Assembly (NCBI GenBank): GCA_017434025.1
Contig: JAFRGC010000052.1
Span: 1 to 57,217, forward strand
DNA from: Mogibacterium sp.
GTDB taxonomy: Bacteria; Bacillota; Clostridia; Peptostreptococcales; Anaerovoracaceae
Length of the DNA: 57,217 bases
Reading direction: 5' to 3'
Shown here: positions 1 through 57,217 of the stretch, piece by piece
Position numbering within the stretch: the stretch's first letter is position 1
Layout of the letters: each line of letters starts with the position of its first letter
Made by a program: the position numbers and the translations under genes
Notes under the pieces: generated by a model
Seen by the model: only the letters and a program-made list of their open reading frames with translations
Database searches by the model: none
Told to the model about the DNA's origin: nothing

Positions 1-74
1 ATCTTTCCGGACATTGCAAAAGCTGCAAAACCTATCTCTGTCAATATCAAAACCAGCAGCAACAGCATTTCCAT
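1..74 (-). CDS. Partial membrane protein, probable TRIC-type cation channel (N-terminus only)
   Basis: The reading frame starts at an ATG on the minus strand at 74 and runs off the left edge, so only about 24 residues are visible. An AAAGGAG Shine-Dalgarno lies 7 to 8 nt upstream. The residues are strongly hydrophobic (start MEMLLLLVLILTEIGFAAFA, then MSGK). They resemble the first transmembrane helix of TRIC/YadS-family channels, which carry an E-x-x-G-x-x-A-F-A-x-S-G pattern. That family match is an inference from very little sequence; only an N-terminal membrane helix is directly seen. Confidence 0.5.
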   Translation of the reverse strand, partial: MEMLLLLVLILTEIGFAAFAMSGK

Positions 75-133
75 GATCGGCTCCTTTCAAATGTCTTACT
101 CTGTCTGACTCTATGTGATTGCCCGTTTCGAGT

Positions 134-168
134 GTAAAAAAATAAGAGGCTTCTCTTCAATAGCCTCT
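134..168 (-). terminator. Intrinsic terminator, minus strand
   Basis: A 7-bp inverted repeat (agaggct 145-151 with agcctct 162-168) is followed on the minus strand by a T-rich run, with seven A on the plus strand at 136-142. It would stop minus-strand transcription before the partial gene at 1-74. Confidence 0.55.
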
Positions 169-169
169 A

Positions 170-201
170 CGGTAAGATGCATTTTAAGCCGGTAAGATGC
201 A
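170..201. repeat. 12-bp tandem direct repeat
   Basis: The 12-mer cggtaagatgca occurs at 170-181 and again at 190-201, two helical turns apart. It lies in the gene-free stretch 75-395, which otherwise holds two terminator hairpins and a tRNA-like remnant. The spacing could suit paired binding sites, but no regulator is known. Confidence 0.5.
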
Positions 202-260
202 AAACTCCTTGCAAACATCAGCAGTATGCGTACCATAGTCAAAGGTTATTTTCGAGTACG

Positions 261-293
261 AAAAAAGCCTGAAATCGTTGAAATTTCAGGCTT
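261..293 (-). terminator. Intrinsic terminator of the DUF1016 gene
   Basis: A perfect 11-bp inverted repeat (265-275 with 283-293, loop cgttgaa) is followed on the minus strand by six T. It sits about 100 nt after the stop codon of the nuclease gene at 396-1415. Confidence 0.75.
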
Positions 294-299
294 TAACAA

Positions 300-335
300 T
301 GGTGGACGAAAGGAGAGTCGAATTCTGTTTTCAAA
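300..335 (-). other. tRNA-3'-end-like remnant, possible old attachment site
   Basis: Read on the minus strand this segment ends in TTCGTCCACCA, preceded by a TTCGA element, like the T-loop and acceptor end of a tRNA or tmRNA gene. The T-stem no longer pairs, so it is not functional. Together with the real tmRNA 3' end at 1634 it could bracket the islet carrying the DUF1016 nuclease. Identity between the two ends is weak (mainly TCCACCA), so this is tentative. Confidence 0.3.
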
Positions 336-395
336 CCGTTGCGAGTACTGAAATGATAGTATTCAGCGGATTGCGTGAGCCTCTGATCCGGACTG

Positions 396-1415
396 CTATT
401 CGGACCATTCACTGAGTACCGCCTCAACCTGCTCAATCAGCCTCTCTTTGTCCGGTATTACATAGGTATACGTAGATGCAAAAATGTTATTTGAGAGACC
501 TCCTAACGCATACTCTGCTGTTACGCTACTCTTGTCTGTACAAAGAATAATTCCAATTGGTGGATTGTCTCCTTCCTCATTAATCTCTGCAGAATAGTAA
601 TTGAGATACATATTAATCTGACCGACTGCCTCAGGCATCAGCTTGGCTGTTTTCAATTCGATAAGAACATATGCGTGAAGTTCTTTGTTGTAGAAGACCA
701 TATCCACATAGTAATTAGTATTGTTCAGAGTCACTCTTTGCTGCGTGCCCACGAACATAAAGCCCCTGCCAAGTTCAAGAAGAAAGTCTTCTATTTGCTT
801 TACCAGTGCTTTCTCCAAATCACTCTCAAAGACAGGTTTCCTGTCTGGCAAGCCTAGAAATTCGAATACATAAGGGTCCTTCACTACATCTTCCGGACTG
901 GATAGTTCCTGCCCTTTTTCGGCCAATTCCAGCACCTTTTTCTTATTTGCCTTGCCTTCCGACAACAGTAGTCGTTCGAACAGCGAAGTTGATATCTGTC
1001 GTTTCAGTTCTCTTACAGACCATCCGGATCGCTCGCATTCCTTCTCATAGAAGCTGCGCTTATCCCGATCCGATATAGATAAAAGTTCGCAGTAATGTGA
1101 CCAGCTCAATTTAACAGACACCGTCTGTTGAATTTGATACGTTTGATAAAACCGTCTCATAAATTGCAGATTTGACACAGAAAAGCCTTTACCAAATTCC
1201 TTGGTCAGTGTTCTGGAAAGCAATTTCAGAGTGTTTTGTCCATATTCTGCACGCTCTTTACTGGCCTGCTCATGCTCAACTATAACTCTGCCAATATTCC
1301 AATATGCTGCTAACAACTCACTATTAACTTGTTTTGCAACATTCTGGCGGGCACTGTTCATTATGCCTCTGATTTCATTTACCATTTCCTGCGGAATCTT
1401 TACCTCATTCATCAT
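396..1415 (-). CDS. PDDEXK nuclease domain protein, DUF1016/YhcG family
   Basis: 339-residue protein. The N-terminal half (about 1-170) is the helical DUF1016 domain, with the family signature AAYWNIGRVIVEHEQ and later GFSVSNLQFMRRFYQTY. The C-terminal half is a PD-(D/E)XK nuclease fold: YYVDMVFYNK supplies the acidic residue and YVLIELKTAK the E-x-K. The ATG at 1415 follows AAGGAGG by 5 nt; the next codon is also ATG, 8 nt from the site. The open frame extends 48 codons further upstream but without a ribosome site, so I reject that longer start. The family is found near defence and mobile genes and its role is unsettled. The gene is AT-richer than its neighbours, stands alone, has its own promoter and terminator, and sits just downstream of ssrA, a common integration site. 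Confidence 0.9.
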   Translation of the reverse strand: MMNEVKIPQEMVNEIRGIMNSARQNVAKQVNSELLAAYWNIGRVIVEHEQASKERAEYGQNTLKLLSRTLTKEFGKGFSVSNLQFMRRFYQTYQIQQTVSVKLSWSHYCELLSISDRDKRSFYEKECERSGWSVRELKRQISTSLFERLLLSEGKANKKKVLELAEKGQELSSPEDVVKDPYVFEFLGLPDRKPVFESDLEKALVKQIEDFLLELGRGFMFVGTQQRVTLNNTNYYVDMVFYNKELHAYVLIELKTAKLMPEAVGQINMYLNYYSAEINEEGDNPPIGIILCTDKSSVTAEYALGGLSNNIFASTYTYVIPDKERLIEQVEAVLSEWSE

Positions 1416-1530
1416 GTTTACCTCCTTAAAAAAAATAGCACCAGGATGCGTGCCAAAATCACGCTTATCCTGATGCACTCTTGCCTGCAACGGGCCCGAT
1501 CGGAAAAGACCTAAGTATTTATTTTTCAAA

Positions 1531-1559
1531 ATAATAACACAGCTCAACAGCGCAAACAA
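1531..1559 (-). promoter_or_regulatory. Candidate promoter for the DUF1016 nuclease gene
   Basis: On the minus strand TTGTTT (1559-1554) and TATTAT (1536-1531) are separated by 17 nt. The start codon lies about 115 nt downstream. Confidence 0.45.
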
Positions 1560-1563
1560 GTGT

Positions 1564-1594
1564 TTGACATTTCACTCAGTGAAATACTTATAAT
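1564..1594 (+). promoter_or_regulatory. Promoter-like sequence with palindromic operator, no gene downstream on its strand
   Basis: Plus-strand TTGACA (1564-1569) and TATAAT (1589-1594) are 19 nt apart. Between them is a perfect 17-bp palindrome ATTTCACTCAGTGAAAT (1569-1585), typical of an HTH repressor site. No plus-strand ORF follows; a transcript would run antisense into the tmRNA 3' end. The palindrome is also 9 nt upstream of the -35 of the opposing nuclease promoter, so it may regulate that gene instead. Confidence 0.45.
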
Positions 1595-1624
1595 GAAAGA
1601 GCCCCAGAGATTATTCTCTGAGGC
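1591..1624 (-). terminator. tmRNA terminator
   Basis: A 10-bp stem with one G-T pair (1601-1610 with 1615-1624, loop ttat) directly follows the tmRNA 3' end on the minus strand. It is followed by TCTTTCATT, a modest T-rich tail. Confidence 0.7.
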
Positions 1625-1633
1625 AGTTCTAAT

Positions 1634-1987
1634 TGGTGGAGACGGTGGGAATTGAACCCACGTCCAAGAGCATTTCCGGACGACTTTCTCCGAGCGCAGC
1701 CGGGTCTTTGATCTCACCCTCGGAGCGTCACTCGGCGGACTATCCTCGGGCCATCCCGTTTGGTCCCCTTACGCTAACGGGAGGTCACGTAAGGGTTTTC
1801 CTGCATAAATGACGCCGGTTGCTGTGCCTGCAGGTGAACTCAGGCCGACGCGCGGGGCTGAACTATGCAGCCAGTGCGAAATTGTTGTTTGTTTTTGCGT
1901 TTCTTTTGAACGGGCACTTTTAACGTGGATCACCGCCACGGCTCGCTTATCCTCGTTCCACACACCTGTCGAAACCAGTGCGTCCCC
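1634..1987 (-). ncRNA. ssrA: tmRNA (ssrA)
   Basis: Transfer-messenger RNA that rescues stalled ribosomes together with SmpB, encoded at 8521-8997. The 5' end GGGGACG (1987-1981) pairs with CGTCTCC near the 3' end, and the CCA is encoded (1636-1634). The 3' part has the tRNA-like T arm GGTTCAATTC. The tag frame runs 1898-1863 and reads AKTNNNFALAA then TAG, ending in the usual ALAA-type degron; the resume codon is GCA. Length (354 nt) is normal. It has its own strong promoter and terminator. Confidence 0.97.
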
Positions 1988-1991
1988 TCAG

Positions 1992-2019
1992 ATTCCGGCG
2001 GCCTGTTCGCCGCCGGAAT
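1992..2019 (-). promoter_or_regulatory. Perfect hairpin in the 5' precursor of tmRNA
   Basis: A perfect 10-bp inverted repeat (attccggcgg 1992-2001, ccgccggaat 2010-2019) lies between the ssrA promoter and the mature 5' end. It should therefore be the leader removed by RNase P. No T tract follows on the minus strand, so it does not look like a terminator for the upstream ATPase gene. Confidence 0.55.
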
Positions 2020-2022
2020 TCT

Positions 2023-2050
2023 ATTATATCTATGATAGGCCGATTGTCAA
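2023..2050 (-). promoter_or_regulatory. ssrA promoter
   Basis: Consensus TTGACA (2050-2045) and TATAAT (2028-2023) are 16 nt apart on the minus strand, about 35 nt before the mature tmRNA 5' end. This is one of the strongest promoters in the window, as expected for an abundant RNA. Confidence 0.85.
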
Positions 2051-2067
2051 TAAGCAGTTCCGGGTAA

Positions 2068-4635
2068 TCAGAGAATGCTCTCGAATTCTCTCATCTCCTC
2101 GTACTTCTTCCTGTCCTCTTCGCTGACACTGGATTTGACCTTGCTCAGAATATCCAGCATATCCTTAGTGCTCACAGGAGCAGCCTTCCCGTCTGAACTT
2201 ACTATCTGACGTTTTACATAGATCTCCTTAGCTTTATTCGCTACTGCAACGATATCCGCGCAGGTATAGCCGTCGAGCTGTTCGGCCAGCTTATCCAGAT
2301 CGATGTCGAACGGGATCGGCTCAAGAGTAGACTTGAGAAGCTCTTTGATGGATTCCTTGTCCGGCATCGGTATATAGATCTTGGTGTCGAACCTGCCTGA
2401 TCTCATCAGTGCGGCATCAAGGCTGTACGGTCTGTTGGTCGCTGCTATTACGACTACTCCGTCAAGAGAATCCATACCGTCCATCTCTGTAAGCAGCTGA
2501 TTGATGATGCGTACTGAGCCGCTGTCTGCGCTTCTCTTACCTGCAATAGCATCGATCTCATCGAAGAAAATGATCGACGGCTTTGTCTCTCTGGCGTCTC
2601 TGAACTTACGTCTCAGATTTGCCTCAGACTCGCCCGCTCCTGCTCCGAGCAGTTCCGGACCATTGACTACATAGAAGTTCGCATTACTCTCATCCGCAGC
2701 AACTTTCGCGAAGAATGTTTTACCGCATCCCGGAGGGCCGAACAGCAGGATTCCCTTGGATGCCGGGATCCCGTATTCTTTGTATTTATCGGCATTGACG
2801 ATAGGGCTCTCGATCTTGTCTTTGAGTATTGCCTTGGTCGACTCCATTCCCTTGATATCATCCCAGCTGAGTTTCGGCTTTTCTTTGCCCCTGTTGTCAT
2901 TCTGAGCAGTGGATGATCTGGTATATTTCTTACGGTACAGTTCATATCTCTCCTGGAGATCCAGGGTATAGGACGGCAGTGTCAAAGCGATCCTGTCGAC
3001 CAGATCTGCTTCTGTCACCTTCCTGAAATCATTGTCCCTGTACGCGCCTTCACAGACGGCCTTAATGTCAGCACCTGTGAATCTTTCCGTAAGATCCGCA
3101 AGCTTGTCCAGGTCGATTGTCGACAGGTCGGTCTTGTCCTTCAGGTATTTGACAAAGAGAGCCTTGCGGCCTTCCGGATCAGGAGCGCCCATATAAATTA
3201 TCTTATCGAAACGTCCCGGTCTGAGCGCTGCCTCGTCGATCATCTCAGGGTTGTTGGTCGTCGCAATGATCAGAACATTTCTGAGATCCTTGAATCCATC
3301 CATCTGCGTCAGGAAGACGTTGATGATAGATGTTTCATAGGAACGTTCTGAATTCACTCTCTTGCCGAGGAATGCTTCGATCTCCTCGAAGCAGATGATT
3401 GCCGGTGCTTTCGCTCTGGCCTGGGTGAAAATGTTGACAAGATTCCTTTCCGACTCACCTACCCACATTGACATGAACTGGCTGGCGTTGACCAGAATGA
3501 GATTCATCTTGCTCTCATTCGCAATGATCCTTGCCATTGTAGTCTTACCGGTTCCCGGAGGGCCGTAGAGCAGTATCCCCTTGACCGGTTTCATGTTTGC
3601 CTTGACCAGCTTGTTATATTCTTTCTTATCTACATATGGCTTGATGACTTCCTGCAGCTCGCGCTTTGTCTCTTCGTAACCCGACAGGCTGTCCCATGTC
3701 TCGCCGGCATGCACCATTGCGAGTTTGCCCGCAGCTGCATCCGCGCCGGCCGGCTGCTCGAGTTCCATCGCGACAGCAGTGACCCAAGGTCTGCTGATAA
3801 AGTAGCCCAGTATGCCGCCTGTTATGATTTTTACTATAGGAAGCGCTTCCTCTGTGCCGCCAAACCTTCTGACCGCGTAATAGACACCGATCGTCGCAAT
3901 GATCAGTACGATCGTGTTGACCGCGTCTCTGACATCATGATTCAGCGTCTTGACAAGTCTGATCTTCACGCCCAGCCAATAAGCAAGGATACCAAGCGCC
4001 AGAAATGCTCCGAGAACGATTGCAAGGCCTTTCAGATCAGCTGTCTGCAGATAGTTATAGCCTGAAGCAGGATCAAACTGCTCGAATATCGTCTCCAGAG
4101 TGCCTTCTGCAGGTACATAGTTGAAAGCCCCTGATTCATGAACGTAATTCGCGGTGCAGTATGAGCATGTCATAATGCCCCAGAGTCCCCACAGAACAGG
4201 ATAGAAAGCTGATCTGTAGGAGTTCTCATACTTTACATACATGCACATCCCATAGAAAAGGATCGCGAAGCCTACCGACATTACAGGCGAACCCGGAAGG
4301 AACGCCAGCGGCAGAACGATCGCGCTCCATGCAGAAGGATGCGCTTTGGAATACATCAGCATAGTGCACAGAGCGAGGACCACAGCCATGAACCCGTTGA
4401 TGTGCATCATTGAGAAAAATACTGCACAAGCCGCGCCTATGACTGCTACTCCCGGAGCCGCGAAAAACAGGACACCGACGATCGCTGCAACGACCCAGCT
4501 CATCGATGAGTCAAGGACACTGACCTGCAGGATCTGCTTAATCGCATACACTACCGTTAAAGCGCCGACAAAATTCCACAATTTGGCATTGTAGAACCTG
4601 TCCAGCGTTTTTCTTAAGTCATCTAGAAAAACCAT
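2068..4635 (-). CDS. Membrane-anchored tandem AAA+ ATPase, Cdc48/VCP-like
   Basis: 855 residues. About 1-290 is hydrophobic, with roughly eight membrane segments and no recognised protein-binding domain. Two AAA+ modules follow on the cytosolic side. Module 1 has Walker A GPPGTGKT (358-365), Walker B CFEEIEAF with Glu in place of the usual Asp (E417-E418) and the second-region LRPGRFD (471-477). Module 2 has GPPGCGKT (633-640), FFDEIDAIAGKR (D692-E693) and MRSGRFD. Both keep the catalytic Glu and an Arg near the finger position. Tandem AAA modules of this kind unfold or extract proteins. FtsH also joins membrane segments to AAA, but this protein has no HExxH protease motif, so it may act as an unfoldase or dislocase on membrane clients. 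It lies 77 nt after pncB and just before the ssrA promoter. Confidence 0.9.
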   Translation of the reverse strand: MVFLDDLRKTLDRFYNAKLWNFVGALTVVYAIKQILQVSVLDSSMSWVVAAIVGVLFFAAPGVAVIGAACAVFFSMMHINGFMAVVLALCTMLMYSKAHPSAWSAIVLPLAFLPGSPVMSVGFAILFYGMCMYVKYENSYRSAFYPVLWGLWGIMTCSYCTANYVHESGAFNYVPAEGTLETIFEQFDPASGYNYLQTADLKGLAIVLGAFLALGILAYWLGVKIRLVKTLNHDVRDAVNTIVLIIATIGVYYAVRRFGGTEEALPIVKIITGGILGYFISRPWVTAVAMELEQPAGADAAAGKLAMVHAGETWDSLSGYEETKRELQEVIKPYVDKKEYNKLVKANMKPVKGILLYGPPGTGKTTMARIIANESKMNLILVNASQFMSMWVGESERNLVNIFTQARAKAPAIICFEEIEAFLGKRVNSERSYETSIINVFLTQMDGFKDLRNVLIIATTNNPEMIDEAALRPGRFDKIIYMGAPDPEGRKALFVKYLKDKTDLSTIDLDKLADLTERFTGADIKAVCEGAYRDNDFRKVTEADLVDRIALTLPSYTLDLQERYELYRKKYTRSSTAQNDNRGKEKPKLSWDDIKGMESTKAILKDKIESPIVNADKYKEYGIPASKGILLFGPPGCGKTFFAKVAADESNANFYVVNGPELLGAGAGESEANLRRKFRDARETKPSIIFFDEIDAIAGKRSADSGSVRIINQLLTEMDGMDSLDGVVVIAATNRPYSLDAALMRSGRFDTKIYIPMPDKESIKELLKSTLEPIPFDIDLDKLAEQLDGYTCADIVAVANKAKEIYVKRQIVSSDGKAAPVSTKDMLDILSKVKSSVSEEDRKKYEEMREFESIL

Positions 4636-4653
4636 TTAAAACCTCCATTAAAT

Positions 4654-4686
4654 GAGTCACTGAGAATCATCCCCCCCCAGTGACTC
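4654..4686. repeat. Intergenic inverted repeat with C8 tract
   Basis: A perfect 9-bp inverted repeat (gagtcactg 4654-4662, cagtgactc 4678-4686) has a run of eight C at 4671-4678 adjoining the right arm. It sits between pncB and the AAA ATPase gene, just upstream of the ATPase ribosome site (GGAGG). There is no T tract, so it is more likely an mRNA structure or weak pause site than a terminator. Confidence 0.5.
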
Positions 4687-4712
4687 AGTCGTTAACAAAT
4701 TGTATTCAACAA

Positions 4713-6176
4713 TTACAGATTGGCTGAGCTGTACTTGTTCAGCAGGTCGTGCTTGAGATTCCAGAGCGGCTTCGACAGGTCGACGTAATAGACCTGCGGA
4801 TTCTCGAATCTCAGGAACTCACCCCAGAGCTTGTCGATCTGTTCTTCGCATGTTGCGCGGATCTGCTCGATATCTGGCTCTTCGTAGACCAGTTCACCCT
4901 TCTCGAAGATCGGTACGAGGAGTTCGACAGCCTCGTAATCGTAGAGCACTTTGCGCTTCCACACTGCGTTCGGATCGAAGATCTCGAACGGTTTGCCGTC
5001 CGGGATCGGCTCGTCGCGAAGCATGATGACGTCAGCCAGAGCCTTGCCATGATCCTTGCCGTAGAATCTGACGACTTTCTTGAATCCAGGGTTGGTGATC
5101 TTCTCTACGTTCTCGGAGATCTTCATCTTAGGGACGAGCTCACCATCCTTGCCAATGCCCGAAAGCTTGTAGACGCCGCCGAAGACCGGTTCCGATCTTG
5201 CGGTGATCAGTCTCTCACCAACGCCGAAGGAGTCGATCTTCGCACCCTCGAGGATAACATCTCTGATGATGTACTCATCGAGCGAGTTGCTGACGACGAT
5301 CGTGCAGTCCTGCAGTCCCTCTGCATCGAGTATCTTGCGGCACTCTCTGGTCAGGTACGTGATATCTCCGGAGTCAATACGGACACCCATCTTCTTAGGC
5401 TTGAGCTCCTTGAATACCCTGATCGCATTCGGAAGTCCCGACTTGAGGACGTTGTAAGTATCGATCAACAGTGTCGCATTCTGCGGATAGAGTTCAGCGT
5501 AGGTCTTGAACGCCTCATACTCGCTGTCAAAACTCTGGATCCAGCTGTGCGCCATCGTTCCGAGTGCCGGTACGAAATGGTTCCTGTCAGCGATCGTGCA
5601 AGCAGTTCCTGCGCAGCCCGCGATATATGCAGCCCTCGCGCCGTATACCGCAGCATCAGCACCCTGTGCTCTCCTGGTACCGAACTCCATGACCGGTCTG
5701 CCCTGAGCCGCTCTGACGATCCTGTTCGACTTAGTCGCGATCAGGCTCTGATGGTTGAACTGCATCAGGATGAACGTCTCGACGAACTGAGCCTGGATCA
5801 GCGGTCCCTTGACGATCATTACAGGCTCATGCGGGAAGATCGGATAGCCTTCCGGCACGGACCAGACATCGCATGTGAACTTGAAATCCCTCAGATAATC
5901 GAGGAATTCCTCGCTGAATGAATCCTTGGTCCTGAGGTACTCGATATCAGCCTCGGTAAAGCTGAGTCTCTTCATGTAAGCGATGATCTGCTCGAGTCCG
6001 GCCATGATGGCAAATCCACCGCCGTCCGGAACTCTCCTGAAGAATACATCGAAGCAAGCCTCTGCATCGCGGTTCCCGGAGTTGAAGTAACCATTTGCCA
6101 TCGTGATCTCATAGAAATCCGTCAGCATAGTCAGGTTGTAATCGTTTAGTTTTGCATATTCTCTCTTGTCACTCAT
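4713..6176 (-). CDS. pncB: Nicotinate phosphoribosyltransferase
   Basis: 487-residue enzyme that joins nicotinate and PRPP to give nicotinate mononucleotide, the salvage entry to NAD. Family motifs are clear: LTDFYEITMANGYF at the N-terminus, EFGTRRAQGADAAVYGARAA with the phosphate-binding region, GTMAHSWIQSF holding the conserved His, and GVRIDSGDITYLTRECRKIL for substrate and PRPP contacts. The length fits the long bacterial form. An in-frame GTG lies three codons upstream (6185), but the AGGTGA site is best spaced for the ATG at 6176. It is 38 nt downstream of the small membrane protein gene and shares its promoter. Confidence 0.95.
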   Translation of the reverse strand: MSDKREYAKLNDYNLTMLTDFYEITMANGYFNSGNRDAEACFDVFFRRVPDGGGFAIMAGLEQIIAYMKRLSFTEADIEYLRTKDSFSEEFLDYLRDFKFTCDVWSVPEGYPIFPHEPVMIVKGPLIQAQFVETFILMQFNHQSLIATKSNRIVRAAQGRPVMEFGTRRAQGADAAVYGARAAYIAGCAGTACTIADRNHFVPALGTMAHSWIQSFDSEYEAFKTYAELYPQNATLLIDTYNVLKSGLPNAIRVFKELKPKKMGVRIDSGDITYLTRECRKILDAEGLQDCTIVVSNSLDEYIIRDVILEGAKIDSFGVGERLITARSEPVFGGVYKLSGIGKDGELVPKMKISENVEKITNPGFKKVVRFYGKDHGKALADVIMLRDEPIPDGKPFEIFDPNAVWKRKVLYDYEAVELLVPIFEKGELVYEEPDIEQIRATCEEQIDKLWGEFLRFENPQVYYVDLSKPLWNLKHDLLNKYSSANL

Positions 6177-6214
6177 TTCATTCACCTGTCAGTATCATCA
6201 AGTGATAACGATCC

Positions 6215-6487
6215 CTATCCGGCAGTCTTCTCTTCAGATGTTTCCGGTGCCTCATCCTCCGCACCTGCATTGCCGGACTCTGCCTCTCCGTCCTGTCCCT
6301 CTTCGGCTGCCTCTGTTGATGTCTCCTCTTCTTCCTGCAGATAAACAGCCTGCTGGTCTGCCAGCTGTTTAGGATAGTCCAGGATGATCCCGAGGCGCCA
6401 GTAAATAATGCCTGCAGCAACCGCTACTATAACGATCGCAAGAAAGATATCGCTTATATTATGAAAGAAATTTCTGATGAGTCTCAT
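6215..6487 (-). CDS. Small single-pass membrane protein with acidic tail
   Basis: 90 residues. A short basic N-terminus (MRLIRNFFHN) precedes one membrane helix (about residues 10-33) containing IVIVAVAAGIIYW. The rest is a low-complexity Glu/Ala/Gly-rich acidic tail, probably disordered. The basic N-terminus suggests the tail faces outward. The ribosome site AAAGGAG is well placed. It is the first gene of a minus-strand unit with pncB. Similar small proteins occur in Clostridia without assigned function, and I cannot name one. Confidence 0.75.
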   Translation of the reverse strand: MRLIRNFFHNISDIFLAIVIVAVAAGIIYWRLGIILDYPKQLADQQAVYLQEEEETSTEAAEEGQDGEAESGNAGAEDEAPETSEEKTAG

Positions 6488-6515
6488 CTGTGATCTCCTT
6501 TCTCTTCAACTAATG

Positions 6516-6544
6516 ATTATACAGTCTGGAGGATGTATTTGCAA
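6516..6544 (-). promoter_or_regulatory. Promoter of the small membrane protein-pncB unit
   Basis: Minus-strand TTGCAA (6544-6539) and TATAAT (6521-6516) with 17-nt spacing, about 30 nt before the start codon. It is divergent from the rluA-type promoter at 6555-6584. Confidence 0.7.
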
Positions 6545-6554
6545 TCTGAACGCC

Positions 6555-6584
6555 TTGAGAACAGAAGCATCTGCGTGATATAAT
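6555..6584 (+). promoter_or_regulatory. Promoter of the rluA-lepB-smpB operon
   Basis: Plus-strand TTGAGA (6555-6560) and TATAAT (6579-6584), the latter preceded by TGA (extended -10), with 18-nt spacing. It is 40 nt upstream of the first start codon. Confidence 0.7.
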
Positions 6585-6623
6585 CATCACTGCGGCAAGC
6601 GCTATCAACACGGGAGGATGCCA

Positions 6624-7646
6624 ATGAAGGAGATCATTATCACGGCTAATGACGCCGGCAGGCGGCTCGACCGCTTCCTTCGCAAATATCTTAAGAACGC
6701 CTCCCTTGGCGAGATCTACAAACTCATCCGCAAGGACGTCAAGGTCGACGGCAGGCGCAGGGATCAGTCGTACGTGCTCTGTGAAGGCGAGGCACTTACG
6801 CTGTACCTGTCTGATGAGGTTCTGGACATGATGACCGGTGCCGATCGCGGCAGCAGCTCACCGTCCGCGCGCAGGGATGGCCGCAAGGCTAAGAAACAGT
6901 TCCGCATCATCTTCGAAGATGATAATATACTTGTCGCAGACAAGCCATACGGTCTGCTTACCCATGGCGACGCGCAGGAGAAGAAGAACCATCTCGCCAA
7001 CCAGGTCAGGGATTATCTGATCGAGCAAGGTGAGTATGATCCGAGGACAGAGCGAGTCTTCGCACCTGCTCCCGCCAACAGGATCGACCGCAACACGACC
7101 GGGCTCGTTCTGTTCGGCAAGACATCGGCAGCGCTCAAGGCGCTGAATGAGATGATCCGTGAAGACATGGTCGATAAGTACTATCTCACCATAGTGCACG
7201 GGGTTCTCAGAGATGAGATGACTCTTACCGGCACCCTGACCAAGGATGCATCAGCCAACAAGGTCACAATAGCAGGCGGAGGCGCAGACGGTCTGGATAT
7301 CACCACCGTAGTGAAGCCGCTGGAGGTGCTGCATTACGGAAATGGTTTTGCCGCAACACTGACTGAAGTCAGGCTCGTGACAGGCCGCTCTCATCAGATA
7401 AGAGCACACCTCGCCAGTATCGGTCATCCGGTCATCGGCGATATCAAGTACGCGTCAGCAGGAGCGAGGAAGGCCAACGAATATATCGGCAGCAGATACC
7501 ACCTGACGACTCAGCTGCTGCATGCATACAGAATAGAGATCAGAGAAGCCACTGAGGAGCTCCGCTACCTGCAAGGGCGCTCTTTCACAGCACCGCTTCC
7601 GCAGAATTTCGACAGGATACTCGGGTCGATGCGCAGCGGACGATAG
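6624..7646 (+). CDS. RluA-family pseudouridine synthase
   Basis: 340 residues. The N-terminal S4 RNA-binding domain (about 1-75) is followed by the catalytic domain. That domain contains NRIDRNTTGLVLFGK, where the Asp of the HRxD-type motif is catalytic, and later GRSHQIRAHLASIGHPVIGD. The family converts uridines of 23S rRNA, or sometimes tRNA, to pseudouridine; the S4 domain suits an RluC/RluD-type large-subunit enzyme, but exact sites cannot be read from sequence. An ATG two codons upstream (6618) touches the GGGAGG site with no spacer, so the ATG at 6624 with a 6-nt spacer is preferred. It is first in an operon with lepB and smpB. Confidence 0.92.
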   Translation: MKEIIITANDAGRRLDRFLRKYLKNASLGEIYKLIRKDVKVDGRRRDQSYVLCEGEALTLYLSDEVLDMMTGADRGSSSPSARRDGRKAKKQFRIIFEDDNILVADKPYGLLTHGDAQEKKNHLANQVRDYLIEQGEYDPRTERVFAPAPANRIDRNTTGLVLFGKTSAALKALNEMIREDMVDKYYLTIVHGVLRDEMTLTGTLTKDASANKVTIAGGGADGLDITTVVKPLEVLHYGNGFAATLTEVRLVTGRSHQIRAHLASIGHPVIGDIKYASAGARKANEYIGSRYHLTTQLLHAYRIEIREATEELRYLQGRSFTAPLPQNFDRILGSMRSGR

Positions 7647-7666
7647 ATAATACAAGGAGTTAGATT

Positions 7667-8521
7667 TTGGACGAAGAGATCAGAAATATAGAAGATAAAT
7701 ACCTGTCGATGGACGAAGGACCTGCAGAGAGCAAACCACCCCAGGCCAAGAGTTACGGTCTCAGTGAGACTCCTGTGTCCACATCTCCTCAGCGCAGGCC
7801 GGTCACGAGTGACAAGAAGAATGATACGCTCCGCATGGTCGGTCACAGAACGAGCGACAAAACGATCTCCATCGATGTCATCGATCCGAACGATATCGAA
7901 TTCGAGAAGTTCGAGGATTTTGCCGGCAATACTGCTGAGAGCAGTGAAGACAGCGGCGATGATGATGCTAAGGCGGACGGCGCAGGGAGTTTCCTCAAGA
8001 GCCTGCTGGTCGATGTTGTCATAGCTTTCCTGCTTGCGGCACTCGTCCTGACCTTCATCCGCCCGACTGTAGTCAAGCAGTCCTCGATGGAGGATACACT
8101 GCATGAGAATGATTATATGATCATGTACAGGCAAGCTTACCGTAAACACGGACCGGAACGCGGGGATATCATCATCTTCCAGAGCTCACTCGTGAACGAG
8201 AGCACTGGCTCCCAGAAGCTCCTCATCAAGAGAGCCATCGGGCTGCCGGGCGATGAGATCATGATCAGCAATGGTCAGCTGTTCATCAACGGAGAAGTGT
8301 ACGAAGAGGATTATCTCAAGGATGGCTACACGCCTGCCTTCGAGATACCAGTAGAGGGCGAGACATACACCGTGCCGGACGATCATTATTTCGTAATGGG
8401 CGACAACAGAGTCGGCAGCGTTGACTCCAGGAGATACGAAGTCGGACCTGTAGAATCCGCACAGATCAAGGGCAAAGTCGTTCTGCGGCTGTTCCCTTTC
8501 AGTAAGATACAGAGGTTCTGA
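7667..8521 (+). CDS. lepB: Signal peptidase I with long acidic N-terminal extension
   Basis: 284 residues; cleaves signal peptides of exported proteins at the outer membrane face. Start is TTG at 7667, 7 nt after AAGGAG. Residues 1-108 form a hydrophilic acidic extension not usual in the family, probably cytoplasmic. One membrane helix follows (about 112-131). The catalytic Ser is S140 in SSMEDTL and the general base Lys is K188 in [32 protein letters not shown]-like box E is present (MGDN then S-x-DSR). The usual Pro of the S-x-M-x-P-T-L motif is replaced by Asp. The stop codon overlaps the smpB start (TGATG). Confidence 0.93.
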
Positions 8522-8997
8522 TGGCTAAGAAATCACGCAAAGTCGTAGCCAATAACAAGAAGGCCTTCCACGATTATTTCATTGAAGAGCGTTATGAGGC
8601 AGGCATCGTACTGACCGGTACTGAGATCAAATCCATCCGCAAGGGCGGCGTCAGTATCAAGGAGAGCTATGCCAAGATAACGAGCAAGGGAGAACTCGTG
8701 GTGACCGGTATGCATATCGCACCGTATGAGCAGGGCAACCGTTACAATGTAGACCCGCTCAGGGTGCGCACTCTTCTGATGCACCGCAAAGAGATCAATA
8801 AGCTCTACGGTACGCTCAAGACCCAGCAGGGTCTGACGCTGATCCCCCTCTCCGTGTACCTCGACGAGAACGGACGGTGCAAAGTCGAGATCGGGCTGTG
8901 CCGGGGCAAGAAGAATTACGACAAACGCGAGAGCGAAGCGAAGCGTGACGCGGAGCGCAAGATGGATAAGGCAATCAAAGCATCGAAAAACCGGTGA
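8521..8997 (+). CDS. smpB: SsrA-binding protein SmpB
   Basis: 158 residues, the usual length. SmpB binds the tRNA-like domain of tmRNA and directs it to stalled ribosomes. Family sequences seen: [36 protein letters not shown] and the basic tail [19 protein letters not shown], which threads the mRNA channel. The start overlaps the lepB stop, so the two are translationally coupled. Its RNA partner is in the same window at 1634-1987. Confidence 0.97.
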
Positions 8998-9020
8998 TCC
9001 GTACGGACCACCGGTTCTTT
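8989..9020 (+). terminator. Bidirectional terminator between smpB and uvrA
   Basis: Stem aaccggtg (8989-8996) with caccggtt (9009-9016). On the plus strand CTTTATTT follows; on the minus strand TTTTTC follows. It serves both converging transcripts. Confidence 0.8.
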
Positions 9021-9028
9021 ATTTGCGG

Positions 9029-11953
9029 TCAGAATGATGCCTCGCGTTCGAGGATCTTCTTAAGATACTGTCCTGTATAGGACTGTTTGACTTCCGCGAC
9101 CTGCTCAGGCGTGCCTTCCGTCACGATGTGACCGCCCTCGTCCCCTCCCTGAGGGCCGAGGTCAATGATATGGTCAGCCTGCTTGATGACATCCAGATTG
9201 TGTTCGATGACTACTACTGTGTTCCCCTCATCCACCAGTCTGTTGAGGACGTACAGGAGCTTCTCGACATCGGCAAAATGCAGTCCTGTCGTCGGCTCGT
9301 CGAGGATGTACAGGGTGCGTCCGGTGCTCCTCTTGGAGAGCTCCGTCGCGAGCTTGATCCTCTGCGCCTCACCTCCGGAGAGCTGTGTGGACGGCTGTCC
9401 GAGACTGATATAGCCGAGGCCGACATCGTCCAGTGTCCTGAGATATCTGAGGATGCTCTGCTGGTTGGCGAAGAACGGGATCGCTTCTGAGACGGTCATA
9501 TTGAGGACCTCAGAGATGTTCTTGCCCTTGTACTTGACCTCGAGCGTCTCGTGGTTGTACCTTGCTCCGCCGCAGACTTCGCACGGTACGAATACATCCG
9601 GCAGGAAGTTCATCTCCACCTTGATGATACCGTCACCGCTGCAGTGCTCACAGCGTCCGCCCTTGACATTGAAACTGAATCTTCCCGGATTGTAGCCTCT
9701 GACTTTGGCCTCCGGCATCTCGGCAAACAGATTCCTGATATGTGTGAACATGCCGGTATATGTCGCAGGGTTGGATCTCGGCGTCTTACCGATAGGCGAC
9801 TGGTCGATATTGATGACTTTGTCAAAATTCTCTATACCGCGTATCTCGCGGAATTTGCCCGGTCTCTCCTGGGTGCGGTTGGTGACGCGCGAGACTCCTT
9901 TGTAGAGTATCTCATTGACCAGACTCGACTTGCCGGATCCGCTGACGCCGGTGACCAGCACAAGTTTGCCTGCAGGGATGCGGACATCTATATTCTTGAG
10001 ATTGTTCTCTCTGGCTCCGAGGATATCCAGATACAGGCCGTTGCCTGCTCTGCGTACCGGCGGGACTTCGATACGCCTCCTGCCGGACAGGAACTGACCG
10101 GTGATCGACTCAGGGCAGTTCTTGATATCTTCGACCGTACCCTGAGCCACGAGTTTGCCGCCGTTGACACCCGCTCCCGGACCGATGTCCACGATGTGGT
10201 CCGCTGCATACATCGTCTCCTCATCGTGTTCGACGATGATCAGCGTATTGCCCATATCGGTGAGGTTGCGGAGTGACGTCAGGAGTTTGTCATTATCGCT
10301 CTGATGCAGACCGATCGATGGTTCGTCCAGTATGTACAGCACGCCGACCAGCCCGGATCCGATCTGGGTCGCGAGTCGGATCCTCTGGGATTCACCGCCC
10401 GACAGCGTTCCCGAAGTCCTGCTGAGTGTCAGATAGCCCAGGCCGACATTGCTGAGGAACCTGAGACGCGCTTTGATCTCCTTGATGATCATCTCGCTGA
10501 TCTTCTTCTCTCTCGGAGTCAGCTGCGCGTCGAGGTCATCGAAGAACCGGATCGCCTGAACGACTGAGTAGTCTGTCAGCTCGATGATGTTCCTGCCTCC
10601 TACCGTGACTGCAAGCACTGTGTCTTTGAGCTTGCGGCCGTGGCAGACCGGACAGAGTTCTTCTGTCATCATGTCTGAGATCTTCTCTTTGATAAAATCC
10701 GAATTGGTCTCTCCCCAGCGCCTCTCGAGGCTCGGAATGACTCCTTCGAATGTATGGTTCATGTGCGAGACCCTGCCGGATCTGCTCTCGTAGGTGTATT
10801 TGAGCCTGCGGCTGCCGGTGCCGTGCAGGAGCTCGTCCTTGAAGCGCGGCGGCAAAGCCTTGAACGGCACGGAAAGATCTGTGCCGTGATCGATCGCCAG
10901 ACGGTTGAGCATCTGACGGTAGAATCCCATCGCGTCGAGTGTCGAGAATACATTTCCCAGGGCTCCGTCCAGAATACTCTTGTTCTCGTCGGTGATCACT
11001 GCCTCGTCTGTGATCCTCAGTGTGAATCCCAGACCGCTGCAGCAATCGCATGCGCCATACGGAGCATTGAACGAGAACATCCTCGGCTCCATCTCCTCCA
11101 GGCCGACACCGTGGTCAGGGCAGGAGAATTTGGTCGAATAGGTCGTCTCGGTCTCGCGTTCCGCTGCGATCACTTTGCCATCCGGAACTGCTCCGGAAGC
11201 GTCTGCCTCGATCTCAGCAGGTCTCTGACGCTGCGGCATAAAGATCACATTGCAGATGCCCTCTCCCTCGCGGATGGCGAGTTCAACGGCCTCTGCGATA
11301 CGGCTCCTGTTGTCTTCTCTGATCACGATCCTGTCGATGACGATCTCGATCGTGTGCTTGTTGTTCTTGGCCAGTACGATCTCTTCCTCGTCCAGCCTCT
11401 TCATCTCCCCGTCGATCCTGACTCTGGTAAAACCGTCTCGTCTGATTCTGTCGATGATCGCCTTGTGCTCGCCCTTACGGCCTCTGATGACCGGTGCAAG
11501 GATCACGATCCTGGTACCGACGCCGTAAGACTGAATGTTCTCGATAATACTGTCGATCGACTGGCTGGTGATCTCTCTCCCGCATATAGGGCAGTGAGGG
11601 ATACCGATCCTGGCGTACAGCAGCCTGAGGTAATCGTATATCTCAGTGACCGTTCCTACGGTCGATCTAGGGTTCTTATTCGTGGTCTTCTGATCGATAC
11701 TGATCGCCGGTGACAGGCCTTCGATGCTCTGAACATCAGGCTTCTTCATCAGTCCGAGGAACTGGCGCGCATACGAAGAGAGGGACTCTACATACTTCTT
11801 CTGTCCCTCTGCATAGATCGTATCGAATGCCAGGCTGGACTTGCCCGAACCGGACAGTCCGGTCAAAACCACCATCTTGTCGCGCGGGATGGTCACATCC
11901 AGATCCTTGAGGTTGTGCTCCCTCGCGCCTTTGATCACTATGTTCTTATCCAT
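9029..11953 (-). CDS. uvrA: Excinuclease ABC subunit A
   Basis: 974 residues, slightly longer than the usual 940. UvrA is the damage sensor of nucleotide excision repair and loads UvrB. Two ABC ATPase halves are seen: Walker [14 protein letters not shown] (about 31-43) and [13 protein letters not shown], signatures [13 protein letters not shown] and [13 protein letters not shown], Walker [13 protein letters not shown] and [12 protein letters not shown]. Zinc ligands are CPIC near residue 120, a second site that reads CPDH rather than CPxC followed by CDCC, and CEHC/CEVC in the C-terminal half. The extra length is partly an Ala/Glu-rich insert before the second cysteine cluster. There is no clear ribosome site before the ATG. 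It lies 96 nt after uvrB. Confidence 0.97.
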
Positions 11954-12013
11954 GCTTATAATCTGTAAATGCTTCTGAGTATTATTCGCAGAAAATGATC
12001 CCTTCTGGTCATG

Positions 12014-12048
12014 TAGTTACGATTCTGAATTCAATCGTATCGTAACTA
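12014..12048. repeat. Inverted repeat between uvrB and uvrA
   Basis: Perfect 10-bp arms tagttacgat (12014-12023) and atcgtaacta (12039-12048), loop 15 nt, right after the uvrB stop codon. No T tract, so it is likely an mRNA-stabilising or processing hairpin within the uvrBA transcript. Confidence 0.55.
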
Positions 12049-12049
12049 T

Positions 12050-14026
12050 TTACGCGCGCAGGCTGGCGCGCAGCTCGAACAGTACGTCTCTCAGCTCGGC
12101 CGCTCTCTCGAAATCGAGCTGTGCGGCAGCTTCCTTCATGCTCTTCTCTATGTCTCTGATCGTCTCGCGGAGCTCTGCTGTCGTCATGGACTTGGAATCT
12201 CTGATGTTCTTCTCTCCGTGGTAAACATCTGTCGCCCTTGCGATCTCTCTGACCGGCTTGACGATGGTCTTCGGTGTGATACCATGAGCCCTATTGTACT
12301 CATCCTGGACGCGGCGCCTCCTGGCGGTCTCATCGATGCAGACTTTCATCGCCTTGCTGATATAATCCGCATACATGATGACTCTGCCGTGCTCATTACG
12401 CGCAGCTCTTCCGACTGTCTGTATGAGTGAGGTCTCTGTCCTGAGAAAGCCTTCCTTGTCTGCGTCCAGAATCGCGATCAGCGAAACTTCAGGCAGGTCG
12501 AGTCCCTCTCTCAGCAAGTTGATGCCAACCAGGACATCGAACTTGCCCAAACGCAGATCCCTTATGATCTCCAGCCTCTCGAAGTTGTCGATCTCTGAGT
12601 GGAGGTATCTGACCCGGATCCCCTGCTCCTGCAGGAATTTGGTCAGGTCTTCTGCCATCCTCTTGGTCAAGGTCGTGACCAATACTCTCTCGCCCTTCTC
12701 TGCTGTCTTATAGATCTCGCCCATCAGGTCATCGATCTGACCTTCCGTAGGCCGCACCTCGATCTCCGGATCGAGGAGGCCTGTCGGCCTTATGAGCTGC
12801 TCCGCCGTGACGCCGCCGGAGCGGTTCAGCTCATATGCGGCCGGTGTCGCGGATACATATACCGTCTGCCCTGTCAGTTCGGTGAACTCTTCGAACTTCA
12901 GAGGCCTGTTGTCGAATGCCGAAGGAAGTCTGAATCCGTATTCGACCAGCGATTCCTTCCTCGCATGGTCGCCGTTGTACATCGCGCGCAGCTGCGGCAG
13001 CATCGCGTGTGATTCGTCTATGATCGTCAGGAAATCCCCGTCCGGGAAATAGTCGAGCAATGTGTACGGCCTCTCGCCCGGTTTGAGGAAGTTGATGTGC
13101 CTGGAGTAGTTCTCGATGCCCTTGCAGGTGCCGACCTCCAGCATCATCTCTATATCGTAATTGGTCCTCTGCTCCAGCCTCTCCGCTTCAAGCAGTTTGC
13201 CATTCGCTCTGAACCAGTCGAGTCTCTCTCTGAGCTCCTCCCTGATCGAAGCCACAGCCATCTGCATGTCTTCCCTGCTGGTAATGTAATGGCTGGCCGG
13301 AAAGATCGAAATGTGTGATCTGACGCCTGTCACTTCACCAGTCACAGGATTGATCTCCCTGATGCTCTCGATCTCATCGCCGAACATCTCAACTCTGACC
13401 GCCGCCTCGCCACCGGCTGGATATATGTCTACCGTATCTCCGCGCGCCCGGAACGACCCTCTCTGGAAATCGATGTCGTTCCTCGTATACTGGATGTCTG
13501 TGAGCTTCCTCAACAGCTCCATTCTCTCGATCTCCATGCCCGGCCGCAGGCTGATCAGCTGATTGCGGTATGACGCCGGACTACCGAGACCGTAGATGCA
13601 CGACACGGAAGCAACGATGATGACATCTCTCCTCTCCAGCTGAGCTGCCGTCGCGGAGTGCCTCATCTTGTCGATCTCCTCGTTGATATCGGCGTCCTTC
13701 TCTATATACAAGTCCGTCGAAGGCACATACGCCTCCGGCTGGTAGTAATCGTAGTAGCTGACGAAGTACTCGACAGCGTTATCCGGGAAGAACTGCTTGA
13801 ACTCGCCGTGCAGCTGCGCCGCCAGCGTCTTGTTGTGAGAGATCACCAACGTAGGCTTCTGCACCGCCTCGATAATCTTCGCCATCGTAAAAGTCTTGCC
13901 GGATCCCGTGACGCCCATGAGTGTCTGCGCCTGTCTCCCCGCAAGTATGCCGTCCGCGATCTCTCTTATAGCCTGAGGCTGATCGCCGGTCGGAGCGAAT
14001 TCACTTACTACTTTGAATCTTCCCAT
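12050..14026 (-). CDS. uvrB: Excinuclease ABC subunit B
   Basis: 658 residues, normal length. UvrB is the DNA-bound helicase-like core of nucleotide excision repair. Seen are Walker [15 protein letters not shown], the beta-hairpin region [24 protein letters not shown], the DESH box ([19 protein letters not shown]), [29 protein letters not shown] and [12 protein letters not shown] (motif VI), and the C-terminal UVR motif ([15 protein letters not shown]) that contacts UvrC. The promoter region has a LexA-type box, so the gene is probably SOS-induced. uvrA follows in the same direction; uvrC is not in this window. Confidence 0.97.
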
Positions 14027-14051
14027 ATCTCGTACAGTATCTACTGATTAG

Positions 14052-14085
14052 AAAAAAATATCAAGCCCTTATTCAGAGCTTGATA
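14052..14085 (-). terminator. Terminator between the flavodoxin operon and uvrB, overlapping the uvrB start region
   Basis: An 8-bp stem (tatcaagc 14059-14066, gcttgata 14078-14085) is followed on the minus strand by seven T (14058-14052). Its 5' arm coincides with the expected transcription start of the uvrB promoter. Read-through RNA from the upstream operon would carry the full arm, while RNA started near 14081 would lack half of it. Confidence 0.65.
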
Positions 14086-14087
14086 AG

Positions 14088-14122
14088 AGTATATCACATT
14101 ATAGTTTTGCGAACAAGTGTTC
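14088..14122 (-). promoter_or_regulatory. uvrB promoter with LexA (SOS) box
   Basis: The box CGAACAAGTGTTC (14110-14122) fits the Gram-positive LexA consensus CGAACRNRYGTTYG except at its last base. It overlaps the -35 TTGTTC (14116-14111); the -10 TATACT is at 14093-14088 with 17-nt spacing. A second -10-like TATAAT lies at 14103-14098. Confidence 0.8.
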
Positions 14123-14149
14123 ATCGATTTGCGGAGCGAGGCCTACGTA

Positions 14150-14800
14150 TTACTGCAGTCCTTCTATCCATGAACTCAGCTCATCTTCTGAAGCTCCTGC
14201 GCCAAATCTCTCTCCGTCAAACCAGTTGCCGCTTCCCGCGTTGGATTCGAGATTCTTACCACTCATACCAATCCCGCTGCTGCCCGATGTGCAGAACGGA
14301 ATCATGGTAATGCCATCGAAATCATAGCTTTCTACGAAGGTATCCATGATGCGCGGTTCTTCTCCCCACCAGATCGGATATCCGATATAGACAGTGGAAT
14401 ACCCGTCAAGCGACAACGGCTCGCTGCCTATTTCAGGACGAGCGGAAGGGTCATTCTGCTCATTTGTCGCGCGGCTCTCAGAGTCATTATAGTTCAGATC
14501 ATCGCTTGTATACTCCTGCGCTGCCTTGATCTCATATATGTCTGCACCGGTGATTGATGCGATCTTCTCCGCTACACCCCTGGTGTTGCCGGTTGCAGAG
14601 AAATACACGACAAGGACACCGCCTGCTTCCTCCGGGTTTCCCGCATTCTGTTCTTCCTGCTCGGCAGATGCATTTTCTTCTGTTGTTTCTGTTTCTGCAG
14701 AAGTGCTGTCTCCGGCACTTTCAGCGCTGTTGCTGCCTGAGCACGCTGTCAGGCAGAATATGAGCAATACCGCTATCAGTATTGCGATCATTCTTTTCAT
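14150..14800 (-). CDS. Flavodoxin-family lipoprotein
   Basis: 216 residues. The N-terminus is a lipoprotein signal (MKRMIAILIAVLLIFCLTAC), so the protein should be lipid-anchored outside the membrane. A Ser/Glu-rich linker (about 20-60) leads to a flavodoxin-like domain with the FMN phosphate loop YFSATGNTRGVAEKI and the downstream YIGYPIWWGEEPRIMDTF and PFCTSGSSGIG. It is a paralogue of the cytosolic flavodoxin two genes upstream. Extracytoplasmic flavodoxins in Clostridia are thought to pass electrons at the cell surface; that role is an inference. It is the last gene of the TetR operon, 17 nt after the monooxygenase-like gene. Confidence 0.88.
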   Translation of the reverse strand: MKRMIAILIAVLLIFCLTACSGSNSAESAGDSTSAETETTEENASAEQEEQNAGNPEEAGGVLVVYFSATGNTRGVAEKIASITGADIYEIKAAQEYTSDDLNYNDSESRATNEQNDPSARPEIGSEPLSLDGYSTVYIGYPIWWGEEPRIMDTFVESYDFDGITMIPFCTSGSSGIGMSGKNLESNAGSGNWFDGERFGAGASEDELSSWIEGLQ

Positions 14801-14817
14801 GATCCTCTATACTCCTT

Positions 14818-15150
14818 CTATTCTCTGATGAAGCTCCGGTCCTGCGCCGGCACTCCATCCAAATCAGTTACATACCTCTCCACCCTCATATGAAGATCGT
14901 ATTTCTCACGCAGTTTCGCGATCTCACTCATCATAGGCGATGCATGGTGTTTGTCGAGCGACTCCTGATCTCTCCAGCTGTCTATCAGCAAGATGGTCTC
15001 AGGATCCTTGACCGGAATGAAGTATTCGTATTTTTCATTGCCCGCTTCTGCTCTGATGGCATCCGCGATCCCCTGTTCTTCCATTTCCTGAGCAAATCTT
15101 CTCGCGTTTCCGCCAGTACCTGTATAGTACAAATTCACAGTAATACTCAT
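14818..15150 (-). CDS. Antibiotic biosynthesis monooxygenase (ABM) domain protein
   Basis: 110 residues. The ATG at 15150 follows GAGGAGG; the open frame extends 31 codons upstream into the previous gene but without a site, so it is rejected. The protein has a dimeric ferredoxin-like ABM/YgiN pattern: an N-terminal strand (SITVNLYYTG), a long helix, ILLIDSWRDQESLDKHHASP with the conserved W and H, and ending strands. Such proteins act on quinones or handle small redox molecules. It lies between two flavodoxins, which suits a redox operon. The N-terminal YYTGTGGNARRFAQEM also resembles a flavodoxin loop, so some flavodoxin-derived sequence may be fused at its start. Confidence 0.8.
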   Translation of the reverse strand: MSITVNLYYTGTGGNARRFAQEMEEQGIADAIRAEAGNEKYEYFIPVKDPETILLIDSWRDQESLDKHHASPMMSEIAKLREKYDLHMRVERYVTDLDGVPAQDRSFIRE

Positions 15151-15170
15151 CTTATGCCTCCTCTGCCCGA

Positions 15171-15650
15171 CTACAGAACATCCTGGAGCCAGCTTGTGAT
15201 CACGGATTCCTTCGGGCGGTTGATCTGGATACCCTTTCCCCACTTCACATCGCCGCTGACGTTCTTATGGAGCTCAACATCGCTGTATCCGACACCGCTG
15301 CCGCCTGATGTGCAGAACGGGAGGATCGTCTTTCCGGAGAAATCATAGCTCTCAAGGAAGGTCTCGATGATGCGTGGCGCAACTCCCCACCAGATCGGGA
15401 AACCGATGATAACTGTGTCATAGGATGCCATATCTGCGACAGTTCCTGCGATCTCCGGTCTTGCGGAAGGATCATTCATCTCCACGCTGCTGCGGCTCTT
15501 CTTGTTCATCCAGTTCAAATCGCCCATCGTATATTTCTCTTTCGGTGCGATCTCGTAGAAATCACCGCCGCAGATCTTCGCGATCTCCTTACCTACACGT
15601 TTCGTTACTCCGCTTGCAGAAAATACTGCTACTAATATTTTATTAGCCAT
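15171..15650 (-). CDS. Flavodoxin
   Basis: 159 residues with no signal peptide, so cytosolic. The FMN loop is modified (VFSASGVTKRVGKEI), then FYEIAPKEKYTMGDLNW, NDPSARPEI, VIIGFPIWWGVAPRIIETFL and PFCTSGGSGVG, all typical of the long-loop flavodoxin_4 type. It probably acts as a low-potential electron carrier or a flavin-dependent reductase. It directly follows the TetR gene (17-nt gap) and is followed by the ABM protein and the lipoprotein paralogue. Confidence 0.9.
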   Translation of the reverse strand: MANKILVAVFSASGVTKRVGKEIAKICGGDFYEIAPKEKYTMGDLNWMNKKSRSSVEMNDPSARPEIAGTVADMASYDTVIIGFPIWWGVAPRIIETFLESYDFSGKTILPFCTSGGSGVGYSDVELHKNVSGDVKWGKGIQINRPKESVITSWLQDVL

Positions 15651-15667
15651 TATTCATATCCTCCTGT

Positions 15668-16291
15668 TTAATGATTCAAAAGCCTTATCAGGCAGTTATA
15701 TGTGATCTCATGGATTGTCTGGTATCTGTAATCGACTTCCGCTTCTTTCATTGCATCTTTCTGCTTGGCTGTAACTTCAGCGTAAGGATAGATGCCGAAC
15801 ATGAACGGAAAGAATATATACATGATCTGCTCGACTTCGGTATCACTCATAGCCGGACAGTATTTCCCGAGTATTTCCCTGAACAGCTTCAGTGACTTTC
15901 CGTATGCTCTCTTGAACGATGCGAGAAGCTCTTCACGGCTGTTCTCCTCCATGTCGAAGTTGTTCATAGAGAGGAGTTTGAGAAGCTGCGCTCTTCTTTC
16001 AAGAGACTTTGCGATCTGTTCAGCAAGTTCCTTGCCGGCATAGTCCCTTTCACTGTTCAATATTGTCTCAAGATCTGCGTTCCATCTGTCATATTCGCGT
16101 TCGAACAGTGCAAGAAATATTTCTTCTCTGGTGTGGAAGTAGTTATAGATCGTCGGCCTTGAGAAGGATGTGACATTTCCTATTTCTTTGAGAGTTATGT
16201 CTTTGAAGCTCATCGTCTGATACAGCTGCTCGCATGCATTAACGATCTCTTCCCTCCTCTGCATGACGATTTCCGGTGTTCCTTTGAACAT
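15668..16291 (-). CDS. TetR/AcrR-family regulator of the flavodoxin operon
   Basis: 207 residues. The ATG at 16291 is 8 nt after AAAGGAG; an earlier in-frame ATG (16309) lacks a site and contains that ribosome site inside its frame. The N-terminal HTH spans about 10-55 (ITLKEIGNVTSFSRPTIYNYFHTREEIF), the classic TetR DNA-binding pattern. The C-terminal helical domain is variable, and its ligand is unknown. The gene is first in an operon with two flavodoxins and an ABM protein. Two palindromes in its promoter suggest autoregulation, so the operon would be induced by whatever ligand it senses, perhaps a quinone or other redox-active compound. Confidence 0.93.
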   Translation of the reverse strand: MFKGTPEIVMQRREEIVNACEQLYQTMSFKDITLKEIGNVTSFSRPTIYNYFHTREEIFLALFEREYDRWNADLETILNSERDYAGKELAEQIAKSLERRAQLLKLLSMNNFDMEENSREELLASFKRAYGKSLKLFREILGKYCPAMSDTEVEQIMYIFFPFMFGIYPYAEVTAKQKDAMKEAEVDYRYQTIHEITYNCLIRLLNH

Positions 16292-16312
16292 ATGGCCGTC
16301 TCCTTTCATTTG

Positions 16313-16364
16313 GTTGACACCGTGTCAACGGCTGTATATTAGCACAGCTCTGACACAGTGTCAA
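16313..16364 (-). promoter_or_regulatory. TetR-operon promoter with two operator palindromes
   Basis: The -35 TTGACA (16364-16359) and -10 TAATAT (16341-16336) have 17-nt spacing on the minus strand. Operator 1, GTTGACACCGTGTCAAC (16313-16329), is a perfect 17-bp palindrome covering the start site. Operator 2, TGACACAGTGTCA (16351-16363), overlaps the -35. Their centres are 36 bp apart. Confidence 0.85.
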
Positions 16365-16378
16365 CCGTTGATTCGCAT

Positions 16379-16412
16379 TAAAAAAATGCGTATCTGTTAT
16401 CCAGCATACGCA
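16379..16412 (-). terminator. Terminator of the patatin-like gene
   Basis: Stem tgcgta (16387-16392) with tacgca (16407-16412), followed on the minus strand by seven T. It lies 27 nt after the stop codon at 16439. Confidence 0.75.
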
Positions 16413-16438
16413 CCTCATCGGCTGTAAGTAAGTCTCTG

Positions 16439-17281
16439 CTATTCCCGGAGGAAGTCTCTGATTGCCTCCGCATCGTTATACCCTTTGTGGTAAAGCGCCT
16501 CGATCATCTCGCGGTCCTTGGTCAGTGTCTTCATCCCGCCGATATCGTCCGGAGCGATGATCAGGACTTTGCCCTGCTTCTCGTATTCCTTGGCGAGCCG
16601 CAGCTGCGCATTATAAGTCGCTGCCCGCTTTGCCATCACTTTGGCAGCCTTCGGATATCCGGGTCTGAGCAGTCTGACTGCCAGGCTGTCCTTCTTCGGC
16701 GATCTCTCGAAGTCGCGAGGTCTCGTCAGGACGAGCACCACTTTGTCGCATCCGTCCGCAAAACACTTCTCGAGCGGGATCGGATCTGACATTCCGCCGT
16801 CAAAATATCTCGTCCCATGCACATAGTACGGCTTGTTCGCGGCAGGTACGCAGCTTGATGCCTTGATCGGGCCATAATCGTCCTGCGACATATCGCTTTT
16901 CACAAAATAATGCGGTCTGCCGCTGAGCGAGTCTGTTGCGACTACCACGAACTCCGCGGGGTTGTTCTCGACTGCTGCGAAATCGAGCGGACATTCGCCG
17001 TCCGAATTCGATAATTTGCCATATACATATTCCAGATCGACGTAATTACGTGTCCTGGCGTAATTCTTCATGCTCATGACCTCATCGCGAAGGTCATAGT
17101 CGGTATAGAATTTCAGATTGCGTCCCCTCTGACCGGCGAGATAGGATGACAGGTTCGCGCTGCCTGCTGACACACCGATGCAGTAGTCAAAATGCACACC
17201 GTTGTCCTCGCACCAGTCAAGGACGCCTGCACCGTAAGCATCTCTCATTCCTCCGCCGACATCGATAATTCCGTACTTCAT
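16439..17281 (-). CDS. Patatin-like phospholipase
   Basis: 280 residues, cytosolic. The N-terminal oxyanion loop is DVGGGMRDAYGAG (family: GGGxRG), the nucleophile elbow is GVSAGS (Ser about 39) and the dyad Asp is in YFDGGMSDPIP. These are the full patatin catalytic elements, as in the YjjU-type bacterial group. It probably hydrolyses acyl chains of membrane lipids; the substrate is unknown. A -10 TATAAT preceded by TGC lies at 17314-17309. The gene is divergent from the GDPD fusion gene and the two -10 elements are only about 20 bp apart, so lipid-related genes share one control region. Confidence 0.92.
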   Translation of the reverse strand: MKYGIIDVGGGMRDAYGAGVLDWCEDNGVHFDYCIGVSAGSANLSSYLAGQRGRNLKFYTDYDLRDEVMSMKNYARTRNYVDLEYVYGKLSNSDGECPLDFAAVENNPAEFVVVATDSLSGRPHYFVKSDMSQDDYGPIKASSCVPAANKPYYVHGTRYFDGGMSDPIPLEKCFADGCDKVVLVLTRPRDFERSPKKDSLAVRLLRPGYPKAAKVMAKRAATYNAQLRLAKEYEKQGKVLIIAPDDIGGMKTLTKDREMIEALYHKGYNDAEAIRDFLRE

Positions 17282-17308
17282 AGTTGTTTACCATCCTTCC
17301 AGTACATG

Positions 17309-17340
17309 ATTATAGCACATCACCCCGTATGTGATATACT
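17309..17340. promoter_or_regulatory. Divergent promoters of the lipase and GDPD-phosphoesterase genes
   Basis: Minus-strand -10 TATAAT (17314-17309) and plus-strand -10 TATACT (17335-17340), each preceded by an extended TGn. The plus -10 ends 6 nt before the ATG at 17347, leaving no room for a ribosome site. Confidence 0.6.
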
Positions 17341-17346
17341 CAATGC

Positions 17347-19329
17347 ATGAGAACACGCACACGCAGAATACTGTTATTAATACTGATACTTACGACGCTT
17401 GTGGCGGTTGCTGCTGGGGCACTGATCCGCAGAGGCATGGTCCTCCGCGACGCTGCAGCACACGAAACTGCTGACCAGTTAGCGGACTCGTCAGAAGATC
17501 TCAACGACGGCATTGTACCTTCTGTCAGCGATCTCTCCGGAGTTCTGGCTACGGAGCACGTCTACTCTCACCGCGGTTCCGCAGGCATCAATGAGCACTC
17601 TTTTGCAGCTTACGACGCTGCGATCGAGGCCGGATCCAGATATATCGAACAGGATCTGGTGCTGTCTTCCGATGGGGTCCTGTTCGTATCTCACGATCTG
17701 AATGCTGCCGCTATGACAGGTGTCAGAGCGGCTTACGCAAACATGAGTGCCGAAACCATCGACGGTCTCAGCACGTACGCAGGCGGCAAAATCCTGCGTC
17801 TCAGTGAGATCTTCGACCGCTACGGCAGAACGATCAACTATGTCATTGAGCTTAAGAGCCCTGATGACAGTCTCATCAGGGCGTTCACAGATATCGTCGA
17901 CCATTATGGGTATGAGGACATCATAACCGTTCAGAGCAAGTGGACGGAAGTCCTGGCTGATCTGGATACGTACTATCCGGATATGCCAAAACTTTACGTC
18001 TGCAAGAATCAGACCGACTTCCGGAATGCGCTCGATCTGCCGTATGTAGACACTATATCGGTCAGGTACGATCTGATGACAGAGTCCAACTGTGAGGCGG
18101 CCCACAGCAGTGGCAAGCTGTTCAGCGCGTGGACGCTGGATACCGAGGCTTTGATCATCAGTGCCATCCGTATGGGCGTCGATACTTATTTTACTAATGA
18201 CACGCCTCTGGCATTAGCACTTGAAACGCAATACGGACCGGAGTTCAGATATCACCAGAGCAGTGAAGTATCCACTTCCGGTGGGATCGTGTCGACCATC
18301 TTCTTCGCCTCAGATTATCAGGCAGTGGACGGACTGCCGTCTCCTGCTCAGAATCTTACAGGCATTCTCCGCAGTGTCACGAAGTCCGGCAAGAGTCCGG
18401 ATAATGTAGTGATATGCGGCGACTACACCAACGACAGACAGCTCCATGACTATCAGCTGCGTCCGGACGATTCCATCAGCGAGATCAGGGATATCGTCAG
18501 GTCTGAATGCCCGGGCGTATCACAGGATGATATGCTGTTCGTCCAGGGCAACCACGATAAAATGACCGACTCCATTTCATCCTCCGGGCTGCACGAGTAT
18601 ACTGACTACCTCGTATATATCCTGAACACGCAGGACGATTTCCCATGGAAACAGGGCCGCGATCCGGGTTCGCGCAGCAAAGTCGAGCAGGCAGCATCGG
18701 CGATGCAGGAATGTTTTGCCAAGCTGATCTCAGCAGGCGAGAAACGGCCTGTGTTCATTGCCGGGCACGTTCCTCTCCATTTCACCGCAAGGACTTCCTC
18801 CCGCCACTCTACCGGCGACAATATGTATTCGCCGCTGATCTTCAATACGGTCAACGAAGCTGCGAAGTCTCTGGATATCGTCTACATGTACGGACACAAT
18901 CATTCCAAAGGCTGGGACTGTTACCTCGGAGGCAGCTCCTGCTTCAAGGCGCCGGGGCAGACCATACTGATCCCGTCCCCGGGTGACAGCACTTCCAGTA
19001 CTGATACGTTCACCTGCGAGACGCTGCAGTTCACTTACATGAACGCAGGCTATCTGGGATATTATATGAACTGCGGTCCCTCTGAGTATGACAAAGGCAT
19101 CGCAGATCAATATGCCGCAGCAGACGGCACCCTGACCGGAACAGTCTGTGAGATCCTGCCTGACAGTATCGTCATCACGAGGTATGCAGGTGACGGTCCG
19201 CATCCGCTGTGCTGGCAAGGCGAACCTGACCCATACCAAAACAATATCGATTCCGGACTGATCGGCTCTGACTATTACAGCAGCCGCATCGAAAGCCCGC
19301 AGACCATCAAAAGAAAGAGTGCCGAATAG
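17347..19329 (+). CDS. Membrane-anchored glycerophosphodiester phosphodiesterase fused to a metallophosphoesterase
   Basis: 660 residues. One N-terminal membrane helix (about 8-28) anchors the rest outside. Residues 70-295 are a GDPD domain with HRG (75-77), E83, E101/D103 and SHD (H116), all the metal and acid-base positions. Residues 313-600 are a calcineurin-type metallophosphoesterase: ASDYQ (D323), GDY (D359), GNHD (402-404), GHVPLH (H474) and GHNHSKG (H517, H519). The first motif is D-x-Q rather than D-x-H, a possible loss of one metal ligand. The GDPD half could release glycerol phosphate from phosphodiesters such as deacylated lipids or teichoic acid, and the second half could then remove phosphate; this coupling is an inference. 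The gene has no Shine-Dalgarno and may be leaderless. Confidence 0.9.
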   Translation: MRTRTRRILLLILILTTLVAVAAGALIRRGMVLRDAAAHETADQLADSSEDLNDGIVPSVSDLSGVLATEHVYSHRGSAGINEHSFAAYDAAIEAGSRYIEQDLVLSSDGVLFVSHDLNAAAMTGVRAAYANMSAETIDGLSTYAGGKILRLSEIFDRYGRTINYVIELKSPDDSLIRAFTDIVDHYGYEDIITVQSKWTEVLADLDTYYPDMPKLYVCKNQTDFRNALDLPYVDTISVRYDLMTESNCEAAHSSGKLFSAWTLDTEALIISAIRMGVDTYFTNDTPLALALETQYGPEFRYHQSSEVSTSGGIVSTIFFASDYQAVDGLPSPAQNLTGILRSVTKSGKSPDNVVICGDYTNDRQLHDYQLRPDDSISEIRDIVRSECPGVSQDDMLFVQGNHDKMTDSISSSGLHEYTDYLVYILNTQDDFPWKQGRDPGSRSKVEQAASAMQECFAKLISAGEKRPVFIAGHVPLHFTARTSSRHSTGDNMYSPLIFNTVNEAAKSLDIVYMYGHNHSKGWDCYLGGSSCFKAPGQTILIPSPGDSTSSTDTFTCETLQFTYMNAGYLGYYMNCGPSEYDKGIADQYAAADGTLTGTVCEILPDSIVITRYAGDGPHPLCWQGEPDPYQNNIDSGLIGSDYYSSRIESPQTIKRKSAE

Positions 19330-19338
19330 CACTCTTTT
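19314..19338 (+). terminator. Terminator after the GDPD fusion gene
   Basis: A 9-bp stem aaagagtgc (19314-19322) with gcactcttt (19329-19337) ends in TTTT and overlaps the stop codon. It also reads as a T-rich hairpin on the minus strand, so it may stop the converging nuclease operon. Confidence 0.75.
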
Positions 19339-19371
19339 CCTGTCTGATCAATTATTACTCCCTGTCTGGGT

Positions 19372-20484
19372 TTACGGTTCGCAATATCCGCACGGCGTAT
19401 ATCCCTGCGAGGTCAGCTCCAGCCTCGTCGCAGTGACTTCTTCTCTGTTCCACTTTGACATGCTCTTCGCCCCGTCACAGCTCGGATAGTGGAATACTTT
19501 GCTCTTCTTATTGATCACATACAGCCGTGCTTCCTGCCCTGCCTGTTCCGCAGTAGTCACGATACCGCTGTTGTAGTCTATCGTCGCTCCAGGCGTCACG
19601 TTAAAGCAGTAAACGTTGAACGACACGCCTTTGCCCTCGTCTTCGACCGACCATGCGGTCATCTGCACGCCTCTCGCCACGAGCTCGCTGCCGGCAAAAT
19701 ACGGTTTTGCCATGTACAGCACGTGATTGCCCGTATTCCAGATGTAATGCTCCACTTCCTCTTCAAGCGGTCTCATTCCGTCATAATTGAGGTAATGCGT
19801 GCCGGTGATCAGGTTGCGGTCGTTGGCGTTCTCTGCGCTGAGCGCCCAGGCGATCAGGTGGCAGCGCTCCCAGCTCTGGGCTTTGGCCCAGCCTGAAGGA
19901 TGCACTGATGAGATGTCTCCGCGTTCCCGGTCTCTCTCCGGCATCGTCTCAAGGCCAAGGCATCCATACGCGACAGTGCATCTCCCGAGCTCGTCCAGTT
20001 CGCCATAGTACTCGTATGGTGCCAGGTCTTTGCTGTTGACTCCTCTGACCGTCCCCGGTGTCTTCCACCGGCCGTTGTCATAGACCAGACCCGCGCGGTC
20101 ATACACGTCCTGATCGAATTCAGGAACGTTATTGGTGACAGTGACATAGTGATGGCCGTCGTAATCAGGCAAAGCGGAACTGTCAAGTGCCGCAACATCA
20201 TTGATCTTGCCATCATCCTTCGCGTTGCCGAACGTTATTGTGCCGCCCTGGCTGCCGGTCCCGATGGTGCCGGGATCGACCGTATCAGGCTCCTCCCCGC
20301 TGCCTATGCCAAGCTCGCTGAGCAGCTGCTCCCTGTATTCAGCGATCCAAGGTATGTTGCTGAGGGAGAAGAACACGCTTGCCGCAAAAATAATCAGCAA
20401 TACAGCAAGAGCCAGCCTCCGCTGACTCTTGTTGCTATTGTTCTTGCTGTTATTCGGTTGTCTGCTCTCAGACTTGCGGCTCAT
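19372..20484 (-). CDS. Membrane-anchored DNA/RNA non-specific endonuclease
   Basis: 370 residues. A basic N-terminus is followed by one membrane helix (about 23-43), so the body is likely outside. Residues 95-300 are an EndA/NucA-type nuclease with RCHLIAWALS (catalytic His) followed by NLITGTHYLN, where the Asn binds the metal. The C-terminal 45 residues (VFHYPSCDGAKSM then GYTPCGYCEP) form a cysteine motif like the Ada zinc-binding domain often attached to secreted nucleases. Known relatives degrade extracellular DNA or take part in DNA uptake. It is the last gene of the XpaC-TelA operon, 3 nt after telA. Confidence 0.9.
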   Translation of the reverse strand: MSRKSESRQPNNSKNNSNKSQRRLALAVLLIIFAASVFFSLSNIPWIAEYREQLLSELGIGSGEEPDTVDPGTIGTGSQGGTITFGNAKDDGKINDVAALDSSALPDYDGHHYVTVTNNVPEFDQDVYDRAGLVYDNGRWKTPGTVRGVNSKDLAPYEYYGELDELGRCTVAYGCLGLETMPERDRERGDISSVHPSGWAKAQSWERCHLIAWALSAENANDRNLITGTHYLNYDGMRPLEEEVEHYIWNTGNHVLYMAKPYFAGSELVARGVQMTAWSVEDEGKGVSFNVYCFNVTPGATIDYNSGIVTTAEQAGQEARLYVINKKSKVFHYPSCDGAKSMSKWNREEVTATRLELTSQGYTPCGYCEP

Positions 20485-20487
20485 AGA

Positions 20488-21726
20488 CTAGTTAGTCCTG
20501 CGTGCCATCTCTTCGGAGAGTTCGTCGCCTGTCTTGCGTGCATTGGATGCGATGCCAAGCATCTTGTCCTTGAGCTCCTGCTCGATCCTGGCGAGTTCCT
20601 TCTCAGCTGCAGCTCTTGCGACCTTGCCGTCAGCCTGGATCTGGATGATCTCATCCAGTGCGCTGATGAGTTCCTGATTGGTGTGCTGCAGAGTCTCGAT
20701 ATCTACGATGCCTCTCTCGCTTGCCTTAGCTGTATCGACAGTACTCTGGTGAAGTGCCTCTGCATTCTTCCTGAGCATCTCGTTAGTAGCCTCGGTAACT
20801 GCATTCTGTGCCTCGATAGCCTTCTGTGTATGATAATTGTTGAGAGCCAGTACCATCTGGGTCTTCCACATCGGGATGACGTTGATGATCGTCGAGTGGA
20901 TCTTCTCGGACATGATGGTGTCAGAATTCTGGACCATTCTGATCTCCGGTGCGGACTGGAGACATACTGTTCTCGAAAGTTCGAGATCGTAGATCTTCTT
21001 CTCGAATCTGGTGATCATATCTGCGAAGTCCTGAGCTGCCTGGCTGTCCTCAGGAGAATTGGTCTCTCTTGCCTTAGCCTCGAGCAGCGGAAGCTCTTCA
21101 TTTCTTGCCTTCTCGAGTCTGATCTTAGCAGCCTCGATATACATCGAAACTTCCTTGAAGTAGAGCTTGTTCTTATCATAAAGCTTGTCCAGCTGAACGA
21201 TATCCTTGACCAGCTGCTCTTCATGTCCCTCGAGGAGCTTGACGAGTCTGTCAATGTTAGCCTCGGTCGTGCTGTACTGGGCTTTGAGTCTCTCGAAGTT
21301 CTTCTCTGCGCTGCCGAAGATCTTGCTGAAGATGCCTGGCTTCTCTTCTCCGTTGTTCTTGAGCTCTACAAGAAGGGATGTGAGGACCTGACCTGTCTCT
21401 CCCATATCCTTAGCCCTTACGCTCTGGAGTGCGCCGTCAGCAAAATCTGATACCTTGCGCTGTGCACTTGCACCGTAGCTGAGTACTGCGTTGCTGTCGG
21501 TGATATCGATCTTCTCCGCTACAGCTTTGATCTGTCTCTGCTCTTCCGGTGTAAACTTAGCGAGTGGGTTAGGTGTTGCTTTGGTCTCTGCATCGAGGTC
21601 GATCATAGGTGCTGCCTCGATCGATGCAGCCTGCATTGCGACTTCTTCAACCTGTGTCATGACTTCGTCAGCCACGTTCTTAGTTTCCTCCATCATTCCT
21701 TCAGGAGTAAGTTCCAGTTCTGCCAT
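20488..21726 (-). CDS. TelA-family toxic anion resistance protein
   Basis: 412 residues, soluble and mostly helical with several coiled-coil stretches. Recognisable TelA parts include GIFSKIFGSAEKNFERLKAQYSTTEANIDRLVKLLEGHEEQLVKDI and LQSAPEIRMVQNSDTIMSEKIHSTIINVIPMWKTQMVLAL (each quoted in part: FERLKAQYST, PMWKTQM). The family is linked to tellurite and cell-envelope stress in Firmicutes; the molecular mechanism is not settled. AAGGAGG lies 5 nt before the ATG. It is paired with an XpaC protein, the usual partner, and followed by a secreted nuclease, which is not usual. Confidence 0.93.
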   Translation of the reverse strand: MAELELTPEGMMEETKNVADEVMTQVEEVAMQAASIEAAPMIDLDAETKATPNPLAKFTPEEQRQIKAVAEKIDITDSNAVLSYGASAQRKVSDFADGALQSVRAKDMGETGQVLTSLLVELKNNGEEKPGIFSKIFGSAEKNFERLKAQYSTTEANIDRLVKLLEGHEEQLVKDIVQLDKLYDKNKLYFKEVSMYIEAAKIRLEKARNEELPLLEAKARETNSPEDSQAAQDFADMITRFEKKIYDLELSRTVCLQSAPEIRMVQNSDTIMSEKIHSTIINVIPMWKTQMVLALNNYHTQKAIEAQNAVTEATNEMLRKNAEALHQSTVDTAKASERGIVDIETLQHTNQELISALDEIIQIQADGKVARAAAEKELARIEQELKDKMLGIASNARKTGDELSEEMARRTN

Positions 21727-21746
21727 GTTGTCCTCCTTATACCTTT

Positions 21747-23348
21747 CTATCTAAGATCAAAATCTGAATCCAGCAGTCCCTTGCTGGCAAGTGTTGTCTG
21801 CAGCATCTTGATATCTGTCGTGATATCCATGATGTCGTCTTCGTGGAGCTTCTCGAGGAGATTCTCCGAAGCCTCGGTGACAGAATCGATGAGCTTGATG
21901 AGCTGATCCTTGATCTCTGTCGCCTGTTCCTGGAGATAGTTCGGATTCGCATTGATCTCCGGCATCTTGTCCTCTGCCTTCTCCTCAGTTCTCTCTTCGT
22001 TGTACTTACCGAGATTGGCGATCTTCTCGTTGTAGTCGTCAGTCAGGCGTACGACTTCAGGATAGTACTTCTCTCTGAACTCCTTGACCTGCGACTCGAG
22101 TTCAGGACGCTCTTCGACTCTCTGGTCGATCTTCTTGGTGATGGTCCTGAGTTCTTTGAGTTTGGCCTTGATCTGTCCATCGTCTGTCATGGTTATCAGA
22201 TCGTCGATGGACTCCGGTACCAGGCCTTTCTCTCTTGCCGCCTTGCGCTTTGCTTTCTTGAGCGCGGCAGCGGATTTCTCTACAGACTCGATCGGCTCGC
22301 CGTTCTTCGTCATGACGAGAAGCCTGTTGTTGATGTCGATATACGCCTCAGGGAAGAATCCGTTGACGATCATCTTCTGCAGGTCATCTGCGACTTTGTC
22401 GACGGGACGTCCTACGTATGCAGCGAGCTCATCCAGTGAAGTGTTGCCCCTGAAGTTGATCTTGGACTCATACATGCGGATGCGTTTCGCCCTGCGGCTC
22501 ATAACGAGCTTGTTGACCGCTGTTGCGATAAGTGCAGCGACTCCGATGCAGCTGTACGCTATGATGGATTCCGGATCTCCTGTCGAGCCGGCTGCCGCCA
22601 TCAGGAATATCGCTCCGACTGAGAGCCCCGCAATGTTCCATCCGGACTTACCGAGTCTCATCTTGTTGAGCTTCTTCTCGTTCTTGCGCTGGACATATGT
22701 CTGCATCGGCGATGACTGTGACTGTGTCTGGCGTCTTGCCTGAGTCTGTCCGCGGTTCGGGGACTGTGTCTGGGCCTTCCTGGTCGTTGTCTCTTCAGTC
22801 CTTACAGTACCGCCTCTGCTGGTGGTCGTCGTCGTTCTAGTCGTCGTAGTTCCGGAAGGAGACCTCGTAGTCGTTGTCTTGGTCACAGTCGTCTCAGGCA
22901 TGCCGCCTGTTCCGAACAGTTCGCCGAATACTCCGCCGCTGCCGTCAGCTCCTGTCAGAACATCCCCGATATCTCTGATTGTCGAGGATACCCTGTCTGC
23001 CGGCTGTGCCTCATAATCGACAGATTCGGAGAACATCACGAAGGATATGCTCCTGACGTCCCTTGGGATCGCGATCTTGGACTTGAAGTTCTTCGTCTCT
23101 CCGTTGGCCCATTCTCCGGCATTGATCACTGCCGAACCGATCTCTCTGCCGTCTGCCTTGTTGAGGATCTTGACTCTGAATGAGAATCTGGAGAAATCAT
23201 ATCCCGAATTATTGACGACCGAAAATCTGTAACTGACTCTGCCGTCCTCCAGCCGCGACGTCTTGGTCGTGCGCTTGGCGGTCTCTTTGAAGTCAGTTTC
23301 AAACCAGTCGATGATCGCTCTTCTTTCGCTCATTGCTTCGACTGCCAT
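21747..23348 (-). CDS. XpaC-like protein with N-terminal adhesion-like domain and low-complexity linker
   Basis: 533 residues. About 1-125 is a beta-rich domain (VVNNSGYDFSRFSFRVKIL then NAGEWANGETKNFKSKI) resembling an Ig-like or bilateral-interaction module. About 150-225 is a Thr/Arg/Gln-rich low-complexity linker. Two hydrophobic helices follow (about 238-282). The C-terminal part carries the XpaC region (SLDELAAYVGRPVDKVADDLQKMIVNGFFPEAYID in part) and long coiled coil. XpaC proteins were named for hydrolysis of an indolyl phosphate dye but act as partners of TelA. Start ATG at 23348 with AAGGA upstream. It heads the operon XpaC-TelA-nuclease. Confidence 0.85.
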   Translation of the reverse strand: MAVEAMSERRAIIDWFETDFKETAKRTTKTSRLEDGRVSYRFSVVNNSGYDFSRFSFRVKILNKADGREIGSAVINAGEWANGETKNFKSKIAIPRDVRSISFVMFSESVDYEAQPADRVSSTIRDIGDVLTGADGSGGVFGELFGTGGMPETTVTKTTTTRSPSGTTTTRTTTTTSRGGTVRTEETTTRKAQTQSPNRGQTQARRQTQSQSSPMQTYVQRKNEKKLNKMRLGKSGWNIAGLSVGAIFLMAAAGSTGDPESIIAYSCIGVAALIATAVNKLVMSRRAKRIRMYESKINFRGNTSLDELAAYVGRPVDKVADDLQKMIVNGFFPEAYIDINNRLLVMTKNGEPIESVEKSAAALKKAKRKAAREKGLVPESIDDLITMTDDGQIKAKLKELRTITKKIDQRVEERPELESQVKEFREKYYPEVVRLTDDYNEKIANLGKYNEERTEEKAEDKMPEINANPNYLQEQATEIKDQLIKLIDSVTEASENLLEKLHEDDIMDITTDIKMLQTTLASKGLLDSDFDLR

Positions 23349-23393
23349 GTCTCAGTCCTTTCTGTTATGAAATCGTAACCGTACTATCTATTG

Positions 23394-23429
23394 ATTATAT
23401 CATAATATGAATTGTTCTATGAACAATTC
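23394..23429 (-). promoter_or_regulatory. Candidate promoter region of the XpaC operon with inverted repeat
   Basis: Minus-strand TATAAT lies at 23399-23394, about 45 nt before the start. Just upstream is a perfect 9-bp inverted repeat gaattgttc/gaacaattc (23409-23429), which also directly follows the stop codon of the preceding lipoprotein gene. It may serve as operator or weak terminator; there is no T tract. Confidence 0.45.
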
Positions 23430-23435
23430 CTTGCT

Positions 23436-24035
23436 CTAGTTGTTAAAATTCAGGCTGTAATCGAGAACGACCTCTTCTCCGTCCTTGGTGATCCCGATGA
23501 TGCCCCACGCGCTCTCATCAGCGGTATTCTCGACGGATTCAAAATCATCCCTGCCTGCTACATTATTCAGAACAGCAATAATGTGATCCTCGACAAGAGC
23601 CGCTCCGTTCACGCAGGAGATCGTTCCGTCTTTGAGGACCGCTATGATAGTCCTGTAGCCTCCGTTGCCCCAGTTCACGACAGATACATCCTTGACCTCT
23701 CCGCTGTCAGCGAAAGGATAGATGCCGGGAGCATCCGGATCTTCTTTCATCTCGTTCTTCTTAAGATCATCTGTCGGTACGACCAGAACGGTTCCGTCAT
23801 CAAAAAGCGTGATCGATGATACCTGGATAGGAACGTTCATGTCTTCAACCTCATCGACATCTTCTATTGTATATACTACTTCCGGTCCGTTCTCGACCTC
23901 TTCCGTGACTGCCTCGTCGATCGCTGCGATCTCTTCGGCGTCTTCTTCCTCCTGCTTGCTGCCGCACGCAGTCATAGATATCATCATTGTCAATGCCATC
24001 AGCAAAGCAAGTATTGCTGCTAATCTTCTCTTCAT
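23436..24035 (-). CDS. Hypothetical lipoprotein
   Basis: 199 residues with a lipoprotein signal ending in MTAC (lipobox, Cys about 24), then an acidic linker. The mature part has two similar stretches, SSITLFDDGTVLVVPTDD and YRTIIAVLKDGTISCVNGA, each of the form hydrophobic strand, DGT, strand. These resemble single blades of a beta-propeller or RCC1-like repeat, but the protein is too short for a propeller. I do not recognise a family. It has its own promoter and stands alone between the liv and XpaC operons. Confidence 0.75.
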   Translation of the reverse strand: MKRRLAAILALLMALTMMISMTACGSKQEEEDAEEIAAIDEAVTEEVENGPEVVYTIEDVDEVEDMNVPIQVSSITLFDDGTVLVVPTDDLKKNEMKEDPDAPGIYPFADSGEVKDVSVVNWGNGGYRTIIAVLKDGTISCVNGAALVEDHIIAVLNNVAGRDDFESVENTADESAWGIIGITKDGEEVVLDYSLNFNN

Positions 24036-24072
24036 AATACTGATCCCCTGTCCTTAACTCTGTTGTATCGAC

Positions 24073-24092
24073 ATCGCAGCTCCCGCTGCGAT
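24073..24092. repeat. Hairpin in the 5' leader of the lipoprotein gene
   Basis: Arms atcgcag (24073-24079) and ctgcgat (24086-24092), loop 6 nt, between the promoter and the start codon at 24035. Confidence 0.45.
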
Positions 24093-24107
24093 ATTTCTGC
24101 GAGAATA

Positions 24108-24136
24108 AGTATAACATAGCGGAATATCGCTGGCAA
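24108..24136 (-). promoter_or_regulatory. Promoter of the hypothetical lipoprotein
   Basis: Minus-strand TTGCCA (24136-24131) and TATACT (24113-24108, preceded by TGT) with 17-nt spacing. Confidence 0.65.
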
Positions 24137-24170
24137 AATCATATGCATGGTGGAATTGTGATTTTTTTTA

Positions 24171-24199
24171 CACAAAAGAAGCGGCACACGTGCCGCTTC
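24171..24199 (-). terminator. Terminator of the liv operon
   Basis: A 10-bp GC-rich inverted repeat (24178-24187 with 24190-24199) is followed on the minus strand by TTTTG and, further on, a run of A. It lies about 30 nt after the livF stop codon. Confidence 0.75.
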
Positions 24200-24228
24200 C
24201 TGTAATTTTACATATGTCGCAGTTCCGC

Positions 24229-24942
24229 CTAGCCTCCGAGGTAAGCTTTCCTGACTTCGTCAGACTGAGCAAGCTCTTTGCCTGTTCCGGAAAGTGTGAT
24301 GCGTCCTGTCTCGATAACATACGCACGGTCAGCGACGCTGAGCGCCATCTGAGCGTTCTGCTCTACCAGCAGAATAGTTGTTCCGGCTTTGTTGAGGTTC
24401 TGGATGATCTCGAAGATCTGGTCTACGAGGATCGGAGCCAGTCCCATGGACGGCTCGTCCAGCATCAGCAGTCTCGGATCGGACATCAGAGCTCTGCCCA
24501 TGGCCAGCATCTGCTGTTCGCCTCCGGAAAGAGTTCCGGCGATCTGCTTGGTTCTCTCCTTGAGTCTCGGAAACTGTTCATATACGTATTCGAGGTTATT
24601 GGCGATCCTGTCAGGCTTGGTGACGAACGCACCCATCTGCAGGTTCTCCTCAACGGTCATACCCTGGAAGATACGTCTGCCTTCCGGTACATGAGAGATA
24701 CCGAGGGAAACGATCTTGTGCGCCGGAGTTCTCGCGATCGAGCTCTCGAGGAACTCGATATCACCGGTTTTGCTCCTGAGCAGTCCGGAAACCGTATGCA
24801 GTGTTGTCGATTTACCTGCACCGTTAGCGCCGATCAGTGTTACGATCTCGCCTCTGTTAACATCGAAGGAGATGCCTTTGATAGCATGGATGGCGCCATA
24901 ATAGACATTGATGTCTCTTACTGTAAGTACTGTACCCATCAC
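24229..24942 (-). CDS. livF: Branched-chain amino acid ABC transporter ATPase LivF
   Basis: 237 residues, the usual size. It is one of the two ATPases powering Leu/Ile/Val import. Motifs: Walker A GANGAGKSTTLHTV, Q-loop, signature LSGGEQQMLAMGRALM, Walker B LLMLDEPSMGLAP and switch His in LVEQNA (Gln-Asn variant typical of LivF). Its ATG overlaps the livG stop (ATGA), so the two are translationally coupled. It is last in livKHMGF. Confidence 0.96.
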   Translation of the reverse strand: MMGTVLTVRDINVYYGAIHAIKGISFDVNRGEIVTLIGANGAGKSTTLHTVSGLLRSKTGDIEFLESSIARTPAHKIVSLGISHVPEGRRIFQGMTVEENLQMGAFVTKPDRIANNLEYVYEQFPRLKERTKQIAGTLSGGEQQMLAMGRALMSDPRLLMLDEPSMGLAPILVDQIFEIIQNLNKAGTTILLVEQNAQMALSVADRAYVIETGRITLSGTGKELAQSDEVRKAYLGG

Positions 24943-26099
24943 ATCATCTCCCTTCTTGAAGGAACCTTGGCAGGTTTCTTCTCTTCTTCAGGCTCAGCCT
25001 TGACAGGCTGTTCGGCCTTAGCAGACTTTGCATGATCCTCGCGCTTGTCTGTGCTTCCGGCTTCGTCTGGTTTGAGGTCGACTTTGGATGCGACGGTTCC
25101 GACTTTGAGCGCAGTCTCGATATCCTGACCCTTGGCCTCCTCGTCAAGTTTGCCTCTGCTCTTGCCGAGATAAGCCTCGATGACCTTAGGGTTGCTCTGG
25201 ATCTCTGCCGGGGTGCCCTTCGCGATGGTCTTACCATAGTTAAGAACAGCGATTCCCTCGCAGATCCCCATGACCAGATTCATGTCATGCTCAATGAGCA
25301 GGATCGCGATCTGGAACCTGTCACGGATATCTCTGATGGTCTCCATGAGTTTTGCAGTCTCTGAAGGGTTCATTCCAGCTGCTGGCTCATCCAGGAGGAG
25401 CAGTCTCGGCTTGGTAGCCAGCGCTCTCATGATCTCGAGCCTTCTCTGCGCACCGTATGGGAGCGAGTCAGCTCTGTAGCTCGCCATCTTGGTCATTCCG
25501 AAAATCTTGAGGTACTTCATGGCCTCCTTGCGGATCCTGTACTCTTCCTTGCGATACTTAGGAGTATGCAGGATACCGTCAAACAGGTTATAGTCCGTCG
25601 TCTGGTGCAGGGCGACCTTGATGTTCTCCTCAACAGTCAGTTTGTCGAAAAGTCTGATGTTCTGGAATGTTCTCGCCATTCCGGCTTTGTTGATATCTAC
25701 AGTAGTCATGCCCTTGGTGCTCTTGCCGTTGAAGAAGATCTCTCCTCTTGTCGGCTCATACACCTTGGTCAGCATGTTGAAGATCGTAGTCTTGCCGGCA
25801 CCGTTCGGTCCGATCAGACCGGCGATCTCGGTTCTGCCGATCGCGATATTGAAATTGTCTACCGCTGTAAGTCCGCCGAAGTCGATACCCAGGTCCTTGA
25901 CCTCGAGAATCGGTGTCTTGTTCTTGTCCCTCTCCTGGAGGATCGCTTCTGTAACGACTTCCTGTTCATGCTCCTTGGCATCTACGAAAACCGCACGTCC
26001 GCCAACGTTATCGTTGTAATAGATCTCCTGTCTGTTTTCATAGGCATGTCCGGTATCGGTGGTATCCATATCATATCTCTGATCTCTGTCATCAGCCAT
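24939..26099 (-). CDS. livG: Branched-chain amino acid ABC transporter ATPase LivG with N- and C-terminal extensions
   Basis: 386 residues, about 130 more than normal LivG. The ATPase core (about 62-315) has Walker A GPNGAGKTTIFNM, PTRGEIFFNGK, signature LPYGAQRRLEIMRALA (the LPYGxQR form typical of LivG), Walker B LLLLDEPAAGM and LLIEHDM. About 60 hydrophilic residues precede it (many Asp/Glu/Tyr) and about 70 Lys/Glu/Pro-rich residues follow (EPEEEKKPAKVP). Both extensions look disordered and have no known role. It starts directly after the livM stop codon. Confidence 0.94.
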   Translation of the reverse strand: MADDRDQRYDMDTTDTGHAYENRQEIYYNDNVGGRAVFVDAKEHEQEVVTEAILQERDKNKTPILEVKDLGIDFGGLTAVDNFNIAIGRTEIAGLIGPNGAGKTTIFNMLTKVYEPTRGEIFFNGKSTKGMTTVDINKAGMARTFQNIRLFDKLTVEENIKVALHQTTDYNLFDGILHTPKYRKEEYRIRKEAMKYLKIFGMTKMASYRADSLPYGAQRRLEIMRALATKPRLLLLDEPAAGMNPSETAKLMETIRDIRDRFQIAILLIEHDMNLVMGICEGIAVLNYGKTIAKGTPAEIQSNPKVIEAYLGKSRGKLDEEAKGQDIETALKVGTVASKVDLKPDEAGSTDKREDHAKSAKAEQPVKAEPEEEKKPAKVPSRREMM

Positions 26100-27209
26100 C
26101 TATGCCACCCCCTTTCCGGATTTTCTCCAGCGCGGTTTCTTCGCTTTCGGATCTTCTTTATTGCTCGGGAAGATCTTATCCCTGAGCATTCCCAGCCTGG
26201 CTCTGATCGCAGGATTATATGTTCCGATCATTACCAGGATGAGTACGATAGCATACGTCAGCATTCTGTAGTCAGCGAACTGTCTGAATGCCTCAGGAAG
26301 GATCGTCAGAATGGTCGCTGCAATAATACCTCCCCAGATGTTGCCTACTCCGCCGAGTACAACGAATACCAGGATGAGTACTGATGTATTGAAGTTGAAC
26401 TTCACCGGCAGGAGTGTGGAGTAATTCAGTCCGAACAAAGCTCCTCCCATGCCTGCGAGTGTTGCCGAAACAACGAATGCCATGAGCTTATATTTCATTA
26501 CATTCAGTCCGATAGACTCGGCAGCGATCCTGTTATCGCGGCAAGCCATGATCGCTCTTCCCTGTTTGGAGTTCATGATATTCTGAACAACAAAGAGCGT
26601 GATGAGGACCAGTATGAAGCCTGCTGTGAACGTGGATATTCTCTGGACCTGAGTAGCCCCCATAGGTCCGTTGAGCAGCATCCTTCCAGTCGCCTCAAGT
26701 CCCAGTTCAGGGTTTGTCTTGAGATGGAAGCCCGTACTGTCCTTGCCGGCATATATAATATTCATGAAGTTCTTGATGATCTCGCCGAAAGCAAGAGTAA
26801 CGATCGCCAGATAGTCTCCGCGAAGCCTGAGTACAGGGATGCCGATCAGGAATCCGAAGATCCCGGCAACGATCGCTCCGCCTATTACAGCAAATATGAG
26901 TCTTCCGACTTCAGGCAGTCCTGAAGTCTCGAGCAGACCGGATATGACGATGCCCGTAAATGCTCCTGCTGACATGAATCCTGCATGTCCCAGTGACAGT
27001 TCACCGGAGATACCTACGACGAGGTTCAGGGATATTGCCATGATAATATAGCAGCAGATCGGTACCAGCTGGCCCTGGAGAGAGCTGGAAATCATTCCGG
27101 CAGCCTTGAGCAGCGATACAATAACAAATGCTGCTGTTACGAGGCCGTACGAGATCGCGGCGTTCTTAGTATATGGAGGGAGTTTACTGAGTCTTAATCT
27201 AGTCTTCAT
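26100..27209 (-). CDS. livM: Branched-chain amino acid ABC transporter permease LivM
   Basis: 369 residues with about nine to ten membrane helices. The family segment RLRGDYLAIVTLAFGEIIKNF and the cytoplasmic coupling loop RAIMACRDNRIAAESIGLNVMKYKLMAFVVSA are clear. The C-terminus is a basic cytosolic tail. It forms the channel with LivH. It lies 9 nt after livH. Confidence 0.95.
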   Translation of the reverse strand: MKTRLRLSKLPPYTKNAAISYGLVTAAFVIVSLLKAAGMISSSLQGQLVPICCYIIMAISLNLVVGISGELSLGHAGFMSAGAFTGIVISGLLETSGLPEVGRLIFAVIGGAIVAGIFGFLIGIPVLRLRGDYLAIVTLAFGEIIKNFMNIIYAGKDSTGFHLKTNPELGLEATGRMLLNGPMGATQVQRISTFTAGFILVLITLFVVQNIMNSKQGRAIMACRDNRIAAESIGLNVMKYKLMAFVVSATLAGMGGALFGLNYSTLLPVKFNFNTSVLILVFVVLGGVGNIWGGIIAATILTILPEAFRQFADYRMLTYAIVLILVMIGTYNPAIRARLGMLRDKIFPSNKEDPKAKKPRWRKSGKGVA

Positions 27210-27218
27210 GTCACCCTC

Positions 27219-28106
27219 CTATACTTTCTCTGTCATCTTCTTACCGAGAAGACCTGTCGGCTTCACGAGAAGAACGATGATCAGAACACCGAAAACAATG
27301 GCGTCAGATAATTCTGACGATATATAAGCTCTTCCGAGGATCTCAATGACACCGATCAGGATGCCTCCAAGCATAGCTCCCGGGATCGAACCGATGCCGC
27401 CGAAAACCGCAGCCGTGAAGGCCTTGATGCCAGGCATCGCGCCTGTAGTCGGCATCAGCGCCGGATAGGAAGAGCAAAGCAAGACTCCTGCTACAGCGGC
27501 AAGTGCCGAACCGATAGCAAAGGTCATTGATATCGTCGTATTTACATTGATGCCCATAAGCTGCGCTGCACCGTTATCTTCGGAAACAGCACGCATAGCT
27601 TTGCCGGCCTTGGTGCGGCTCGTGAAAAGTGTCATTCCTATCATGACAAGAATTGCAGCGATCAGGGTGAAAATCGCTTCCCATGTAACTGTCAGTTCTC
27701 CATCGAACAGGCTGATACTTGAGCCGAATCCTTCGAAGAGCGACGAGAATACTTTAGGAGCGCTTCCCCAGATGATCAGTGCTGCGTTCTGGAGGAAATA
27801 TGACACGCCTATCGCAGTAATGAGTACCGCAAGAGATCCTGTGCCTCTCAGAGGTCTGTATGCCAGGCCCTCGATGACCATACCGAGAGCGGTGCAGACC
27901 ACGATTGCAAGGATCAGCGCCAGCCAGGCCGGAAGCCCAAGATAGGCCGTACCGCAAAATGAGATATACGCGCCTACCATGATGACATCACCATGGGCAA
28001 AGTTCAGCATCTTGGAAATGCCGTAGACCATGGAGTATCCGAGAGCAATGATCGCATACACGCTCCCGAGGCTCAGTCCGTTGATCAGATTGGATAAGAA
28101 AATCAT
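27219..28106 (-). CDS. livH: Branched-chain amino acid ABC transporter permease LivH
   Basis: 295 residues, usual length, with about eight membrane helices. Family sequences: NGLSLGSVYAIIALGYSMVYGI and NFAHGDVIMVGAY at the N-terminus, the coupling loop KAGKAMRAVSEDNGAAQLMGINVN and FGGIGSIPGAMLGG. It is separated from livK by 76 nt containing a GC-rich hairpin. Confidence 0.96.
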   Translation of the reverse strand: MIFLSNLINGLSLGSVYAIIALGYSMVYGISKMLNFAHGDVIMVGAYISFCGTAYLGLPAWLALILAIVVCTALGMVIEGLAYRPLRGTGSLAVLITAIGVSYFLQNAALIIWGSAPKVFSSLFEGFGSSISLFDGELTVTWEAIFTLIAAILVMIGMTLFTSRTKAGKAMRAVSEDNGAAQLMGINVNTTISMTFAIGSALAAVAGVLLCSSYPALMPTTGAMPGIKAFTAAVFGGIGSIPGAMLGGILIGVIEILGRAYISSELSDAIVFGVLIIVLLVKPTGLLGKKMTEKV

Positions 28107-28129
28107 AATAAATACCTATAATCAGAATT

Positions 28130-28156
28130 TGGGGTGCCATCTGAAATGACACCCCA
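28130..28156 (-). terminator. Intercistronic hairpin between livK and livH
   Basis: An 11-bp stem with one G-T pair (28130-28140 with 28146-28156, loop 5 nt). Only a weak T-rich tail follows on the minus strand. It is best read as a partial terminator or 3' stabiliser, giving more binding protein than permease. Confidence 0.6.
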
Positions 28157-28182
28157 TCAGTTGAAAGAACTTCTTCTTCTCT

Positions 28183-29367
28183 TTACTTATCTACGTAGAT
28201 GCCGCCTTCGATAGCGCAGACAACCGGAGTCTTGTTGACTTCGCCCTTGTCATTCCATGTCATGCCGGAACCTGTCAGACCATCATATGTGAATCCGCCT
28301 GTGAACTGTCCGATCATAGCATCGCAGATCTCTGCGTTCTCCTGATCTGCCGAAAGACCAGCTGCCTTGAATGCGTTGTAGATTGCGTATACTCCGTCAT
28401 ATCCGTCAGCAGCGAACTGGTTAGGAAGTTCGTTGTATGCTGCCTGATACTTCTCTACGAAGGAAGCAACGTTCTCATCTGTTGACCACGGGTTGAACGG
28501 TGTCATGAGCATAACGCCTTCAGCAAGGGTTGTATCGAAACCTTCCATGTCGAGGATTCCGTCCATACCATCTACTCCGAAGAATACAGGAGCGTAATTC
28601 ATGTCCTTAGCCTGCTTCAGGATAACTGATGCCGGTGTGTAGTAGATAGGCAGGAGTACAACTTCTGCTCCTGCGGACTTGCAGTTAGTGAGCTGTGCGC
28701 TGTAGTCAGCGTTTGTATCATCAGGATATGTCTCTGCTGCAACGATCTCGCCGCCCTTAGCTTCCATCTCAGCCTTGAATGCGTTGAAGATACCTGTTGA
28801 ATACGGATCAGAGTTGTTGTAGATAACGCCGACCTTCTTGCCTGCAAAGTTCTCTGAAATATAATCTGCCGCCTTGATTCCCTGGTTAGGGTCTGTGAAG
28901 CATACCTGGAATACGTTGTCCTTGCCTGCAGTTACATCTGCTGAGGAAGCGGATGGTGTGAGCTCGAAGATCCTGTCTTCAAATGCCTCTGCAGAAACAG
29001 CGATGCAGGAACCTGTTGTAACTGTTCCCATGATGACCTGTACGCCCCAGTCTTTCAGCTTGTTGTAAGCGTTTACAGCCTTCTCTCCGTCAGCCTCGTC
29101 GTCTTCCATCTTGAACTCTACCTGGAAGCTCGGATCTGCTTCGTTGATCTCTGCTACTGCGATCTCAGCGCCCTGCTTAACAGCTGTGCCGTAGATGGAA
29201 GCGCCGCCTGTCAGAGGACCGGATGAACCGATCTTGAGTACCTGAGCTGCAGCCTCGCCGCCATCAGCAGGAGCAGCTTCTCCGCCGCCGCCACCGCATG
29301 CTGTCATAGCGAACACCATCATTACTGACAGTGCTACAACAAGAAATTTTGTCCAATTCTTCTTCAT
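28183..29367 (-). CDS. livK: Branched-chain amino acid ABC transporter substrate-binding lipoprotein LivK
   Basis: 394 residues. Lipoprotein signal (VMMVFAMTAC) followed by a Gly/Ala linker and a type I periplasmic-binding fold: KIGSSGPLTGGASIYGTAVK, GAEIAVAEINEA, VQVIMGTVTTGSCIAVS, FAADGYDGVYAIYNAFKAAG. It captures amino acids outside the cell and delivers them to LivHM. AGGAG lies well placed before the ATG. A 28-codon hydrophobic ORF and hairpins precede it in the same transcript. Confidence 0.95.
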   Translation of the reverse strand: MKKNWTKFLVVALSVMMVFAMTACGGGGGEAAPADGGEAAAQVLKIGSSGPLTGGASIYGTAVKQGAEIAVAEINEADPSFQVEFKMEDDEADGEKAVNAYNKLKDWGVQVIMGTVTTGSCIAVSAEAFEDRIFELTPSASSADVTAGKDNVFQVCFTDPNQGIKAADYISENFAGKKVGVIYNNSDPYSTGIFNAFKAEMEAKGGEIVAAETYPDDTNADYSAQLTNCKSAGAEVVLLPIYYTPASVILKQAKDMNYAPVFFGVDGMDGILDMEGFDTTLAEGVMLMTPFNPWSTDENVASFVEKYQAAYNELPNQFAADGYDGVYAIYNAFKAAGLSADQENAEICDAMIGQFTGGFTYDGLTGSGMTWNDKGEVNKTPVVCAIEGGIYVDK

Positions 29368-29440
29368 TGTCTTCTCTCCTTCTAATAACGTGTGTTAATT
29401 ATTATCGAGTGATAGTTGATAAAGTTGTTGCCTGTGTGCC

Positions 29441-29480
29441 CCCGGGCATTAAATTCGCCCGCATTGCTGCGGGCGCCCAG
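29441..29480 (-). promoter_or_regulatory. Structured leader between the short BCAA-rich ORF and livK
   Basis: On the minus strand an 8-bp stem CGCCCGCA/TGCGGGCG closes a GCAA tetraloop (about 29474-29455). It can be enclosed by CCTGGGC/GCCCGGG (about 29481 and 29441) or replaced by CGGGC/GCCCG (29460-29443 region), so the pairings are partly exclusive. No clear T tract follows either hairpin, so it is not a standard intrinsic terminator. Confidence 0.5.
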
Positions 29481-29518
29481 GTTCTCATTTTGAAGTTGAC
29501 CTCTGTACTTGCTTCGCC

Positions 29519-29605
29519 CTACAGCATAAATTCGCCCTCGACCAGTCTAATGACCAGAAGGACGCTGACGATGCTGATAAGGATTATCCCTGACGAGAAG
29601 TACAT
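29519..29605 (-). CDS. 28-residue BCAA-rich short ORF, possible leader peptide of the liv operon
   Basis: ATG at 29605 is preceded by AAAGGAG and ends with TAG at 29521-29519. 14 of 28 residues are Ile, Leu or Val; the core reads GIILISIVSVLLVIRLV. It lies 24 nt after the expected start of transcription and 151 nt before livK. Such a position and composition match leader peptides of branched-chain amino acid operons (for example ilv leaders in enterobacteria), where ribosome stalling on these codons controls RNA folding. The same composition also fits a tiny membrane protein, so both remain open. Confidence 0.7.
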   Translation of the reverse strand: MYFSSGIILISIVSVLLVIRLVEGEFML

Positions 29606-29635
29606 ATAGATCTCCTTTCTTCAAATTACAGTGCG

Positions 29636-29664
29636 ATAATAACATTGTGAAGATTGTGTGTCAA
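29636..29664 (-). promoter_or_regulatory. liv operon promoter
   Basis: Minus-strand TTGACA (29664-29659) and TATTAT (29641-29636) with 17-nt spacing. The region upstream to 29812 is AT-rich, with no other feature seen. Confidence 0.85.
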
Positions 29665-29812
29665 GCTTTTTGTGAAAAAACTCAATTTTTCGATGCTAAT
29701 TTGTGCACAAATAACAGAACAAAGGCGACACTTTATAACAATTCAATAAAAACAGCCGGAATAATTCAGATTTTTGTGCCATATTTCACAAATTTGCCTG
29801 TTGCAGACGCGG

Positions 29813-30622
29813 TCAGAGCGTAGTGATCTCGTCTCTCGCTGCTATCGTGAGGGTATAATCCACATCCCTCTCATATCCGCATTCCTTCAGGATCGACTCT
29901 ATCGTGCTCCTCGCATAGAACGGAGCGTTATTGTGAAAACTCAGGTGAGCCAGCATGATGTTGAGCGTTTCATCGGATTTCCTGTTATCCAGCAGATCCG
30001 CAAGGATCTCTCCCGCGTACTTGTTGGACAGATGCCCGTGGTCGCTCTTGATCCTGACCTTGACGGGATAAGGATATTCGCCGAACATCAGCAGGTCCTC
30101 GTCATGGTTGGCCTCAAACACCAGCATGTCTGCCTCCAGCGCAGCCTCGTAGATCTCCTCGGTAACGATGCCCGTATCTGTGATCACAGCGATCGTGTGT
30201 CCGCCGCCCCGAACAGAATAGCCCAGCGGTTCTGCGGCATCATGGCTGAGGCTGAATGCCCTGATCGTAACAGTATCGTCCCCCTTGCAGATGTCAAAAC
30301 TGTCGCCCGCTTCCACAATACGCAGTCTCTCGTTCGGGATATATGCAAAATTCGCTGTATTCTCGATCGTACCTCTGCTGGCGGCAAACACCGCGTTGCA
30401 GCACTTCCTGCCTATCGCACGAACGCTCCGGATGTGATCTACATGCTCATGCGTCACGAGCACTGCATCAATGTCCTCCGGATTGATATCATAGATGCTG
30501 AGCGCCCCGATGATACTCTTCGCCGTAAGCCCGACATCCAGCAGGATGTTCACGCTTCCCGTTCTGATAATATATGAATTCCCGGAGCTGCTGCTCCCTA
30601 TCGAAATAACTTCTGCTGCCAT
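29813..30622 (-). CDS. MBL-fold metallohydrolase, YycJ/WalJ family
   Basis: 269 residues. N-terminal SIGSSSSGNSYII and LLDVGL are typical of YycJ. The metal motif is THEHVDH, followed by a His in SLSHDA, Asp in VITDTG and a late His in LAHLSFHNN. YycJ/WalJ is a metal-dependent 5'-3' exonuclease-type protein linked to DNA repair and division coordination in Firmicutes. It normally sits with the WalRK system, but here it follows addB by 5 nt, which supports a repair role. Confidence 0.9.
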   Translation of the reverse strand: MAAEVISIGSSSSGNSYIIRTGSVNILLDVGLTAKSIIGALSIYDINPEDIDAVLVTHEHVDHIRSVRAIGRKCCNAVFAASRGTIENTANFAYIPNERLRIVEAGDSFDICKGDDTVTIRAFSLSHDAAEPLGYSVRGGGHTIAVITDTGIVTEEIYEAALEADMLVFEANHDEDLLMFGEYPYPVKVRIKSDHGHLSNKYAGEILADLLDNRKSDETLNIMLAHLSFHNNAPFYARSTIESILKECGYERDVDYTLTIAARDEITTL

Positions 30623-30627
30623 ATGGC

Positions 30628-33600
30628 CTACTCTTTCTCTCCGTCGTCTTTCTTGTCCTGAGGTTTCTTCGGGATCTCAAACCCCATGTTTCGCATGTAC
30701 TCACGGTCACGCCTGCAGATCGGTCTGTAGGAACAGAAATTGCAGACAAGTTTTCCATTTTCTTTGAAAGGTCTGATCCTGATATCGCCTGCGAGGATCC
30801 CGGTTGCTGTCTTCTCGATCTGACTGAGCACATCGTTCCTGACTTCTTCGTATTCCTCACGGCTGATACTGTTCTTACTTCCCGCCAGCATTTCCGCGGG
30901 CATCGATCCGAGCACTCCCGGCTCGTCGATGTATCTTCCTTTTAATTTATATATATCCTCCGGCGACCGTTCCATGATTTCCGCCTGCTTCTTCGGGCTT
31001 TCTTTGTCAATATTCTCGAGATGATCGCGAATATTGAAGTAGAACATCCCGGCAGGTTCCATGTCTCCCGATGTTGCGGATATCAGGTAGATCATGAGCT
31101 GCATCTTATACCCGTTGCGCATCTTCCACAGGTCGAGCTTGTCTGAGCCTGTCTTGTAATCGACGATGCGCACTCTGTTGTCACCTTCGACATCCAGCAC
31201 ATCCGCGCGGTCGATCTTGCCTTCCACCAGGACCTCGTCCTCCCCGACCTTGAACCGGATCGGGCTGAACTTGCCGCCTCTGCCAAAACTCTCTTCGAAC
31301 GACGCATCCACGATACTGCCGGAAGCCAGCTGTTTGGCCATCGCTCTGACCGCGCCGGCACAGATCTCCTTGATGCGGCTCATCCTGTAGTCTTCGCTGC
31401 CGGTGCTTACGAAAACACCTCCGCGATATACCTCGGCGATCCTGTCGAGTTCCTCGCTGACCAGTCTTTCCAGCGCGTCATCGTCTCCGGCAACCGTCTC
31501 AAGCAGCTCGCGGTCGCTGATGATCCTGCGGGCGATGGTCATGAGACACTCGTGGTAAGCGTCTCCGACAGATCTGCTGTCGCCTGAGAACTCGCGCTCT
31601 TCCCTCGGTCTGAGACCTCTGTCCACATAGTATTTGAACGGGCAGTCAAAATAACTTCCCAGCGACGAAGCGCTCAGCCTGAGCGTGCCGTCGCTCCTTC
31701 CGAACAGACGCTGCGATATCTCCCTGCCGAGCGGACGAGGGTCGTTCTCATCTGCCGCAGCTTTCAGCATCTCGTCGAGTTCTTCGGTGCGGTTGTCTTC
31801 ATACCATTTTATCAGGGCAGACGTCAGCGCATCTGCCTTGGCCGGAGCGTTGCGGTCCTTGATGCGGTTCATCAGGTGCCTGAGCGATTCTTCCGGCACA
31901 TTGATCAGATTCCTGCCCCAGCCTGAGCTTATGATGTCCTTCCAGATCAGGCCATTTGCATCGATCTTCGGGAAAAGCGCTCTGAGTGCATCGATGATCA
32001 TCGACGGACTCGCGTCATCTCCCTCTGCATCGCTCATTGACCAGCTGATGTAGAGTTTGTCGGATGGCTTGGAGAGCATCCTGTACATGGCAGCGTTCTC
32101 TTCGTTCATCTTCACATCGTCGATCGAACCGAGCGCGAAGCCCTGCTGCCTGAAGAACTCCTTCTCATCGATCGAGAACAGACCTTCTGTTGATGGCGAG
32201 AGCGGCAGTGTTCCTTCATTGGCGCCGAGTATCACTGCTGCTCTGATCGGCCTCGGGCGCGTTCTGATCATCGTGCCGACAGACAGTCCGTCAACTGTCG
32301 GAGGGATGACTCCCACCTCGATATTGGTGAGGCCGGCAGTATATATTTCGGTAAACTCCGCGAGATCCATCGCGGAATCTCCCATGATCTCCACGATCTG
32401 ATCGAGGATCTCCAGGGCTTTGCGGCAGCTCTGGACATTTCTCTGCGCCTCATCGTGGAGACCCATTTCCTCTTCTTCTTCTGAAGCCTTCCGGACACCT
32501 TCCTCGAGATCCCATACATCATTCAGATAGTCTCTGAATGCCGGCACGAACTCTTCGATCGTTGCCGCTCCGGATATCTCATCGAGACCGCTGACACGGG
32601 ACATGATCGAGGTGCGGACCTTGTTGAGCTGCGCAAACTGCTCGCTGCCCACCGCTTCTTCGCCGTATCTGAAGTCCTTATCCCACATCGTTCCCCTGAT
32701 GTGGTAATTCCTTGCATAATTCTCCAGATCTTCTATCAGGCCTTCATCGACCCCTGCCAGTCCGGTCTTGAGCATCGCGAAGAGATCCTGTGTGGATCTG
32801 CGGTGCACTACGAACTGCAGGAGGCTTACGATAAACCCTACCGCCGGTGTGTCGGTGATATCTCTGGTCGAGTCCATGAATACCGACAGGCCGTACTCTT
32901 CGAACACCCTGCGTATGATCGGCTGCATCATGCTCTCATCGTTGGCAATGATCTGGATGTCGCGCATCCTGTAGCCGAGATCACGGATAAGGTGCCAGAT
33001 GTAGGATGCTGCGCTCTCAGCCTCATAGTAAGGGTTTGCCGCGCAGACCATCGTCAGGTCTTCCGGTATAAATTCACTGTTGGCCTGCTGCTCCTCTGCA
33101 GTAAGCGCATTGTTCCACAGACCTCTTTCGATCCTGCGGATCGTCTCAGTCTTCGGCAGCTCATACTCGCGGCCGATCTCCATGAGTCTGACAGGTATGC
33201 CGGCTTCTGCACCCATCTTCATGAGCATGGCCGTCATCTGCTCGTCCAGATCGAAATCGGTCCGGTTGACGATGAAGTTCACTTCCCCGGCCGCTGCCGC
33301 GAGCTCCAGCACGGCGTTGGTGAATTTTGGCGTGATGCTGTCGTATCCGTAGATCCATATGGCTTTGCCTCTGACCAGCTGCGAATCCTGTATGGCATTC
33401 ACGTATTCCGAGATGTAGTCCTCGGAATCGGTATATTTCCCTTCTGTCGCTGCTGTATATGCCTCGATGACTCCGCTGAGTTCGGACAGTTTGGCCCTTA
33501 GCAGCGGATCGGTCTCTTCACCTTCGAGCATTTCCTGCACTTCGTCAAGCGTGCAGTCCTGCTGCTTGAATTCCGAGATGAAGTCGCTGAGCATCTGCGT

Positions 33601-33927
33601 GAATGTCATCTTGCCCGCGGAGCGCCGGAATATATCAAAATCATCCAGGTGTTCCCCGATCAGCTTCGTCAGCAGCATGAATCTGCCGTATTTATCCAGC
33701 ATGGTGACCGATTCTGTTCCCTTCTCCGTCAGGACTCTCATGCCCAGACGGTTCATCGACAGGATCTCGACATCGAAGAGGCATTCTGTCTCCATGTATT
33801 TCAGCGCCTGCTCTTCGGCAACCAGCGTGTACTGATCAGGCACTATAACAAGCGTTTCACCTGCGATATTACCGTAGATGAAACGCTCCTTATCAATATT
33901 CTCTCTAGCCGCGTACAGAGTAAGCAT
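30628..33927 (-). CDS. addB: ATP-dependent helicase/nuclease subunit AddB
   Basis: 1099 residues, the usual size. AddB acts with AddA to resect double-strand breaks. The N-terminus (GETLVIVPDQYTLVAEEQAL) is a UvrD-like domain lacking a standard Walker A, as in some Clostridia. The C-terminal nuclease has the iron-sulphur Cys in SYFDCPFKYYVDRGLR, the PDDEXK core (VEGKIDRADVLD then RIVDYKTGSDK) and the last cysteines in CNFCSYRPICRRD. addA normally follows addB; here walJ follows and no addA is seen in the window. Confidence 0.95.
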   Translation of the reverse strand: MLTLYAARENIDKERFIYGNIAGETLVIVPDQYTLVAEEQALKYMETECLFDVEILSMNRLGMRVLTEKGTESVTMLDKYGRFMLLTKLIGEHLDDFDIFRRSAGKMTFTQMLSDFISEFKQQDCTLDEVQEMLEGEETDPLLRAKLSELSGVIEAYTAATEGKYTDSEDYISEYVNAIQDSQLVRGKAIWIYGYDSITPKFTNAVLELAAAAGEVNFIVNRTDFDLDEQMTAMLMKMGAEAGIPVRLMEIGREYELPKTETIRRIERGLWNNALTAEEQQANSEFIPEDLTMVCAANPYYEAESAASYIWHLIRDLGYRMRDIQIIANDESMMQPIIRRVFEEYGLSVFMDSTRDITDTPAVGFIVSLLQFVVHRRSTQDLFAMLKTGLAGVDEGLIEDLENYARNYHIRGTMWDKDFRYGEEAVGSEQFAQLNKVRTSIMSRVSGLDEISGAATIEEFVPAFRDYLNDVWDLEEGVRKASEEEEEMGLHDEAQRNVQSCRKALEILDQIVEIMGDSAMDLAEFTEIYTAGLTNIEVGVIPPTVDGLSVGTMIRTRPRPIRAAVILGANEGTLPLSPSTEGLFSIDEKEFFRQQGFALGSIDDVKMNEENAAMYRMLSKPSDKLYISWSMSDAEGDDASPSMIIDALRALFPKIDANGLIWKDIISSGWGRNLINVPEESLRHLMNRIKDRNAPAKADALTSALIKWYEDNRTEELDEMLKAAADENDPRPLGREISQRLFGRSDGTLRLSASSLGSYFDCPFKYYVDRGLRPREEREFSGDSRSVGDAYHECLMTIARRIISDRELLETVAGDDDALERLVSEELDRIAEVYRGGVFVSTGSEDYRMSRIKEICAGAVRAMAKQLASGSIVDASFEESFGRGGKFSPIRFKVGEDEVLVEGKIDRADVLDVEGDNRVRIVDYKTGSDKLDLWKMRNGYKMQLMIYLISATSGDMEPAGMFYFNIRDHLENIDKESPKKQAEIMERSPEDIYKLKGRYIDEPGVLGSMPAEMLAGSKNSISREEYEEVRNDVLSQIEKTATGILAGDIRIRPFKENGKLVCNFCSYRPICRRDREYMRNMGFEIPKKPQDKKDDGEKE

Positions 33928-33945
33928 TCTTTCGTTCTATATCTG

Positions 33946-35059
33946 CTATGTCCTCGAAGCAGCGTCCTGCGACAGTTTGGCCCTGACGAAAACGTCGATA
34001 TCGCCATCCATGACTGCTTCGACATTGCCGACTTCCGCGCCTGTCCTGGTATCTTTGACCATGGTGTACGGCTGGAAGACGTAGTTCCTTATCTGTGATC
34101 CCCACGTCGCCATGGACTGATCGCCCTTGATCTCGTTGAGGTTCTCCTTGTGAGCTTCCTCCGCGATCCTGGTCAGTTTGGAAACGAGGATCTTCATTGC
34201 CACTTCACGGTTCATGATCTGCGAGCGCTCGTTCTGGCATGTGACAACGATCCCGGTCGGGAGGTGTGTGATCCTGACCGCCGAATCTGTCGTATTGACG
34301 TGCTGACCTCCTGCTCCGCCGGATCTGTAGGTGTCGATCTTGAGATCCTGCGGATCGATCTTGACCTCGATATCGTCTCCGATATCAGGGACCACCTCAA
34401 CAGCAGCGAAGGATGTCTGTCTCTTGCCCATTGCGTTGAACGGCGAGATGCGCACCAGCCTGTGTACGCCGGTCTCGCTCTTGAGGAGACCGTAAGCGTT
34501 GTCGCCCTGCACCTCGATCGTCGAGCTCTTGATGCCATAGTCGACATCGTCCTGCCTGTCGAGGATCTTGGTCTTGAACCCTTTCTTCTCGCAGTACCTG
34601 AGGTACATCCTCTCGAGCATCTCAGCCCAGTCGTTGGCATCGACGCCGCCGGTTCCTGAATGGATGCTGAGGATCGCATCTTTGTTGTCATATTTGCCGC
34701 TGAGGAGCATGCTCGTCTTGAGGTCCTCGAGCTCATCCGTGAGCTTGGCGAATCCGGCGATCACGTTTTTCGCTTCTGCTTCGTCTTCGAGTTCCTCGGC
34801 AATGTCCATGAGTTCCGGCAGGTCGTCTGCTTCAGACGACAGTCTCTCAAACTGCGCGAGTTTGTCTTCGAGCGACTTCTTCTCTTTGAGCACCTTCTGG
34901 GCGTTCTTCTGATCGTTCCAGAATCCTTCTTTGAGACTCTGCTCTTCCAGATCCTGTATCCTCTTCCTCAACCCATCCGGGTCAAAGATAACCTCCCACT
35001 TCCTGTATCTGCTCTCTCAGAGCCGGAAGTTGGCTTCTAATTTCGTCAAGTTGCAGCAT
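33946..35059 (-). CDS. prfB: Peptide chain release factor 2, with programmed +1 frameshift
   Basis: Recognises UGA and UAA and releases the peptide. The first 25 codons start at ATG 35059 and end at an in-frame TGA (34984-34982) within AGGTTATCTTTGACC. The slippery CTT is followed by TGA C, and a Shine-Dalgarno-like GGAGG lies just upstream, the standard RF2 autoregulatory site. Skipping one T (34984) continues as DPDGLRKRIQDLEEQ to 33946, giving about 370 residues. Motifs: SPF codon-recognition tripeptide in VRISPFNAMGK and the catalytic GGQ in YRSGGAGGQHVNTTDS. It is 11 nt after the transporter-fusion gene. If UGA also encodes selenocysteine here, RF2 and SelB compete at that codon. Confidence 0.96.
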
Positions 35060-35070
35060 TTTACCTCCGA

Positions 35071-37353
35071 TTAAGCTTCCGCAGGCCAGGCCGCAAGTTT
35101 CTTCCTGTTCAGGAGTCCCACGCGGTCAGCCTGAAGTATTAGATCCATCTGCAGCATCATTTGATTTGCTGCAGACGCGAACAAATTGAATAATATATCG
35201 AATATCATCGCAGCTATTACATATTCCTTACCGATGCCGAGCTGTCCGATGATGACAACGTACGACAGCAGATTGATGCCCGGTATAGGCGGTGCTGCGA
35301 CGAGAAGTATCAATGAGAAAATGATCGCTGTGAGCATCCACACAGGCGTTATCACGATATTGCTCCTTACCGCCGCGTAGAGGATAAACGATATCATGCC
35401 GATGATGCTGGCAGGCATGTAAAGTATAAGGCCAAGAGACAGCACGCGCTGCGTGAAGATCTTCTGTATTCCCAGATCCTTCCGGCAGCAATTCTCAGCA
35501 AGCGCGTAAGAATCCGCTACCATACCTGTCCTCAGCGTGAGCAGGAAGGACGGCCAGAGTTTCCTGAGCAGGAGCCCCGGGCTGACCTGCATTTTGCGGC
35601 TCACATAGAGCAAGTTGACTGCTATACATATGATCGAGATCACAAGAGCGAATGGCAGTATGATCAACAATCCCAGCAGAAGACCTGCATTGTGCTCCAG
35701 CATCAGCTGTGCTGTAAGGAATATCGTGAACAGCGGCATCAGTTCCGCGATCCACTGCGCCAGCTGTGTGCTTATCATGTTGAGCTGATGGATCAGCGAA
35801 GCGATCCCGCTCGCAGGCTGGCCGACAGCCATGATGGCATAAGCGATCACCATGCCAAGCATGATCAGCTGTGCAGAGTTGAAATCTATGAACGGATCCA
35901 AGAGGTTAGCAGGTATTATGCTGAACAGCTTCCTGAGCAGATCCGCCACAAGATTCCTGTCGAAATTATCTGAATTGAAGGCATGCCCCTGCATCAGCAC
36001 CGCTGCAGCCAGTGTGACCAGTCCGACCAGCAAACTGATCCCGAAATACCTGCCTGTGATCAGACCTGCATTTCCACCCTGTTCAGAAACATCTCTTGTG
36101 TCGAGCATCGTCGACATCACGATAATGAGCATCGCCGGTGCCGCCATACTGTACAGCATGTTGTTCCACAGGTCGTATATCGGTACCAGCAGGTTCTCCG
36201 CAACGAACAGCCCGTCTGCAGGAGACAGCGCGATCAGTGCGACGTTTCCGACAATGATACCGAACAGTATCGCGATCAGTACCGTTACAACAGGGTTGAT
36301 GTGCATCCTGCCGAGTCCGATCTTAATGGTATTGTTCCCATGCGTATAGCTGTATGTAGGGCTGATTCCTGCCGAAGCAAGCAGTCCGCTGCTCCAGTCA
36401 TCGCGTGTCGCGCCTGTCTTGCTGAATGGGTTGAAGGCCTCACCCTCATGATCTATCCTGATGGTCGGTTTCCCGAATTTGACACCTGCGATCACCCGGA
36501 CCATGCTCAGCTCGCCGAAGTGTTCCCATATATTGATCAGTGCTTCTTCGATCGTAAATCTGATCCTGATGCGGTTCTGCCGTTCCGTGCTGACCTTCTC
36601 AAGGAACGTCTCTATCTCTTCGGAGATGCTCTCGATGCTCTCTGCTGTCAGGATGAAGCTCTTCCTGATCGACATCCCGGCAATCGCATCTTTCACGAAT
36701 ACGCCAAGGATCAGCAGGAGAGCGATCGAATTCGCTAAGTTAGATAATGATATTCCGTAGAATAATAGCTGCGAGACCGATCCCAATGCCGGCAGCAGCC
36801 AGAGGCACAGGAAAGAGATATACTCATTTCTATTGAAAGTGCTGCGTTCTCTGACAGTCCTTACGATCAGCAATGCGATCGCCGCAACTGCCAGCAGCAC
36901 AATGAGTACAAATCCTCCCTTCCTGTGATAAACGTTTCCTTCGTCAAACCCGTAGAGGAATCCGAACAGTCTCGAAACCACGAGCAGCAGGATGCCTGCG
37001 GCACACATCCCGTACACGATGTTGCGGAGACGCTTGTCTTCTCCCCCTCCTCTTTCCTCAAGAACGGTATCCAGCAGCATACAGCCTGCCGCGAGCAGCA
37101 CAAACATGCCTGCGAATACCACGAAGTTGCTGAGCCTCACCATGATATATCCAGCGCGAGATACATCGCCGTGATAGAAATACGCCAGAGAATCGGCGAT
37201 ATTTATCACGGCGTTGATCAGCAGCCCTGCTGTTATCACGCGTCTGATCCTGTGCAGCACAACATCATACCGCTGTATGTAAATTGCCGCCAGCACGCAG
37301 AACAGCGCGAAGCCTGATTCAAGAAGAATATGAGTGAAGGTTACAAGATCCAT
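35071..37353 (-). CDS. 7TM-HATPase-SLC1 fusion membrane protein
   Basis: 760 residues in three parts. About 1-225 has seven predicted membrane helices, like a 7TM sensor input. About 235-348 is a GHKL/HATPase domain of the RsbW/HATPase_c_2 type: N-box FTIEEALINIWEHFGE, G1-like IDHEGEAFNPF (301-310), and the closing THGNNTIKIGLG. About 350-745 is an SLC1/Na-dicarboxylate symporter-like domain (MHINPVVTVLIAILFGIIVGN; AAPAMLIIVMSTMLD; PPIPGINLLSYVV as hairpin 2; FDILFNLFASAANQ as TM8). The canonical Ser-rich hairpin 1 reads TGMVADSYALAEN and the TM7 NMDGT motif is replaced (LYMPASI), so ion and substrate binding must differ. Function is unknown: a sensor using the carrier fold, or a transporter gated by the HATPase. 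It lies 7 nt after the HAD gene and 11 nt before prfB. Confidence 0.85.
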   Translation of the reverse strand: MDLVTFTHILLESGFALFCVLAAIYIQRYDVVLHRIRRVITAGLLINAVINIADSLAYFYHGDVSRAGYIMVRLSNFVVFAGMFVLLAAGCMLLDTVLEERGGGEDKRLRNIVYGMCAAGILLLVVSRLFGFLYGFDEGNVYHRKGGFVLIVLLAVAAIALLIVRTVRERSTFNRNEYISFLCLWLLPALGSVSQLLFYGISLSNLANSIALLLILGVFVKDAIAGMSIRKSFILTAESIESISEEIETFLEKVSTERQNRIRIRFTIEEALINIWEHFGELSMVRVIAGVKFGKPTIRIDHEGEAFNPFSKTGATRDDWSSGLLASAGISPTYSYTHGNNTIKIGLGRMHINPVVTVLIAILFGIIVGNVALIALSPADGLFVAENLLVPIYDLWNNMLYSMAAPAMLIIVMSTMLDTRDVSEQGGNAGLITGRYFGISLLVGLVTLAAAVLMQGHAFNSDNFDRNLVADLLRKLFSIIPANLLDPFIDFNSAQLIMLGMVIAYAIMAVGQPASGIASLIHQLNMISTQLAQWIAELMPLFTIFLTAQLMLEHNAGLLLGLLIILPFALVISIICIAVNLLYVSRKMQVSPGLLLRKLWPSFLLTLRTGMVADSYALAENCCRKDLGIQKIFTQRVLSLGLILYMPASIIGMISFILYAAVRSNIVITPVWMLTAIIFSLILLVAAPPIPGINLLSYVVIIGQLGIGKEYVIAAMIFDILFNLFASAANQMMLQMDLILQADRVGLLNRKKLAAWPAEA

Positions 37354-37360
37354 GGAAGCC

Positions 37361-38032
37361 TCATATCAGTTCCAGCAGCTGCCCGGGCGTATCGATCCTG
37401 TAGGTCGGTACAAAGCCCGATGCAGCCATATCTTCTTCATCTATATAATGACTGTAGTCCACGATCACACTGTCCACATGCGCGTTGTTGGCGCAGCCTA
37501 CGTCATACTTGGTGTCGCCTACCATGACCGACTGCTCAAGTATCTCTTCAGTCAGCTCATCCTGCGCGAGGCCGGTGAGTTTGGACAGTACGGCTGTGAT
37601 CGACTCAGGGTGCGGCTTATGCTTCGTCACGTCGTTCATCGTAACGACCTCATCGACCGCGTTCTCGAGTCCGAACTGCTTCATGTAATTCCAGAAGCTG
37701 TACGCCGTCCTCGAAGTCGCGACCCCAATCTTACAGCCGCGCGCTCTGAGCTCAGTCAGCAGTTCCCTGATCCCGTCAAAGACATGGACCTGCCCCTGCT
37801 GGTTCGCGTCCTGATAGGCACGGTAATAATCTACGACCTCCTGCACCGGCGCATCCGGGATCTTCTGCCCGATCGTATGCACCAGTATCTCGCCGAAAGT
37901 CGCCTCGATCTCACGCCGCGGCACCCTGTGTCCGAGGTAGTGCTCGAACGCAGCCTGCCATGATTCGACGATGATATCGTTGGTGTTGCACAGAGTGCCG
38001 TCAAAATCAAAAATAATATATTTCTTACTCAC
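37361..38032 (-). CDS. HAD-family hydrolase, phosphoglycolate phosphatase-like
   Basis: 223 residues. Motif I FDFDGTLCNT holds the nucleophile Asp, motif II VATSRTA, motif III Lys in TKHKPHPES and motif IV MVGDTKYDV. The helical cap between about 15 and 90 is the C1 type of PGP/beta-PGM enzymes. Substrate cannot be told. It directly precedes the 7TM-HATPase-SLC1 gene (7-nt gap), so the two may be functionally linked. Confidence 0.92.
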   Translation of the reverse strand: MSKKYIIFDFDGTLCNTNDIIVESWQAAFEHYLGHRVPRREIEATFGEILVHTIGQKIPDAPVQEVVDYYRAYQDANQQGQVHVFDGIRELLTELRARGCKIGVATSRTAYSFWNYMKQFGLENAVDEVVTMNDVTKHKPHPESITAVLSKLTGLAQDELTEEILEQSVMVGDTKYDVGCANNAHVDSVIVDYSHYIDEEDMAASGFVPTYRIDTPGQLLELI

Positions 38033-38072
38033 AATTCAAATCCTTAGATAAGCTGACGGAGCATTGCGGAGT

Positions 38073-40043
38073 CTACCATCCTCCTCCGCCGCCGCCTCCA
38101 GAGCCGCCGCCGCTGAAACCGCCGCCACTGAAGCCGCCACCGCCGCTCCAGCTGCTGCCGCCGCCGCTCCAGCCGCCACCGCTGCTGCCACCACTCCAGC
38201 CGCCGCCGGAAGGTGCCTGCGGAATCGAGATGTGGTTGCTGACGCTCGAAGAACAGTCGCTCATCATTCTGCCCATCATGTACGCATCGAAGCGGTCGAA
38301 TCTGTCAAAGCTGTTGCCGTACCAGCGAGGTTTCACGATCGGAATATCCTCGAAATTCTTGATCCATTTGTCGGAAAGGCCGAATACATACGCGTACGGT
38401 GTGATGTGGTAGAAGTATTCAGGATCTTCCTCGACAAGCGCTTTGAGTTTGTCGAGCTCAGCTGTCCTGATGAAATCCTTGAACCCAAGGATCCTTCCGA
38501 GCAGTCTGGTGTATTCTCTCCTTCTCGCGATAGAAACGATCGCGAAGAAGATGCATATGAGTGTGCTGATGATCAGCGCAGCAGATATGATCGATGCTTT
38601 CGTATCGCTGATGTTGCTCACCGTGTCTGACAGGAGCGGCAGTATGCTTACACCTGCCGTGAACAGCCAGATCGCCAGCAGAGTCAGAAGTACAGTTTTG
38701 GTCTTCTTGTTGCTGCGAACATTGTCATAGACAGAACACATGATCCCTGTCGTGACCAGTATATGGACGGATGACCATCCCATCTCGAAGATACCCATCT
38801 GGTCCCCGCTTGCAGCTGCCCAGGTGACGAACGCTACAGACGGAATAATCGCCGCAATTGCGCAGGCTGATCTTGCCATCTGAGATTCCGGTGTGACCAG
38901 AGATTTCTTTCCCTGGAACATATTGCTCAGCTGGTCTCTTGCGCTGTCGTATTTGCGTCCGAATGAAGTACCGAGTTTGTTGCTCTCTACCTTAGTCTTG
39001 CCGTTTGCGAAGAGCCCCTTGTACAGCGTGCGGATATACTGAGGCACTTCAGTGCCAGGCTCCTCCACTGCGTAGAAGATAAAGTTGCTCTTGCTCTTCT
39101 GGTCGATCGTGATATAGCCCTTGTCAGCGAGATATACGATATTCGCTACGAGATCCTTCCTGTCGACGGATCCGTCGATGATGTATCCGATCTCGCCAGG
39201 TGTCAGGTCGTCCGGCGGGTAGAATTCCACGGTCCTTACCAAACGCTCATCTCTGCCGAACGCCAGCCAGATGAAGAATGCTCCGACCGGTCCGAGCAGC
39301 AGCATGAACCATGTCCAGAGTGTGAATTTACCGTACTCTTTCGCTCCTACCCAGTATCCTTCCGGAAGAGGCAGCGCGATCGTAATACCATGATAAACCG
39401 GAAGATCGGTCGCTGTTATCGTGATCGTTCTGCCGTCATCTGATGTGGTGAGAACTGCGCCGTCCTCGTTGCCTTCGGTACCGTATGTGCCGGAGTACAC
39501 CTCTACTTTGCTTAGATCAGCTGCCTTAGGCAGTGTGACCGTAGCCCTGACATTGCCGATGTCAGTTTCCCATCCTGTCGGGATGAGGTTGAGCAGCAGC
39601 ATGTCCATGGTGTCGTTCTCGTCATCATACATGGTGATCTTGTAGCGGATGTCGTACTCATTGAGACCAACGAGTGTGTAGCTGCCGCTGCCGATCTTGA
39701 TGACCATATTGCCGTTCTGGCGGTAAGTCTCATAATTGTAGCCCGGTACGCGGATGTCAGTGATCTCGCTGCCGTTGATCGGTATATATCTGTATATACC
39801 GTGATGAGGCGTCACGTAGTTGATATCCAGAGTCTCGTTGATGGTATAAGAGTTGTCCTCAGCAACCTGAACATCAACGGTGTACTCAGGAGTCTCCATC
39901 GTGTTGTCCGCGGCGTATGCCTCGTTCAATGCTGCAGGCCCGGCGAAAAACAGCAGAGCTGCAGCCGCTATCACAGCTGCTCCTCTCGCTGCCAGCGAGC
40001 GCCCTTGCCTGCGCCGCCCGATTGTTCTGATCAAATCGTTCAT
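38073..40043 (-). CDS. DUF2207 membrane protein with glycine-rich tail
   Basis: 656 residues. Start ATG at 40043 follows AGGAGAGG; an ORF extension of 11 codons has no site. A signal peptide (about 16-44, ending near AYA) leads to the extracellular beta-rich DUF2207 domain (EYTVDVQVAEDNSYTINETLDINY in part, GIYRYIPI). A helix at about 255-275 and further helices near 400-510 enclose a cytosolic domain. The C-terminus is a Gly/Ser/Trp-rich repeat (GGGWSGGSS type) of about 45 residues. DUF2207 proteins are widespread, often beside LemA as here, with unknown function in the envelope. Confidence 0.9.
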   Translation of the reverse strand: MNDLIRTIGRRRQGRSLAARGAAVIAAAALLFFAGPAALNEAYAADNTMETPEYTVDVQVAEDNSYTINETLDINYVTPHHGIYRYIPINGSEITDIRVPGYNYETYRQNGNMVIKIGSGSYTLVGLNEYDIRYKITMYDDENDTMDMLLLNLIPTGWETDIGNVRATVTLPKAADLSKVEVYSGTYGTEGNEDGAVLTTSDDGRTITITATDLPVYHGITIALPLPEGYWVGAKEYGKFTLWTWFMLLLGPVGAFFIWLAFGRDERLVRTVEFYPPDDLTPGEIGYIIDGSVDRKDLVANIVYLADKGYITIDQKSKSNFIFYAVEEPGTEVPQYIRTLYKGLFANGKTKVESNKLGTSFGRKYDSARDQLSNMFQGKKSLVTPESQMARSACAIAAIIPSVAFVTWAAASGDQMGIFEMGWSSVHILVTTGIMCSVYDNVRSNKKTKTVLLTLLAIWLFTAGVSILPLLSDTVSNISDTKASIISAALIISTLICIFFAIVSIARRREYTRLLGRILGFKDFIRTAELDKLKALVEEDPEYFYHITPYAYVFGLSDKWIKNFEDIPIVKPRWYGNSFDRFDRFDAYMMGRMMSDCSSSVSNHISIPQAPSGGGWSGGSSGGGWSGGGSSWSGGGGFSGGGFSGGGSGGGGGGGW

Positions 40044-40053
40044 GGTTCCTCTC

Positions 40054-40332
40054 CTAGAGCCCTTCGTTGAAATCATCTGTATGCATCTTAGGGAAATTGA
40101 ACATGTCGGCGATAATGCTGGTCGGAAATCTCTCGACCAGATTGTTGTAGTCTCTGAGGACTGCTGTCAGGTACTTCTTCGCGTTGTCGATGTCGCGGTC
40201 ATCACCGGTTTCTTCATACTTGGCGAGTTCCTGCTCAGCAACCTCGATCCTGTTCTTCGCCTTATTCAGGGAGTTGTAGCTGACGATGACGAATATCGCC
40301 AGGATCAGCAATATCACGATCACAAGAGCCAT
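40054..40332 (-). CDS. Short LemA-like protein
   Basis: 92 residues. ATG at 40332 is 5 nt after AAAGGTGG. One N-terminal membrane helix (about 1-20) is followed by YNSLNKAKNRIEVAEQEL and AKKYLTAVLRDYNNLVERFPTSIIADMF, which match the first and last helices of LemA. The central helices are missing, as LemA is usually about 180 residues. It is complete as an ORF and next to DUF2207, LemA's normal neighbour, so a functional mini-LemA is more likely than a pseudogene. Confidence 0.8.
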   Translation of the reverse strand: MALVIVILLILAIFVIVSYNSLNKAKNRIEVAEQELAKYEETGDDRDIDNAKKYLTAVLRDYNNLVERFPTSIIADMFNFPKMHTDDFNEGL

Positions 40333-40373
40333 AATTACCACCTTTCATTATCTATACAGTAACTGTTATTTAT

Positions 40374-43133
<2,760 letters not shown>

Positions 43134-43151
43134 TTCTGTGCTGTATCCTCC

Positions 43152-44411
43152 TTAATCGTCTTCTTCCGGTCTGTCTTCGACACGGATCCTCGTCATGAGT
43201 GCACGCCTTGCGTCAGCCTTGGTGACTCTGACGTGGAATAATTTGTGCTTGGATTGATAATCGAACGTATCTCCCTCGCGCGGGAGTCTGTCGAGTTCGA
43301 TCATGACCCAGCCGTTGACTGTGGTCGCGTCTGCCTCGATCTCTTCGTCGAACAGTTCGAAGAAATCCTCCAGGTTCGCTCCGCCGGCTACCAGATAGGT
43401 GTCTATGCCGGCAGGTCTGACATCCTTCGTGACGACCGTATCGTGCTCGTCATAGATGTCACCGACGATCTCTTCGATTATATCTTCAAGAGTAACAAGT
43501 CCTGTCGTGCCGCCGTACTCGTCTACGACGATCGCGATATGTGTCTTCTTGGCCTGCATCTTCTTGAGCAGGACTGCCGCCTTGAGCGTCTCGGCAACAT
43601 ATGCGACAGGCTTGATCACCTTCTCGGTGTCTCTTATAGTCTTGACGTTGTTATTGAAAAAGTCTTTCAGATTGATGACTCCGATGATATTGTCCAGATC
43701 ATCTTCGTAGACCGGCAGTCTGGACAGTCCGGACTCGCGGAAGACCTTCTTGATCTCTGCGACCGGTGTGCCTTTCTCGATCGCGATGATATCGACTCTC
43801 GGAGTCAGTATGTCGATCGCCTCGACATCGTTGAACTCGATCGCGTTGGCGATCAGTTCGCTCTGTTCTTCTCCGATCGCGCCGCCGGCTTCTGCTTCCT
43901 CGACGATCGTAAGCAGCTCGTCTTCCGAGAATTCCGGCGCTTCATTCGCGCCAATCATCTTCTTGATCAGGACTTTGAGTCCCATGAAGATAAATGTCAG
44001 CGGAGTCAATATGATGATGAGTCCCTTGACGAACGGTGCGAGGAAAAGCGAAACCTCTTCCGCGTATTCTCTCGCAATGATCTTAGGAGAGATCTCTCCC
44101 AGGACCAGGACCAGGATCGTGACCATCACAGTCGCGATAGTCGGACCGACTTTCGCTCCCCATGTCGTGATACCGTAGACTGTCGCTACCGTGGTCATCA
44201 CGATATTGGAGATCGTGTTTCCGACGAGTATGGTCGTGATGAGCTTGTCAAAATTCTCAGTCAGCTCCAGCACGATCGCCGCCCGCCGGTTGTCATCCGC
44301 CGCAAGATTCTTCATCTTGATCTTGTTGACGGACGAGAACGCGGTCTCTGTGCCCGAGAAGAAAGTCGAGCACAGGACCAGCGCGATGATTGCTATCAGA
44401 TAGCCATTCAT
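43152..44411 (-). CDS. CNNM/CorC-type (hemolysin C family) transporter
   Basis: 419 residues. Four-helix CNNM (DUF21) membrane domain (about 1-190) with the family segment FSGTETAFSSVNKIKMKNLA and VLVLGEISPKIIAREYAE. A CBS pair (about 210-335; TPRVDIIAIEKGTPVAEIKKVFRESGLSRLPVYEDDLDNIIG in part, VDEYGGTTGLVTLEDIIEEIVGDI in part) and a C-terminal CorC_HlyC domain follow. Relatives export or sense magnesium/sodium. It lies between the giant repeat protein and secA. Confidence 0.93.
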   Translation of the reverse strand: MNGYLIAIIALVLCSTFFSGTETAFSSVNKIKMKNLAADDNRRAAIVLELTENFDKLITTILVGNTISNIVMTTVATVYGITTWGAKVGPTIATVMVTILVLVLGEISPKIIAREYAEEVSLFLAPFVKGLIIILTPLTFIFMGLKVLIKKMIGANEAPEFSEDELLTIVEEAEAGGAIGEEQSELIANAIEFNDVEAIDILTPRVDIIAIEKGTPVAEIKKVFRESGLSRLPVYEDDLDNIIGVINLKDFFNNNVKTIRDTEKVIKPVAYVAETLKAAVLLKKMQAKKTHIAIVVDEYGGTTGLVTLEDIIEEIVGDIYDEHDTVVTKDVRPAGIDTYLVAGGANLEDFFELFDEEIEADATTVNGWVMIELDRLPREGDTFDYQSKHKLFHVRVTKADARRALMTRIRVEDRPEEDD

Positions 44412-44444
44412 ATTTCTCTGTTATTCCCTCTTGTTAATAATTCT

Positions 44445-47400
44445 CTAGTCGCGATTCCTCGGAATGATCTCCCACTCGATCGTGGTGTCGATGTCCGGCG
44501 CGTTGTAGTTCTCGGTGTCATAGGTCAGATACGCTTTGGCAGTGTAAGTGCCTACCGCGGAAGCCTTGTTGTCCCTGTATCTGACATCTATCGACTTCGG
44601 CAAATTCCTGAGCACGATGCTCTTCTCGTAAGCGTCATAACGGAACGGCTTGTCGTAGCTCCAGTGTACGTGCTCGGTATCGTAGTTCGCCTTCTCGATC
44701 TTCCACTTGAGATCTTCGATATCGTCGACTTCGCAGTTCTTGGCATCGTAGGTAAGTCTTGCTCTCGCGGTGTACTCACCTGCGTTGATCTTGACGTTGT
44801 CGATGTAGACTACTTCGACCTCTTTCGGCACTCCGACGAGCTTGACTTCCTTAGGTCTCTCATCGTATACGAACAGAGTGCTGCCATCGTAGTTCCATGC
44901 CATATCGTCAGTGTCGATCTTCTTCTTGAGGATCCTCCACTTCTGAACAGGCATATCTGGGATCTCATAGTTGTCTCTGTCTGCGAATTCGAGCGTTACT
45001 TCAGCAGTATAGCTGCCTGCATCCGTCGCTTTGTTGCCTGTATATGCCGCAGCAGTGACTCCTTCAGGGAGTCCTACTACCTCGACCGACTTCTCCTCGC
45101 CGTCGTATACGAAGTCACTCTCGTAGTTCCATCTCGCCTGCGACATGTCGTATTCTGCCTTCTCGATCTGCCACCAGCATCCCGGGATCGGTGCCGGATC
45201 CTCGTAGTTGAGAGGATCTGCCGCTTCGAGGGAAGCGATCGCCTGATACTCGCCGGCATCGGATGCCGCATTGTTGATGTATGTCACCTTGACGTTTTCA
45301 GGTACGTTGGTGAGTTCGACGCGTTTCTCCTGACCGTCGTAGTGGAACGCGCCTTCGTAGTCCCATTTTGCGTCAGACGCATCTGTCTTGGCCTTGAGGA
45401 TCTCCCACCTGAACTCAGGAACGGTGTACTCTCTGAAGTTCCTGTCATTCGGGTTGATCAGCTTAGCTTTCGCAAAGTAGACGCCAGCTTCTGTAGCAAC
45501 GTTGTTCTCGTACACTACATCGAATCCTTCCGGAACTCCTTCGAGTCTCATCTCGACCTGCTTGCCGCGGATCCTGTCGAGGAATCCCTGCGGAACGACT
45601 CTCTCTGCGAAGGCTATGCTCTTCGGTGTGCCGTCATAGACGAACGGCTCAGTGTAGTTCCACCTGATGCCTTCTGCATTAGCCGGCGCTTCAGCCATGT
45701 CGATCTTCCAGCTGCAGCCGCCGAACTCAGGTTTCTCGTAGTTCCTCTCATCGTACTCGAATGTTACAGATGCTTCGTATTCGCCGGAATCCGTCGCGGT
45801 ATTGCCGCTGTAGACCGGTCTTACGCCTTCCGGAAGTCCGGTGAGTCCGATCGTGACCGGGCTGCCATTGTAGACAAAACTGTCTGTGTAGTCCCACTTG
45901 ACTCCCGACATGTCGTAGGAAGTCCTGGAGATCGACCACTCCTGTGAAGGCGCGAACGGTTTGTTGCGGTTGTGCTCGTCATATTCGAGCTCTGCGCTTG
46001 CGGTGTATTCTCCGGCGTCGGTTGCCCTGTTGTTCGAGTATACCGGTACGACACCTTCCGGCAGACCTTCGAGAGAAATGCCCTTCTCTGTGCCGTCGTA
46101 TACATACTCGAGATCTCCGACCCATCTGATATCTGACAGATCATAGTCGGACTTGAGGATCTCCCATTCACAGTCGCCTATGACCGGAATGTTGTAATTG
46201 CCGCTGTTCGCCGGGACCAGCTCTGCGTGAGCTGTGTACTTGCCTGCGTCTGCTGCAGTATTGCCTGTATATGTGGCGGTCAGGTAATCAGGGAGTCCCG
46301 CGAGTTCTACGGTCTTGTTCTCTCCATCATAACTGAATGCCTGTGAGTAATCCCATCTCACTCTTCTGATGTCTGCGTCAGCTTTCCTGATTACCCAGTC
46401 GCAGCTCATCTCTTCCGGAACGTTGAAGTTGACCGTATCCGTGATGAATCTTGCGACAGCTGTGTAGGAACCTGCATCGGTAGCAGCGTTGTTCTCGTAT
46501 TCAACACTGACATTTGCCGGGAGTCCTGTGACTTCGACCTTCTTAGGCGTTCCGTCATATGTGAACTCGTTCGTGTAGTCCCATCTGACATCCTTCATGT
46601 CGCAGTCAGCCTTGCCGATGCTCCATGGGAACTTCACGGTCTCAGGAGCTCTGAAGTTTGTATCGGTAGATCTGAATACTGCTGTTGCCAGATAGTCTCC
46701 TGCCTGGATGCCGGAGTTGCCTTCGTACTCGACCTGTACGGTCTCAGGCAGCTGTCTGAGCTCGATGCTCTTGCGCTCTCCGTCATAGACCAGTTTGCCC
46801 GGTTCATAGTCCCACTCGGTCACAGAGAGATCATAGTCTGCAGGAATGATCTCCCAGTCGCAGTCGCTGACTGCCGGTGTATTGTAGTTGGCAGGATCGG
46901 AAACAGTGAGCACTGCTTTGGCGGTGTATTTGCCGACATCAGTTGCTTCATTGCCGGTATATGCTGCTGTCACTCCATTAGGAAGCTGATCGAGCATGAC
47001 ATTCTGCGGTCTGCCGTTGAATGTCTTCGCGCCGACGCAGTCCCATCTGACAGGAGCCATCTCATAGTCGGCTTTGACGATCTGCCAGTTGCAGTTTGCG
47101 ATCGAAGGTTTGTTATAGTTCTCTTCATCGAACGGAATGAGGTCCGCGACAGCCTCGTATGAGCCCGTTACAGCAGCCGCATTGCCCGAATAGACTGCTC
47201 TGACTCCGTCAGGGAGTCCTCTCAGTACGACTTCGTGCATCCTGCCGTTGTATGTGAACTCTCCGTTGTAATTCCATTGGACTGAAGACATGTCGTAGTC
47301 AGCCTTGCGGATGGTCCATTCACAATCCTCTACCTCAGGGACTTTATAGTTGCGGCTGTCCGCGACCTTGAAGGTTACCGATGCGGTGTAAGTGCCGGCA

Positions 47401-50400
47401 TCTGTCCTGACGTTGTTCCTGTATGTCGGGAACACGCCTTCCGGCAGTCCCTTGAGCACTACTCTGTGCTCAGTCTTGTCGTATGTGAACGGCTTATCGT
47501 AATCCCAGTAGACGTGGCTCATGTCGTAGTCGCCCTTCTCGATCCTCCATGTGAGGTTGCCGAGTTTGGTCGGGACATGATTGTCCTTATCGTCAGAAAT
47601 GATATTGGCCGCAGCGATATAGGTGCCAGCCTGAACAGCTTTCGCATTACTGTACTCGACGTACGCTCCCTCAGGGATGCCTACTGCTGCTACCGACTTC
47701 TCAGTACCATCATAAACAAATGGTTCCTCATAATCCCACATTGTCATCGAGAGGTCGACCGGTGATCTGTCGATCTTCCAGTGGCATGCGCCTATCTCAG
47801 GTCTCTCGTAATTCTTCGTGTCAAATCTGAAATCCGCGTTCGCGATGTACTCGGAAGCCACTGCTGCCAGATTGCCTGTGTAGACGGCTTCCAGTCCTTC
47901 CGGAAGTCCGACGAGTTTCATTTCCTTCTGACCGCCGTCGAAGAGGAACTCTCTGGTATCCTGCCATCTGACACCGCTCATGTCGAAATCAGCCTTCCTG
48001 ACTTTCCAGTCGAGGGTCATGTCAGGAATATTGGAATTGAAGTTGTGCGCGTCAGCGACGATAAATCTTGCTATCGCGGTGTAATCGCCGGCATCTGTCG
48101 CGTCCGCATTGGTGTAGCTTACCGAAACGCCTTCCGGCACTCCGGTGAGTCTGACGGACTTCCTGGTACCGTCATAGGTGAACGGATCTGCGTAATCCCA
48201 CTGTACCTCGGACAGATCGTGCTCAGCCTTGCTGATGGTCCATGAATAGCCTACCGGGTCCGGAGCCCTGAAGTTGCTGCCGTCTACCGCGGAGAATATC
48301 GCCTTGGCAAAATATCTGCCTGCGCCTGTCTGTGTATTGTATAAGTACTCGACGTTGAGATCGTCTCCGATCTCGCTGGTCAATTCGACCGTCTTCGGTG
48401 TCCCGTCATAGACAAAGCCGCTGAAATCGGTCCATTCAAGATCATCTCTGACGATCTGAGCTCTGTTGATCGCCCATGTGCAGCCGCTGACTTCCGGAGT
48501 CTCGTAGTTCAGCTGATCGACCGGTGTCATGGTTGCGCTGGCAGCGTATTTGCCTGCCTCGACCTTGATGTTATCGGTGTATTCGACATTGATGCCTTCC
48601 GGCACGTTGACCAGATATACGCCGTGCTCTGTTCCGTCATATGTGAAAGCATCCGTGTAATCCCAGTACACGCCGCTTACGTCGAAACGCTCTCTGTTGA
48701 TCTTCCACTGGCAGTCCGCAGGCTGCTCAGCAATCATGTTGTCTGTATCGTACTTGAGGATAGCGTGAGCTTTGTACACGCCGGAATTGGACGCACTGGC
48801 GTCCTCATAATCAGCATATACGCCCTCCGGCAGTCCGACGAGTTCGACCTTCTTCATCTCACCGTCGTAAGTGAATGGGCCGGCGTAATTCCATTTTGCC
48901 TGGGACATGTCTGCGACCTGCTTGAGGATCGACCACTTGCAGGTCCTGTCATCAGGCGTGAAATAGTTGTGTGTATCAGGGTTGACGAAGTAGGCCTCGG
49001 CTTCAAAATCTCCGGCGTTGGATGCGGTGTTGCCTATGTATCTGACTTCAAGCGCTTCCGGTACACCATTGAGCTGAACGCTGTGCGGCTGGTGATCGAA
49101 GGTGAACGGTCCTCTGTAATCCCAGGATACTTCGCTCATATCGTAGGAAGCCTTGAGGATCTCCCACTCGTATTCGACCGGCCCGGTCGCGACGTAGTTG
49201 CCTCTTACGGATGCTCTCGCGAGGTACTTGCCTGCAGGAGTCTCCTCGGCGCCTTCGTAGTATACATCGGCATCTTCAGGGAGATTGGTGATCCTTACGG
49301 ACTTTGGCTCACCGTCATATACGAAGTCTTCGTATTCTGACCATGTCAGTTCAGCAGGATCGATCGCAGCTCTGCGGATCTCCCAGACGCACGGTGTGAC
49401 ATCAGCCGGCTTCTCATAATTGACGTCGTCGTATATATACTCGACAGAAGCGGTATATACTCCGGCATCAGATGCTTCATTATTCTTATATGTAACGCTC
49501 ACGCCTTCCGGAAGTCCGACGAGTTCGACCTTCTTCGGCGTTCCGTCGTATGTGAATGCCTCTGCATAGTCCCAGTGTGCCGCGGACATGTCATATGCAG
49601 CCTTCTTGATCGCCCATTCGTGTTCTCTCACGAGCAGCGGCTCATTGAAGTTCTCCTGATCGTATCCGAGATCGATCGATGCGACATAGTTGCCTGCGAG
49701 CGTAGCGACGTTGCCGGCATATTTGGAAACAAGTCCCTGCGGAATGCCTTCGACCCAAACGTGTTTAGGCTGGCCGTTGTAGGTCATGTCCTCTTCTTCC
49801 GCCCAGCGTACGCCTGCCATGTCGATGACAGCCTTCCTGATGTGGAGGGCCACCGGCTCGGAATAGCTGGTTCCTACCGTATTGGACGCGCAAAGCCTGA
49901 GCAGCCATCCGTCGCAGGATACCGGCAGGATCGTGTTGTGATCGATCGCCTGCCATGAGTCCTCTTCGCCGGTCGGGCTGATCTCGAGGTATCCCTTGAC
50001 CATCTGGTCGTTGGCGCTGACGATCTCAGGGAGTTCGAACGGTATCGGTTCGCCGAACGCAAACTCTTCGATCGGACGTACTTCTCCGATCTCCGGAGCG
50101 CTTGCCCAGATCGCGTAGAGGTCGACATCATCCTCGACACTGCGGACCTCCTGGCCCGGCAGGACCATTTTACCCTGTCCGTCCGCTGAGGTGTTCCATC
50201 CCATGAATATGTATTTCTCAGCAGGGGAATTGAACAGAGGATCCTCGATCACATACCTGTAATCAGGGACCGTCTTTCTCTCAACGACAACATTACGGCC
50301 TGCGTTCTCGTGATATCTGACGACAGCGCCTTCCGCTGAGATGACTCTCGCTCTTCTGTACTTGCCGGCTTCCTTGACCGCCAGTCTGTCCGTCGAAGTG

Positions 50401-50828
50401 CTGCCGTCTCCGTCGAGGCTGAATTTCTCGCCCAGCAGGATATCTGTCAGTCTCGCGCACTTGGCGAACATCCTGGTCATGTCCTTGCAGGATGTCGTGT
50501 CAAATGACGAGAGATCCAGTTCTCTGAGCCTGGTGCAGCCCTCGAACATGGAACGCATGTCTGTCACGCCCGTGGTGTCGAATCCACTGAGGTCAGCCTT
50601 CTCCAGACCTTTGCAGCCTTTGAAGAGCTCTGCGAGTGATGCTCCTTCAGGGAACGTTACGGTACCGATAGCAGCAGCTTCGGTGATGAGTCCGCGGAAG
50701 CTGTCCCACGGGGCTCCTGTTACAGCGGTATCGCCGGCGATACCTTCATTGATGAACAGTCTGCCTGTCTCGTCGATGCCCCAGAGGCAAGTGCCCCACT
50801 TGTCAACTTTGATGAAATTCTTTTCCAT
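44445..50828 (-). CDS. Giant repeat protein: BspA-type LRR, InlB-like module and 23 MBG/YDG-like repeats
   Basis: 2127 residues. About 55-165 is a BspA/DUF285-type leucine-rich region (ADLSGFDTTGVTDMRSMFEG). About 168-242 resembles an InlB B-repeat (FMGWNTSADGQGKMVLPG, ending VDLYAIW). From 341 to the end there are 23 repeats of about 76 residues with core W-DY-xx-F-x-YDG-x-x-K-x-V-x-L-x-GLPEGV, then NxAxDAGxYTA and a closing C-x-W-x-I-x-K. They fit MBG/YDG-like adhesion beta domains. There is no visible signal peptide, no membrane helix, no LPxTG, no SLH or cell-wall module, and the protein ends right after the last repeat. Export route and location are thus unclear. It starts a long minus-strand run (corC, secA and on). 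Confidence 0.9.
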   Translation of the reverse strand: MEKNFIKVDKWGTCLWGIDETGRLFINEGIAGDTAVTGAPWDSFRGLITEAAAIGTVTFPEGASLAELFKGCKGLEKADLSGFDTTGVTDMRSMFEGCTRLRELDLSSFDTTSCKDMTRMFAKCARLTDILLGEKFSLDGDGSTSTDRLAVKEAGKYRRARVISAEGAVVRYHENAGRNVVVERKTVPDYRYVIEDPLFNSPAEKYIFMGWNTSADGQGKMVLPGQEVRSVEDDVDLYAIWASAPEIGEVRPIEEFAFGEPIPFELPEIVSANDQMVKGYLEISPTGEEDSWQAIDHNTILPVSCDGWLLRLCASNTVGTSYSEPVALHIRKAVIDMAGVRWAEEEDMTYNGQPKHVWVEGIPQGLVSKYAGNVATLAGNYVASIDLGYDQENFNEPLLVREHEWAIKKAAYDMSAAHWDYAEAFTYDGTPKKVELVGLPEGVSVTYKNNEASDAGVYTASVEYIYDDVNYEKPADVTPCVWEIRRAAIDPAELTWSEYEDFVYDGEPKSVRITNLPEDADVYYEGAEETPAGKYLARASVRGNYVATGPVEYEWEILKASYDMSEVSWDYRGPFTFDHQPHSVQLNGVPEALEVRYIGNTASNAGDFEAEAYFVNPDTHNYFTPDDRTCKWSILKQVADMSQAKWNYAGPFTYDGEMKKVELVGLPEGVYADYEDASASNSGVYKAHAILKYDTDNMIAEQPADCQWKINRERFDVSGVYWDYTDAFTYDGTEHGVYLVNVPEGINVEYTDNIKVEAGKYAASATMTPVDQLNYETPEVSGCTWAINRAQIVRDDLEWTDFSGFVYDGTPKTVELTSEIGDDLNVEYLYNTQTGAGRYFAKAIFSAVDGSNFRAPDPVGYSWTISKAEHDLSEVQWDYADPFTYDGTRKSVRLTGVPEGVSVSYTNADATDAGDYTAIARFIVADAHNFNSNIPDMTLDWKVRKADFDMSGVRWQDTREFLFDGGQKEMKLVGLPEGLEAVYTGNLAAVASEYIANADFRFDTKNYERPEIGACHWKIDRSPVDLSMTMWDYEEPFVYDGTEKSVAAVGIPEGAYVEYSNAKAVQAGTYIAAANIISDDKDNHVPTKLGNLTWRIEKGDYDMSHVYWDYDKPFTYDKTEHRVVLKGLPEGVFPTYRNNVRTDAGTYTASVTFKVADSRNYKVPEVEDCEWTIRKADYDMSSVQWNYNGEFTYNGRMHEVVLRGLPDGVRAVYSGNAAAVTGSYEAVADLIPFDEENYNKPSIANCNWQIVKADYEMAPVRWDCVGAKTFNGRPQNVMLDQLPNGVTAAYTGNEATDVGKYTAKAVLTVSDPANYNTPAVSDCDWEIIPADYDLSVTEWDYEPGKLVYDGERKSIELRQLPETVQVEYEGNSGIQAGDYLATAVFRSTDTNFRAPETVKFPWSIGKADCDMKDVRWDYTNEFTYDGTPKKVEVTGLPANVSVEYENNAATDAGSYTAVARFITDTVNFNVPEEMSCDWVIRKADADIRRVRWDYSQAFSYDGENKTVELAGLPDYLTATYTGNTAADAGKYTAHAELVPANSGNYNIPVIGDCEWEILKSDYDLSDIRWVGDLEYVYDGTEKGISLEGLPEGVVPVYSNNRATDAGEYTASAELEYDEHNRNKPFAPSQEWSISRTSYDMSGVKWDYTDSFVYNGSPVTIGLTGLPEGVRPVYSGNTATDSGEYEASVTFEYDERNYEKPEFGGCSWKIDMAEAPANAEGIRWNYTEPFVYDGTPKSIAFAERVVPQGFLDRIRGKQVEMRLEGVPEGFDVVYENNVATEAGVYFAKAKLINPNDRNFREYTVPEFRWEILKAKTDASDAKWDYEGAFHYDGQEKRVELTNVPENVKVTYINNAASDAGEYQAIASLEAADPLNYEDPAPIPGCWWQIEKAEYDMSQARWNYESDFVYDGEEKSVEVVGLPEGVTAAAYTGNKATDAGSYTAEVTLEFADRDNYEIPDMPVQKWRILKKKIDTDDMAWNYDGSTLFVYDERPKEVKLVGVPKEVEVVYIDNVKINAGEYTARARLTYDAKNCEVDDIEDLKWKIEKANYDTEHVHWSYDKPFRYDAYEKSIVLRNLPKSIDVRYRDNKASAVGTYTAKAYLTYDTENYNAPDIDTTIEWEIIPRNRD
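44448..49808 (-). repeat. 23 tandem coding repeats of about 230 bp
   Basis: The DNA encodes 23 consecutive divergent repeats of about 76 codons. They recur as tyr-asp-gly-rich and Leu-Pro-Glu-Gly-Val segments. Repeats differ in sequence, so they are old or kept apart; repeat 19 has an extra insert of about 20 residues. Long antisense ORFs opposite this gene are a product of its composition. Confidence 0.9.
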
Positions 50829-50972
50829 AGTCCGTTTCCTATCTTTGATGTTCTTATGACGGTGCCGGCCGCGCTGATCATGCCAGCCGTCCGGCAGTTA
50901 ATAACACTGTGAAATGCGCTGTGATCCATCCACGCATTAAAAGGCATTCAATCACATACCCATACATAGTAA

Positions 50973-51001
50973 ATTATATATTAATACCCGCATAAAATGA
51001 A
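50973..51001 (-). promoter_or_regulatory. Candidate promoter of the giant repeat gene
   Basis: Minus-strand TTCATT (51001-50996) and TATAAT (50978-50973) with 17-nt spacing; 5' leader of about 140 nt with a short inverted repeat (aatgcg/cgcatt). Confidence 0.5.
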
Positions 51002-51002
51002 G

Positions 51003-51053
51003 AAAAAAAAGAAAACACACCGGATAACGTCTGTTCACGTCCCTCCGGTGTGT
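51003..51053 (-). terminator. Terminator of metNIQ
   Basis: A 10-bp stem acacaccgga (51015-51024) with tccggtgtgt (51044-51053) is followed on the minus strand by TTTC and eight T. It is 49 nt after the metQ stop codon. Confidence 0.85.
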
Positions 51054-51101
51054 CTTATTTCTACGGTCCGGCGCTATGAATGTGCCGGGAATTGTCTGCT
51101 A

Positions 51102-51938
51102 TTAGAACTTAACGACTACAACGCCTTTGAACTCTTCCTCGATGAAGGACTTAACTGCGTCTGAGTGAAGTGCATCTACAAGAGCTTTGGTCTTCTCGCT
51201 GTCTTTGTTCTCAGCATTTACTACGATAATGTTGACATAGGTATCTTCCTGCTGCTGGTCTGTACCTTCGATAGCAACTACCTTATCCATGATGTCTGCT
51301 TCCATAGCATAGTTAGCATTGATGACACCGAATGCAAGGCTCGGGAGCTGTGTTGGGATCGTTGCAGCTTCAAGCGGTACGATCTCGACTTTGCCCTTAG
51401 GATAATCTGCGATGTCTGCTTCTGTTGCAAGTTCGCTTGCGCCGTCCTTGAGAGTGATTATGCCATTCTCTGCCAGCACCTTGAGAGCTCTTGCTTCATT
51501 GGTAGCATCGTTAGGAACACCGATCTGGTCTCCTTCAGCGATCTCATCGAGGGAAGCCTTGGTTCCTGCATAGATAGCCATCTTCTCATAGTGCATGTTT
51601 CCTACAGCAACGAGGTCTGTTCCGTTCTCTTCGTTGTACTGATCAAGATAAGGCACGTGCTGGAAATAGTTAGCGTCAACACTTCCGTCGGTTGTGAACT
51701 GGTTAGGTGTTACATAGTCAAGGCACTCGACGACTTCGAGTTCCCAGCCTGCTTCTTTCAGAGTATCTCTGGCTGCTTCGAGAATGCGTGCATGTGGTGT
51801 AGGCGATGCTGCTACTTTGATGGTTTTGTCTGCTTCTGCATCTCCGCCGCCGGAGCTGCTGCCGCCGCAAGCTGTGAGCACGCCGAGTACGAGCACAAGT
51901 ACAAGTGCGATAATGCTGATCTTTCTGATGTTCTTCAT
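51102..51938 (-). CDS. metQ: Methionine ABC transporter substrate-binding lipoprotein MetQ
   Basis: 278 residues. Lipoprotein signal ending VLTAC, then the NlpA/MetQ fold: KVAASPTPHARILEAARDTLKEAGW (in part), VTPNQFTTDGSVDANYFQHVPYLD (in part), IGVPNDATNEARALKVLAENG and NANYAMEA. It binds methionine outside the cell. The ATG at 51938 is preferred; the frame extends eight codons upstream without a site. An 87-nt gap after metI holds a short hairpin (aaccc/gggtt at 52007-52021). Confidence 0.95.
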   Translation of the reverse strand: MKNIRKISIIALVLVLVLGVLTACGGSSSGGGDAEADKTIKVAASPTPHARILEAARDTLKEAGWELEVVECLDYVTPNQFTTDGSVDANYFQHVPYLDQYNEENGTDLVAVGNMHYEKMAIYAGTKASLDEIAEGDQIGVPNDATNEARALKVLAENGIITLKDGASELATEADIADYPKGKVEIVPLEAATIPTQLPSLAFGVINANYAMEADIMDKVVAIEGTDQQQEDTYVNIIVVNAENKDSEKTKALVDALHSDAVKSFIEEEFKGVVVVKF

Positions 51939-52025
51939 GATGTTTTCCCCCTTTTCTTCCATATAATTCGAAGTGGTTTATTGAATTGTGTTATTACCTG
52001 TATATTAACCCGCCTGGGGTTTTAA

Positions 52026-52688
52026 CTAATTGATACGATTATCCGACTTCGCCACGATCCTGATTCCGACTTCCTGCAGGATCTGTACCAGCACTACCAG
52101 AACAGCTATTGTAATCCACATGATCGTCGGCTGGAATCTGTAAAGTCCGTACCTGATCGCTATGTCTCCGAGGCCTCCGCCTCCGACGGTTCCAGCCATC
52201 GCGGAGTAACCGAGAATGTTGATCGTTGCTACAGCGGCTCCATTGAGCAGGGATGGTCTGCCTTCCAGCAGGAGCACTTTCCAGATGATCTGGAAGGTAC
52301 TTGCACCCATCGCCTGTGCCGCTTCAATGACCCCGGGGTCCACCTCCATCAGCGAAGACTCGACCAGCCTCGCTACGAATGGTGCAGCTGCCACAACCAG
52401 GGCTGCTGTGATCGCGTTAGGTCCTATACTTGTTCCGATGACGATCCTTATATATGGCAGTAAAGCTATCATGAGGATCAGGAATGGAACCGATCTGATA
52501 ACATTTACTATGATGCCCATGATATTGTAGTAGACTGGCATCGGTTTAATACCGTTCGGTGAGGTAACGATCAGCGATACTCCGATCGGGAGTCCCACCA
52601 GATAGGCTATCACCGTGGCCACCACTGTCATATACAAGGTCTTGACGGTCTCTTCCGCAAGGAGGCTTATCAATTCCTGAGCTCCCAT
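52026..52688 (-). CDS. metI: Methionine ABC transporter permease MetI
   Basis: 220 residues, usual length, with five membrane helices. MetI family features: N-terminal TLYMTVVATVIAYLVGLPIG, PFVARLVESSLMEVDPGVIEAAQAMGAS (in part; the EAA coupling loop) and YSAMAGTVGGGGLGDIAIRYG. It begins immediately after the metN stop codon. Confidence 0.96.
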   Translation of the reverse strand: MGAQELISLLAEETVKTLYMTVVATVIAYLVGLPIGVSLIVTSPNGIKPMPVYYNIMGIIVNVIRSVPFLILMIALLPYIRIVIGTSIGPNAITAALVVAAAPFVARLVESSLMEVDPGVIEAAQAMGASTFQIIWKVLLLEGRPSLLNGAAVATINILGYSAMAGTVGGGGLGDIAIRYGLYRFQPTIMWITIAVLVVLVQILQEVGIRIVAKSDNRIN

Positions 52689-53726
52689 TTACTCTGTCAC
52701 CTCCTCTATTTCCTCTTCTATCTCGGTGAATTCGACGCCTTCTTTCCGGAGGTATTCCTTCTGCTTCTCCGCAAGCTCCTTGTCATCTGAGAGGCAGATG
52801 ACCATCTGGCCTTTCTGCTTATCACCGAGCACATCGAGGTCAGCGTAGAAGAAGTTTACCGGTGCTCCGGTCTCCAGGATCATACTTGCGATGATCGGCT
52901 TGTATGCATTCGCCTCGTCGAATACGAGTCGCAGTCTGTTCTTGGTGGATGTTTTGCCTGACGGTTTTTCGCGGTTCTTGCCGTCCGGGAAGAAGAGTCT
53001 GCGCGCCGCCTTGGTCTTAGGTTTCGCGAATATCTCCTGGACATCGCCTCGCTCGACGATCTCGCCGTTCTCGATCACCGCGACCTTGTTGCAGAGCTGC
53101 TTGATGACCTCCATCTCGTGAGTGATGACCACCAAAGTGATCCCTCGTTCCTCGTTGATCTGCCGCAGGAGCTTGAGGATCGACCTCGTCGTCTTAGGGT
53201 CGAGCGCCGATGTTGCTTCGTCGCAGAGGATCACTTCCGGATCTGACGCGAGCGCTCTTGCGATCGCCACTCTCTGCTTCTGCCCTCCTGACAGCTGTGA
53301 CGGGAAGGAGTGCGCTCTGTCTTCGAGATCTACGACCTTGAGAAGCTCCGTGGCTTTCTCTACTGCCTGTGCCTTAGGCACTCCCGCGATCTCCATCGGG
53401 AAGCAGATATTGCCTATCGCGTCCCTCTGCATCAGCAGATTGAACTGCTGGAAAATCATCGAGATCTTGCGCCTGTGCAGGTTGAGTTGTTTGCTCTTGA
53501 GCCCGGTGAGGACATTGCCGTCGAATATGACTCTGCCTTCGGTCGGTTCTTCGAGGAGGTTGATGGTCCTTACCAGCGTGGATTTGCCTGCGCCTGACAA
53601 TCCGATGATCCCGTAGGAGTCCCCTTTCTCGATGTCTAGATTGATGTCCTTGAGGGCGACCACCTTGCCGTTCTTGGTATCGAACTCCTTGGTCACGCCC
53701 TTGAGACTGATTATGTGTTCTGCCAT
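52689..53726 (-). CDS. metN: Methionine ABC transporter ATPase MetN
   Basis: 345 residues. ATPase motifs: Walker A GLSGAGKSTLVRTI, Q-loop MIFQQFNLL, signature LSGGQKQRVAIARALA, Walker B VILCDEATSALDP and switch His ITHEM. The C-terminal NIL domain (about 265-340) senses intracellular methionine in relatives, so there is feedback at the protein level besides the RNA attenuator upstream. AAAGGGA lies before the ATG, just after the attenuator's T tract. Confidence 0.96.
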   Translation of the reverse strand: MAEHIISLKGVTKEFDTKNGKVVALKDINLDIEKGDSYGIIGLSGAGKSTLVRTINLLEEPTEGRVIFDGNVLTGLKSKQLNLHRRKISMIFQQFNLLMQRDAIGNICFPMEIAGVPKAQAVEKATELLKVVDLEDRAHSFPSQLSGGQKQRVAIARALASDPEVILCDEATSALDPKTTRSILKLLRQINEERGITLVVITHEMEVIKQLCNKVAVIENGEIVERGDVQEIFAKPKTKAARRLFFPDGKNREKPSGKTSTKNRLRLVFDEANAYKPIIASMILETGAPVNFFYADLDVLGDKQKGQMVICLSDDKELAEKQKEYLRKEGVEFTEIEEEIEEVTE

Positions 53727-53741
53727 ATAGTCCCTTTCGTT

Positions 53742-53775
53742 AAAAAAACGGGCCAGGTCCTAACGACCTGCCCCG
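53742..53775 (-). terminator. Attenuator terminator upstream of metN
   Basis: On the minus strand an 11-bp stem with one G-G mismatch, CGGGGCAGGTC (53775-53765) and GACCTGGCCCG (53759-53749), loop GTTAG, is followed by seven T (53748-53742). It ends 15 nt before the metN ATG and after the leader ORF, so it must be conditional for metN to be expressed from the promoter upstream. Confidence 0.92.
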
Positions 53776-53819
53776 GAATATACATGAGAAAACTCATAGT
53801 GTCGGCTTCGTTATGACCT
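53755..53819 (-). promoter_or_regulatory. Antiterminator pairing of the met attenuator
   Basis: AGGTCATAACG (53819-53809) can pair with CGTTAGGACCT (53765-53755) over 10 of 11 positions, which uses the terminator loop and part of its 3' arm. The two structures are exclusive. A small hairpin atgag/ctcat (53784-53797) lies between the two arms and would bring them together. The first arm starts 9 nt after the leader stop codon, within reach of a ribosome sitting on that stop. Confidence 0.8.
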
Positions 53820-53828
53820 TATCCTATG

Positions 53829-53891
53829 TTATATTGGCTTGCACATGCACATGCCCATCATTCCCATTTCCATCATCATTGTCTTCGACAT
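53829..53891 (-). CDS. Met-rich leader peptide of metNIQ
   Basis: 20-residue peptide MSKTMMMEMGMMGMCMCKPI; nine Met and two Cys. AAAGGAG is 9 nt before the ATG. It lies about 45 nt after the start of transcription and is followed by an antiterminator and terminator. The layout is that of classical ribosome-mediated attenuation: ribosomes stall at Met codons when charged Met-tRNA is scarce and transcription continues into metN; when Met is plentiful they reach the stop codon and mask the antiterminator arm. The role is an inference from layout; ORF, pairing and terminator are directly seen. Confidence 0.88.
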   Translation of the reverse strand: MSKTMMMEMGMMGMCMCKPI

Positions 53892-53943
53892 GTGAATGCG
53901 CTCCTTTCATAGAATAAGTCATACCTTCCCCGGTACGAGTGTT

Positions 53944-53972
53944 ACTATAACAGTGTTGATGTGCTAAGTCAA
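53944..53972 (-). promoter_or_regulatory. metNIQ promoter
   Basis: Minus-strand TTGACT (53972-53967) and TATAGT (53949-53944) with 17-nt spacing, about 45 nt before the leader ATG. Confidence 0.82.
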
Positions 53973-54048
53973 TCAAAAATCGCCCGAAATTTGTTGTTTT
54001 TCACAAAGAACATCGAATTGTTCGGAGAAACGTTCGGATTTCGCGAAG

Positions 54049-54609
54049 CTATTTGACCGTTCCGCCCTGTGCCTGAATCTTCTCCTTGATCCACTTATAA
54101 TACTCCTTCATCTCATCCATATTGCGGAATGCGTGAAGCGGCAGAGACATGATCATCTCATCACTCAGCCATACATAGATGGCTTCCTGGGTAAGATCGA
54201 TCAACTTGATGTCCTTATAGGCGAAAGACTGCTCATCATCGCCGGCGATCGTATGAAACTGATCCTCATCGAATCTGACTATGTTCTCCGGAGCGTGGAC
54301 TCTCTCTGCGGAATTCTTAGACGCTTCAATAGCCTTGTCCTGCTGTCTGAGAACAAGCGTCTCTGCGAAGAACAGCCCGACGATAATAAGGATCGCCGCG
54401 AGAACATACATCATATATGTGAACTTCTGATCGACATGGAACAATGTGAACAGCACCGCTATCATGATTCCTGTGAGGAGGAACGTCAGCCTCTGTCTTC
54501 TGACGAGTTTGTGTCCCTGATCGGTGTACATGATCCTGTACGATCCGAATGCCTTGTAATCATCATCCGTAAGTTTGAAGTGCACTTCTCTCTGTTTCTT
54601 GCTGGCCAT
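54049..54609 (-). CDS. YcxB-like membrane protein
   Basis: 186 residues. ATG at 54609 is 6 nt after GGGAGG (an in-frame TTG precedes it). N-terminal basic/polar segment with FKLTDDDYKAF, two membrane helices (about 43-62 and 66-84) and a C-terminal beta domain (VRFDEDQFHTIAGDDEQSF in part; YKDIKLIDLTQEAIYVWLSD in part). This is the layout of YcxB/YcxB-like Firmicute proteins with a PH-like tail; function is unknown. It lies 12 nt after the selenoprotein candidate. Confidence 0.7.
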   Translation of the reverse strand: MASKKQREVHFKLTDDDYKAFGSYRIMYTDQGHKLVRRQRLTFLLTGIMIAVLFTLFHVDQKFTYMMYVLAAILIIVGLFFAETLVLRQQDKAIEASKNSAERVHAPENIVRFDEDQFHTIAGDDEQSFAYKDIKLIDLTQEAIYVWLSDEMIMSLPLHAFRNMDEMKEYYKWIKEKIQAQGGTVK

Positions 54610-54621
54610 CAATAACCTCCC

Positions 54622-55281
54622 TCAGTGTTCCCTGATATATTCCCTGAATTCTTCTGTAATAGTATCTGTAAAAAGCTCCGCTGCCGCCGGATCTGCCTGT
54701 ATCGCCGGCAGCATCGTATTCATCGCGATGCTGAGCATCTCCTCATCACCTTCACGCCACATATTCTCAACGAGCCCCGAGAACTTCCGGAACATCCTTT
54801 CCATCTGTTCGTCTCCCGCCCGGCTGATGAACCGTTCAGCTGCGTGGCCAAAATACGCCGGTGCATCGAACGCTGCGTCTCCTCCGAACTCTCTGTACTC
54901 GTCGTAAGCTCTGGAGTAGATCGTAGCGAGCGATTTGACAAATCCTCTGGCATTCTTAGTGCCGATCCCGGTGCGGCGCAGCGGCGCGGCCTTGATCCCG
55001 TCAAGCTCGAACCTCTCGATCCACGGGTGCTTCTCGTATCTGATCCTGACCGGGCCGGTGATCTGCACTGCTCCGGCCGACAGGAATACTCTGCCAAGCT
55101 CAGTGCGGTCGATACTGTATCCCTCGAGCCCGCCTTCCGGATCGTTCCCGTCAGTAAAACTTACCGACACCTCCATTCTCGGAGGATCGCATCATGTCGT
55201 GAACTTCTCGACCCCGATCACGATATCGCGGAAGCCGAGCCTCTGCATATATTCTACTGCCTGATCATTAAGCTCGACCAT
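54622..55281 (-). CDS. Candidate selenoprotein of the CC/Se-motif type, with in-frame UGA as Sec30
   Basis: Two ORF segments in one frame are separated only by TGA (55194-55192). The first starts at ATG 55281, 5 nt after AGGAG, and reads MVELNDQAVEYMQRLGFRDI, then VIGVEKFTT. After the TGA come CDPPRMEVSVSFTDG, then YSIDRTELGRVFLSAG and FELDGI. Read through, residues 1-105 match the small CC/Se-motif (seleno)protein pattern: N-terminal helix, U/C-C pair, P, V-x-V strand, short Tyr segment and closing DGI. UGA would replace the first Cys of a CC pair. After the UGA a hairpin CGA-U-CCUCC (GAGAAU) GGAGG-UG-UCG resembles a bacterial SECIS. An extra 110-residue helical tail is unusual. The alternative is two separate short genes; the downstream ATG (55176) has no convincing ribosome site. 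Confidence 0.75.
55165..55194 (-). promoter_or_regulatory. SECIS-like hairpin at the in-frame UGA
   Basis: On the minus strand the UGA is followed after 6 nt by CCUCC, a six-base loop GAGAAU and GGAGG, with a lower CGA/UCG stem and a small bulge. The loop starts 12 nt after the UGA, on the short side for bacterial SECIS elements. Confidence 0.55.
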
Positions 55282-55289
55282 AACCGCTC

Positions 55290-55925
55290 CTACTGATCTT
55301 CCGGATCGATCCCCATGCCGCCTCCGCCGAAAGTTTCCCAGCGGACCGGCCTGCCGTCTTCAAGTTCGACCATGTATCCGCAGCCCGGGGAAGGCGTCCA
55401 TTCCCAGATATCTCCGCTGTGCCTGTCCGGAAAGAACTCATCCATCGTGAACGTAATGGTTCCTCCGTGTACCACCGTGATGATCGTTTCTATTTCATCT
55501 TCCAGGCATTCCTGTATGATATCCCGGAGCCCTCCGTTGACTCTGTGCCGGAAACCGCTGAAACTCTCTCCACCCTCGAAGTGCGGATCCTCCAGCTCTC
55601 CGCCCAGCCAGGCTCTGCCGAATTCGTGCTCCAGGATCTCCTGGATCGTCATCATCTCGTATATGCCGACATTGATCTCGCGGAGCAGAGGCGCGACTGC
55701 ATGCTCCGCATCGCCGTAAATCGCCTCGAATGTCTGCTCGGTGCGGATCATGCCGGAAGTGTACAGCGCGGCCCCGTCAGGGTCCGGGTACACTCCGGCA
55801 GCTGCCAGGTCAGCGACCTCCTGCAGCCCCGTCTCGGTGACCGGCAGCTCAGTCGCGCCGTACATCAGGCTCGACTCAGTACCGGGAGTATTACCATGTC
55901 TGATCATATACAGTTTCTGTTTCAT
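55290..55925 (-). CDS. Histidine phosphatase (phosphoglycerate mutase-like) family protein
   Basis: 211 residues. Catalytic RHG in MIRHGNTPGTE (His about 9), TSGMIRTEQTFEAI, acidic residue in REINVGIYE, and the second His in VVHGGTITF. Such enzymes remove phosphate from small molecules; substrate unknown. The -10 TACAAT (55938-55933, preceded by TGG) ends 7 nt before the ATG, so the message may be leaderless. The gene starts a unit with the selenoprotein candidate (8-nt gap) and the YcxB-like gene. Confidence 0.9.
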   Translation of the reverse strand: MKQKLYMIRHGNTPGTESSLMYGATELPVTETGLQEVADLAAAGVYPDPDGAALYTSGMIRTEQTFEAIYGDAEHAVAPLLREINVGIYEMMTIQEILEHEFGRAWLGGELEDPHFEGGESFSGFRHRVNGGLRDIIQECLEDEIETIITVVHGGTITFTMDEFFPDRHSGDIWEWTPSPGCGYMVELEDGRPVRWETFGGGGMGIDPEDQ

Positions 55926-55974
55926 GACACCTATTGTACCATAATATGACCACTAAAGCATTGAAGTCAGCATG

Positions 55975-56003
55975 TTTCTTTTTCTCCCAAAACATTGTAT
56001 TAT
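55975..56003 (+). promoter_or_regulatory. Candidate gpsA promoter
   Basis: Plus-strand TTTCTT (55975-55980) and TATTAT (55998-56003) with 17-nt spacing, about 50 nt before the start codon; other AT-rich -10-like sequences are present nearby. Confidence 0.35.
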
Positions 56004-56054
56004 ATATGGAGTGTGCAATAAGAGTTGTAATATAGTTCCAAGGAGAATTCACAT

Positions 56055-57056
56055 ATGAGTACTGTAACATTCATCGGCGCAGGCAGTTTTGGCACAGCAC
56101 TTTCGACCATCGTCGCAGCGAAGGGCTGCACGGTCAACATTTTCGACATCGATGAAGCGCATCTCAAGCGCATGGAAGACGCGATGGAGAACGTCGATTA
56201 CCTTCCGGGTGTCAAGCTCAGCGGCGATTATCATTTCTATACCGATAACGAAGCTGCACTCAAGAATGCTGACGTAGTCGTTTTCTCGCTTCCTGCGCAG
56301 CACTTCAGGAGCGCGATCCGGGCTGCTTTACCGTTCATGAAATCCGATGCACTGGCTATGAACATCGCTAAGGGAATCGAGCAGAAGACGCTCAAGCGCA
56401 TGTCGGAAGTCGCCGAAGAAGTCGGATTCGACATGAACAGATACGCATGCATCTCCGGACCTTCGCACGCCGAAGAAGTCGGCATCGGAGTACCGACTGC
56501 AGTTTCCATCTCATCCAGAGATCCTCGTACCGCAAGATCGCTCAGCGACCTGTTCTCGACCCACAGATTCAGAATATACACCAATGACGACATGCTCGGC
56601 ATGGAGCTTGCAGGTTCTGTCAAGAACGTTATGGCAGTCGGTTCGGGAATCATTGACGGACTGGGTTACGGTGACAACACCCGTGCGGCGATGATGACGA
56701 GAGGTATCGCAGAGATGACAAGACTCGGAATGGCTCTCGGTGCCAAATTCGAGACCTTTGCCGGTCTCGCAGGTGTCGGCGACATGATCGTGACCTGCAC
56801 CAGCATGCATTCCAGGAACTTCAGATGTGGACGTCTCATCGGCCAGGGAATGGATCCGGAAGAAGCCCGCAAGTCGATCGGAATGATCGTTGAAGGAATG
56901 TTCACCGCCGAGGCAGCATATGAACTGTCCAAGCAGGCCGGTGTAGAGATGCCGATTACAGAGGCGATCTACAACGTCATCAATGGCAGCATCAAAGTCG
57001 ATGACGCGCTCGAGGCACTCATGGGAAGACCTCGCAAAGACGAATATAAGAAATAG
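56055..57056 (+). CDS. gpsA: Glycerol-3-phosphate dehydrogenase [NAD(P)+]
   Basis: 333 residues, usual length. Reduces dihydroxyacetone phosphate to sn-glycerol-3-phosphate for phospholipid synthesis. NAD(P)-binding FIGAGSFGTALSTIVA at the N-terminus, VVFSLPAQHF, NIAKGIEQKT, SGPSHAEEV, the catalytic Lys in LAGSVKNVMAVGSGI and GLAGVGDMIVTCTS then SRNFRCGRLIGQG. AAGGAG precedes the ATG by 8 to 9 nt. Confidence 0.98.
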   Translation: MSTVTFIGAGSFGTALSTIVAAKGCTVNIFDIDEAHLKRMEDAMENVDYLPGVKLSGDYHFYTDNEAALKNADVVVFSLPAQHFRSAIRAALPFMKSDALAMNIAKGIEQKTLKRMSEVAEEVGFDMNRYACISGPSHAEEVGIGVPTAVSISSRDPRTARSLSDLFSTHRFRIYTNDDMLGMELAGSVKNVMAVGSGIIDGLGYGDNTRAAMMTRGIAEMTRLGMALGAKFETFAGLAGVGDMIVTCTSMHSRNFRCGRLIGQGMDPEEARKSIGMIVEGMFTAEAAYELSKQAGVEMPITEAIYNVINGSIKVDDALEALMGRPRKDEYKK

Positions 57057-57078
57057 AGGCTGGAATCAGCCTCATCAT

Positions 57079-57154
57079 GCGCTCGTAGCTCAGTGGATAG
57101 AGTGTCTCACTCCGAATGAGAAGGCCGCGGGTTCGATCCCCGCCGGGCGCACCA
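57079..57154 (+). tRNA. tRNA-Arg(CCG)
   Basis: 76 nt with encoded CCA. Acceptor GCGCTCG pairs with CGGGCGC; D arm TAGCTCAGTGGATAGAG; anticodon stem TCTCA/TGAGA with loop CTCCGAA giving anticodon CCG (reads CGG); T arm GCGGGTTCGATCCCCGC. All arms pair. Confidence 0.95.
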
Positions 57155-57171
57155 CCACACTTAAAGCGTCA

Positions 57172-57209
57172 ACTCGTTGGAATTACAGCATTCTGACGAG
57201 TGCGTTTTT
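57172..57209 (+). terminator. Terminator after tRNA-Arg
   Basis: A 12-bp stem with two wobble pairs (57172-57183 with 57190-57201, loop tacagc), then GCG and TTTTT (57205-57209). Confidence 0.7.
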
Positions 57210-57217
57210 CATTTTAC

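Follow-up and report, generated by a model that had tools for sequence, protein, structure and literature searches.

A methionine ABC transporter operon, metNIQ, lies on the minus strand of contig JAFRGC010000052.1 of a Mogibacterium sp. (assembly GCA_017434025.1). The whole stretch of DNA which was analysed, 57,217 nucleotides, is called the window. For each of the genes, metN, metI and metQ, the best NCBIfam model is the methionine one, all three with scores below the curated cut-offs. The named records nearest to the MetN protein of the window come from MAGs of rumen and gut whose labels read Mogibacterium sp., uncultured Clostridiales or Candidatus Crickella. A search of the same genome for MetE gave no match and one for MetH a partial match of about 300 positions. 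Both searches carry little weight; the MetH cut-off was passed in 0 of 20 genomes. Elsewhere the window contains a tmRNA gene (1634-1987, minus strand), a tRNA gene (57079-57151, plus strand) and an open reading frame (ORF) of 2127 aa (44445-50828, minus strand) with many similar repeats, by appearance of the cell-surface type.

The metNIQ Leader

Upstream of metN a compact leader is apparent from the sequence itself: a short ORF with its Shine-Dalgarno (SD) sequence, an intrinsic terminator and several alternative pairings (Table 1). All elements are on the minus strand, and those named in the original prediction are at the positions it gave. The ORF has 20 codons, nine of them Met, start included, and was described correctly, apart from two Cys codons which had gone unmentioned. 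The antiterminator arm behind the stop codon and its partner inside the terminator are likewise confirmed. The promoter had been called good. It matches at 10 of 12 positions and a similar sequence is seen by eye at the same place in relatives; since the scan of 1.5 kb yields 2 promoter-like sites where 1.1 are expected, it is plausible, not proven. Another site which weakly resembles a promoter (9 of 12 matches, 53805-53777) is positioned just 5' of the terminator; by chance alone about one site of this kind would be expected.

Table 1. Features of the metNIQ locus in the window
Feature	Positions	Strand	Remarks
metN, methionine ABC transporter ATPase	52689..53726	-	TIGR02314, E 1.8e-100, below curated cut-off
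metI, permease	52026..52688	-	NCBIfam
metQ, substrate-binding lipoprotein	51102..51962	-	NCBIfam
Candidate sigma-70-like promoter, TTGACT-17-TATAGT	53944..53972	-	10/12 matches
P1 5' arm, CTTATTCTATG	53908..53918	-	partner 53818-53828; RNAalifold, pair counts
Shine-Dalgarno sequence of leader ORF, AAAGGAG	53901..53907	-	sequence
P2 5' arm, GCGCATTCACATG, SD end to start codon	53889..53901	-	partner 53841-53853 at ORF end; folding, RNAalifold, pair counts
Leader ORF, MSKTMMMEMGMMGMCMCKPI and stop codon	53829..53891	-	homologous SD-led ORF in 32/35 genus loci
P2 3' arm, CATGTGCATGTGC, codons of the Met-Cys run	53841..53853	-	RNAalifold, pair counts
P1 3' arm, CATAGGATAAG, immediately 3' of stop codon	53818..53828	-	RNAalifold, pair counts
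Antiterminator arm, AGGTCATAACG	53809..53819	-	starts 9 nt past stop; overlaps P1 3' arm; spacer, permutation and pair-count tests
Antiterminator partner, CGTTAGGACCT, terminator loop and 3' arm	53755..53765	-	pairs 10/11 with AGGTCATAACG
Intrinsic terminator	53742..53775	-	stem 53775-53749, T7 at 53748-53742, -20.1 kcal/mol

The fold of the leader RNA is 4.4 standard deviations below that of its shuffles. Between the antiterminator arm and the terminator there is a small hairpin (53782-53800, minus strand), also present in relatives, which is perhaps a pause hairpin. It keeps the sequence CTCATG; in part of the genus the pairing partner seems, by eye, to have switched from upstream to downstream.

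A pattern scan of the same genome for four ATG codons spaced by one codon returned seven matches, one of them the metNIQ leader. Five of the six others lack an SD-like sequence ahead of their first ATG, and these five overlap with open frames 208-776 codons long. The sixth, a Met-rich frame of 22 codons, MVMVMVMAVAAELVMICLAE (L201, C51:25020-25040, minus strand), is preceded by an SD-like sequence and is situated opposite a 173-codon frame.

Conservation Within the Genus

A search of 36 genomes of the genus (G000 included) located a close MetN in 33; in G007, G012 and G033 no MetN match was better than about 1e-54. An SD-led leader ORF with 7-10 Met and 1-3 Cys codons is present in 32 of 35 genus loci (L002-L036), and all 32 are in frame with the Met-Cys core despite a variable N-terminal length. 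The three loci which do not show it are L016 and L023, both cut by contig ends, and L018, which has neither SD nor start. The sequence GMMGM(C/R)M is almost invariant, with a single variant, EMMGM, in L031. In a named collection, which overlaps with the other genus genomes counted, the core motif is found in 42 of 43 close loci; the exception, L086, starts about 80 bases before metN.

A covariance model, R1, built from 23 leaders, has 48 matches in 44 of 47 genus genomes, i.e., Mogibacterium-like gut MAGs. It misses G002, the genome of L016, and G007 and G012, both lacking a close MetN. The 44 matches which were checked all adjoin metN; the remaining four are in G630, G631, G638 and G033. A second match in G018 (L130) marks another metN copy. 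No R1 match was obtained in 16 genomes of other families of the same order.

Individual loci deviate: one arm is missing in L004, L014 and L026, half of the terminator in L005 and the start region in L018. These may be real losses or MAG assembly errors. In two loci, L021 (G017:C3:28579-28682) and L023 (G020:C145:3120-3228), a degenerate second leader ORF plus arm follows the terminator directly before metN. Alignment A1 comprises 31 leaders; A2 is A1 minus L004, L005 and L026, and A3 is A2 minus five near-identical leaders (L010, L011, L017, L020, L024).

RNA Structure

RNAalifold predicts from 28 genus sequences an outer helix P1, an inner helix P2, the small hairpin and the terminator. The P1 consensus, CUUAUUCUAUG paired with CAUAGGAUAAG, encloses the leader ORF; in P2 the start region, GCACAUUCACAUG, pairs with CAUGUGCAUGUGC at the ORF end. 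For 7 of 34 pairs both sides are changed in at least one of these sequences, and four of the seven are terminator pairs. Among 23 sequences 97.2% of the P1/P2 cells are paired, with 3 pairs showing double changes; each measure was reached by at most 3 of 500 shuffles, and slid versions pair at most 62.3%. Thus, the predicted helices P1 and P2 are both supported by compensatory changes. In L019, L028 and L030 a Cys codon of the core is replaced by Arg and the start region changes in step. Therefore, part of the core conservation is due to RNA pairing, to which the peptide was sacrificed.

The arrangement is not that of a plain trp-type device. The P1 5' arm sits 5' of the SD, outside the control codons, and P2 joins SD and start to the Met-Cys codons, with the antiterminator arm outside P2. 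A strict trp-type layout, with a 1:2 anti-antiterminator hairpin and a region 1 which overlaps the control codons, was considered and rejected: there is no separate region 1 within the ORF. For P1 a main role as anti-antiterminator is not supported either, as the consensus overlap with the antiterminator is about 2 nt and both co-exist in truncated folds. In the sequence of the window P1 is longer and would overlap the antiterminator more than the consensus P1.

In 28 sequences 90% of the antiterminator cells are paired, compared with at most 47.9% in slid versions. Double-change pairs number 3 in the real register and 5 in the +3 register, and 3 were reached by 22 of 500 shuffles; the count of pair types is not above that of shuffles (251/500). 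With resampled spacers and the 3'-arm geometry, ten genus sequences gave p values of 0.02-0.27, and those of other genera were for the most part higher. For this test eight loci were left out: automatic terminator detection had missed L021, L028, L029, L033, L173 and L182, and had picked wrong hairpins in L025 and L031. Permutation of partners gave p 0.025 for a set of 12 divergent sequences and p 0.68 for the genus; for an antiterminator via the 5' terminator arm the values were 0.15 and 0.13, respectively. The antiterminator is thus conserved in the genus, with weak covariation, and is not clear in most other genera; we regard it as plausible, not proven. The original prediction had asked whether Met codons, arm complementarity and terminator vary together upstream of metN in relatives. 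Met codons and terminator do go together, and the pairing of the arms is conserved in the genus, but with few compensations.

Leaders Beyond the Genus

In the family 197 genomes were searched; 66 have a MetN at E <= 1e-90, and upstream DNA was obtained from 64. Among the 62 regions longer than 250 bases, five of them from the genus of the window, 24 carry on the sense strand a short ORF which follows an SD and has 5 or more Met codons within a stretch of 15, compared with 1/62 on the antisense strand and 0/1240 in first-order Markov resamples. These 24 leaders belong to the genus of the window and ten further genera. When Met and Cys are counted jointly (at least 6 per 15 codons at metN) the figures are 28/92 sense, 0/92 antisense and 2/460 resamples, a count which includes five genus loci and one repeat genome.

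In the class 391 genomes were searched, 92 have a MetN at E <= 1e-95, and 70 of the 92 were examined. The family and genus labels used here, of the form f1 and g221, are anonymous. Six Met plus Cys per 15 codons are reached in 9/70 regions: L223 (f1), L218 (f37), L220 (f59), L241 (f85), L244 (f28), L255 (f61), and L229, L242 and L243 from a single genus, g221 of f17. L232 (f85) reaches five. Every leader start which was inspected has an SD-like sequence. In 40 further class regions the threshold of at least 6 was reached in 5/40 sense, 0/40 antisense and 1/400 resamples. Such leaders also occur in Herbinix hemicellulosilytica (L101) and in two genomes of genus g13, family f2 (L300, L301). Herbinix hemicellulosilytica T3/55 and Peptostreptococcaceae bacterium pGA-8 are named isolates with a leader. 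The other examined members of f17, f37, f59, f61 and f85 have no Met/Cys leader, nor has L204, whose MetN is the nearest examined relative of the Herbinix protein. Outside the family such leaders occur here and there (8/69 class regions). Besides ten further genera of the family and Herbinix, different Met/Cys leaders are thus present in one genus each of seven other clostridial families, most of whose remaining examined members have none. In part of the leaderless metN loci metQ or another gene is directly upstream.

A terminator accompanies 25 of 27 leader-bearing regions outside the genus compared with 19 of 98 without a leader (Fisher p 2.5e-12, relatedness ignored; L173 and L182 counted as having no terminator). 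Of 19 leaders compared, 18 contain Cys as well as Met codons; either sulfur amino acid may therefore be part of the signal. The composition of these leaders is biased because they were picked for richness in Met or in Met plus Cys; all 11 leaders of the family of the window which were found by Met alone or were given hold Cys. MxMCMC-like cores recur in other genera; the leaders of other families share mainly the richness in Met and Cys.

SAM Riboswitches and T-Boxes at metN

The metNIQ leader has no Rfam match at the gathering score nor at E up to 1. A SAM riboswitch (RF00162) at the metN of the window was accordingly rejected; matches do occur in relatives. A T-box was rejected as well, there being no Rfam T-box match in a search run without a T-box positive control. 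The only SAM riboswitch found in the genome of the window is located before a metK-like ORF, which we take to be metK.

Among same-order loci outside the family (L038-L048) 7 of 11 have a SAM riboswitch at metN; in the four remaining ones a metQ-like end is seen by eye directly upstream of metN. L048 possesses two SAM riboswitches in tandem. Further ones are positioned at metN of L302, L303, L102, L104 and L098, and L302 and L303 are from the same family as L300 and L301 with their Met leaders. By Rfam no SAM riboswitch was detected in the leader-bearing loci searched, in 20 family loci where no leader was recognised, or in the leaderless class loci searched. Many metN genes therefore have neither device.

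Folding and the Proposed Switch

We consider it probable, on the features and their conservation, that the element is a ribosome-mediated transcription attenuator of metNIQ. Sensing of Met-tRNA charging, perhaps also of Cys-tRNA charging, would be the best reading of its codons. Translation of the ORF, stalling, the direction of the response and the roles of P1 and P2 we infer as follows. RNA polymerase would make the leader RNA and a ribosome would translate the short ORF. With Met-tRNA, perhaps also Cys-tRNA, scarce, the ribosome would stall within the Met/Cys codons and leave the sequence behind the stop codon free. P1 could close around the ORF, AGGUCxUAACG would capture the terminator loop and 3' arm, and metNIQ would be transcribed. 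With ample Met the ribosome would reach the stop codon and cover the nucleotides directly behind it, to which belong the 3' arm of P1 and the edge of the antiterminator arm, and the terminator would form. For this exact path we see about an even chance. In the original prediction the ribosome on the stop codon was to cover the antiterminator arm; with the footprint assumed here it would mainly cover 53828-53820, i.e., only the edge of the arm.

Folding calculations with assumed ribosome footprints did not yield a clean switch. In full-length folding of two sequences the terminator wins at every ribosome position tried. In RNA truncated within the terminator, P1 and the antiterminator can co-exist when the ribosome is absent or at the Met codons, two situations which give about the same picture. 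A ribosome at the last codon of the truncated RNA abolishes P1 in L002, L006 and L022, the three sequences that have it; L035 has no P1 in that register. The antiterminator falls only in L022 under these conditions and stays or rises in L002 and L006. In the three sequences with P1 a ribosome at the initiation stage weakens both P1 and the antiterminator. By these models P1 would appear to favour the antiterminator or, at the least, to leave it unhindered. A point which counts against the attenuator reading is that low Met also lowers initiator fMet-tRNA.

Alternative Explanations

Peptides can themselves arrest the ribosome; TnaC does so in response to Trp. By analogy the nascent chain MxMGMMGMCMC might arrest the ribosome in response to Met, SAM or some other sulfur compound as ligand, with the arrest setting the RNA fold. 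The nearly invariant core of the genus and the related cores in other genera would fit such a sensor. Yet the core has undergone Cys-to-Arg changes, each matched by a compensating change of the RNA start region (L019, L028, L030), the residues before the stop vary, and other families retain mainly the Met/Cys richness; we regard this explanation as unlikely. The conserved P1/P2 and terminator structure might alternatively suggest a riboswitch which binds a metabolite and to which the ORF is incidental or merely a folding aid. The reading frame, however, is preserved despite indels, Met/Cys codons recur in different leader sequences, the structure model fails to find anything in the 16 same-order genomes of other families, and even at the permissive E value Rfam gives no match, all of which makes a riboswitch slightly more unlikely still.

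Met/Cys-rich peptides can bind soft metals. The ORF might thus encode a small protein which acts in trans, e.g., in metal binding, with the terminator belonging to its own gene, and the weak site just 5' of the terminator might start metNIQ without the leader, although the scan would yield about one site of this quality at random. Against this stand the position at metN of all 44 checked model matches out of 48, the divergence of the sequence with mainly Met and Cys retained, and a terminator which stands before metN with a competing pairing. A protein acting in trans is accordingly very improbable.

Relation to Known Systems

Control by riboswitches and T-boxes is well known for the methionine genes of Firmicutes. 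The SAM (S-box) riboswitch RF00162 and the Met T-box (PMC3771891) likewise act on these genes at the RNA level. These RNAs, however, bind a ligand or a tRNA and have no leader ORF, and the S-box at metN of several relatives is absent from metN of the window. E. coli trpL is a trp-type ribosome-mediated attenuator. With trp/his-type attenuators such as trpL and the Listeria ilv-leu leader rli60 the metNIQ leader shares a short ORF rich in regulatory codons and an intrinsic terminator before the operon, with which a predicted antiterminator would compete. It differs in its Met (and Cys) codons, its importer operon, the pairing of ribosome binding site and start with the ORF end and the outer helix around the ORF; in addition, P1 does not clearly act as an anti-antiterminator. 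A trp-type Met attenuator, as originally predicted, is thus upheld in its Met-rich ORF, its terminator and a plausible antiterminator, in its conservation in the genus and its recurrence elsewhere in Clostridia, but not in its layout.

In Firmicutes attenuation by leader peptides has been described with other amino acids and at other genes: examples are rli60 of Listeria (PMC5864092), a leucine-rich ilv attenuator peptide in Staphylococcus aureus (PMC5794164) and histidine leaders in bacilli (PMC2965389). For Streptomyces lividans TK24 a leader peptide metL, MSTTSDRTPATEATTTPGARCMCRRMCAF, was proposed at metNIQ; according to its authors it is leaderless and without a typical Rho-independent terminator (PMC8079986). 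As printed there, it also contains Met and Cys codons (CMCRRMCAF), but has 3 Met in 29 residues, start included, is from another phylum, and its likeness is limited to Met and Cys. For methionine operons of Actinobacteria no conserved RNA structure was reported in 2005 (PMC1262725). The main text of PMC6429828 does not contain the word methionine. Among the open-licence papers listed in our searches there was no Met leader attenuator in Firmicutes. Within that scope the original remark, that no described example in this group was known, would stand for Met; leaders for other amino acids are known there, and a Met/Cys one has been proposed in Streptomyces lividans.

The observation is real, and it extends more widely than the original prediction could have known. 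A Met-sensing attenuator is the best reading, to which the sensing of Cys may be added, with the switch mechanism inferred. More tentatively, and with a probability somewhat short of even, one may envisage a class of sulfur amino acid attenuators at metNIQ across Clostridia which reads the charging of tRNA-Met and tRNA-Cys, arose or diverged many times and exchanged places with SAM riboswitches within families; in the genus of the window the leader ORF would have fused with a hairpin which also gates its own ribosome binding site.

The analysis marks unannotated short ORFs as likely regulators. If the reading is true, a codon-reading Met device at the importer in several clostridial families would be a third solution beside riboswitch and T-box. 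It would also allow one to test how a Met attenuator copes with a start codon which itself needs Met-tRNA, and why Cys accompanies Met.
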